Assembly: GCA_012799455.1 (NCBI GenBank)
Contig: JAAZLE010000031.1
Span: 1 to 38,022 of the forward strand
Direction of reading: 5' to 3'
Length of the DNA stretch: 38,022 nt
From: Clostridiales bacterium
Lineage (GTDB): Bacteria; Bacillota; Clostridia; Christensenellales; DTU072
Below are positions 1-38,022 of this stretch, one piece after another. The notes under the pieces were generated by a model. That model searched no databases, was not told where the DNA came from, and worked only from the letters and a program-made list of their open reading frames with translations. Every line of letters starts with the position of its first letter. The stretch's first letter is position 1. Made by a program: the position numbers and the translations under genes.

Positions 1-826
1 CTGGACACAGTGCTTCTACTAATTCTTCTTTTGTTAAGGATAGGGGCACATCATATCCACGATTTTTTAGTTCTACAGCTACTTGTGTAATTATCGGAAG
101 TTCAAGTTGTGCATCACGTATCGTTTCTAGTTCTTTATACACTTCTTTAGGAGTTCCGTGAAGTACTACTTCTCCATCGTTCATAACCACTACTTTGTCT
201 GCGAGTATAACTTCTTCCATGTAGTGAGTTATTAGTATAACAGTCATACCCTCTTCTTTATTTAAACGCATTATTGTTTCCATTACTTCTTCTCTGCCTT
301 TAGGATCGAGCATGGCAGTACTTTCATCTAAAATTAAAACATCGGGCTTCATGACTAAAATAGCCGCAATAGATATTCTTTGTTTTTGACCACCGGATAA
401 TTTGTTTGGTGTTCTTTTATTTTGACCCTCCATATTAACTGTTTTTAATGCCCAGTCAATACGCTTTCCGATCTCTTCTCTTGGTACCCCTAAATTTTCG
501 GGCCCAAATGCTAAATCATCTTCGACAATAGACGCCACCATTTGATTATCTGGGTTTTGAAAAACCATACCAACCTTTTTTCTTATATCGAAAATCTTAT
601 CATCATCAGCGGTATCTATGCCTTCAACAAAAACCTTGCCTTTATCAGGCACAAAAAAACCGTTTAAAAGTTTAGCAAGCGTGGATTTACCACTACCGTT
701 ATGCCCAACGAACGCAACAAAAGACCCTCTCTCTATGTCAAGAGTTACGTCTTTAACGCCGCGGGTTATCATGTCACCCGAAACATAGTCATAACTTACA
801 TTTTTTAATTCGATAATATTATCCAT
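1..826 (-). CDS. ecfA: ECF transporter ATP-binding protein (EcfA/CbiO family), 3' end beyond window
   Basis: Cytoplasmic ATPase of an energy-coupling-factor vitamin/metal importer; ATP hydrolysis drives toppling of the S component. The frame is open from an ATG at 826 to the window edge (275 codons). Visible motifs are Walker A GHNGSGKST (residues 41-49), the Q-loop in QNPDNQM, the ABC signature LSGGQKQR, Walker B VLILDEST and the switch His in LITHYMEEV. This is the usual order, and only the last few residues should be missing. It lies downstream of the S-component and DUF4430 genes on the same strand, so it is probably the third gene of that operon; a second ATPase and EcfT would be expected just beyond base 1. 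Family assignment is secure. Whether it is EcfA1 or EcfA2 cannot be told. Confidence 0.93.
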   Translation of the reverse strand, partial: MDNIIELKNVSYDYVSGDMITRGVKDVTLDIERGSFVAFVGHNGSGKSTLAKLLNGFFVPDKGKVFVEGIDTADDDKIFDIRKKVGMVFQNPDNQMVASIVEDDLAFGPENLGVPREEIGKRIDWALKTVNMEGQNKRTPNKLSGGQKQRISIAAILVMKPDVLILDESTAMLDPKGREEVMETIMRLNKEEGMTVILITHYMEEVILADKVVVMNDGEVVLHGTPKEVYKELETIRDAQLELPIITQVAVELKNRGYDVPLSLTKEELVEALCP

Positions 827-913
827 CTTTACCTGCTAATCCTTAAGTTATAGAATGAACTATATTATATACACAAGTTGGCAAAAAAACAATTAATCCA
901 CCGCCTCACTTAC

Positions 914-1024
914 CATTACTTTATTACACTATCAAAAGCGACTCTTACACCGTGTTGCATAGGTGGCTTTTCTACTGTTGCATTTAAATTAACAGCACTA
1001 CTTTATTACACCGTCAAAAACTGC
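914..1024. repeat. Imperfect direct repeat in the S-component/ecfA spacer (914-942 and 996-1024)
   Basis: Two 29-bp copies share the core TACTTTATTACAC plus a following TCAAAA, with about 23 of 29 bases identical. They lie in the 285-bp untranslated gap between the S-component and ecfA genes. Read on the minus strand, both copies can encode a short peptide tail FD(S/G)VIK followed by a stop, which hints at degenerate copies of a dispersed element. No intact gene is seen in this gap. The function is unknown. Confidence 0.4.
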
Positions 1025-1111
1025 GCTCGAGAGGCTATCTAACGTTACGTTACATTGAAAACTGACACACTACTTGATATCGTTAGAAAAACATTTACCT
1101 TATAGCTGTTT

Positions 1112-1669
1112 TTAAACAAAATACTGTACTTTGCTTTTTTCAAGCAGTTTGGTTAATGGGATAAATAATACAGCAACAACAATTACATTTGATATAATGT
1201 GCACTAAAAAGAAATATGTGCCCCGTACATACATTGCAGCATAAAACTTCCAAAATGACTGCCCGCCCGAGTAGAAAATCGTATCTACAAATGTAGTTAA
1301 AACCCCAAATAATGTAGTCATAAAAAGAGCGATTAAAACGGGGATAATAATCTTGTTTTTCATTATTATCCTTTTCATAAGTGCTACAACCATTGAAAGT
1401 AATGGCCAATAAATAAAGTATGAAATAAGCCACGGTGCTAATCCATATATTGCACCCTCTATTGCACAAAAAATCAAAGTGGAAGGCATCCCAATTTTTA
1501 CACCAAAAACAAAGGTAAAGGCCATAATACAAACCGTAACAATTTCTACGTTTGGTATAAAACTAAGTGCCATTTTACCTGCAGATAAAATAGCAGTGAG
1601 TAGAGCTATTAAAACTAGCTCTCTCACCCTGGTTTTTCCATTAGTTTTTTTATGGTTTTGTATCTCCAT
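1112..1669 (-). CDS. ECF transporter S component (substrate-binding membrane subunit)
   Basis: A 185-residue protein with a short basic N-terminus (to about residue 15) and about five or six hydrophobic segments spanning roughly residues 16-175. This is the size and topology of ECF S components, which bind the vitamin and sit in the membrane with EcfT and two EcfA ATPases. The segment beginning RELVLIALLTAILSAGK matches the characteristic start of this fold. It lies between a DUF4430 protein (upstream) and an EcfA ATPase (downstream) on the same strand. DUF4430 is related to the C-terminal domain of transcobalamin, so a cobalamin-like ligand is a reasonable guess, but the sequence alone does not show it. 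No strong ribosome site precedes the ATG, so translation may depend on the upstream gene. Confidence 0.8.
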   Translation of the reverse strand: MEIQNHKKTNGKTRVRELVLIALLTAILSAGKMALSFIPNVEIVTVCIMAFTFVFGVKIGMPSTLIFCAIEGAIYGLAPWLISYFIYWPLLSMVVALMKRIIMKNKIIIPVLIALFMTTLFGVLTTFVDTIFYSGGQSFWKFYAAMYVRGTYFFLVHIISNVIVVAVLFIPLTKLLEKSKVQYFV

Positions 1670-1757
1670 TTAAATATATCGTATGCCTTGACTAACATTC
1701 ATTACTGAATTCAAAACAATCGCATTACATGCATTACCAAGGGTAAAACTAACTGTT

Positions 1758-2237
1758 TTATATGACAGTAAATATGTAAGTTTTTCCTTCTTTTACAGGA
1801 AGACTACTAATACCTTCTACAGCAGATGCGTAATATTTTCCATCAAGTGTAACTGAACCCCACTCGGTATTATAATTTTCTTCATCATCGGTATAAAAAA
1901 CCACCCACTCGCCTTCTGCCGTTCCATAAGAGGTCCCGTCAACAGTGAAAGAATTAACAAATACTCCAAATGCGCTGTCTCCAACATTTAGCGATATTTT
2001 ATCACAACTATCATCTAATTTTGTTAAAGCAGCCTCTAAAAAACCTCCATTAACTGCAACATTTTTGCTATACAATACATTTGACTCTTTGTCCATAAAC
2101 ATAATTGTAATCTCAAAACTACCGTCGCTTTCAGGAGCTTTTGGTTTAAGCACAAAAACTAATATTGTCGCTAATAATGCTACAATAATTATTACTGCTA
2201 AAACTGATAATAAAACACCTACTTTCTTCTTGGTCAT
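1758..2237 (-). CDS. DUF4430 domain membrane-anchored surface protein
   Basis: A 159-residue protein with a lysine-rich start, one long hydrophobic segment (about residues 7-31) and then a soluble extracellular domain. The segment from about residue 60 to the end has the DUF4430 (transcobalamin C-terminal-like) pattern: a ligand-facing beta fold with the EGEWVVFYTD strand and a final KEGKTYIFTV strand. There is no lipobox cysteine, so it is probably an uncleaved N-terminal anchor. It is the first gene of the ECF cluster, translated from an AGGTGGG/AGGAA ribosome site. By position it may deliver or gate the ligand for the S component. The domain assignment is good; the ligand is inferred. Confidence 0.8.
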   Translation of the reverse strand: MTKKKVGVLLSVLAVIIIVALLATILVFVLKPKAPESDGSFEITIMFMDKESNVLYSKNVAVNGGFLEAALTKLDDSCDKISLNVGDSAFGVFVNSFTVDGTSYGTAEGEWVVFYTDDEENYNTEWGSVTLDGKYYASAVEGISSLPVKEGKTYIFTVI

Positions 2238-2266
2238 AGTTCCTACCCACCTTTTATTGTTATTTT

Positions 2267-2358
2267 AACTTTAGGGCGTTAGCGGAACGTCATGCAAAAC
2301 GCATGTAAAAAACCAGCTCTTGTGCGTCTCAAGACACTCATCGAAACCCACTAAAGTT
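2267..2358 (-). ncRNA. Structured 5' leader of the DUF4430-ECF operon, riboswitch candidate
   Basis: Read on the minus strand, the segment starts AACTTTAG (2358-2351) and ends CTAAAGTT (2274-2267). These form a closing stem that extends by two G-C pairs after a bulged U. Inside lie three smaller hairpins: GTGTC-TTGA-GACGC, CATGC-GTTTT-GCATG and CGTT-CCGCT-AACG. A competing hairpin TCTTG/CAAGA is followed by a run of six T, which could act as an attenuator. The predicted transcription start falls at the first base of the closing stem, and the ribosome site lies just downstream. No B12 box or other riboswitch consensus known to me is present. The fold was drawn by eye. Confidence 0.5.
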
Positions 2359-2366
2359 GTTTTTAG

Positions 2367-2393
2367 ACTATCACAAACTAATAGTTATTGCAA
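2367..2393 (-). promoter_or_regulatory. Putative promoter of the DUF4430-ECF operon
   Basis: On the minus strand there is a TTGCAA -35 element (2393-2388) and an extended -10 TGT-GATAGT (2375-2367), 15 bases apart; TAGTCT shifted by two bases is the 17-base-spaced alternative. The -10 is weak. Either choice places the start at about 2358-2360, exactly at the 5' edge of the leader structure. Confidence 0.4.
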
Positions 2394-2484
2394 TTTATTG
2401 TCTCTGAAATTTTTGTGTTAAATTGGTTTTCATGGAATGATTGTCTTTTCAAATATCTATTTATGCCAAAAAACCTGCCTTACA

Positions 2485-2514
2485 TTGACTAATCGCCCTT
2501 TTTAAATATATAAT
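2485..2514 (+). promoter_or_regulatory. Promoter of the aroC-like gene
   Basis: TTGACT (2485-2490), an 18-base spacer and a perfect TATAAT (2509-2514). The predicted start near 2521 gives a leader of about 33 nt that carries the AGGAGAG ribosome site. Confidence 0.7.
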
Positions 2515-2553
2515 CACTATATACTTAGAAATTTACGCGCATAGGAGAGTAAT

Positions 2554-3690
2554 ATGAGTTCTGTTTGGGGTAATAACATTAAATTATCAATTTTTGGAGA
2601 AGCACAAGGAGAGGTTTTTGGGGGAACTTTACATGATTTCCCAGCTGGAATACCAGTCAATCTCGACCGCATTAAGCTAGGACTTAAGCTTCGGCTCGGC
2701 AATATTAACTTTACTGCTATGAAAAAGCAAGATGATAGACCAGTAATAGTATCTGGAGTACATAAAGGTGTAACCAATGGAGCACCTATCACAGTTTTAT
2801 TCTACAATAAAAGTGCTAGCGACACAGAATCTGGTAATGTAATATTAAAACCGTCTCATGCTGATTATGTTGCTGATGTTAGATACCGTGGATACGCAGA
2901 CCAACGCGATGGTGGGCATTTTGCCTCTAAAATTACACTACCGATAGTCTTTTTTGGTATGCTTTGTGCAGATTATTTGCATCATATGGGTATTAAAGTA
3001 GTTTCACACGTGAAAGCTATTGGCAATATTCAGGATGAAAGTTTTGGAGTACATATCGATGATGAGCTAATAGAAAGACTAAACTCCATGAGTATGCCAA
3101 CCATTTCAAATGATGTACGAAAAAGAATGGTATCGCTACTGCAAAGCATATCAGCCATCGGAGATTCTATTGGTGGCGCTGTAGAAACAGCCATTGTTGG
3201 CCTCCCTGCAGGATACGGCTCGCCCTGTTTTGATGGGTTAGAAAGCAGCCTTGCATCACTAATTTTTGCCCTTCCCGGCGTAAAAAGCATTAGCTTTGGT
3301 TTAGGAACCGACTTTGTTAAATCTAGAGGAAGTGAAGTAGCTGACTCTTTTTATGTGACAGAAAGCGGAAAGATAGAAACAGATAACAACTTTAATGGCG
3401 GGTTAAATCGTGGTATCAGTAACGGCATGCCAATTATTATGAATACTGTTTTTAAACCTATCCCTTCAATCCAGCAACCAATGAAAGGACTAGATTTAGT
3501 AACAAATGAAGTTGTAGATTTAAAGGTAAATAGAGAACACACAGTCTGCCATGCACCCGAAGGAAACGTGCTTGCGACATCAGTAGCAGCTATAGTTACA
3601 TTAGATGCAATACTCGAAGGGCAAGGCTATATGAACATGCCAAAAGTTGAAAAGAAGAAGATTATACCCGGAGAAAACCCACACCATTAA
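2554..3690 (+). CDS. aroC: Chorismate synthase homologue with substituted active-site residues
   Basis: A 378-residue protein of the chorismate synthase fold; normal members use reduced FMN to convert EPSP to chorismate. It is collinear with clostridial AroC: start SSVWGNNIKLSIFGE, KPSHADY at 99-105, GGHF at 120-123, GLPAGYGSPCFDGLE and GISNGMPI. Key residues differ by eye alignment. FGESHG is FGEAQG (catalytic His to Gln18), RRxPG is LRLGN, RGGG is RDGG, SGR is ASK, GRHD is REHT (Glu328, Thr330 for Arg and Asp), and VPR is APE. The His of PSHAD (His102) remains. The gene is intact, with its own promoter and ribosome site, and no other aro gene is nearby. It may be a paralogue with altered or lost activity, so the gene name marks homology only. 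Confidence 0.85.
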   Translation: MSSVWGNNIKLSIFGEAQGEVFGGTLHDFPAGIPVNLDRIKLGLKLRLGNINFTAMKKQDDRPVIVSGVHKGVTNGAPITVLFYNKSASDTESGNVILKPSHADYVADVRYRGYADQRDGGHFASKITLPIVFFGMLCADYLHHMGIKVVSHVKAIGNIQDESFGVHIDDELIERLNSMSMPTISNDVRKRMVSLLQSISAIGDSIGGAVETAIVGLPAGYGSPCFDGLESSLASLIFALPGVKSISFGLGTDFVKSRGSEVADSFYVTESGKIETDNNFNGGLNRGISNGMPIIMNTVFKPIPSIQQPMKGLDLVTNEVVDLKVNREHTVCHAPEGNVLATSVAAIVTLDAILEGQGYMNMPKVEKKKIIPGENPHH

Positions 3691-3733
3691 TTAATAGTTT
3701 GTAAGTCAAAAATATTTGATATTTTAACTATTG

Positions 3734-3761
3734 GGATACACTTTGTCTAATTAGTGTATCC
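3734..3761. promoter_or_regulatory. Dyad operator candidate over the SDR promoter
   Basis: A perfect 9-bp inverted repeat, GGATACACT (3734-3742) and AGTGTATCC (3753-3761), separated by 10 bases. A possible -35 TTGTCT lies in its centre (3743-3748), with an AT-rich -10 TATAAA at 3769-3774. No T-run follows, so an operator is more likely than a terminator for the upstream gene, though an RNA hairpin at the end of the aroC-like transcript is possible. Confidence 0.5.
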
Positions 3762-3792
3762 TAAATCATATAAAATACCATAGAGGATAAAC

Positions 3793-4497
3793 ATGAAATC
3801 AGTATTAATAACGGGTGGAGCTGTCGGAATTGGAAAAGGACTTGTTATCCACTTTGCAAATAAAGGATATAATGTTATGTTTACTTATCGCTCTCATAAA
3901 GAAGAAGCGATGGAACTTGCTAAAAAAACAAATTCGAGAGCTTTTTATTGTGACATAACCAATATGAAAAATATTAGATCTTTACATGAAGAAGTCGGAA
4001 GAGTGGATATATTAATTAATAACGCAGGCGTTAGCGATATTAAGATGTGTACGGAAATAGATGATTTAGCTTGGGATTACGTTGTTAACACCAACTTAAA
4101 AGGCACTTTTTTATTAACTAAATCTTTTGTGCCACATATGATATCAAATAAATTTGGAAGAATTATTAATATTGGTAGCATGTGGGGATTAAATGGATCT
4201 TCTTGTGAAGTACATTATGCAGCCTCAAAGGCAGGTCTAATTGGTCTTACTAAATCGTTAGCCAAGGAGCTTGGCCCTTCTAACATCACTGTTAACCTAA
4301 TTGCCCCAGGGGTAATTGATACCGATATGAATAAAAATGCAGATCCTGCTACTCTCAAAGCTTTAATCGATGAGTGCCCTATTTCCCGCATGGGAACTCC
4401 AGATGATATCGCCGCATGTGCAATATTTCTAGCAAGTGAAGAAGCTTCTTATATAACTGGAGCTGTCATACCAGTCGATGGAGGCTACACAGCATAA
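3793..4497 (+). CDS. SDR-family oxidoreductase, FabG-like
   Basis: A 234-residue classical short-chain dehydrogenase/reductase with an NAD(P)-binding Rossmann fold. Motifs are TGGAVGIG (7-14, cofactor loop), NNAG (76-79), and the catalytic Ser129, Tyr142 and Lys146 in the S-x12-Y-x3-K spacing. The tail ITGAVIPVDGGY is typical of 3-oxoacyl-ACP reductases. The length is slightly short for FabG (usually about 245). It stands alone, not in a fatty-acid operon, so the substrate could be another ketone or a sugar. It is translated from GAGG upstream of the ATG. A dyad in its promoter suggests dedicated regulation. Family certain, substrate unknown. Confidence 0.85.
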   Translation: MKSVLITGGAVGIGKGLVIHFANKGYNVMFTYRSHKEEAMELAKKTNSRAFYCDITNMKNIRSLHEEVGRVDILINNAGVSDIKMCTEIDDLAWDYVVNTNLKGTFLLTKSFVPHMISNKFGRIINIGSMWGLNGSSCEVHYAASKAGLIGLTKSLAKELGPSNITVNLIAPGVIDTDMNKNADPATLKALIDECPISRMGTPDDIAACAIFLASEEASYITGAVIPVDGGYTA

Positions 4498-4522
4498 TAT
4501 CTTATACAACGTGTCTATAACC

Positions 4523-4572
4523 AAAAAGCGTGCTAGTTTTTTACTAACACGCTTTTTACTAACACGCTTTTT
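4523..4572. terminator. Bidirectional terminator with a duplicated arm
   Basis: AAAAAGCGTGCTAG (4523-4536) pairs with CTAACACGCTTTTT (4544-4557) around a T-rich loop, with T-runs in both directions. It serves the SDR gene (plus) and, in part, the convergent kinase gene (minus). The 15-base right arm ACTAACACGCTTTTT is repeated immediately at 4558-4572, a recent tandem duplication. Confidence 0.85.
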
Positions 4573-4590
4573 AAATCTCTTTAGAACAAT

Positions 4591-5424
4591 TTACTTTGAA
4601 ATATAGATCTTTGTTGATGGTACTTTTTCCTCTAGTATATCCTCTATATGGTATTTGCTGTTTGCTATAAATACGCTAGTTCCAAGTCTTACTGAATCCT
4701 TCACATATTCTAGCTTTGCTCTTGCCCCGCGAGCACCTTTTCTACTAGCGCCTTCACAACACTGTTGGAAAAACTCAATGTTTGCTACAACATCTTCAGC
4801 GTTTGAGCCAGTAATTTCAGATACTAAAGAATTGCTATCCGAAACATCTCTATATATACCATCTACACCTGTTAGGATAAGTAAATACTTAGGTTTTAAC
4901 AGCACTGATATTTGTGCTGCAGTTTCATCGTTATCTATAGCTTCAACTACGTGTGAGTTTTTAGCTTTTAACTGTTGAATTTCAAGCTTGCGATTTTCTT
5001 CATAACTTACAGGGTCATTATAGTTAATAATCGGCACTGCATTTTGGGCAGGACATCTAAGAAGTGCATTTTTAATATGTTCTCTTTTTGCAGGATCATT
5101 AAAATGTTGATGTTCTATAAGAAACTGCCTTAAAGAGTATCCGCTGTCCATAAAGCGCCTATAATTTTCCATTAGTATTGTTTGCCCTTGTGCAGCATAG
5201 TCAGTTTTTACCTCATCTTCTTTGCCTTTTAATTCCTGACCATTATTTCTTCTCATATAATCCAATCTGCCTATTTCCGTCGCACCCGATGTAACCCATA
5301 CATATCCTGGTTTTAAGGCTCTTGCAATATGCGATAAAATATTATAATCAATATCTTTGTTGGCTTTATTAATCAAAGCCATAGAACCAACTTTTCCAAC
5401 CAATTCAATATCAAATGCGGTCAT
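4591..5424 (-). CDS. Amino-acid-kinase family protein, glutamate 5-kinase-like
   Basis: A 277-residue protein of the amino acid kinase fold. Features matching ProB are KVGS near the N-terminus (the usual KxGSS), VTSGATEIGR (VSSGAIAAG in ProB), GQTILMENY, VPIINYNDPVS (VPIINENDTV), IDNDETAAQ, LLILTGVDGIY and a late GARAKLEYVK segment (GGMxTK). ProB phosphorylates glutamate in proline synthesis. Sequence and spacing are divergent, the C-terminal PUA domain is absent, and no proA is nearby, so another carboxylate or nucleotide substrate is possible. The ATG follows AAGGAG at good spacing. Family assignment is firm; glutamate specificity is only probable. Confidence 0.7.
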   Translation of the reverse strand: MTAFDIELVGKVGSMALINKANKDIDYNILSHIARALKPGYVWVTSGATEIGRLDYMRRNNGQELKGKEDEVKTDYAAQGQTILMENYRRFMDSGYSLRQFLIEHQHFNDPAKREHIKNALLRCPAQNAVPIINYNDPVSYEENRKLEIQQLKAKNSHVVEAIDNDETAAQISVLLKPKYLLILTGVDGIYRDVSDSNSLVSEITGSNAEDVVANIEFFQQCCEGASRKGARGARAKLEYVKDSVRLGTSVFIANSKYHIEDILEEKVPSTKIYISK

Positions 5425-5643
5425 TTTTCTCTCCTTAAAACCTTCTGTTTTTTCGTTTTTCGCACCTTAAAGTAAATTATGCATATGTTTTATCTACTCT
5501 TGTAAGATTAAAACGATTATATAAATAATACATAAGATAAGTCAAACAATTACTTGCTTGGTACTATATTGTAAAACCAATAATAACTTGTTTTATTAGC
5601 AACAAAAAAATCTCTTTACTACTTTTAAATGTTGTATTAAACT

Positions 5644-5649
5644 TATAAT
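5644..5649 (+). promoter_or_regulatory. -10 box placed directly before a start codon (possible leaderless mRNA)
   Basis: A perfect TATAAT ends seven bases before the ATG at 5657. The predicted transcription start therefore falls on or next to the start codon, and there is no ribosome site between them. The -35 region is weak. Confidence 0.5.
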
Positions 5650-5656
5650 TATTCGG

Positions 5657-6145
5657 ATGTTTATTTTAACATCTTGGGGGTTTATTCCACAATATATGTT
5701 AGTTCGACAATTTAATATTAATGATGCGGACATTTTTTACTCACTTGCAAAAGAGTTTTATTCTTCTGGGGCTACAAAACGCGATTATGACCAAATAGTA
5801 TCTGAAAAGACCTTTAATCAGGTAATTTCCAAACATGAAAACCTATGGGGATTTTTTATAACCGACTTAGAAGAACAAGTCGTTGTCGGATATGCTCTAA
5901 TAACTTCTTATTGGTGTCATGAAGAAAATGGTAACATTATAGTTTTAGATGAGCTTTTTATATCGCCTACTCATCGCCACAAAGGATTTGGTAAAATGTT
6001 TTTACGGTGGTTAGAAACTGAATTCCATGAAAAAGCAGTTGCTATAACACTAGATGTTTTATCAACAAATATGGTTGCACAAGACCTGTATAACAAAGCT
6101 GGATTTTCTCCAGACGGCTTTATAACCTTTACAAAAAATATCTAG
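5657..6145 (+). CDS. GNAT-family N-acetyltransferase
   Basis: A 162-residue acetyl-CoA-dependent acyltransferase. The core is seen in the beta-4 strand IIVLDELFISPTHR, the acetyl-CoA pyrophosphate loop RHKGFG, the following helix MFLRWLE, and the late ITLDVLSTNMVAQDLYNKAGF segment that ends in the typical N-x-x-A-x-x-x-Y-x-x-x-G-F pattern. The substrate is unknown. Start choice is uncertain: the ATG at 5657 has no ribosome site but sits where transcription should begin, while the ATG at 5696 (residue 14) fits the usual family N-terminus (MLVRQFNINDAD) and has only a distant GGGGG upstream. Confidence 0.85.
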   Translation: MFILTSWGFIPQYMLVRQFNINDADIFYSLAKEFYSSGATKRDYDQIVSEKTFNQVISKHENLWGFFITDLEEQVVVGYALITSYWCHEENGNIIVLDELFISPTHRHKGFGKMFLRWLETEFHEKAVAITLDVLSTNMVAQDLYNKAGFSPDGFITFTKNI

Positions 6146-6190
6146 TTTCTCACGTTTTTCTTAACATTTAAGTCTATTTATTGATGTTAA

Positions 6191-6217
6191 TGAGCTTAGT
6201 TATTGATTACTAGCTCA
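6191..6217. promoter_or_regulatory. Inverted-repeat operator candidate at the GH2 promoter
   Basis: TGAGCTTAGT (6191-6200) and ACTAGCTCA (6209-6217) are inverted copies that differ by one missing base. The -35 hexamer sits in the gap between the arms. Such placement fits a repressor of a sugar-utilisation gene. No regulator gene is adjacent. Confidence 0.5.
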
Positions 6218-6231
6218 CTTAAATCTATAAT
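6203..6231 (+). promoter_or_regulatory. Promoter of the GH2 gene
   Basis: TTGATT (6203-6208), a 17-base spacer and TATAAT (6226-6231). The leader is about 23 nt long and contains the strong ribosome site AGAGGAGG. Confidence 0.75.
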
Positions 6232-6260
6232 ATAAATAATGTTCGTTAGAGGAGGACTCC

Positions 6261-8030
6261 ATGGAAAAATATTATAAAAACATAAACGTACTATATACCC
6301 AATTTGCTGAAAACATAGACAAAAATTGTCCACTGCCAGAATATCCAAGACCTCAACTTGTGCGTGACAGTTACATAAATCTAAACGGGCTTTGGGACTA
6401 TGCAATTTTATCAAAGCCATCTGAACTGCCAACATACCAAGGTAAAATCCTAGTGCCCTTTTCACCAGAAAGCCCCTTAAGTGGCGTAAACAAACTATTA
6501 AAGCCAGCAGAATATTTATATTATAGAAAAATATTTACTATTCCTAAGGGCTTCAAAAAAGATAAAGTTCTTTTACACTTTGGTGCAGTCGATTATCAAT
6601 GTAAAGTCTACATAAACCAAAAGTTGGTAGGAGAAAATAAAGGCGGCTATTTCCCATTTACGTTTGATATAACTGATTTTATATTCCTTGATAAAGAAAA
6701 CTATTTAACGATGGAAGTAACAGATCCTTCAGATACGGGTTTTCAACAAAGAGGAAAACAAAAGCTTAAAAGAGGAGGAATATTTTATACCCCACAATCT
6801 GGGATATGGCAAACTGTTTGGCTAGAAAGTGTTGTAGATAACTATATTGAAAACATAAAAATCACACCAGATATAGATACTTCCAGTGTAAATATAGAAA
6901 TTAAAGCCAAAGATTTATCAATACCTGCTGATATTGAAGTTTCTTTTGGCGAAGAAAAAATAATATCTGCAAAAACTGACGAAAATGGAAAGGCAACCAT
7001 TACATTTGAAGAATTTAAGCTTTGGTCACCAGAAGAACCTAACTTATACGACATTAGCATAGCACTAGGACAAGACACAGTTTCATCGTACTTTGGAATG
7101 CGTAAATTTAGTGTTGGTAACGACGAAAAAGGTATTCCAAGACTAATGTTAAACAACAAGCCCTACTTCCACAATGGACTATTAGACCAGGGGTATTGGT
7201 CAGATGGTCTCTATACCCCACCTACTGATGAAGCCATGATTTATGACATACAAATTACCAAAGATTTAGGTTTCAACATGCTTAGAAAACACATCAAAAT
7301 AGAACCCTTGCGCTGGTATTATCACTGCGATCGGTTAGGAGTAATTGTGTGGCAAGACTTTATTAACGGAGGAAGAGGTGCTAACAAGTTATATAACGGA
7401 TTTTTGTCCATAATAGGAAGAACTGCCGACGATACCAACTATCGTTGGGGAGGTAGAAAAGAAGAGGAAAGTAGAAAGGAATACTACATAGATGCCGAAA
7501 AAACCATTGATCTTCTATATAACACTGTAAGCCTTGCCCTATGGGTGCCCTTCAATGAAAGCTGGGGACAATTTGATGCACTCAAAGTTACTGACTGGGT
7601 AAGAACATTAGATAATACAAGGCCCATTGACCACGCAAGCGGCTGGTTAGATCAAGGTGGTGGCGATTTTAAATCTACCCACGTTTACTTTGTGCCAATC
7701 AAGGTTCCTAGTGAAAGCGATAGGAAAGGAAGATGCTTTATACTGTCTGAATTTGGCGGATACAGTTTGGGCACCGAAGGTCATGTATTCAACTCTAAAA
7801 AATCGTTTGGGTATAGAAAGTTCTCATCACAGGAAGAGTTTGAGCAAGCCTATCATAAACTATTTGAAGGATCTATAATCCCACTTATTGAAAAAGGTCT
7901 TTCCGCTACAGTATACACCCAAATTACTGACGTAGAAGACGAAATAAATGGCATATTAACTTATGATAGAAAAGTTGTAAAACTAGATGCTGACAAACTA
8001 CGAGAACTAAATAGCAGAATAAAACTATAG
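6261..8030 (+). CDS. Glycoside hydrolase family 2 protein (beta-galactosidase/glucuronidase type)
   Basis: A 589-residue three-domain GH2 enzyme: an N-terminal sugar-binding jelly roll (about 25-185, with YYRKIFTIP and LHFGAVDYQCKVYIN), an Ig-like sandwich (about 190-285) and a TIM barrel (about 290-589). The acid/base is Glu433 in FNESW, and the nucleophile is probably Glu497 in LSEFGGY. GH2 enzymes cleave beta-linked galactose, glucuronate or mannose by retention; the specificity cannot be read here. There is no signal peptide, so it should act in the cytoplasm on imported oligosaccharides. It is a single gene with its own promoter, an operator-like dyad and a terminator, and no transporter is adjacent. 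It is compact compared with LacZ (about 1,000 residues). Confidence 0.9.
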   Translation: MEKYYKNINVLYTQFAENIDKNCPLPEYPRPQLVRDSYINLNGLWDYAILSKPSELPTYQGKILVPFSPESPLSGVNKLLKPAEYLYYRKIFTIPKGFKKDKVLLHFGAVDYQCKVYINQKLVGENKGGYFPFTFDITDFIFLDKENYLTMEVTDPSDTGFQQRGKQKLKRGGIFYTPQSGIWQTVWLESVVDNYIENIKITPDIDTSSVNIEIKAKDLSIPADIEVSFGEEKIISAKTDENGKATITFEEFKLWSPEEPNLYDISIALGQDTVSSYFGMRKFSVGNDEKGIPRLMLNNKPYFHNGLLDQGYWSDGLYTPPTDEAMIYDIQITKDLGFNMLRKHIKIEPLRWYYHCDRLGVIVWQDFINGGRGANKLYNGFLSIIGRTADDTNYRWGGRKEEESRKEYYIDAEKTIDLLYNTVSLALWVPFNESWGQFDALKVTDWVRTLDNTRPIDHASGWLDQGGGDFKSTHVYFVPIKVPSESDRKGRCFILSEFGGYSLGTEGHVFNSKKSFGYRKFSSQEEFEQAYHKLFEGSIIPLIEKGLSATVYTQITDVEDEINGILTYDRKVVKLDADKLRELNSRIKL

Positions 8031-8068
8031 ACATATTTAGTTTGTAGTTTTTGTCGACGAACATACTT

Positions 8069-8106
8069 ACAGGTAACACTTAAAATAGATATTACCTGTT
8101 TTATTT
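8069..8106 (+). terminator. Rho-independent terminator after the GH2 gene
   Basis: ACAGGTAA (8069-8076) pairs with TTACCTGT (8092-8099) around a 15-base loop and is followed by TTTTATTT. Confidence 0.75.
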
Positions 8107-8141
8107 GTTCAATAAATTATCTAACTTATTACACACTATTG

Positions 8142-8150
8142 TGTTATACT
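8142..8150 (+). promoter_or_regulatory. Extended -10 placed directly before a start codon (possible leaderless mRNA)
   Basis: TGT-TATACT is an extended -10 ending seven bases before the ATG at 8158. No Shine-Dalgarno sequence separates it from the ATG. The spacing is identical to that seen before the acetyltransferase gene. Confidence 0.5.
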
Positions 8151-8157
8151 GCACTAT

Positions 8158-10392
8158 ATGAAGTTGATTAAAAAGATAAGTACATTATTATTACTCGTCG
8201 CTATTTTTTTAATAGCACTTGTTTTGACTGCCTGTAATAAAACAGTTTCGGTTTATTTTTCCGAGCCTACTTATCACATTATCCTAGAAAGTGAAGGTCC
8301 ACAAAAACAAATTATACCAACAGTTATAACTAGACCCAGAGGACAATCATATTCTTTAAAAAGCTTAAATACTAGCATTTTGAAAGTTGAAAAAGATGGT
8401 AAAACTGTTACAGCACTTAGAGAAGGTGCAGTCACATTACAAGCTGAAGTAAACGGAGTTATAGGTAGTTGTAATGTTTTAATCTACCCCTCACCAAAAT
8501 CGCCAATAATACCAAATAATTTAGATAATAAAGTCAGTGTTTATTTTGTAACCGAGGAAGGCTCCTTCCCTTCCCAACGCCTTAGTGTAGGAGAATATGC
8601 AACAGATCCAACTTCCTCATATAATCGTCCTGGCTACCAGCTTTTTGGATGGTATACTTCTCCAGAATACAAAGAAAGCACAAAGTTCGACTTTGAAAAT
8701 ACTCAAATCACAAAAACAACTACCTTGTATGCCTTATGGGGAATTAATCCAGATTTTGCTGAATTCAAATTTGAAACCATAGATGGCAAAGTATATGTTA
8801 CTGGCTTTGCACATTCGTATATACCATACGATGAAATTATATTACCTACTACTAATAACCAAGATGTGCCCGTAGATGGTGTCAAAGCATATGCTTTCTC
8901 AGAAAATAAAAATGCTACAAAAATTGTAATACCCGATAATTACACATATATTGGACGATATGCATTTAACGAAATGGAAAAACTAGACAATGTGGAAATA
9001 GGTGCAGGTATAGAGCAAATAGATGAAGGTGCTTTTGCTGATAATGCAAGCTTACAAACCGTAACAATCGGTGGCACAAATGCTTTATCAATTGGAGAGT
9101 CAGCCTTCATTAATTCTGTGAAATTAGAAAACCTAACTATCCCTGATACAACTACTACAATAGGAAATCGTGCTTTTTATAATGCAAATTTACTTTCCGA
9201 ATTTACCACCCCCGCTAGCTTACAAACCATTGGTGCTTATGCGTTCTATAATAACGCCCTAACCTCTTTCGACCTAAAAAACGTAAAAGAAGTTGGAGAA
9301 AAAGCATTTTGGGGATGCACAAAACTTGCAAATATAACCAATGGCCATAGCTTAAATAAACTAGGGAGCTACGCATTTGGACAAATAACTGGAGCCGAGC
9401 AAAAAAATGCTACTGCTTGGCTTAAAACCAAAAATAACAATAATTCAAATGTAGTAAAGGACCACCTAATATATATCGGAAACATGCTGGTTTATGCGTA
9501 TAATGATATGGTTAAACCAACATTTTATGTTAAAAAAAATACTAAATATCTAGCTTCTCGCTGTTTTGCAGATACTCAAAACGCCATAATTACATTCCTA
9601 GGAGAAACACCTCCCATAGGAATTGGTGAGTATGTTTTTGGCTATCCAACTTGTCAATCCGATATAATTGTTCCTGAAAATCATTCAGGGATAAACTTCA
9701 TGACAAACTATATAAATAAATTTTTAGTAACAGTACCAAATCCAGAAGACCCTGAGTCTTATTTACCTACAGCATATTCTCTAGCTACTGTTAATAGGTT
9801 TTATCAAAAAGTCCCTACACCGTCAGAAGCGGGCTCGCAAGCCATTGAAATATATAAGCGATATGAAGTTCAATGGGTAGACGGACGAGCTAAAATTTGG
9901 AAATATCAAGGACATACAATTGAAGGCACGCCTGGAAACCCCGGTGAAGATCCACCCAAACTACGTTTACTGATAGGAGGATGGAATTTAGCTCATCTAG
10001 ATACAGAAAATAATCAACCTGATAATCTTGATATAAACTTAGTTGTAAAAACAATAGCCATGAATGAAAATGGTAGTAACCCATATGTTGTAGAGAGAGT
10101 TGTGTCTAATGCATTCCAGCAGCTTAACAACGTCAAAAAGATTTATATGCCTATAAAGATACTGCGTATTGATACAAACGCATTTTCTATACTCACAAGT
10201 TGTGAGGGAATCTATTTTGGATTTGGCGAAAGTGATGCTGGCGAGTGGACACCAAGTAGTACTATAATAGATGGGCAAAGTTTTAATTTTTCACAAATGC
10301 CAACGTGCAAGATATATGTACCTAAAAACAGGGTTACCGACTACAAAGCAGTTTGGAAATCAGTTGAACTACGGATTTTTGCAGATTCGTAA
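8158..10392 (+). CDS. Surface lipoprotein with BIG2-like, InlB-repeat and LRR_5 (BspA-like) domains
   Basis: A 744-residue exported lipoprotein. Residues 1-26 form a signal peptide ending in the lipobox LTAC, with Cys26 as the lipidation site. Residues 30-105 look like a bacterial Ig-like (BIG2) domain. Residues 118-190 form a Listeria-Bacteroides InlB repeat, marked by RPGYQLFGWYTSPE and TTTLYALWG. From about 215 to 590 run BspA/TpLRR-type leucine-rich repeats (for example GAFADNASLQTVTIGG and YAFYNNALTSFDLKN), and a second LRR block lies near the C-terminus. Such proteins usually mediate adhesion or ligand binding at the cell surface. It is monocistronic, with no ribosome site before the ATG, so leaderless translation is possible. 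The partner molecule is unknown. Confidence 0.88.
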   Translation: MKLIKKISTLLLLVAIFLIALVLTACNKTVSVYFSEPTYHIILESEGPQKQIIPTVITRPRGQSYSLKSLNTSILKVEKDGKTVTALREGAVTLQAEVNGVIGSCNVLIYPSPKSPIIPNNLDNKVSVYFVTEEGSFPSQRLSVGEYATDPTSSYNRPGYQLFGWYTSPEYKESTKFDFENTQITKTTTLYALWGINPDFAEFKFETIDGKVYVTGFAHSYIPYDEIILPTTNNQDVPVDGVKAYAFSENKNATKIVIPDNYTYIGRYAFNEMEKLDNVEIGAGIEQIDEGAFADNASLQTVTIGGTNALSIGESAFINSVKLENLTIPDTTTTIGNRAFYNANLLSEFTTPASLQTIGAYAFYNNALTSFDLKNVKEVGEKAFWGCTKLANITNGHSLNKLGSYAFGQITGAEQKNATAWLKTKNNNNSNVVKDHLIYIGNMLVYAYNDMVKPTFYVKKNTKYLASRCFADTQNAIITFLGETPPIGIGEYVFGYPTCQSDIIVPENHSGINFMTNYINKFLVTVPNPEDPESYLPTAYSLATVNRFYQKVPTPSEAGSQAIEIYKRYEVQWVDGRAKIWKYQGHTIEGTPGNPGEDPPKLRLLIGGWNLAHLDTENNQPDNLDINLVVKTIAMNENGSNPYVVERVVSNAFQQLNNVKKIYMPIKILRIDTNAFSILTSCEGIYFGFGESDAGEWTPSSTIIDGQSFNFSQMPTCKIYVPKNRVTDYKAVWKSVELRIFADS

Positions 10393-10449
10393 TTAAACAT
10401 AATACTTAGCGGTTATAAATCGTAAAACATAATTTGAACTGGAGGAGAA

Positions 10450-11142
10450 ATGGATATCGCTGCTTATATAACAGCTAGTTTTTCCGTTATTAGCGGAATT
10501 TTATCAGGTTATTTCAATAGGTTGAATAGACCAATGGCAAGAACTTCTTTTAAAACATTGGGTTCTGCGCTATTTATCGCAACAGCAATACTTTCGTTTT
10601 TTAGTAGAGGTTTTTTCAACTCATACTTTTTACTTGTTTTGATTGCTCTATTTGCAGGAATGTTAGGCGATATTTTTCTAACTTTAGATCAGATAGTGCT
10701 GGCCAAATTTAAACCCTATTTTATTGCAATCGGTGCTGCTTGTTTTGCTGTTGGACATGTTTTGTTTTCAGTTATATTTATTTATGTAGCTGGGACATTT
10801 AATTATTGGTTATTATTTATCCCTGTCGCATTCACAGCATTATTTGTCCTAATAACCATTATATTTAAATTCAAGTTAGGCAAGCTTAGAATTCCTATGT
10901 ATGCTTATGCTCTATTTTTATCAGTTATGCTGATAGCTGGGGTAAATATGTTTATTATAAACACTTCATCAGTGTTTTCTATATTAGCTTTAGTGGCGGC
11001 GATACTCTTTGTTATTTCAGATACAATAATGGGCTTTAAAAAGTTTACGGATAACGAACAAAATCCTCTACATGTTTATTCAATATTAGTTACATACTAT
11101 ACAGCACAAAATTTGTTTGCCCTATCCATTCTATTTTTCTAA
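10450..11142 (+). CDS. YhhN-family lysoplasmalogenase-like membrane protein
   Basis: A 230-residue integral membrane protein with about eight hydrophobic segments. The conserved polar residues of the YhhN/TMEM86 family are present inside the membrane: Gly-Asp at 73-74 (MLGDIFL), Gly-His at 102-103 (AVGHVLF), Ser-Asp at 190-191 (LFVISDTIMG) and the YYTAQ motif at 216-220. The family hydrolyses the vinyl-ether bond of lysoplasmalogens, releasing an aldehyde. Plasmalogens occur in many anaerobes, which agrees with the Clostridia-like background. It has a strong GGAGGAG ribosome site and lies 60 bases upstream of tcdA in the same direction. Confidence 0.82.
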   Translation: MDIAAYITASFSVISGILSGYFNRLNRPMARTSFKTLGSALFIATAILSFFSRGFFNSYFLLVLIALFAGMLGDIFLTLDQIVLAKFKPYFIAIGAACFAVGHVLFSVIFIYVAGTFNYWLLFIPVAFTALFVLITIIFKFKLGKLRIPMYAYALFLSVMLIAGVNMFIINTSSVFSILALVAAILFVISDTIMGFKKFTDNEQNPLHVYSILVTYYTAQNLFALSILFF

Positions 11143-11202
11143 TATTAGATGTATAGATTGAAATGGTAAAGAAGATATTAATTATACTTAATTGGAGAAA
11201 TT

Positions 11203-11910
11203 ATGGATTTATCAAGAACGGAAATGCTAATCGGGAAAGAAGGTGTTGAACGCCTATCTAATTGCCGTGTAGCCGTATTTGGATTAGGTGGAGTTGGAAG
11301 TTTTTGTGTAGAAGCTTTAGCGAGAGCAGGGATAGGTCACATTGATCTTTTTGACCACGATACCATTTCTGAATCCAATATTAACAGGCAACTTTTTGCC
11401 CTATCTACCACTATAGGAAAAGATAAGGTTACCATTGCAAAAGAGCGAATTAAATCCATTAATCCTAAGTGCCTGGTAACAGAACATAAGGTTTTTTATA
11501 GTCCAGAAAACTCTAGTGCATATCGGCTTTCTAACTATGATTATGTAGTAGATGCTATAGATACAGTAACTTCAAAGCTAGAACTTATAGTTCAAGCAAA
11601 TGCGCTTTTGGTTCCAATTATATCATGTATGGGAACCGGTAATAAGCTAAATCCACAAATGTTAGAAGTTTCAAACATCTCTAGAACTTCGGTTTGCCCA
11701 CTCGCTAGAGTTATGCGGAAAGAGCTAAAATCACGAGGCATCACCAGCCTAAAAGTAGTATATAGTAAAGAGACACCAATTCGCACCGAATCAGTTATTG
11801 ACCCTACATCTGGAAAACTAATTGCAGGAAGTACTTCCTTTGTTCCAAGTGTTGCCGGACTTATTTTGGCAGGAGAGGTTATTAAGGATTTAACAATAAA
11901 TAGAAAATAA
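11203..11910 (+). CDS. tcdA: tRNA threonylcarbamoyladenosine dehydratase (TcdA/CsdL, ThiF/E1 family)
   Basis: A 235-residue E1-like enzyme that uses ATP to cyclise t6A37 of ANN-decoding tRNAs to ct6A. Visible are the Rossmann glycine loop GLGGVG (27-32), the NRQ motif (61-63), DAIDTVTSKLELI and the TcdA-specific run SVCPLARVMRKELKSRGI followed by VVYSKE. The fold is complete and the length normal. GGAGA precedes the ATG. It follows the yhhN-like gene and precedes the HAD gene on the same strand; the association is probably only positional. Confidence 0.92.
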   Translation: MDLSRTEMLIGKEGVERLSNCRVAVFGLGGVGSFCVEALARAGIGHIDLFDHDTISESNINRQLFALSTTIGKDKVTIAKERIKSINPKCLVTEHKVFYSPENSSAYRLSNYDYVVDAIDTVTSKLELIVQANALLVPIISCMGTGNKLNPQMLEVSNISRTSVCPLARVMRKELKSRGITSLKVVYSKETPIRTESVIDPTSGKLIAGSTSFVPSVAGLILAGEVIKDLTINRK

Positions 11911-11986
11911 TATTTGATCTTTTCTAACTTTATCACAAAAACTACAGGTCATGTTTGCCGTATGATGAAAACAAAAGGAGAATGAG

Positions 11987-12643
11987 ATGGCAAAAATTAA
12001 AGCAGTGTTATTTGATTTAGATGGCACTTTAGTAGATACTTTTTGGGACTTATATGATGCAACAAATTATTCTATGAGTAAAACACATAACCCTACAAGA
12101 ACAGAAAGTGAAATCAAATCATTTGTGGGAAAAGGAGTTACTAATCTAGTACATAGTGCATTAGGGGAGAATGTTGCATCTCAAAAAGAAGCAAGAGAAT
12201 ATTTTATTGAGTATTATAACTCCCACTTAACAGCAAAAAGTCTTCCCTATCCAGGCATACGAGAATTAGTGGATACACTCCTTAAAGATGGATATCTTTT
12301 AGGTGTCGTCACTAACAAGCGAGAGCACTTAGCTGTCAAAATCATAGACTTCTTCTTCAAAGACAAGTTCGGTGCAGTCGTTGGTGAAAGGAAAGGTTTT
12401 CCCGCTAAACCTCATCCAGAAATGATAGAAAGAGCTTTAGAATTGCTGGGCGTAAGCTCTGATGAAGTCGTATTTATAGGCGACAGTGAAATAGACTATT
12501 ATACAGCTATTAATTCAAATGTTACTTCAATTATTTGCACCTGGGGTTTTACCGATAAGGCTGATTTAATTAAGTTATCACCAAATTACATTACAGACCG
12601 CCCATTAGATGTTTTAAACATATTAGACTCGCTGCAAAAATAA
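11987..12643 (+). CDS. HAD-superfamily phosphatase, phosphoglycolate phosphatase (Gph)-like
   Basis: A 218-residue HAD hydrolase with an alpha-helical cap. Motif I is FDLDGTLVDT, with nucleophile Asp10 and acid/base Asp12. Motif II is VVTNK, motif III the Lys of KPHPE, and motif IV GDSEIDY. The overall pattern fits the Gph/PpaX group, which removes phosphate from phosphoglycolate or pyrophosphate-like small molecules; specificity cannot be assigned. AAGGAG precedes the ATG. Confidence 0.87.
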   Translation: MAKIKAVLFDLDGTLVDTFWDLYDATNYSMSKTHNPTRTESEIKSFVGKGVTNLVHSALGENVASQKEAREYFIEYYNSHLTAKSLPYPGIRELVDTLLKDGYLLGVVTNKREHLAVKIIDFFFKDKFGAVVGERKGFPAKPHPEMIERALELLGVSSDEVVFIGDSEIDYYTAINSNVTSIICTWGFTDKADLIKLSPNYITDRPLDVLNILDSLQK

Positions 12644-12684
12644 GAAATACTACTTGTTACTAGATACAAATATTTATCTATATA

Positions 12685-12717
12685 CGAGATAAAATTTAAC
12701 ACAACATCTCGTTTTTT
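12685..12717 (+). terminator. Terminator of the HAD gene
   Basis: CGAGAT (12685-12690) pairs with ATCTCG (12706-12711) and is followed directly by six T. Confidence 0.65.
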
Positions 12718-12775
12718 AATTTTCACCAAACATTCAACTATTGATATGTATGTTATTCATAATGCATTGTTATCA

Positions 12776-12781
12776 TATAAT
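12776..12781 (+). promoter_or_regulatory. -10 box of the putative small RNA
   Basis: A perfect TATAAT with a weak TTATTC 17 bases upstream (12753-12758). The predicted start at about 12788 coincides with the first base of the 5' hairpin of the RNA described next. Confidence 0.5.
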
Positions 12782-12787
12782 CAACCT

Positions 12788-12923
12788 AGCAGTCTTATTT
12801 TCCCCCATACTAAAAAGATTGCTGGTACCACTTGCAGTTACTATATGTAACAACAAAAATTTTTAATAATTTCTCAATCCCTCCTCCACAAATGAAGAGC
12901 ACGCAAGTGGGCTCTTCTTTTTT
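12788..12923 (+). ncRNA. Putative C-rich small regulatory RNA with intrinsic terminator
   Basis: The 323-bp gap between convergent genes (HAD and histidine kinase) holds a free-standing RNA-like unit. Hairpin 1: AGCAGTCTT (12788-12796) pairs with AAGATTGCT (12815-12823), nine pairs with one G-U, and its loop shows TTTTCCCCC. Hairpin 2: GTTAC/GTAAC (12837-12851). Then comes an A/T-rich unpaired stretch with CCCTCCTCC (12879-12887), which could pair with a Shine-Dalgarno site. The end is GAAGAGC/GCTCTTC plus six T (12894-12923). The terminator loop GCAAGTGG (12903-12910) is exactly complementary to CCACTTGC at 12828-12835. No open frame is evident. Confidence 0.55.
12894..12923 (+). terminator. 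Intrinsic terminator of the small RNA
   Basis: GAAGAGC (12894-12900) and GCTCTTC (12911-12917) enclose a 10-base loop and are followed by six T. The T-run is on the plus strand only, so this hairpin does not serve the convergent histidine kinase gene. Confidence 0.8.
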
Positions 12924-12966
12924 ATGTCTATTTACTGTCTTTGGAATAATTAAATGTTTAGTTTTA

Positions 12967-14484
12967 TTAATCTTCGATTATTTCTGGAAACTTATCTAAG
13001 TCCATAAATCTTGGATCCAACTTTGGTAGTTCTATGTAAAAGGTGCTTCCCTCACCTACAGATGTGTTTACACCATAAACTCCCCCTGGATGCATATTCA
13101 TAACCGATTTCACAATTGAAAGACCAAGACCAGTACCAACTACTGCTCGCTTATGAGACTTAGCGGATTTATAATACCTATCCCAAATGTGAGGTAAAAT
13201 ATCCACGTCTACGCCTTCCCCATTATCTATAACTTCTACCCTTACATTTAAACCGTTTGTTGTTTGTCTGACCCATACAGTTTTATCTGCTCCTGCATAG
13301 TTAACAGCGTTATTTAAAAGATTGTATATTACCTGTATAATTTTACCTTCATCTGCATATACAAAGGCCTCATCTTCATGCTCTAGTATTAATTTATAAC
13401 CTTTGGCTTCTAAAAGCTTTCCATGTATTTTTAATGGCTCCTCCAAAGCCTTAACTAAATCAAATACTTTTATCTTTAATCTGTCTCCACCATCTTGAAG
13501 TCTTGACAGGTCTAACATATCATTGACTAGCCCTGCTAATCTTGTAGTTTCATCTATGATTACCTGAATGTTTTCAGGGGTTGCTTCGCCAGGAATATCT
13601 TTCATCATCTCGCTATAACCTTTTATCAATGCAAGTGGGGTCTTAAGGTCATGAGATACATTGGCTATAAGTTCTCTTCTGTACTTTTCTAGTTTGTTTA
13701 ACTCTTTGGATGCATAATCTAAGGACTGTCTTAAATCGTCTACTTCTTTATATGGCCTATTTATTACATCAAACTCCGCATCACCTCTAACTATATCTTT
13801 AGATGCTTCACTTAAGGTAACAACAGGTCCTATTAAGTTTTTAGTAATCGCCCTTATTATTAAAATCCCAAAAATAACAACAAGCACTGAAAGAGAAATT
13901 AAGTGATATACGAGAGTATTTACCTCTGCCATAGATGGAGAACAGACGCCTTCTACTACCACTAAATAACTAATATTACTTGTATCTTTAACTATTTTTG
14001 CATAAACATATGAATCTCTAGGTTTTGCGCTAGATCTTGGCACTCGCCCTTCGTAATTGTCTGGATCATATGCAGTGCCTGCGTACTGTCCCTCCACAAT
14101 TGATTGATATGTTTTTTCATCATTATTTCTAGCTAAATTATAATACTCACTTGTTGGTCTACTATGCATTTCGCAGCCACCAAAAATATGTTCTGAAATT
14201 ATTGGGTCATCTATTGCTCCTACTTGTGACACTATAATACAAACATTTCTTCCATTACTAATACGGTGCGCCAAAATAGCGAGTTCTTCGCTATCAATGT
14301 TTTTTTCAATAATACTAACTTGTTTTTTCACATTGTTTACTTGGGAAGTTTCATAAAAAGGAAGTAGCAACAAAAATCCAAGTAACCAAGTGATTACTAG
14401 GATAATGAAAATGTATACCGAAATTATAACAGCAATCCGCTGAGATGCTGTCAGCATTCTTTTTGATTCTTTTTTATCCCTCAA
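12967..14484 (-). CDS. Two-component sensor histidine kinase
   Basis: A 505-residue membrane kinase with TM1 at about 15-42, an extracellular sensor of about 145 residues, TM2 at about 189-211 and HAMP at about 211-262. HisKA carries the phospho-acceptor His278 in NVSHDLKTPLALIKGY. The HATPase domain has the N box VIYNLLNNAVNYAG, the G1 box DNGEGVD and the G2 box GTGLGLSIV. It autophosphorylates and passes phosphate to the response regulator encoded just upstream, whose 3' end overlaps this gene by 11 bases (translational coupling). The sensor has cysteines at about 81, 104 and 181 but no domain I recognise, so the signal is unknown. The neighbouring HtrA-like protease suggests envelope stress. 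Confidence 0.93.
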   Translation of the reverse strand: MRDKKESKRMLTASQRIAVIISVYIFIILVITWLLGFLLLLPFYETSQVNNVKKQVSIIEKNIDSEELAILAHRISNGRNVCIIVSQVGAIDDPIISEHIFGGCEMHSRPTSEYYNLARNNDEKTYQSIVEGQYAGTAYDPDNYEGRVPRSSAKPRDSYVYAKIVKDTSNISYLVVVEGVCSPSMAEVNTLVYHLISLSVLVVIFGILIIRAITKNLIGPVVTLSEASKDIVRGDAEFDVINRPYKEVDDLRQSLDYASKELNKLEKYRRELIANVSHDLKTPLALIKGYSEMMKDIPGEATPENIQVIIDETTRLAGLVNDMLDLSRLQDGGDRLKIKVFDLVKALEEPLKIHGKLLEAKGYKLILEHEDEAFVYADEGKIIQVIYNLLNNAVNYAGADKTVWVRQTTNGLNVRVEVIDNGEGVDVDILPHIWDRYYKSAKSHKRAVVGTGLGLSIVKSVMNMHPGGVYGVNTSVGEGSTFYIELPKLDPRFMDLDKFPEIIED

Positions 14485-15142
14485 ATCGATATCCGACTCC
14501 CCTTACTGTCACTATCATATCAGCGCACTCACCTAAACTTTTACGTAGTAATTTTACATGGGTGTCGAGAGTTCTATCGTCTCCATAAAAATCATAACCC
14601 CATACTTCATTAAGTAACCTTTCCCTTGAAAGAGCTATACCTTTATTTCGCGCTAAAAATGTAAGCAAATCATATTCTTTAGGAGATAACTCAATTCTCT
14701 CTCCAGCCACATGTACAATGTGCCCTAAAAAATCAATCTTTAGTTTGCCTGCCTCAAATATGTCTTTAGGAACTCCACCTGAAGTAGTCCTATTCATAAC
14801 AGCTTTTATTCTTAACATGACTTCCTTATTATCATAAGGTTTCTCAATATAATCATCCACTCCAATTTCAAAAGCATTAATTTTATCGTAAGGCTCTGTT
14901 CTTGCAGATAGCATAATAATCGGAATATTTGAAAACTTCTTTATTTCTCTAACAGCAGAAAATCCATCTAACGCAGGCATCATTACGTCCATAATAACGA
15001 TATCATAGTCGCCATCTCTAACCTTTTCGATAGCTTCAAAACCATCTCCTGCCTCACCTGTAGTGAAACCCTCAAAATGACAATATTTTACTAGCATTTG
15101 TCTAATTTCTGGTTCGTCATCAACGATTAATACTTTATACAT
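14474..15142 (-). CDS. OmpR/PhoB-family response regulator
   Basis: A 222-residue regulator. The receiver domain (1-115) has the acidic pair Asp8/Asp9, phospho-acceptor Asp52 (IVIMDVMMP), Ser79 and Lys101 (EKPYD). The C-terminal winged helix (about 130-222) has the SPKEYDLLTFLARN, DDRTLDTHVKLLRKSL and VRGVGYRF signatures of PhoB-type DNA binding. The GGAGG ribosome site gives a clear start. It is co-transcribed with, and overlaps, the histidine kinase gene. Targets are not visible. Confidence 0.95.
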   Translation of the reverse strand: MYKVLIVDDEPEIRQMLVKYCHFEGFTTGEAGDGFEAIEKVRDGDYDIVIMDVMMPALDGFSAVREIKKFSNIPIIMLSARTEPYDKINAFEIGVDDYIEKPYDNKEVMLRIKAVMNRTTSGGVPKDIFEAGKLKIDFLGHIVHVAGERIELSPKEYDLLTFLARNKGIALSRERLLNEVWGYDFYGDDRTLDTHVKLLRKSLGECADMIVTVRGVGYRFEG

Positions 15143-15265
15143 TACGTCCTCCTACGAAAAAATCATATCTTCTTAAACTGTTATGTTTTAATTATACACT
15201 ATTTATTTCCGTTTTCATATTGTCATATGTTTAAGAGCACATTCCAACATTCAACGTTTATATAC

Positions 15266-15297
15266 AACAAAAAACACCTCCGTATTGGAAGTGTTTA
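15266..15297 (-). terminator. Terminator of the HtrA-like gene
   Basis: On the minus strand AACACTTCC pairs with GGAGGTGTT (one G-T pair, loop of five) and is followed by a T-run. It separates the protease gene from the two-component operon downstream. Confidence 0.8.
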
Positions 15298-15301
15298 AGT
15301 T

Positions 15302-16507
15302 TTAATTATCACAGTACATCTTTTGAGTTAAGGTTAACTTCGCAGTATAGGTATTTCCATTCCTCACATATACAATATCTATGGTGTCGTTAACAATATG
15401 ACTATTTAACACCCTTTTCCATTCTTCTCTTGTCGTCACCGTTTTACCTGCAACTGTCACAATATAATCGTTTGGATTAAGTATTGATTTTCCCGTATCA
15501 TCTCTTGTCACGTATAGACCTATCATAGGTCTGTTTCCAGATGTCTTAGTAACCTCAGTAAAACCAATAATGTTGTGATCTACTCTTTTATCTACATAAT
15601 TTTTTTCTATAAGCTGCCTTGCTACATTCAAGCACTTATCAGCCCTGCAAAAATATGATATACCTGCTCCAGACTCTCCAGCCTTTCTAGAATTAACTAT
15701 ACCTATTAGCGCACCATACATATTGAAAATACCGCCACCAGAATTCCCTGGATTCACAGCTACCGTCGTTCTTTCAACTTCTAGGTCGATGTTATTAACT
15801 ACAACTTCTTCATCTGTCCCAGATAAAATCCCATGGCTGACTATTTGGCTAGTTGAATTCATAGGATATCCTATCATAATTAATTCTTCTGCCATATTTA
15901 TGTTATAGTTTTTGCTCACTACCGCTTGTATTGCCTTAGTATCTAAATTTATCTTAAGTACTGCAGTATCTGTTACCGCATCTCCCTTAAAACTTTGTAC
16001 AGGATATTGTAGACCATTTTTCATAGTGACTATAATATCACCTTCTGGCACTCCTTTAACAACGTGATAACTTGTTAAAATTTCCCCTTCGGCACCTATG
16101 ACTACTCCGCTTCCTACCCCTGAGTTAAGTTCGATATTATTTTGTATTTCGCTTTTACTATACCCTGTTGATATTTTGACAATAGATGGTGATACTGCCT
16201 CATACACACTGGCAGCACTCATTTTTTCACCTGGCTGTGTCATAGCCACTCCACTTTCTCTTGGGTCTACATAAACAACTGTATTTTTCTCGAGGGGAAC
16301 ATTAAGTTTAGCTTTATCACTAGCTATTTTTGCACCTAAAAACCCTGCTCCTACCATGCCACCGAGAACGAGAATTAAAAACACCGCAATAGTGCCAATA
16401 GACAACCTTTGTTTTACAACAACCACATTCGGCCTTTTTGAACGTGCCTCATATGTAAGTCTTTTGGCATTTCCATACGTATATCTTTCGTTATCTGATC
16501 TGCGCAT
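15302..16507 (-). CDS. HtrA/DegP-like membrane-anchored serine protease (S1C)
   Basis: A 401-residue protein with a basic cytoplasmic N-terminus of about 35 residues, one transmembrane segment (36-58), a trypsin-like protease domain (about 98-290) and a C-terminal PDZ domain (about 305-398). The catalytic triad is His148 (TSYHVV), Asp180 (VTDTAVLKI) and Ser256 (NPGNSGGGI). HtrA proteins degrade or refold damaged proteins outside the membrane. AGGGGA precedes the ATG. It lies directly upstream of a two-component system on the same strand but is separated from it by its own terminator. An envelope-stress link is inference from position. Confidence 0.92.
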   Translation of the reverse strand: MRRSDNERYTYGNAKRLTYEARSKRPNVVVVKQRLSIGTIAVFLILVLGGMVGAGFLGAKIASDKAKLNVPLEKNTVVYVDPRESGVAMTQPGEKMSAASVYEAVSPSIVKISTGYSKSEIQNNIELNSGVGSGVVIGAEGEILTSYHVVKGVPEGDIIVTMKNGLQYPVQSFKGDAVTDTAVLKINLDTKAIQAVVSKNYNINMAEELIMIGYPMNSTSQIVSHGILSGTDEEVVVNNIDLEVERTTVAVNPGNSGGGIFNMYGALIGIVNSRKAGESGAGISYFCRADKCLNVARQLIEKNYVDKRVDHNIIGFTEVTKTSGNRPMIGLYVTRDDTGKSILNPNDYIVTVAGKTVTTREEWKRVLNSHIVNDTIDIVYVRNGNTYTAKLTLTQKMYCDN

Positions 16508-16628
16508 ATTCCCCTATAATATATAATATCTATATTTTAATGCTTCTATTCTATACTAACACCTTGAAATTAAAATGAACAGATTGTGATTTTTAATAAC
16601 AAAACATTCACTTTTGCTTGTAGCAATA

Positions 16629-16660
16629 TAAAAAGGCATCTGGACCTGCCAGATGCCCTT
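16629..16660 (-). terminator. Terminator of the pyrophosphatase gene
   Basis: GGCATCTGG (16635-16643) and CCAGATGCC (16649-16657) form a perfect nine-pair stem, with a T-run on the minus-strand side. Confidence 0.88.
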
Positions 16661-16680
16661 TGTTTAAGCTATATTAAATA

Positions 16681-17226
16681 TTATCTTCCTTGTGAATGTG
16701 GAAGATATCTTCTTCTATATGCATCAACGCTTTCTTTAATTACCTTTTTTGCAGCTTTTGCGTCTTCATTTTTTACCACTGCTGTCTCTTTGCCTTCCAA
16801 ACTCTTATATATTGTGAAGAAGTGAGCAATTTCTTCCATTATATGCTTAGGTAAGTCTTCTATGCTTTCATACTCGCTCCAAGATGGCTCTCTAAATGGA
16901 ATGGCAATAATTTTATGGTCATTATAACCTTCATCTAACATGGTTATCATTCCTATGGGATAACATCTGCACATTGCAAGCGGTCTAATGCTTTCGCTTG
17001 ATAAAATAAGCACATCTAGCGGGTCATTATCTTCTGCATATGTTCTAGGAATAAACCCATAGTTAGCAGGATAGTGAGTAGATGTATACAAAACCCTATC
17101 TAAAATGAGTAGTCCCGTTTCTTTATCTAACTCATACTTGTTTTTACTGCCCTTTGATATTTCTACAACTGCAATAAAATCATCGGGAGTTATTCTTTCT
17201 GCACTAATATCATGCCAAATTGTCAT
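16681..17226 (-). CDS. ppa: Family I inorganic pyrophosphatase
   Basis: A 181-residue soluble pyrophosphatase that hydrolyses PPi to two phosphates and so pulls biosynthetic reactions forward. The family signature DNDPLDV (66-72) supplies metal-binding aspartates. Glu22, Lys30, Arg44 (ILDRVLY), Tyr56 (NYGFIP) and the DEGYNDHKIIAIP segment complete the active site. Length is normal for a bacterial hexameric enzyme. It has its own promoter and terminator and lies just downstream of the V-ATPase operon. AAGGAG precedes the ATG. Confidence 0.95.
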   Translation of the reverse strand: MTIWHDISAERITPDDFIAVVEISKGSKNKYELDKETGLLILDRVLYTSTHYPANYGFIPRTYAEDNDPLDVLILSSESIRPLAMCRCYPIGMITMLDEGYNDHKIIAIPFREPSWSEYESIEDLPKHIMEEIAHFFTIYKSLEGKETAVVKNEDAKAAKKVIKESVDAYRRRYLPHSQGR

Positions 17227-17264
17227 ATTCTTCTCCTTATTATATTCTAAATCTTATTAAGTAC

Positions 17265-17293
17265 ATTATATATTCAAAGTTAGTTTGTTGCAA
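17265..17293 (-). promoter_or_regulatory. Promoter of ppa
   Basis: On the minus strand there is TTGCAA (17293-17288), a 17-base spacer and TATAAT (17270-17265). The start near 17258 gives a leader of about 32 nt, so ppa need not depend on readthrough from the V-ATPase operon. Confidence 0.7.
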
Positions 17294-17394
17294 TACAAGT
17301 ATGTTATATACTTCCACCACTACAACCACCTTTTTTAGTTAACAAACAATATGAACTTATGTATGTCAAAAAATATTTACTTCGTTTAAATGGT

Positions 17395-18051
17395 CTATTT
17401 TTTATTCTCTGCTTCTTGCTTTTCAGCTTTTTCTATGAGTTCCTTAACCTTCATCATCCTCACTATGTTACTTCTTTCATTTTCATCAAGTTTCATCGTA
17501 ATATATTTAATTGTCTCTTGAAGTTGAGGAATCATTACATACTCTAATGCGTTAACTCTGCGTCTGTTTTTCTCAATCTCATCTGCAAGCATATTACACG
17601 TTTTTTCTATCTCGGCAAGCTCTACCAACTTAACCAGCAGTTCGCTTAAATTACTAATACTCATATCGAGTTCACTGCTTACACTTGCAAATGAATATGG
17701 ATATAGTTCCTTTTTCTCTGAAGGTGTAATAGAAATAACCGGAACGGGAACGCTCATAATATTTTTTGATGAAGTTTCTAATTCAACTGAAAATCCTGCC
17801 ATAGACACTGCTTCTTCCATTGATTCAGGACTAGTTACTGCGCTGGCAAGTAAAAAAGATTTTAAAGCTTCTGAGATATCTTTTTCTACTTCTTCTCTTA
17901 GCCTCTTATTTTCCCTAATGTATAGCATAAACTGCCTGACTGTTTCATCAGCTTTATCTTTTAAAAGCTTGTGTCCCCTAATAGCCATATTAAGCCTATC
18001 TTTTAGAGTCCTAAGCTCCATTCTTGTCGGATTTACATTAAGTCTTGTCAT
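17395..18051 (-). CDS. ntpD: V-type ATPase subunit D (central rotor stalk)
   Basis: A 218-residue, mostly alpha-helical protein. It begins with the family hallmark LNVNPTRMELRTLKDRL and ends in a long coiled coil containing RRRVNALEYVMIPQL. Subunit D is the rotor shaft inside the A3B3 head and transmits torque to the c-ring through subunits F and C. It is the last gene of the operon. AAAGGA precedes the ATG. There is no strong terminator behind it, only ATTTA/TAAAT followed by T-rich sequence. Confidence 0.95.
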   Translation of the reverse strand: MTRLNVNPTRMELRTLKDRLNMAIRGHKLLKDKADETVRQFMLYIRENKRLREEVEKDISEALKSFLLASAVTSPESMEEAVSMAGFSVELETSSKNIMSVPVPVISITPSEKKELYPYSFASVSSELDMSISNLSELLVKLVELAEIEKTCNMLADEIEKNRRRVNALEYVMIPQLQETIKYITMKLDENERSNIVRMMKVKELIEKAEKQEAENKK

Positions 18052-18100
18052 TTTTTTCCTTTTTTGTGTTTAGCAGTTTAGCTTTTATGCGTATACTGTA

Positions 18101-19483
18101 TTAGTTTTTAGCTTTTTTATCGTAATATTTTTCAACATATTCATCCCTAATTCTTTTCATTTCATTTCTAGGTAGAAGCCTTAGAAGATCCCACCCTAAA
18201 TCTAGCGTTTCTTCAATACTTCTATTCTTATGGAACCCTTGATTTATATAATTTTTCTCAAACTCATCTGAGAATTTAGCAAACTTTCTGTCAACTTCTG
18301 TTAATGCTGCTTCGCCGAGTATAATACTTAATTCTTTTGCTTCTTTTCCTCTTGCATATGCACTAAATAATTGGTTCATAGTGTCTGCATGATCTTCCCT
18401 TGTTTTCCCCTTACCGATTCCTTTATCTTTAAGTCTGGAAAGAGATGGTAGCACATTTATTGGTGGCGCATAACCTTGCTTATATAACTCACGACTTAAA
18501 ATAATCTGTCCCTCAGTAATATATCCCGTTAAGTCTGGAATAGGATGGGTTTTATCATCTTCTGGCATTGTTAGAATAGGAATTAGTGTTATACTTCCTA
18601 CCTTTCCTTGAATCCTTCCTGCTCTTTCATACAGTGAAGCTAAGTCCGTGTAGAGATAACCTGGATATCCTCTTCTTCCTGGGACTTCTTTTCTTGCAGC
18701 ACTAACTTCTCGTAATGCTTCGCAATAGTTAGTAATATCTGTCATTATTACAAGCACATGCATATCGCACTCGAAAGCTAAGTACTCAGCCGTAGATAAT
18801 GCCATTCTAGGAGTAGCTATTCTTTCAATTGCTGGGTCATTTGCTAAGTTCATAAATAGAACAGCTCTTTCTATAGCACCAGTTTTCTTGAAATCTTGAA
18901 CAAAGAAATCTGCCTCTTCAAAAGTAATGCCAATTCCCGCAAACACAACTGCAAACTTACTATCACTACCCAAAACCTTTGCTTGTCTAGCAATTTGCGC
19001 AGCTAACTCTGCGTGTGGAAGCCCTGAGGCACTAAAGACTGGTAGTTTTTGACCTCTAACCAGTGTGTTTAATCCGTCTATAGCACTTACACCCGTTTGA
19101 ATAAACTCATTAGGATAATCTCTTGCAACTGGATTTATTGGGCTACCGTTAACATTAACCCTCTTTTTGGGTATTATCGGAGCTCCATCATCTTTAGGAT
19201 TTCCCATACCATCGAAAACCCTACCCAACATATCTTCACTAACTGCGATTTCTAGTCTTTTTCCTAAAAATCTTGCCTTCGAGGTAGAAATTCTGAGACC
19301 CGCAGAACCACCAAATAACTGTACTAGGGCCTTGTCTCCATCTATCTCTAACACTTGGCCATTTCTTAACTCGCCATCTGCTTGCTCAATTAAAACAAGC
19401 TCGTCGTATTTAACATTCTCTACACCTTCTACAAGTACAAGCGGTCCTACAACTTCTTTGATTGTTTTATATTCTTTTAACAT
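18101..19483 (-). CDS. ntpB: V-type ATPase subunit B (non-catalytic)
   Basis: A 460-residue non-catalytic head subunit. The P-loop position holds SASGLPH (151-157) instead of a Walker A, as in all B subunits. Other landmarks are [18 protein letters not shown] and [12 protein letters not shown], whose arginine reaches into the catalytic site of subunit A. Length matches the family (about 460). The gene starts 28 bases after ntpA with a GGAGAAGGA ribosome site. Confidence 0.97.
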
Positions 19484-19511
19484 CTTTCCTTCTCCTATGA
19501 TGCCTTTATTA

Positions 19512-21269
19512 TTAGCCTATTAGTTCTGTAAATGCCCTTTTAATCTCATGTTCTATTTCATCAAATGCTTTCATATTATCTTCGGTAATATACTTTGATC
19601 TACCTATTCTTTCTACCACAGGTAAACTAATAATTTCATTTATTTCCACATTATGATTAAGAGCATTGAGGCCTTGATCGTGGAAGAATAATATTAGTTT
19701 TAGCATCCTTAACTGCTTCTTTAAGGAGGCGTATGTATCTACTTCATGGAATGCATTTTGATGCAGGTAGTCTTCTCTTAAGCTTTTCGCTGTCTCCATG
19801 ACTAACCTTTCTCTATCACCTAACGCATCCATACCAACAAGCCTGACTATCTCTTCTAGACTAGATTCTTCTTGTAAAAGTCTCATACCCATTGTTCTTA
19901 AACCATTCCATTCTTGGCCTAACTCTTCGGTATACCAACTACCAAGTTTTTCGGTATATAATGAATAACTTTTCAGCCAATCGACAGCTGGGAAGTGTCT
20001 TCTGTATGCTAGTGCTGCACTTAACCCCCAGAAAACTTTTACTATACGTAAAGTAGCTTGCGAAACTGGCTCTGACAAGTCTCCACCTGGAGGGCTGACT
20101 GCACCTATCGCTGTAACACTGCCTACTATACCAGTGCTACCTAGAACTTTTACAACCCCTGCTCTTTCATAGAATTCTGCTAGTCTACTACTTAAGTATG
20201 CAGGATAACCTTCTTCACCAGGCATCTCCTCTAAACGACCACTCATTTCTCTAAGTGCCTCTGCCCACCTAGAAGTACTATCAGCCATTATAGCCACGTT
20301 ATATCCCATATCTCTAAAATACTCAGCAATGGTTATCCCAGTGTATATGCTCGCTTCTCTAGCCGCAACAGGCATGTCGGAAGTATTAGCAATTAATACT
20401 GTTCGTTTCATCAGTGCTTCACCAGTCTTTGGATCATGTAGTCTTGGGAATTCATTTAAAACGTCCGTCATTTCATTACCACGCTCACCACAGCCGACAT
20501 AAACAATGATATCGGCATCTGCCCACTTAGCTAACTGATGCTGGACAACTGTTTTTCCACTCCCGAACGGACCTGGAACACAAGCGACACCCCCCTTTGC
20601 TATTGGGAAAAATGTATCTATAACTCTCTGCCCCGTTACCATTGGTGTGTTCGGGGGAAGCTTTTCTAAATATGGTCTAGACTTTCTAACAGGATATTTT
20701 TGCATCATTGTTACCTTGACACTTCCTTCGTCAGTCTTTATTGTTGCAACTGTCTCTTCTACGGTAAACTCGCCTTTTTCTATACTTTCAATTTCACCCT
20801 TTAGTCCAATGGGCACCATTATTTTGTGCCTTATTACTTTATTTTCCTGCACAAACCCAAGCTCGTCTCCAGAAACTACCTTTTGACCGACCTTGGCTGT
20901 AGGGTTAAATTTCCACTTCTTTTCTCTATTTAATGCTTTAGCAACAATTCCTCTACCTATTCTGTCTCCACTAGCTTGCTTTATAATCTCTAAAGGTCTT
21001 TGGATACCATCATAAATAGATTCAATTAAACCAGGTCCCAGTTCAACACTTAATGGCTCGCCCGTTGACTCGACTGGTTCTCCAGGCCCAATTCCTCCAG
21101 TTTCTTCATAAACCTGTATAGAAGCCCTGTCGCCTCTAAGCTCTATGATTTCACCTATGAGGTTTTCCTTACTTACCCTAACAACGTCAAACATTTTACT
21201 GCTTGCCATGCCTTCTGCTACTATCAATGGCCCACTTACTTTTACAATTTTTCCAACTGCTTCTTTCAT
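19512..21269 (-). CDS. ntpA: V-type ATPase subunit A (catalytic)
   Basis: A 585-residue catalytic subunit. Walker A is GPFGSGKT (233-240) and the catalytic glutamate is Glu262 in GCGERGNEM. The non-homologous region specific to V-type A subunits lies at about 115-190. It hydrolyses ATP in alternating A3B3 sites and drives ion pumping; synthesis in the reverse direction is possible. Length is normal (about 590). GGAGAG precedes the ATG. Confidence 0.98.
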
Positions 21270-21300
21270 TGTCTCTCCTAATATATGTTTAATTTACATC

Positions 21301-21624
21301 TTATTTGATGTCTAGTATATTTACACCTATAGCTCTTTCTACATTAGATGATATGTTTTTCATTCCATACCCTGTACTTCCCTGTGCGCTTGGTATAGGC
21401 AGTATTATCGGATATGGCTTGGTTCTGTACCTGTCTATTACATCTTCTATTTTTTTAGCAAAATCTTCGGTTATAAGTATGATAGAATATGACCTTGCCA
21501 CTTTTTTTAGAGTCTCCACTGCTTCAAAATAATGAGTGACAGGAAAAGTTTCCACCCCTACCGCCTTAAATGGTAGTATGTTATCTTTTTGTCCTATAAT
21601 CGCCATTTTATTATTTCTATCCAT
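21301..21624 (-). CDS. ntpG: V-type ATPase subunit F (rotor)
   Basis: A 107-residue small rotor subunit (NtpG in the E. hirae naming) that binds subunit D. The fold is recognisable from MAIIGQKDNILPFKAVGVETFPV-like spacing near the start and the C-terminal PIILPIPS segment. The conserved N-terminus matches family members if translation starts at Met7 (21606). The upstream ATG at 21624 is kept because AAGGA lies before it, though at long spacing. It sits between subunits C and A as usual. Confidence 0.88.
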   Translation of the reverse strand: MDRNNKMAIIGQKDNILPFKAVGVETFPVTHYFEAVETLKKVARSYSIILITEDFAKKIEDVIDRYRTKPYPIILPIPSAQGSTGYGMKNISSNVERAIGVNILDIK

Positions 21625-21656
21625 CTATACCAAAATCCTTACTCTTTGTTTTATAG

Positions 21657-22634
21657 TTATATGTATAACTGCCTTACTCTCTTTTCCATTTCAGCCTTAG
21701 GAACATTATTTTTCTTACACACAAGTATCACTCTAATTACCTTGATTTCATTTAGTTTACCAACGTAATAACCAATTATTGGAGCCGCACTTAACATATC
21801 TGCTTTTTTTGTAGCAAATAGTTTTATTAAATAGTTATCCTGCTCTGCTTCATATATTGCAAGGTCTACTCCACTTGCCTTGTCATAAAACTCTTTGTAT
21901 ACCGTTCCTTTGAGTTCTTTTTCGAGTTTTTCTTTTTGACCATCAAGTTTTTTAAAAAACTCAAGCGACAAATTGCCTCCTTCAACGAAGTTGGATTCGA
22001 AAAACTCGTATCCCGCTTCTATTTTCACCGATCTTAAAAAGGTCAAAATGTTCGTTGAATCAGTAAGTACCTGAAAATATTCAATTACCGCTTTATCCAC
22101 GCCACGCTCAGAAAGTCGTTCCTTTAAATCTCTAAACATGGCTTTGTCTATAGTCACATCTATAACTCTTGGGGTGCCTTTTCCTTCTTCAAATAATCCA
22201 TCGATATATTCAAAAGCTTCTTGCATATGTGGATTATCTAAACTAATTTCCTTAAACTGTTCTTTTAGCTTTGCAAGTGGTATTAATCCATAATGAGACA
22301 GTATTTTTTCTCCATCCAATATGTTTCCATATTTTTCTTTACACAGTACTTTAAGATTATGATAATCAGCCTTTAAAAAGAAGCACTCGAGCCCCATCTC
22401 CTTAGGAGTTACTTCACGCATAAACTCATAAAGTAATCTTTCTTCTTCGTGCAATATGGTATAAAAGTCATTTGGGTCAACCATCATACCGCCCGCATAG
22501 TTAATTTCAAACAAAATGCGCACAGCCTCATCTAAAGACCTTGATTCTATCATCCGTCTTATTCTCTCTTCCGATATGAAGTTGTTTTCCTTTGCCTTGG
22601 CCCTACCGTTAGCAAATAATAAGCCTGCTTTCAT
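21657..22634 (-). CDS. ntpC: V-type ATPase subunit C (c-ring adaptor)
   Basis: A 325-residue helical protein of the V-ATPase C/d family, which sits on the c-ring and couples it to the D/F shaft. The N-terminal NGRAKAKENNFISEERI and the later FFLKADYHNLKVLCKEKY are typical: the family repeats a D-x-x-N-L-K-x-L pattern. The gene starts 48 bases after ntpE with AAAAGG before the ATG. Confidence 0.92.
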   Translation of the reverse strand: MKAGLLFANGRAKAKENNFISEERIRRMIESRSLDEAVRILFEINYAGGMMVDPNDFYTILHEEERLLYEFMREVTPKEMGLECFFLKADYHNLKVLCKEKYGNILDGEKILSHYGLIPLAKLKEQFKEISLDNPHMQEAFEYIDGLFEEGKGTPRVIDVTIDKAMFRDLKERLSERGVDKAVIEYFQVLTDSTNILTFLRSVKIEAGYEFFESNFVEGGNLSLEFFKKLDGQKEKLEKELKGTVYKEFYDKASGVDLAIYEAEQDNYLIKLFATKKADMLSAAPIIGYYVGKLNEIKVIRVILVCKKNNVPKAEMEKRVRQLYI

Positions 22635-22682
22635 ACTAATTACCTTTTCTTAAATGATAAGTTCACCTAATTTTAGCTATCA

Positions 22683-23255
22683 CTAAAAAAGTTTTTCTAC
22701 TATAACTGGTTCAAACTTATCTCTTATAGTTGCCAGTTCCACTTCCAAGGTCATATTTTTATCAGTTTTTTTGCCTTCTAGTATGATACCCCCAGCAAAA
22801 TCACCATATGTTTTTGAAAGTGTTATTTTCTTTTTCGCCTTCTCACCAGCTTTTTTGATAAAGTCGCTTGTCAACAAATCTTTGTCCGACTTAGAGACTA
22901 TAACCACATCGCCATCATCTGCAGATTCAATCATTTTTTCTATGAGGCGCTTATACTTTTTCTCATCACTTTTGATGGCAGGTAAAGCGGCAGCGAAAAC
23001 CTCTGTTAAGATGTTTTGCTTGGTTTGGAGCACCATTTTTCTCGCCTCTATTTCTGCAGCTGACAGTCTACGCTTTATAATGTCCTCTCTTTCCTCATAT
23101 GATGCTTCCATCTTCTTCTTTAAATAAATATCAGCATCATTTTTGGCGATTTCAAGAGTTTCTTTAGCCTTAGCACTAGCCTCTTCAGAAGTTGTATTAG
23201 CTTTTTTCCTGGCATCCTCAATTATTTTTGCAATAATTGCTTCACGTCCGCTCAT
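22683..23255 (-). CDS. ntpE: V-type ATPase subunit E (peripheral stator stalk)
   Basis: A 190-residue protein. Its N-terminal half (about 1-100) is a long charged coiled coil rich in Lys/Glu/Ala, and its C-terminal half is a globular domain with FAGGIILEG near 155. Subunit E pairs with the small G/H-type subunit at the start of the operon to make the stator stalks that hold the A3B3 head. The gene begins 12 bases after ntpK with an AAGGAG site. Confidence 0.92.
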   Translation of the reverse strand: MSGREAIIAKIIEDARKKANTTSEEASAKAKETLEIAKNDADIYLKKKMEASYEEREDIIKRRLSAAEIEARKMVLQTKQNILTEVFAAALPAIKSDEKKYKRLIEKMIESADDGDVVIVSKSDKDLLTSDFIKKAGEKAKKKITLSKTYGDFAGGIILEGKKTDKNMTLEVELATIRDKFEPVIVEKLF

Positions 23256-23267
23256 ATTGACTCCTTA

Positions 23268-23762
23268 TTACACCCAGTTAGGAATAAACACTGCTAAGAA
23301 GCTGACTAAGAATGATAAAAGTGCATATGTTTCAACCATGGTTGTCATAAGCATACCCTTTCCGCTTTCTTCTGGTTTTTTAGCAACTAGTCCTATAGAT
23401 GCAACTGCAACATTGCCTTGGTATATAGCACTGGCAAGTCCTCCAACTGCGATTGGAATACATGCTGCCATTATCCCTAGCCCACCGCCAACACTTATAT
23501 ATGTACCAGTAGCTGGCATCATAAACCCTGCTAGAGCTTGGATTTTTATAAGGCCCATAAAGCCTACTATAAAGCCATAGATTCCCTGTGTTGCAGGTAG
23601 AAGTGTTAATAATAGACATTTCATAAACTTGTCAGGATCTTCAGCAACAACACCTGCTGCTGCTTGCGACGCCCTTGAAACGCCTATTGATGAGCCAATG
23701 CCACTTAAAATGACTGCAAGGCCAATACCAATCATTGCATAAACTACTCCCATTATTTCCAT
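23268..23762 (-). CDS. ntpK: V-type ATPase subunit K (c-ring proteolipid), Na+-type ligand set
   Basis: A 164-residue membrane protein made of two fused helical hairpins (four TM helices), like the 16-kDa NtpK of Enterococcus hirae. All side-chain ligands known for the E. hirae Na+ site are present by alignment: Leu55, Thr58 and Gln59 in LLPATQG, Gln115 in AIYQGNVA, and the ion carrier Glu144 in MVETYA. The inferred coupling ion is therefore Na+ rather than H+. AAGGAGG precedes the ATG at good spacing. Confidence 0.95.
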   Translation of the reverse strand: MEIMGVVYAMIGIGLAVILSGIGSSIGVSRASQAAAGVVAEDPDKFMKCLLLTLLPATQGIYGFIVGFMGLIKIQALAGFMMPATGTYISVGGGLGIMAACIPIAVGGLASAIYQGNVAVASIGLVAKKPEESGKGMLMTTMVETYALLSFLVSFLAVFIPNWV

Positions 23763-23903
23763 GTGTAAAACCTCCTTATATTGGTTTGTTTATGTTATTT
23801 TAACCTTTCGGTTTGTTTCCTGTTTTTATATTAATTTGGACCTCTGTTTTAATTATCCAAATCGATTTCTTTCCTATCCTCTATATCAGTTTGAACCTAT
23901 ACT

Positions 23904-26138
23904 TTAGTTATCCAAATATGTATACTTCGTTTTATATCCTAGTGGCTGGAAGGCTCTGCCACTTCCTTCATAGAATCTTCCAAAGAATTCTACATAATGA
24001 AGTCTTGCGTTATGTACATATGCACCTAATAAATTAATGCCTAAGTTAAACGTATGACCTATTACTAGTATTGGGATTGCTACCAGCCAGCCTATCCATA
24101 GTCCACCAAATATTAGATTAACAATTATGCCTCCGAGCATGTTTAGAGCATAACCTATAACACCAGATGTTAAACCTAAACCAAATAATCTTGAATAACT
24201 CAGCAAATCGCTAACTACATTTATACTTCCGTACATATTCCCAAGCGCACCAGTAACCATTTTAAATGGATTTTTCTTTCCGATAGCGCCACCAATTATT
24301 AACATAACAACGCCTACTAAAGCTATGTAGGTTCCTACCTTTGCAGATACCCCATACCATGCTGGCACCGGGTCAGGATTAATTGCACCTAAGAACACCA
24401 TCAAGTTAGGATAATAACAAAAAACTGCAACAAATAATACTGCCCAACTAAATTGGTTAAATATACCATACAATGCTCTTTTAGCTTTTATTTCTGCTAC
24501 ACCTTTCAGTATAAAGCCCGTACCCAAATGAAGTAGTCCTACGGCAATACCTACAACAAATAACATTAGCGGCCTATCCATAGGGTTAAACCATGTAAAG
24601 TAACGCAAGAAAGTTTTTTCTGGTGATATGCCAAACCAGCTTCCAAATAGCGCGCCCCAGATAATTGTGCTTATTCCACAAAAGGCAAACATCCATATCA
24701 TCTTGCCACTGTCCTTTACAGGTTTTACAACTCTTATAAAACCAAAACAGGCAAGAGCCATCAATATCCCGTATCCTGCATCACCTAACATAATTCCAAA
24801 TATTAGGAAATAAAAGAATGCAACAAATATAGCGGGGTCCCTTTCTCTATAATTCGGGACGCCAAACCCATTTGTTATCCCTGTAAACGAATCTGCAAAT
24901 TTATTGTTTTTAGTTAGCGTTGGCGGATTTTCAGTCTCTAAAGGTTCTCTGAAAAACACTTCTGTTCTTTTACTTTTTTCTTCTATTAACTTTGTTAATT
25001 CTTCCACCTTTTCGCTTGGAACCCAACCTTCCATTAAGAATGCTTTTTTTGTACCAGGACTATTTTCCATACAAGTAATCTTTGCAATCTCAAGCATGTA
25101 ATTATCATAAAGCACTTTAAACTTATATAGATCAGGCAAATAATTCATAGCATCACTATATTTTTGTTTTCTAGAAACCTCAAGACATTCGAGTTTTTCA
25201 TTTATTTCGTTAATAACCTCTCTTGCCGTCCTATCATCAGTAAATGAGCATCTAGAAAACTCGCACTCATTTAATATTATTCTCGCTTCTTCAGTCCTAT
25301 CTTTATGACACATCATAAAAAACGGCCTTGCTTGCTTCCCTTCAAAGTCTTTTATAACACCAATTTCGGATACTTTTTCTTTTAATAACTCAAGTTTTGA
25401 GGCTGGCACCAGTCCAAAAAATGATACTGTTGATTTTGTATTTTTAACACTTGAAAATCTTATATCTGCATCAACGTATGGTTTATACTGCTCGAGCTTT
25501 GCAATTTCTCTCGCTTGTTCGCTCTTTAAGTCAATTAAAAAACCATTGATATCTTCTAACTCTGAAACAATAGCTAAAATATCCACTTCGTCTTTAGCAA
25601 GGTCTTCATACTCTTCTAATGTTACTAACTTGTTTTCCCTTTTAAAATTGGCTTTAGGTAAAGAATACTTGCTATCTTTTTTCCTTAAAAACAACTTCTT
25701 AATATCAAATGCACTAGCTTTATCTAAATCTTCGCTACCTTCTTCTTGGATATCATCTAATAAGCCTTGCTCACTTACGTCAAATGCCTTATCTTTACTC
25801 TCTCCTTGCTGGATATCACTTTGCCCTAATGTTTTATCAACTTCTGTCCCAGATTTTATAGATTGCTTTTTATTTTTAGCATCTTCTTTTTCATCCCTTT
25901 TCAGTTGGGTTTTTTGCTTTATGTACATTTCTCTTAAAAATGTAATAGCAAAACTTAACTTGAGTAGTTTCCCTTCCACTACAGATCGACGCTCTCTCAT
26001 ATCGGGATAACTTGTTAACTCGAGTAAGTCTTTAGACACTATCTCAACATAGCCTGCATTAAGAAACAGCTTCATAAGTCTAGCTTCTTCGCTAGCATGT
26101 GCTATTAAATTCATCTTATGCATACTTACTATAGCCAT
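23904..26138 (-). CDS. ntpI: V-type ATPase subunit I (membrane a-type subunit) with an enlarged N-terminal arm
   Basis: A 744-residue protein. The N-terminal cytoplasmic arm (about 1-390) is coiled-coil rich. The C-terminal half has about seven or eight TM helices from 425 onward and includes the half-channels, with conserved stretches IFGIMLGDAGYG, SDLLSYSRLFGLGL and YVHNARLHYVEFFGRFYEG. It carries ions between the c-ring and the two membrane sides. Residues about 78-170 form a highly charged low-complexity insertion (many Lys, Asp, Glu, Ser), which makes the protein about 80-90 residues longer than typical NtpI. GGAAGGG precedes the ATG. Confidence 0.95.
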   Translation of the reverse strand: MAIVSMHKMNLIAHASEEARLMKLFLNAGYVEIVSKDLLELTSYPDMRERRSVVEGKLLKLSFAITFLREMYIKQKTQLKRDEKEDAKNKKQSIKSGTEVDKTLGQSDIQQGESKDKAFDVSEQGLLDDIQEEGSEDLDKASAFDIKKLFLRKKDSKYSLPKANFKRENKLVTLEEYEDLAKDEVDILAIVSELEDINGFLIDLKSEQAREIAKLEQYKPYVDADIRFSSVKNTKSTVSFFGLVPASKLELLKEKVSEIGVIKDFEGKQARPFFMMCHKDRTEEARIILNECEFSRCSFTDDRTAREVINEINEKLECLEVSRKQKYSDAMNYLPDLYKFKVLYDNYMLEIAKITCMENSPGTKKAFLMEGWVPSEKVEELTKLIEEKSKRTEVFFREPLETENPPTLTKNNKFADSFTGITNGFGVPNYRERDPAIFVAFFYFLIFGIMLGDAGYGILMALACFGFIRVVKPVKDSGKMIWMFAFCGISTIIWGALFGSWFGISPEKTFLRYFTWFNPMDRPLMLFVVGIAVGLLHLGTGFILKGVAEIKAKRALYGIFNQFSWAVLFVAVFCYYPNLMVFLGAINPDPVPAWYGVSAKVGTYIALVGVVMLIIGGAIGKKNPFKMVTGALGNMYGSINVVSDLLSYSRLFGLGLTSGVIGYALNMLGGIIVNLIFGGLWIGWLVAIPILVIGHTFNLGINLLGAYVHNARLHYVEFFGRFYEGSGRAFQPLGYKTKYTYLDN

Positions 26139-26221
26139 GTGTCCCTTCCTACATATAATTTAATATAACTTTCTCCCCATATCCCTTAAGAAATGTCTAT
26201 TTTTTTAACTAAACCCTTATT

Positions 26222-26539
26222 TTATATTTGATATTTTTCAAATATTTTATCTTTTATAAATGCAACTGCATCATCTTGTTTTGTATCTTTTTTTAGTTTT
26301 GCGCATTTTTTAGACTCAGATTTAATTACTTCGTTAAACTGCAAATCAGCATCAATATTAGCTTGTGCTACCACGCTTTTACGATCTTCACTCACTTTTT
26401 CTATTGCCCTTTTGCGAATCTTTTCGGCCTCACCGTCGGCATGGGCAACTGTTTCTTTAGCATCTTCTAAAGCTTGTCTAACTATTTCCTCTGCTTGTTC
26501 TTCTGCTTCGAGTACAGCTTTTAAAGTTTCTTCTATCAT
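26222..26539 (-). CDS. ntpF: V-type ATPase stator subunit G/H-like coiled-coil protein
   Basis: A 105-residue, almost entirely coiled-coil protein (Glu/Ala/Lys rich, IVRQALEDAKETVAHADGEA) in first position of the operon, where E. hirae has ntpF. It should pair with subunit E in the peripheral stalk. The start is the ATG at 26539 because GGAGG lies six bases before it; the longer frame from a GTG at 26584 would place this ribosome site inside the coding region. Sequence is poorly conserved in this family, so assignment rests on composition and position. Confidence 0.82.
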   Translation of the reverse strand: MIEETLKAVLEAEEQAEEIVRQALEDAKETVAHADGEAEKIRKRAIEKVSEDRKSVVAQANIDADLQFNEVIKSESKKCAKLKKDTKQDDAVAFIKDKIFEKYQI

Positions 26540-26649
26540 TATTGCCCTCCAACCATTACGCTTAATAAAAATGTGTCTTGTCACGCTTTATATAAAATAA
26601 CTCTATGTTCATAGCGCGAAAATCACATTAAACACTTAAATATTTAAAT

Positions 26650-26678
26650 ATAATAGCAAAAATTACTAGCATTGTCAT
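26650..26678 (-). promoter_or_regulatory. Promoter of the V-ATPase operon
   Basis: On the minus strand there is ATGACA (26678-26673), a 17-base spacer ending in TGC (extended -10) and TATTAT (26655-26650). The start near 26643 gives a leader of about 104 nt before the first ATG. No obvious fold was found in the leader. Confidence 0.6.
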
Positions 26679-26740
26679 CCTACTCGCCTAAATCAAACAA
26701 ATATTATGCAAAACGTTTTTCACTCAATGTCAAAATGACA

Positions 26741-26790
26741 ATAAAAAAAGAACCAACAATTTAGACTTAAAGCCTTCATTATTGGTTCTC
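26741..26790 (-). terminator. Terminator of mscL
   Basis: GAACCAA (26750-26756) and TTGGTTC (26782-26788) pair across a long AT-rich loop, with seven T on the minus-strand side. Confidence 0.75.
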
Positions 26791-26823
26791 ATTATTTGCT
26801 AAATATAAAGAAACTATATGTAA

Positions 26824-27393
26824 CTACTTACTATCCTTATTTTCTTGAAGCTTATCTAATTTAATAAGGTCTCTAATTTCCTTTAAGATATCTGCAACAT
26901 CTTCAGAGGCGACTACTGCAGGTTCTGCTTTAACTTCTTCTACAGCTGCTGGAGCTTCCTCTACTTTTTCTGCGTTAGCTGCTTCCTCTTCTTCCTTCTT
27001 TCTATGTGCTAACTCTGCTGCTTTTTCCCCTAATTCTTTTGCCTTTGCTAAAGCTCTAATCATTAAGAAAATCGTAAACGCTATTATTAAGAAATCTATT
27101 ATTGTTTGAATAAAGTTTCCATATCTTAAAATACCAGCTGGTCTTAAAATAGTTCCATCTGCACCTATTATAGCCTCTTTAAATACCCATTGTAGTTCTG
27201 CAATTGATGTTGTGTTAAACATTGCACCTATTAAAGGCATTAACATATCATTAACTAAACTGCTAACAATCTTACCAAATGCACCACCGATAATGACACC
27301 AACTGCCATATCTACTACATTTCCTCTTGTAATGAACGCTTTAAAATCATGAATAAAAGTGCTCTTTTTCCTTTCTCTTTTTTTCCTTGCCAT
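26824..27393 (-). CDS. mscL: Large-conductance mechanosensitive channel MscL with extended tail
   Basis: A 189-residue channel that opens under membrane tension to release solutes on osmotic downshock. TM1 (about 17-45) has the hallmark RGNVVDMAVGVIIGGAFGKI, and TM2 (about 93-117) reads IIDFLIIAFTIFLMIRAL. The basic N-terminus is normal. The C-terminus (about 120-189) is longer than usual (family about 130-150 residues) and consists of a KKEEEEAA stretch, an Ala/Glu/Val-rich linker and a final amphipathic segment DVADILKEIRDLIKLD. The GGAGA ribosome site fixes the start. Confidence 0.95.
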   Translation of the reverse strand: MARKKRERKKSTFIHDFKAFITRGNVVDMAVGVIIGGAFGKIVSSLVNDMLMPLIGAMFNTTSIAELQWVFKEAIIGADGTILRPAGILRYGNFIQTIIDFLIIAFTIFLMIRALAKAKELGEKAAELAHRKKEEEEAANAEKVEEAPAAVEEVKAEPAVVASEDVADILKEIRDLIKLDKLQENKDSK

Positions 27394-27435
27394 TTTGATC
27401 TCCTTTGAATTTAAATCTTATGTTTTATGATACAA

Positions 27436-27465
27436 ATACTAATGTATTTTATCGTATTTTGTCAA
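27436..27465 (-). promoter_or_regulatory. Promoter of mscL
   Basis: On the minus strand there is a perfect TTGACA (27465-27460), an 18-base spacer and TAGTAT (27441-27436). Confidence 0.55.
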
Positions 27466-27516
27466 TCTTAATGATAATCTTTATCCATTAGTATGAAGCC
27501 TTATTTTTGTGGAGAA

Positions 27517-28125
27517 CTATTCATTTCCACCTGGGTTTTCATCAAAATATGTAGCAAACAAATCTGCTGCGTGAGCCAGCACTGCAAATGGATGTTTGTA
27601 ACAAGCAGGTCCAAGCTGATAACTGCCACCTAACACTCTTGGATCAAATCCTCCCATATGCCAGTTTATAGCCATGGCCTCATCTCTTGATAGTTTCATA
27701 TAACTGCTGAGAATATATACAGATTTTTCACCATGCCCATATGGAAGTTCTTCATCAACTGTATAAAACGGAACTTTAATCCACTCCCCTGATTCATCTT
27801 TTCTGTTCCTTATTTCAACTTTATAAAAGTTAATTTTACATACATCATGGAGAAGGCCTACTATAGCAATACTTTCATCTGTAATGTTTTTTGCCCAAGA
27901 ACTTTTTTCGTTAGCTACCAATTCCTTTAGCCTATAATAAACCTTTATGCTGTGCATACAAAGTCCACCTGGCTCAGATGAATGGAACCTAGTACTCGCT
28001 GGGGCTTCAAAAAAATCACTACTGCTTGAACATAAATAATCTAGAAACTCTTTTGCCCCTTTCCTTTTTATGTTGTCGTTATAAATTTTTATAAAAGTCT
28101 CTTTAACTGCTTGCATCGTATCCAT
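27517..28125 (-). CDS. HD-domain phosphohydrolase-like protein
   Basis: A 202-residue protein with a metal-binding HD domain: His58 (LCMHSI), the HD pair at 93-94 (LLHDVCKI), then HGEKS and a final INWHMG histidine. Such proteins hydrolyse phosphoester or nucleotide substrates, with no substrate indicated here. The ATG at 28125 is chosen because AGGAGAG lies seven bases upstream; a GTG at 28149 would put that site inside the gene. It follows the GH32-fold gene by 52 bases on the same strand, so they may be co-transcribed. Confidence 0.8.
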   Translation of the reverse strand: MDTMQAVKETFIKIYNDNIKRKGAKEFLDYLCSSSSDFFEAPASTRFHSSEPGGLCMHSIKVYYRLKELVANEKSSWAKNITDESIAIVGLLHDVCKINFYKVEIRNRKDESGEWIKVPFYTVDEELPYGHGEKSVYILSSYMKLSRDEAMAINWHMGGFDPRVLGGSYQLGPACYKHPFAVLAHAADLFATYFDENPGGNE

Positions 28126-28177
28126 TTTGTCTCTCCTTTTTCGTCTCACCTATCCATAACAAGATAATATTTTTTTA

Positions 28178-29314
28178 TCAAAATTCTGAGTAATATATAT
28201 CACAGTTATCATCACATGTTAAAATCATTTTTTTATCGTAAATCTTAGATACATCTAGTTTTTGCGTTAGTGTAGTTCCTTCATTTATCAAAAACACACT
28301 AACTATATCATCTATGAAATAAATATCGCACTCTAGATTTTCTGCATCACTTAATGCTCTTTGACTGTATTTATCAATTAAGTTACCTACACTAAGAATT
28401 GCAGTCCCGTTGCCAAAATATATATATGCTTTATCATGAGGATTATCTCCAAGTTCAAGTGTAAACTCACCCTTTAGCCCATTCGGAAACAAAATATGTA
28501 ACTGGAAATTTTCATCATATATTTCAGATATTTCGCCTCTCCAAATTTTTCCTAACTTCTGTTTTCCTACAACTCTGCACTTTGCTTTAATTTCTCTTAG
28601 TTGCATAGACACAATATCGCCTGATTTTGTCCAAAGCTCACGCATTACTATGCTGTCGTCTATAACACCAAGTAAAATGTTTCTTCCATCCCCTATAACG
28701 TTTACTCTAGGGCATTCTAAATTATCTAGACATTTAATCTCAGTATCAAAATCATACCTTTTCCCTTCAAGGTCAATTGCACCTTTTACGTAACAAAACG
28801 AATTATTAGTCCTAAAAAACAGCACCCATTCCTCACCTGACATTTGAAGCGCAGGATGGGTAGGAGACAAAGCCTTAAAAGTATCTATATCTAAACAATG
28901 TACCCAACTTAAAATATTAATGGACTCGTATATACTCATAACGCCATTTCTTCGTGATGCTATAAGATAATACTTATTCCCATCGTGAAACACCTTTGGA
29001 TGCATCAACCCTCTCTTTGCAATAACTGGAACTGGGAATACCTCTACCTCGCCCCCTAAAGTCATTGAAATGAGTTTTATGTTGGATTTATTTGCTGTGG
29101 AATAGATTATATATATTTTTTTATTCTTAACCAGTACCGATCCAGCCTCACATTCCTCATCAATACCAATTTCTATCTCACTTTCAAAGTTAATTAAATC
29201 TATGGATGTGGTATAAAAAATACCTTTTTGTTTTGCTTTACCATAAAAAAGATAGTATTTATCACTAATGAATGTTATCCCTATTGGACGAATACTTTTT
29301 TGTGAATATCTCAT
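28178..29314 (-). CDS. GH32-fold protein lacking catalytic acids (probable pseudoenzyme)
   Basis: A 378-residue protein resembling sucrose-6-phosphate hydrolase/levanase (GH32): a five-bladed propeller, then a beta-sandwich whose signature is visible in CDIYFIDDIVSVFLINEG. All three catalytic positions look lost by eye alignment. The N-terminal NDPNG region reads RPIGITF, the RDP motif is MHP (104-106), and the EC motif region reads ALSPTHPAL (about 148-156). The strand DNLECPRV with GRNILLG corresponds to the DxYAPQ/GRR region. There is no signal peptide. It may bind rather than cleave a sugar. The ATG at 29314 follows GGAGCAAGGTA; a longer GTG frame from 29365 overlaps a TATAAT box. It is the only intact gene here with a natural TGA stop, backed at once by TAA. 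Confidence 0.65.
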   Translation of the reverse strand: MRYSQKSIRPIGITFISDKYYLFYGKAKQKGIFYTTSIDLINFESEIEIGIDEECEAGSVLVKNKKIYIIYSTANKSNIKLISMTLGGEVEVFPVPVIAKRGLMHPKVFHDGNKYYLIASRRNGVMSIYESINILSWVHCLDIDTFKALSPTHPALQMSGEEWVLFFRTNNSFCYVKGAIDLEGKRYDFDTEIKCLDNLECPRVNVIGDGRNILLGVIDDSIVMRELWTKSGDIVSMQLREIKAKCRVVGKQKLGKIWRGEISEIYDENFQLHILFPNGLKGEFTLELGDNPHDKAYIYFGNGTAILSVGNLIDKYSQRALSDAENLECDIYFIDDIVSVFLINEGTTLTQKLDVSKIYDKKMILTCDDNCDIYYSEF

Positions 29315-29542
29315 TACCTTGCTCCAAACCATTAATATAATGTTGCATATTATATCAAAATACACCCCATTATGTACTGCTATTAATATATAATATTATT
29401 TTAATTAGGTCAATGTGAAATCCGCATGAGGCATGCATACAATTAAAGCTTCCCCGAATATAATATACACTAAAAATATGAAAGCTGTTTGATAGTTTTT
29501 TGGTTTTCAGTTTTGGCATGCCATACCATCACAGTAAGCGTT

Positions 29543-30814
29543 CTATGGTTTTAAACAGGTAACTGGTGCCACATAAACACCATCTTTTCTTCTGTATGCA
29601 AATGGCGCATTAGCACATAAAACGAGCATGAATGCTGGTGCCTGCATTTTATCTGTATCGATTTTCGAAGCTAGAACTTTTAAATTATTTGCGCCTTCTT
29701 CAATCAATGTATCGCCACCTAATTTAATTTCAACCAAACCATAAGAACCATCTCTCAAGTGAATTACCGTATCACATTCCAATCCATTACTATCTCTGTA
29801 CTGATAAATACTGCCATCTAAGTAATCAGCATATATTCTTAAATCACGCACACATAAATTCTCAAATATGAGCCCCATAGTGTTTAAATCGTTTAGTAAA
29901 TCATTTGGTCCGAGCTGCAAAGCAGAAGTCGCAATGGATGGGTCAACAAAGTATCTAGCATCCGTTGTCCTAATTGCAATCTTTGACCTTAAATTGGGGT
30001 TCCATGCTGGTAATTCCTCAATAACGAAGATTTTTACCAATGCGTCTCTATATGAATAAAAAGTCGTGGGATCGAATGTACCTGGATAATTAGCTAATAT
30101 ATCTTGCCTAATTGTTTCTAATGAGGCACGACTTGCAACATTCCTCGCATAAGATCTCAAGAATCTTTTTGCCTTTTCTTTATCTCTTTTGACATAATCT
30201 ACTCGGCTTATGTCACTAGAGACAACAGCTTCAAAATAGTCTATAGCCTGAAAAAGAGCCTGTTTTTCAGCAAGTCCCACTGATTTAGGCCATCCACCTC
30301 TACAAATTAAGAACGCTATTTCGTATAAATCTTTATCACTTTTTGCAGATATTTCTTTATTTGCAAATAAGTCTCTAATCGAAACTTGTCCGTTGGAATC
30401 ATTAGACTCATATAAACTCATTGGTCTCATATAAAGCCTTGAGATTCTACCAGTTCCAGTATGCATAAACTCATCTATTTTTGCAGGCACGGCTGAACCA
30501 GTTAAAATGAATTGTCCAAACTCATCTCTTTGATCCACTTCATATCTGACCGCATTCCATAAGTTAGGAGCGATTTGCCACTCATCTATTAGTCTAGGAG
30601 TCTCGCCTTCCAACAGTTGCTGCGGAGAAATTTCAGCCATTGATTGGTACTGTTTACTCATGTCTGGTTGGTCCATTGATATAAAACTATTTGCTATCTC
30701 TTTTGCACTAGTTGTTTTACCACACCATTTGGGACCTTCCAATAGGACAGCGCCCTTAGCATCTAATCTGTCTTTCAATAATTTATCTATAATCCTCGGT
30801 AAATACGTCTTCAT
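29543..30814 (-). CDS. AAA ATPase with DUF4143 C-terminal domain (first of two)
   Basis: A 423-residue ATPase of the AAA_14/DUF4143 type common in gut anaerobes. Walker A is GPKWCGKT (27-34), Walker B PRLIDEW (near 75) and sensor ILTGSA. The C-terminal DUF4143 domain has a nuclease-like strand, CDTVIHLRDGSYGLVEIKLGG, resembling the core of PD-(D/E)XK folds. Function is not established for the family. The ATG at 30814 is chosen because GAGGTGA lies before it; the GTG nine bases upstream overlaps that site. A dyad and tandem repeats lie just upstream. The other DUF4143 protein in this region is only distantly similar. Confidence 0.85.
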   Translation of the reverse strand: MKTYLPRIIDKLLKDRLDAKGAVLLEGPKWCGKTTSAKEIANSFISMDQPDMSKQYQSMAEISPQQLLEGETPRLIDEWQIAPNLWNAVRYEVDQRDEFGQFILTGSAVPAKIDEFMHTGTGRISRLYMRPMSLYESNDSNGQVSIRDLFANKEISAKSDKDLYEIAFLICRGGWPKSVGLAEKQALFQAIDYFEAVVSSDISRVDYVKRDKEKAKRFLRSYARNVASRASLETIRQDILANYPGTFDPTTFYSYRDALVKIFVIEELPAWNPNLRSKIAIRTTDARYFVDPSIATSALQLGPNDLLNDLNTMGLIFENLCVRDLRIYADYLDGSIYQYRDSNGLECDTVIHLRDGSYGLVEIKLGGDTLIEEGANNLKVLASKIDTDKMQAPAFMLVLCANAPFAYRRKDGVYVAPVTCLKP

Positions 30815-30865
30815 AAGTCTCACCTCGTTTTTAATTCAAGAATATTGTATCATTTTCGTGGCATG

Positions 30866-30878
30866 ATAGCAATGCTAT
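30866..30878. promoter_or_regulatory. Short dyad upstream of the first DUF4143 gene
   Basis: ATAGCA-A-TGCTAT is a perfect 6-bp inverted repeat around one base. It directly abuts the 23-bp tandem repeats and may be a regulator site or an element end. Confidence 0.3.
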
Positions 30879-30960
30879 TCCAGTATTTGAGACTTTTTCA
30901 TTCCAGTGTTTGAGGTCTTTTCATTCCAGTGTTTAAGCCATTTTCATTCCAGTATGTGTA
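30877..30960. repeat. Four tandem 23-bp direct repeats
   Basis: Copies start at 30877, 30900, 30923 and 30946, each exactly 23 bases apart. The shared unit begins ATTCCAGT(A/G)TTTGAG and ends in TTTTC; the fourth copy decays after about 15 bases. They lie within the 433-bp gene-free stretch between the first DUF4143 gene and the split gene. There are no unique spacers, so it is not a CRISPR. IS21-family ends carry such repeated transposase sites, and iteron-like operators are the alternative; neither is proven. Confidence 0.75.
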
Positions 30961-31035
30961 CTTGTCAATAAAACATCTAGAGAAGAAGAGATTCTAAAAT
31001 TAACTGAAGATTTTATAGATAAAAATAATTCATAA
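30949..31035 (+). pseudogene. 3' remnant of an unidentified gene
   Basis: From the last tandem repeat an open frame of 28 codons runs VNKTSREEEILKLTEDF and then to a TAA at 31033. The codon use and hydrophilic, helical composition look like a genuine protein C-terminus whose 5' part has been cut off at the repeats. There is no start codon or ribosome site. The source family is not recognised. Confidence 0.4.
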
Positions 31036-31070
31036 ACTTTTTACATGTCCAAAAATTTACCCATTGATTA

Positions 31071-31079
31071 TGATATAAT
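31071..31079 (+). promoter_or_regulatory. Extended -10 promoter of the split gene
   Basis: TGA-TATAAT is a perfect extended -10 with no good -35. The start near 31086 gives a leader of about 160 nt. The leader contains a hairpin (TGTATC and AAGCTT pairing with AAGCTT-GATACA, 31099-31139) and a further AAGCTTGA copy at 31163-31170 that could compete. Confidence 0.5.
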
Positions 31080-31247
31080 TGCTTAAACTAAGAAACATTG
31101 TATCAGCAAAGCTTTTTCAACTATTGTAAGCTTGATACACCGCAATGGTAAGGATTTGGCAAAAGCTTGAGGGTTTAGCTAAATAATACAAAAAGATGGC
31201 ACGATAAGTTTAAATAAAATCAAATATATGTTAAGGAGGAATTAAAA

Positions 31248-31955
31248 ATGAATGATATTTATAGTCAAATTTATAACTGGTTAAAAACTAAAGGCGTAGA
31301 CATTGCTAAAAATGATCAACAATTTGATTATGGCAAGACTTTGAAACTAATTGAGAATTTACCTAACCCAGAAGTGGTAACAGAGGAAGAAATTAAGGCT
31401 ATATCATATGAAATCCTTATGGGTAATCTAGAATGTTTCTACCACGAAGACGTGTCTGGATAAAAATTATCTGATTTAGCAAATACTGTGTTCTCAACTG
31501 GCTCGAGAAATTTAAACCTTATTTATTCCCAACTTGATGCATCACAAAATCCACTTCGCCATTACCTTTATCACTACGTAAATGCGGACTGGAAAGAATA
31601 CGAGAATGGGAGTAGCATTTTTGGAAACTATACAAGATATTATTCTGATTATTCTCTTGCGGGTATTGTACTAGATGGAAAATACAAAGGACACGGAGTC
31701 CTCGTTGATCATTACTACCCCGGCGTGCATGGTAACAGGAATCCCCTCATTACAGATGATGGTAACCTTGATGAGAGTTATAGCGGCGAAATAGCCATGT
31801 TAAATTTTGCTAACATTACTTCTCACTATTGGTGTAGTAAAAAATTGTTGACAGAAGATATTCAGCAGATAGAAGTAGAACATTATGAACAATTTACATA
31901 TTTGACCGTATTGCTAGATGGTGAGGAAACAAGACTACTATTGAATAACAACTAA
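31248..31955 (+). pseudogene. Unknown gene split by one in-frame TAA (two halves, 71 and 164 codons)
   Basis: The reading frame beginning at the ATG at 31248 (AAGGAGG upstream) meets TAA at 31461-31463 after residue 71. It then stays open in the same frame for 163 more codons to the TAA at 31953. The second half has no ribosome site or ATG at its head, and the residues directly after the stop (KLSDLANTVFS) read like continuous protein, so one ancestral gene of about 235 residues is likely. The C-terminal part is aromatic- and Gly-rich (HYLYHYVNADW, GVLVDHYYPGVHG) with no domain I recognise. A nonsense mutation is the simplest reading; stop readthrough or a sequence error is also possible. Confidence 0.65.
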
Positions 31956-32037
31956 GGCAAGAGTTGCAAAATACCGGGAAACAAATGTGATTTATGCACA
32001 GACTGAAACAAAATATATCTTCTTGGAGGAATAAAAA

Positions 32038-32463
32038 ATGGAAAGAAAGTGTACCATATGTGGAGGAGCTGTAGCAGAGTTTGAGAAGAGTGATTTTTTT
32101 GAAGGCGAAGGAAAGGCTGGTTTATATTTTCGTGTGTCTCCATATATGTGTCTATCATGTGGGCATATTGATTTTTATGCTAGTGATAAAACTATACAGC
32201 AATACAAAGAGAGTATTGAAGAGCAAGATCGTCTCGTCGAACATCTACAACTTGTAATTGACAAAATGGAAGAACTGAAAAACAAGAAAAAGGAGTTAAA
32301 TGACCAAATTGCAAAAATACAAGCCGATGCTGACAATGACGACATAACCGTTAAGCAAAGCAAAGAAATTTTAGCAAAGATTCTACCTATAGATGTAGAG
32401 ATATTAAAAATTGACAAGGAACTTGATGAGCTCAATGCTGAACTTAAACCATATATGGCCTAA
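32038..32463 (+). CDS. Zinc-ribbon and coiled-coil small protein
   Basis: A 141-residue protein. Two Cys pairs, CTIC (5-8) and CLSC (38-41), form a probable zinc ribbon in the first 50 residues, with DIDFYAS-like GHIDFYAS following the second pair. From about 60 to 138 the sequence is a charged coiled coil (EELKNKKKELNDQIAK). Function is unknown. A strong GGAGG ribosome site precedes it. It lies 82 bases after the split gene and may share its transcript. A strong terminator follows. Confidence 0.75.
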   Translation: MERKCTICGGAVAEFEKSDFFEGEGKAGLYFRVSPYMCLSCGHIDFYASDKTIQQYKESIEEQDRLVEHLQLVIDKMEELKNKKKELNDQIAKIQADADNDDITVKQSKEILAKILPIDVEILKIDKELDELNAELKPYMA

Positions 32464-32522
32464 CAAGCGAAAACTGTAATGACATTGAGATTTTTATCTG
32501 TAAGCATCTAAAAAAACAAACG

Positions 32523-32562
32523 AGCGTAGTTACCTGTTATTGGTAGCTACGCTTCTTCTTTG
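32523..32562. terminator. Bidirectional terminator between convergent genes
   Basis: AGCGTAGTTACC (32523-32534) pairs with GGTAGCTACGCT (32542-32553), twelve pairs with one G-T and a 7-base loop. It is T-rich on both sides, so it can stop the zinc-ribbon gene (plus) and the WYL gene (minus). Confidence 0.85.
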
Positions 32563-32712
32563 AATATTTATGTCTACATCACGATTTTTTTGTAATAAGT
32601 AATGTTTGAATACCAAAAAAGCTAAGTATTGTTTCCCTTAGTGTTATATATTTGAAACAAATCAACTAAAGGTAGCAGTAGTGTCAATGCCAGCTACTTT
32701 GCTTTTCAGTAA

Positions 32713-33747
32713 CTATGATTTATGGTAAAAGCCATATACAATTTCAGAGAGTTCTTTAATTTCAGCAACTTGGCTAGCGGGAGCTACTATTTCTATAGCT
32801 TCTCCGTACTGAAAAACCCAAGCTACTATGGCTTTAGCGCTAGACTGAACATATGCATAGATTCCATCACTTTTGTTAAGAAATGTTACATTTGTGCCAA
32901 AACTTTCAACTAAGTCGTTGATAATAAAATTCTTATGTATCCGTAGTATCGTTGTTATCCTTTCCCCACCAAACATCAGTGGGTTCTCATTAATGTACTG
33001 CTCTTTTGTTATCCCTTTTTCATACCCTTTGATACTTTTAAAAGGATATCGTCTATCATTAAGTATTTTAATGTCCCTCAATCTATCAATTTTAAAATTG
33101 CCGACATCGTCCTTGTCATCACGCTTACATACCAAAAAATACCTACCTTGGCTATTTAGCATAAAATATGGACTTACTGCATACTCTTTTCCATCGTGCC
33201 TTGGAACAAGCTCTTTGTGCATATCATATTCAAGGTAAAGAAATTTAATTTTCTTATTCTGTTCTATCGCTTCATTGATGATTTCTATATTTAAAAACAA
33301 ATCGCGATTTCTCGTTCGTGCGATGTTTGGGGCGTTAAGGATATATTCAAACTTCTTTTTTACTTCTTTATATTCCTCACTCATCAATATGTTCGCTATC
33401 TCTTTAGCATCCTGTGCGGAAAGACCTCTGTTTGAATAAATAGCATCCACTAAAAATTGCAACATCGAACGTTCTAATGCTCTGCCACTTAAATAAAAAC
33501 CACTTTTATCTTTTGTTTTCCCTTTTGGTGTTCTTATAATTTGTAAATCACTCTTAATATTGTCAAAATATGTATTAAGCGCATCAATATTAGCCTTGAT
33601 CGTTTTGCGGTTGCAAGTTATACCAGATGCTGATTTAACCTTATCAATTATGTCTTTTTGTTTTAGAGGATTATCTTCATCACTCTCATTTTTTAACACA
33701 TCATAAATGTATAATATTAGAAGTTTTTTATCGCTCTCCTGTGGCAT
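32713..33747 (-). CDS. WYL-domain transcriptional regulator
   Basis: A 344-residue regulator. The N-terminal winged helix (about 1-75) has NRKTIKANIDALN as its recognition segment. A middle helical part follows, then a WYL domain (about 155-235) with KKIKFLYLEYD, YAVSPYFMLNSQGRYFLVCKRD and FKIDRLRDIKIL, and a C-terminal WCX extension (about 260-340). WYL domains sense ligands, often nucleic acid or nucleotide signals, and frequently control defence or mobile-element genes. It lies upstream of no obvious target on its strand and follows a DUF4143 ATPase gene. TAGGAGG fixes the start. Confidence 0.9.
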   Translation of the reverse strand: MPQESDKKLLILYIYDVLKNESDEDNPLKQKDIIDKVKSASGITCNRKTIKANIDALNTYFDNIKSDLQIIRTPKGKTKDKSGFYLSGRALERSMLQFLVDAIYSNRGLSAQDAKEIANILMSEEYKEVKKKFEYILNAPNIARTRNRDLFLNIEIINEAIEQNKKIKFLYLEYDMHKELVPRHDGKEYAVSPYFMLNSQGRYFLVCKRDDKDDVGNFKIDRLRDIKILNDRRYPFKSIKGYEKGITKEQYINENPLMFGGERITTILRIHKNFIINDLVESFGTNVTFLNKSDGIYAYVQSSAKAIVAWVFQYGEAIEIVAPASQVAEIKELSEIVYGFYHKS

Positions 33748-33807
33748 AAGTCTACCTCCTAGTTTTTACATTTTCATATTTTGAATAATTGTTGTAACAG
33801 TATTATA

Positions 33808-34980
33808 TTATGCTGTTAAAAAATCGCTTAAATGAATTACTTCTATACCATCTATTACTCCCACATCTTTGTAATCATAAGTTACAATTATTCTTTTGTA
33901 ATTGTCCTTAATTAATAATAAATTCTCTGTTTCTCTCTTGCTTTTTAGAGGAAGGCTTAATGTTACTTGTACATATTTTGTTTCCTCATCTCTGAAGCAT
34001 ACAAAATCAATTTCGCGATTATCATATTTGCCTACAAAAACACTCCAGCCATCTTTAATTAGTTTTAGATAAACTATATTCTCGACCATTGAACCTAAGT
34101 TAGAATTCATTCTTCCCAGCATTACGTTCTTTAATCCAGTATCTACCACATAGTATTTGCCTAAAGTTTTAAGATGTTCCTTACCTCTGATATCATATCT
34201 AGTTGCTTTATAAAAAATGAAAGCATCTTCTAGCAACTGCAAATATTTATTTATACTGTCAGTATGTATTTGTACATTATTTGATTTAAAATAATTGCTA
34301 ATTTTAGTGCTTGATACAGGGTTTCCAATATTATCTAGCAAATAGAGTGATAACTTTAGCAGTATATCGACTTGACCAACACCCCCTCTTGTCGCAACAT
34401 CCTTTAACAAGATACTGTCATATATACCTCTTAGTACATCTTTTTTCATTTGTTCGTCTTTTACCAAGACTACTGAAGGAAATCCTCCATATTTAATATA
34501 TTGTTCGAGGTTTATATCATTATTATCAACACCATTAAACTCACTGATTTCATCTAACGAAAGAGGGTATATTTTTATCTCAACATATCTCCCTGATAAA
34601 TATGTAGCGAGTTCCCCTGATAATAACTTGGCATTTGAACCAGTGATGTATATATCACAGTTAAAAGCAACTCTCAGACCATTTATGAGTTTTTGCCAAT
34701 CCGTAACCAGTCCAATTTCATCAAATAAAAAATATATCTTTTCATTTTCTTGAACTATATTTTTGATATATTGGTAAAGCTTTTTAGAATCTTGAAATTC
34801 AAATGTATCTGGATGTTCAAAATTTAAATATAAAACCTGTTTGTTTTCGCCGAGTAAATACTCATGTAACATCGATAGTAAAAATGACTTACCTGATCGC
34901 CTAACTCCCGTGATTACTTTTATAAACTCAGTGTCTAAATATTTTATAAGTTTTTCAAGATAGTGTTTTCTTATTTTCAT
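33808..34980 (-). CDS. AAA ATPase with DUF4143 C-terminal domain (second)
   Basis: A 390-residue AAA_14/DUF4143 ATPase. Walker A is GVRRSGKS (25-32), Walker B IYFLFDEIG (82-90) and sensor 1 IYITGSNAKLLSG. The C-terminal DUF4143 part includes YYVVDTGLKN and KYDNREIDFVCF, again a nuclease-like core. It has its own promoter. The WYL regulator lies 60 bases downstream on the same strand, so the two may form an operon. Only distantly related to the other DUF4143 protein in this window, so not a recent duplicate. Confidence 0.88.
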   Translation of the reverse strand: MKIRKHYLEKLIKYLDTEFIKVITGVRRSGKSFLLSMLHEYLLGENKQVLYLNFEHPDTFEFQDSKKLYQYIKNIVQENEKIYFLFDEIGLVTDWQKLINGLRVAFNCDIYITGSNAKLLSGELATYLSGRYVEIKIYPLSLDEISEFNGVDNNDINLEQYIKYGGFPSVVLVKDEQMKKDVLRGIYDSILLKDVATRGGVGQVDILLKLSLYLLDNIGNPVSSTKISNYFKSNNVQIHTDSINKYLQLLEDAFIFYKATRYDIRGKEHLKTLGKYYVVDTGLKNVMLGRMNSNLGSMVENIVYLKLIKDGWSVFVGKYDNREIDFVCFRDEETKYVQVTLSLPLKSKRETENLLLIKDNYKRIIVTYDYKDVGVIDGIEVIHLSDFLTA

Positions 34981-35001
34981 ATCTAATTACCTCACAAAAC
35001 T

Positions 35002-35030
35002 ATTATATACTTTTCCGAAATAAATAGCAA
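35002..35030 (-). promoter_or_regulatory. Promoter of the second DUF4143 gene
   Basis: On the minus strand there is TTGCTA (35030-35025), a 17-base spacer and a perfect TATAAT (35007-35002). The leader is only about 15 nt and includes the GAGG ribosome site. The rest of this 312-bp gap is AT-rich without a gene; a small dyad GCAATA-A-TATTGC lies at 35088-35100. Confidence 0.65.
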
Positions 35031-35292
35031 AACTTTTTAAAATGTCATTTGTTAAATAATATTTAATAAAAACCATTATCTCATATTGCAATAATATTGC
35101 TACACATATGTTTATTTACTCAAAATTATCACTCACTAGTATTCATCATTTTTAGAGACTCTAGATTTGGTAGCGAAAACATAGTTATTACATGTATGAC
35201 CATCACTTTGATACAATTAGGTACCCTATCCTAGCGTTATTAATTTTGCACTTTTTACATAAGAGAAATTAACAAAAGTATATGATTATCTT

Positions 35293-35715
35293 TTACTCCA
35301 AACCAAATTCGTAGTGGTCGCCTTGATTGTTCGGATATACTATATTTAAATCTAAACCTCTTATCTTATAATATTCAGTAATTGAATCTATTATTTTCGG
35401 AGTATTCATCTTTGAATGTATATTCACAAATGCATTTCCTTTGTAGACAGATACTCTGCCTCGAGGAAAGAACTTATAATCATATTTTTTATTCCACGTG
35501 TTATAAGCCTCTTGCTGCCATAGTTTTTTATGTGGCACGTCACCTCTTTTGGTTTTAACAATTTCCACTGGATCACCTTCATAATTTACCAGTATTTTTT
35601 CACCCAACAATTCAAACTTACCTTTTAAAATATCTATTACTGAATCAGCTATTATCCAAAAAGCACCTTCATAGAACAAACCATCTTCTTTTATATCATT
35701 TTTGTTATCTTCCAT
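35293..35715 (-). CDS. Hypothetical protein of 140 residues
   Basis: I do not recognise this protein. It is acidic at the N-terminus, soluble, and rich in Lys and aromatic residues (YNTWNKKYDYKFFPRGRVSVYKG), without signal peptide or membrane segment. An AAAAGGA ribosome site lies close to the ATG. It is flanked by gene-poor DNA and a translocase relic. Size and isolation would fit an orphan immunity-type protein, but no motif shows this. Confidence 0.6.
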   Translation of the reverse strand: MEDNKNDIKEDGLFYEGAFWIIADSVIDILKGKFELLGEKILVNYEGDPVEIVKTKRGDVPHKKLWQQEAYNTWNKKYDYKFFPRGRVSVYKGNAFVNIHSKMNTPKIIDSITEYYKIRGLDLNIVYPNNQGDHYEFGLE

Positions 35716-35889
35716 TTTCCTTTTATATCTCCCATTCTGCTTTTAAATATCATACATAGTTATAGCAACTAAAAGTTGGCCAATTAAGTATAAACTATTC
35801 TATCAATCTCAAAAAATCCTGTTTAGATAGAATAACACATATTTATGTCTTTAGTAACAGTTTAAATGTCAACAATTAGGCTCATGTCC

Positions 35890-36216
35890 TTTTATTGGGA
35901 CAACGACATATACTAATGGGGGAAAAACTAAAGCATATAAGAGCGCCCTTTTGCATACCATAATCTGTAGCATGTTATTTAAAAAGACACCTGATCAACT
36001 TAGGCTATTACTCATCGACACAAAAGGAGATGAATTTTCAATATATGATGGATAGCATACCTGCTTGATCCTGTAGCAAATACTACTGATAATGCTTTAT
36101 AAATAGTAGAAAATTTATATGAACTTCTAGACACAAGATATTATAAATTAGAAAAGTTAGGAAAGCACAAATATAAAAAGTATAATGTCATAGACCAATT
36201 GCTAAAAATGAATTAA
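35890..36216 (+). pseudogene. Degraded FtsK/SpoIIIE (HerA-type) DNA translocase fragment
   Basis: Translation in one frame gives GTT...GGK...KSALLHTIICSML and then KKTPDQLRLLLIDTKG, the classic FtsK P-loop region and LLLIDPKG Walker B neighbourhood. At about 36051 the frame shifts; the new frame reads AYLLDPVANTTDNAL, hits a TAA (36100-36102) and continues VENLYELLDTRYYKLEKLGK to a TAA at 36214. The P-loop also appears interrupted by extra residues. So it carries a frameshift, a nonsense codon and missing ends. FtsK-type translocases of this size class are common in conjugative elements and phages, so this marks a dead mobile element. Confidence 0.8.
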
Positions 36217-36236
36217 AATACCAATGATAGTTTATT

Positions 36237-36668
36237 ATGGAAGTGAAAGGTACTATGTGTTATTACTTATATGGAATAATTGACGGTAAAATGAACGATG
36301 CGTTAAGAGATGTTTTAGATAAAAACAAGTATTATAACTTTCTGCCAGGCAAATATAATGATTTATTTACTGCCATAAAAAAAGGTGGCTCCTTGTTTAG
36401 GTTAACGAACGGTATGTGTGATTGCGATACTCCTATTGGAAGTGGAGACACCTCATCGGAGGGTGTAAAAAAGTGCTCGGAACTTGCTCTAAAATTGAAA
36501 GAGTTGAATAATATCAGTCACTTATATATTTGCAAGAAATGGTTTAGAGACAAACTAGAAGATAATGTTGAAATACACATTGATGATATAGATAATCTGG
36601 ATGTATTTTTTGCTAATATTATGCCTAATACGATATATAAAATTGGAGTTTATAAGAGATATTATTAG
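36237..36668 (+). CDS. Hypothetical protein of 143 residues
   Basis: I do not recognise this protein. It is small, soluble and mixed alpha/beta, with several Cys residues (MCDCDTP at about 60-66) and a KKCSELALKLKELNNISHLYICKKW segment. The upstream ATG at 36237 has no ribosome site; the ATG at 36255 (residue 7) follows AAAGG and gives MCYYLYGIIDG, so the shorter form may be the real one. A weak hairpin (GGCACG with CGTACC, 36672-36710) follows and may terminate it. Confidence 0.6.
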   Translation: MEVKGTMCYYLYGIIDGKMNDALRDVLDKNKYYNFLPGKYNDLFTAIKKGGSLFRLTNGMCDCDTPIGSGDTSSEGVKKCSELALKLKELNNISHLYICKKWFRDKLEDNVEIHIDDIDNLDVFFANIMPNTIYKIGVYKRYY

Positions 36669-36744
36669 AAAATGAAAAAAGGCACGACCCATTGAATCCG
36701 ATCCGTACCCTTTCTCATACTACTAATTTTTATTTAAACAGCCA

Positions 36745-36993
36745 TTAATCGTAAAACCTAATTTGCGATAATAGTATTGTGTCACCTACTTTTTTGTAAT
36801 AGATACTTGTAATGGCTCGATAGTGCGCCTCTAATACAAGTCCAATCTCGCCTGTCTCTCCTGTTAGTAGAGTCTTCGGGATAACCACATTATCAACTTG
36901 ATAACCTTCTTTTAGTTCGTATGGATATTCTTCAGCAGTGAAACTCCCAAACTCATTATACCACAGATAAAATCTCTCTTGTTTAAAACCTTT
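36745..36993 (-). pseudogene. C-terminal remnant of an unidentified gene
   Basis: On the minus strand 82 codons are open from 36993 to the TAA at 36745, reading like real protein (FYLWYNEFGSFTAEEYPYEL and then GETGEIGLVLEAHYRAITS). The frame is stopped by a TGA at 36996-36994, beyond which similar-looking sequence (INVGYLFLHRL) continues. There is no ATG in the open part and no ribosome site. It is probably a nonsense-disrupted or truncated gene. The rest of the 470-bp gap before the next gene holds only its promoter region. Confidence 0.5.
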
Positions 36994-37138
36994 TCAGAGT
37001 CTATGCAAAAAGAGATAACCTACATTTATCTCCACCCCACTTTATATTGTTTGAGAGTTGTCTATTTTCTTCTTGTGCAATTAACACATTTTAAGGTTAT
37101 AATTGAATAGATGAATATATTCAAAAGGAGAATTAGTT

Positions 37139-38022
37139 ATGCCTTTGAAAGATTATCTAGGTGAGACCAATTTATATGACAAAAAAGAAAAAGTAGAGAA
37201 AACCAAAATTAAATCTTGGTTAAAAAGCGTTTCTGCTTTTTCAAATAGCAGTGGCGGTAAAATATTATTTGGAGTTACTGATAATGATAAAATTTTAGGA
37301 TTAGATAATTTCAAAAAAGACTCTGAGTTTATCAGTGAGACTATTAAAACTCGAATAGATCCTATTCCTGACTTTGATATGGAAATTAAAGAATTTGATG
37401 AAGGAATAATTATTATCTTATCTATTTTCCAAGGAAGAAATACACCATATTACTTTATTGAAAGCGGATCTAGGACAGCATTTAAACGAGTTGGCAATCA
37501 AAGTGTCGTAACTACAAGCGTTGATTTGTTAAATCTTACACTAAAAGGTCAAAAACAATCCTACGACTCCTTGCTATCAGACAAACATATTGATAATGTG
37601 ACTTTTAAAGAGTTGAAAATAGAATACAACAATAGAAGCGGCTCTCAATTTGAAGAAAAAGATTTAAACTCTTTTGGACTAGTTAGCGAAAATGGAACGC
37701 TAACTATAGCAGGTGCGCTATTTGCTGATGGATACCAAGTGTATCAATCTAGAGTTTTTTGCACTAGATGGAACGGGCTCACTAAAACACACGGGCTAAT
37801 GGAAGCTTTAGATGACCAAGAATATGAAGGTAGTTTATTATATCTGTTGAAAGTATCCTTAGACTTTGTTAAGCGAAATAACAGAAAAATGTGGAAAAAA
37901 GGTCCCGTTTATCGTGTCGAATATCCCGATTATCCTGAGCGAGCAGTACAAGAAGCAATAGTAAATGCACTGGTTCATAGAGACTATACAATTATTGGCA
38001 GTGAAGTTCACATTGATATATA
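37139..38022 (+). CDS. AlbA_2 (Schlafen-type) and ATP-binding domain protein, 3' end beyond window
   Basis: 294 codons are visible. The N-terminal AlbA_2/Schlafen-like nucleic-acid-binding domain (about 15-130) shows the KSVSAFSNSSGGKILFGVTD core. A C-terminal HATPase_c_4 domain begins near residue 265 with AVQEAIVNALVHRDYT, where the Glu and Asn of the ATP-binding N box are visible. Proteins of this architecture are usually annotated as transcriptional regulators or RecG-like helicases and are common in mobile and defence islands. AAAAGGAG precedes the ATG, and TATAAT lies at 37098-37103. The end is missing. Confidence 0.85.
   Translation, partial: MPLKDYLGETNLYDKKEKVEKTKIKSWLKSVSAFSNSSGGKILFGVTDNDKILGLDNFKKDSEFISETIKTRIDPIPDFDMEIKEFDEGIIIILSIFQGRNTPYYFIESGSRTAFKRVGNQSVVTTSVDLLNLTLKGQKQSYDSLLSDKHIDNVTFKELKIEYNNRSGSQFEEKDLNSFGLVSENGTLTIAGALFADGYQVYQSRVFCTRWNGLTKTHGLMEALDDQEYEGSLLYLLKVSLDFVKRNNRKMWKKGPVYRVEYPDYPERAVQEAIVNALVHRDYTIIGSEVHIDI

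Follow-up and report, generated by a model that had tools for sequence, protein, structure and literature searches.

A conserved small RNA gene with a predicted anti-Shine-Dalgarno segment and an htrA-type promoter module in uncultured Clostridia

The window, the whole 38,022-nucleotide stretch of DNA analysed here, holds an intergenic gap bounded by a HAD-family phosphatase gene (+, end 12643) and a sensor histidine kinase gene (-, end 12967), for which a free-standing small RNA between convergent genes had been predicted from the letters of the sequence. The two genes do face each other across the gap, and all listed elements of the candidate were found in place (Table 1). We confirm 12783-12923 (+) as a real, free-standing small non-coding RNA (sRNA) gene. 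It has the traits of intergenic trans-acting sRNAs, namely a promoter of its own, an intrinsic terminator, conservation and the lack of coding capacity, and its predicted fold is more stable than those of 200/200 shuffled sequences (z -3.4).

Table 1. Coordinates of the sRNA gene, its elements and the neighbouring genes in the window
Feature	Position	Strand	Remarks
HAD-family phosphatase, syntenic neighbour	11987..12643	+	Pfam HAD_2
Direct repeat TTCAC-CAAACA-TTCA, two TTCA 11 bp apart	12722..12736	+	Predicted response-regulator box
Third TTCA, at the -35 box position	12756..12759	+	20/20 copies
Conserved extended -10 TGTTATCAT	12768..12776	+	TANNNT 20/20, TG 19/20
Predicted sRNA, ~140 nt	12783..12923	+	Start from -10, end from terminator
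5' hairpin, CCCCCAUAC in loop, genus-specific	12787..12824	+	Fold prediction; loop kept
CCACUUGC, complement of terminator loop	12828..12835	+	At least 7 pairs kept in 19/20 copies
CAAUCCCUCCUCCACAA, predicted anti-Shine-Dalgarno seed	12875..12891	+	Invariant, identical in 20/20 copies
Intrinsic terminator; loop with GCAAGUGG (12903-12910)	12894..12923	+	4/7 stem pairs with two-sided changes
Sensor histidine kinase, last gene of operon	12967..14484	-	HisKA, HATPase_c
PhoB/OmpR-family response regulator, predicted activator	14474..15142	-	Response_reg, Trans_reg_C
HtrA/DegP-like membrane-anchored serine protease	15302..16507	-	Trypsin_2, PDZ_2, degP_htrA
htrA promoter box ATCA-N7-TTCA-N7-TTCA	16565..16590	-	TAGAAT 15 nt from third TTCA; same module in relatives

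Relatives were found by BLAST, followed by a family pattern search over 40 genomes. This yielded 20 copies of the sRNA in 17 genomes of three related genera of uncultured Clostridia, both gut and environmental; the carrier genomes are mostly MAGs, and the relatives are not independent of each other. The 17-mer CAATCCCTCCTCCACAA occurs in 17 of the 40 family genomes, that is, in all genomes of the three genera and in none of eight others, once or twice per carrier genome, and a reversed-pattern control gave 0 matches. A near-match to the 17-mer in G023 proved to be unrelated sequence and was attributed to chance. Scanning the GTDB species collection for exact matches returned the same genomes, including Candidatus Stercoripulliclostridium and other Clostridia MAGs, as well as further scattered matches that do not have the surrounding sRNA elements. 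Other exact matches to an 18-mer, in GTDB species genomes and viral contigs, lie in unrelated sequence without a terminator and were dismissed as chance. Trained on the 20 copies, a covariance model gives E values of 3e-12 or below in the carrier genera and stays at chance level in 396 genomes of the order. Distant members within the order were rejected, with E values of about 1e-3 or weaker; those inspected were mostly ordinary terminators without the full element set, some of them on the opposite strand. One distant match (L228) has plus-strand TGTGGAGGAGGGAT next to a terminator.

The genomic surroundings are also retained. The HAD gene adjoins one sRNA copy in 17/17 genomes in varying orientation, and the kinase gene is adjacent to the sRNA in 4 genomes. 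Three genomes carry a second copy away from the HAD neighbour; these copies (L035 in G032, L043 in G030 and L045 in G026) combine another 5' half with the same seed and terminator module. A search of Rfam found no family at the gathering threshold and nothing above chance at permissive thresholds, and no paper describing this sRNA was found in the open-access literature.

Comparison of the copies revises the promoter. TCAC-N7-TCA is kept in 20/20 copies, and TANNNT lies exactly 15 nt from the start of the third TTCA in all of them, placing the -10 element at 12771-12776 and therefore the predicted start of the transcript at about 12783. The TATAAT pointed out in the original prediction (12776-12781) is present and overlaps TGTTATCAT, but its position is not conserved, with a TANNNT 20 nt after the third TTCA, near the TATAAT site, in only 5/20 copies, and it is probably not the -10. 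The 5' hairpin, which had been thought to start at +1, likewise exists but begins about 4 nt past the revised start. None of the 20 sRNA promoters has a -35 box, as expected for an activator-dependent promoter.

The same TTCA-N11-TANNNT module precedes the operon whose last gene is the kinase. The gene order htrA-response regulator-kinase is retained in relatives, and TTCA elements in 11-bp steps followed by N11-TANNNT stand upstream of the operon in 13 of the 14 readable genomes with the sRNA. TTCA-N11-TANNNT keeps one offset throughout, in the sRNA promoters (20/20) as in the htrA promoters (13/13). By automatic count, NTCA triplets in 11-bp steps precede htrA in 11/14 sRNA-carrying genomes, with a Markov-control mean of 0.01, and in two more genomes (G001 and G002) once their TTG starts are allowed; TTCA triplets were found upstream of none of 29 other window genes. 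A box derived from the sRNA promoters matches the sRNA promoter and the htrA promoter and nothing else in the 38 kb of the window, two matches where 0.37 are expected. The sRNA promoters do not have the middle TTCA of the htrA triplet in register. In every sRNA-carrying genome searched but G014, the composite promoter pattern picks out the sRNA; in G014 the htrA box is unrecognisable as well. The two promoters have a presumed regulator box in common. A kinase orthologue is present in 15/15 sRNA-carrying genomes searched, and the operon or a kinase orthologue also occurs in some genera without the sRNA.

In two genomes (L247, G013:C10:12600-14300; L248, G037:C14:1-1600), a gene for a multi-span membrane protein of ~490 aa has a TTGACA...TATAAT promoter with a TCACCAAANTTTCAC box upstream, and possibly belongs to the same regulon. 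Upstream of the response regulator gene, 15200-15262 (-) contains GTTGAATGTTGGAATGTG; this sequence is related to the box in inverted form, has AACATTCAAC in common with the sRNA promoter and may be a second, internal operon promoter. Near the stress operon, the gene cluster at 18101-26138 (-) reads by eye as a V-type ATPase.

Within the sRNA, the unpaired segment said to mirror a Shine-Dalgarno site is borne out as both invariant and mostly unpaired: the 17-mer, with CCCTCCTCC at 12879-12887, has a mean unpaired probability of 0.59-0.99 when the terminator is formed. Its core CCCUCCUCC is the exact complement of strong ribosome sites, on which the sRNA would act in trans. Genes with GGAGGAGG-N2-11-ATG are not commoner than in the reversed-pattern control, and the screen yielded no set of targets conserved from one genome to another. 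The idea that the 17-mer has one extended target was rejected, counts of near-complements being similar in genomes with and without the sRNA. Two weak leads may be recorded. One is a transketolase subunit in the window's genome, and the other is a YhhN-family membrane protein (10450-11142, +) with the ribosome site GGAGGAG, whose -18.4 kcal/mol duplex with the seed is the strongest among the window genes tested.

The original prediction depended on the conservation of its hairpins and C-rich segments in relatives; among the copies, the C-rich segment is invariant, the terminator covaries and the loop pairing is kept. The clean terminator consists of GAAGAGC (12894-12900), a 10-nt loop, GCTCTTC (12911-12917) and a T run, and was missed by a simple terminator scan because the loop limit of the scan is 8. 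Scored on the 20-sequence alignment, covariation lies above 500/500 shuffles and the number of pairs with two-sided changes above 499/500, and all slid controls are lower. The 5' hairpin of 10 bp (12787-12796/12815-12824) does expose CCCCC (12802-12806) in its loop, but this loop is limited to the window's genus, where two other species retain CCCCCAUAC on a replaced stem. The C-rich 5' loop probably represents a second site particular to that genus; the family-wide features are the anti-Shine-Dalgarno segment and the terminator-loop pairing.

In the latter, GCAAGTGG (12903-12910) is exactly complementary to CCACTTGC (12828-12835), as had been noticed in the window, and 99% of alignment cells pair in this helix. 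Its covariation consists of one pair, which is A-U in the window's genus and G-C elsewhere, a two-sided change. The two partners can be written as CNCUUGC and GCAAGNGG. In the large genus the upstream segment reads CGCUUGC, and most copies there place it inside, or directly beside, the loop of a hairpin of its own, so that a loop-loop contact could exist alongside the terminator. If loop-loop energies are ignored, 5/20 copies, among them the 3 of the window's genus, are predicted to favor the long-range pairing over the terminator fold; in the remaining copies the pairing is about level with that fold or weaker. We think it unlikely that the terminator loop and upstream CNCUUGC form an exclusive switch, in which their pairing would open the terminator stem or mask the seed. 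If they did, the sRNA would govern its own termination or activity atop transcriptional control, and the terminator would double as a sensor.

The closest known counterparts are sRNAs under two-component control. The csRNAs of Streptococcus have C-rich anti-Shine-Dalgarno seeds that pair with mRNAs, are controlled by CiaRH, and possess an 11-bp direct repeat about 10 bp before the -10 that is bound by a regulator also controlling htrA (PMC3091779). Like the csRNAs (RF02379), the sRNA described here is short, intergenic, terminator-ended and, in some genomes, present in more than one copy, presents a mostly unpaired segment complementary to Shine-Dalgarno sequences (CCCUCCUCC), and follows an 11-bp repeat, with a spacing of 11 to the -10 and a predicted regulator tied to htrA. 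Judged by sequence, it is an analogue of the csRNA/CiaRH system and not a member, since its model score is far under the threshold (17.7 bits against a gathering value of 57, E 3.2-5.6) and the repeat differs: the CiaR box is NTTAAG-N5-TTTAAG, while TTCA-N7-TTCA plus TTCA-N11-TANNNT is found here in similar geometry. The host is of another bacterial class, and the conserved terminator-loop pairing and the kinase gene adjoining the sRNA in some genomes are features of the present family that set it apart from the csRNAs.

The LhrC sRNAs of Listeria monocytogenes are made under cell-envelope stress in dependence on LisRK, and carry C-rich UCCC motifs in loops and a linker (PMC4132741). LhrC1-5 resemble the present sRNA in being multicopy and C-rich; a two-component dependence is predicted here from the promoter. 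LhrC1-5 differ in having three UCCC sites instead of one long invariant seed and in their promoter element, and the window contains no Rfam family at gathering. The original prediction had compared the sRNA with RsaA and RsaE; the working principle of RsaE/RoxS and RsaA of Staphylococcus and Bacillus, a C-rich segment aimed at ribosome sites, does apply, but there is no Rfam match at gathering, and the two-component-controlled csRNA and LhrC are the better comparators. The promoter logic of RsaE/RoxS and RsaA is different. In Bacillus, the two-component system CssRS controls the htrA protease in secretion stress, and we know of no anti-Shine-Dalgarno sRNA in its regulon. The difference here is that htrA, regulator and kinase form one operon, which the sRNA adjoins in some genomes.

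Our favored reading, to which we give a probability of about 70%, is that the sRNA is activated by the response regulator and, in envelope or secretion stress, keeps mRNAs that have G-rich ribosome sites from being translated; the stress signal is one that we infer from HtrA alone. The response regulator of the htrA operon would bind the TTCA direct repeats in place of a -35 box and activate its own operon and the sRNA alike, such that a failure of envelope folding or secretion would raise HtrA protease and sRNA simultaneously. Selected mRNAs would be bound by the unpaired CAAUCCCUCCUCCACAA at their G-rich ribosome-binding sites (GGAGGAGGG) through base pairing, and the resulting block of translation would lower the load. 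Contact between the terminator loop and upstream CNCUUGC, in a loop or linker, would give a compact fold that may protect the RNA or set the exposure of the seed.

Other explanations must be weighed against this. The sRNA could be real and yet use its invariant C-rich segment to bind a protein, or to mimic the 16S rRNA tail and titrate something. Such a role would account for 17-20 invariant nucleotides, which exceed what an anti-Shine-Dalgarno match needs, and for the failure to find a conserved or enriched set of mRNA partners. A search of 38 family genomes found no Hfq, so that any pairing would be Hfq-independent or proceed via another chaperone, and a partner outside the known ones is conceivable. 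We nevertheless regard this explanation as improbable, given the exact and mostly unpaired complement to strong ribosome sites and the mRNA pairing of similar C-rich stretches in csRNA, LhrC and RsaE (PMC3091779, PMC4132741).

It is very improbable that the sequence is a small protein gene, or that it belongs to the HAD gene as a cis-acting element or its 3' UTR. The window and several relatives do place the sRNA downstream of the HAD gene on the same strand, but in many copies that gene is oppositely directed, the sRNA has its own conserved promoter, and the second copy in three genomes has no HAD neighbour; no small reading frame is conserved on either strand across the copies. Somewhat less probable than a protein-binding or titrating role, though well ahead of a cis origin, is activation of the sRNA by a different PhoB-family regulator, for example in phosphate control, with the likeness to htrA reflecting a DNA motif common to the whole regulator family. 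The box TTCACAAAACATTCA resembles the E. coli Pho box, and PhoB is the best NCBIfam match of the neighbouring regulator, but the score of 198.6 bits is under the cut-off of 296.2. No sRNA-carrying genome searched had PstB over its cut-off, and the window's genome yielded no PstS; a role in the phosphate regulon was rejected on these grounds, and is unlikely despite the PhoB-like regulator. The offset to the -10, equal to that of the htrA promoters, and the adjacency of the genes in 4 genomes also speak for the regulator of the htrA operon.

If activation by the htrA-linked regulator and blocking of ribosome sites hold true, the sRNA represents an unlisted family of uncultured Clostridia in which an anti-Shine-Dalgarno RNA has independently been coupled to a two-component stress system with htrA. 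With no Hfq found in its hosts and a conserved terminator-loop pairing, it would offer a test case for sRNA action free of Hfq. Streptococci (CiaRH-csRNA) and Listeria (LisRK-LhrC) likewise couple two-component systems with C-rich RNAs, and three separate cases would suggest that RNAs blocking ribosome sites have been recruited repeatedly into the envelope and secretion stress responses of Gram-positive bacteria, as a counterpart to the outer-membrane sRNAs of E. coli.
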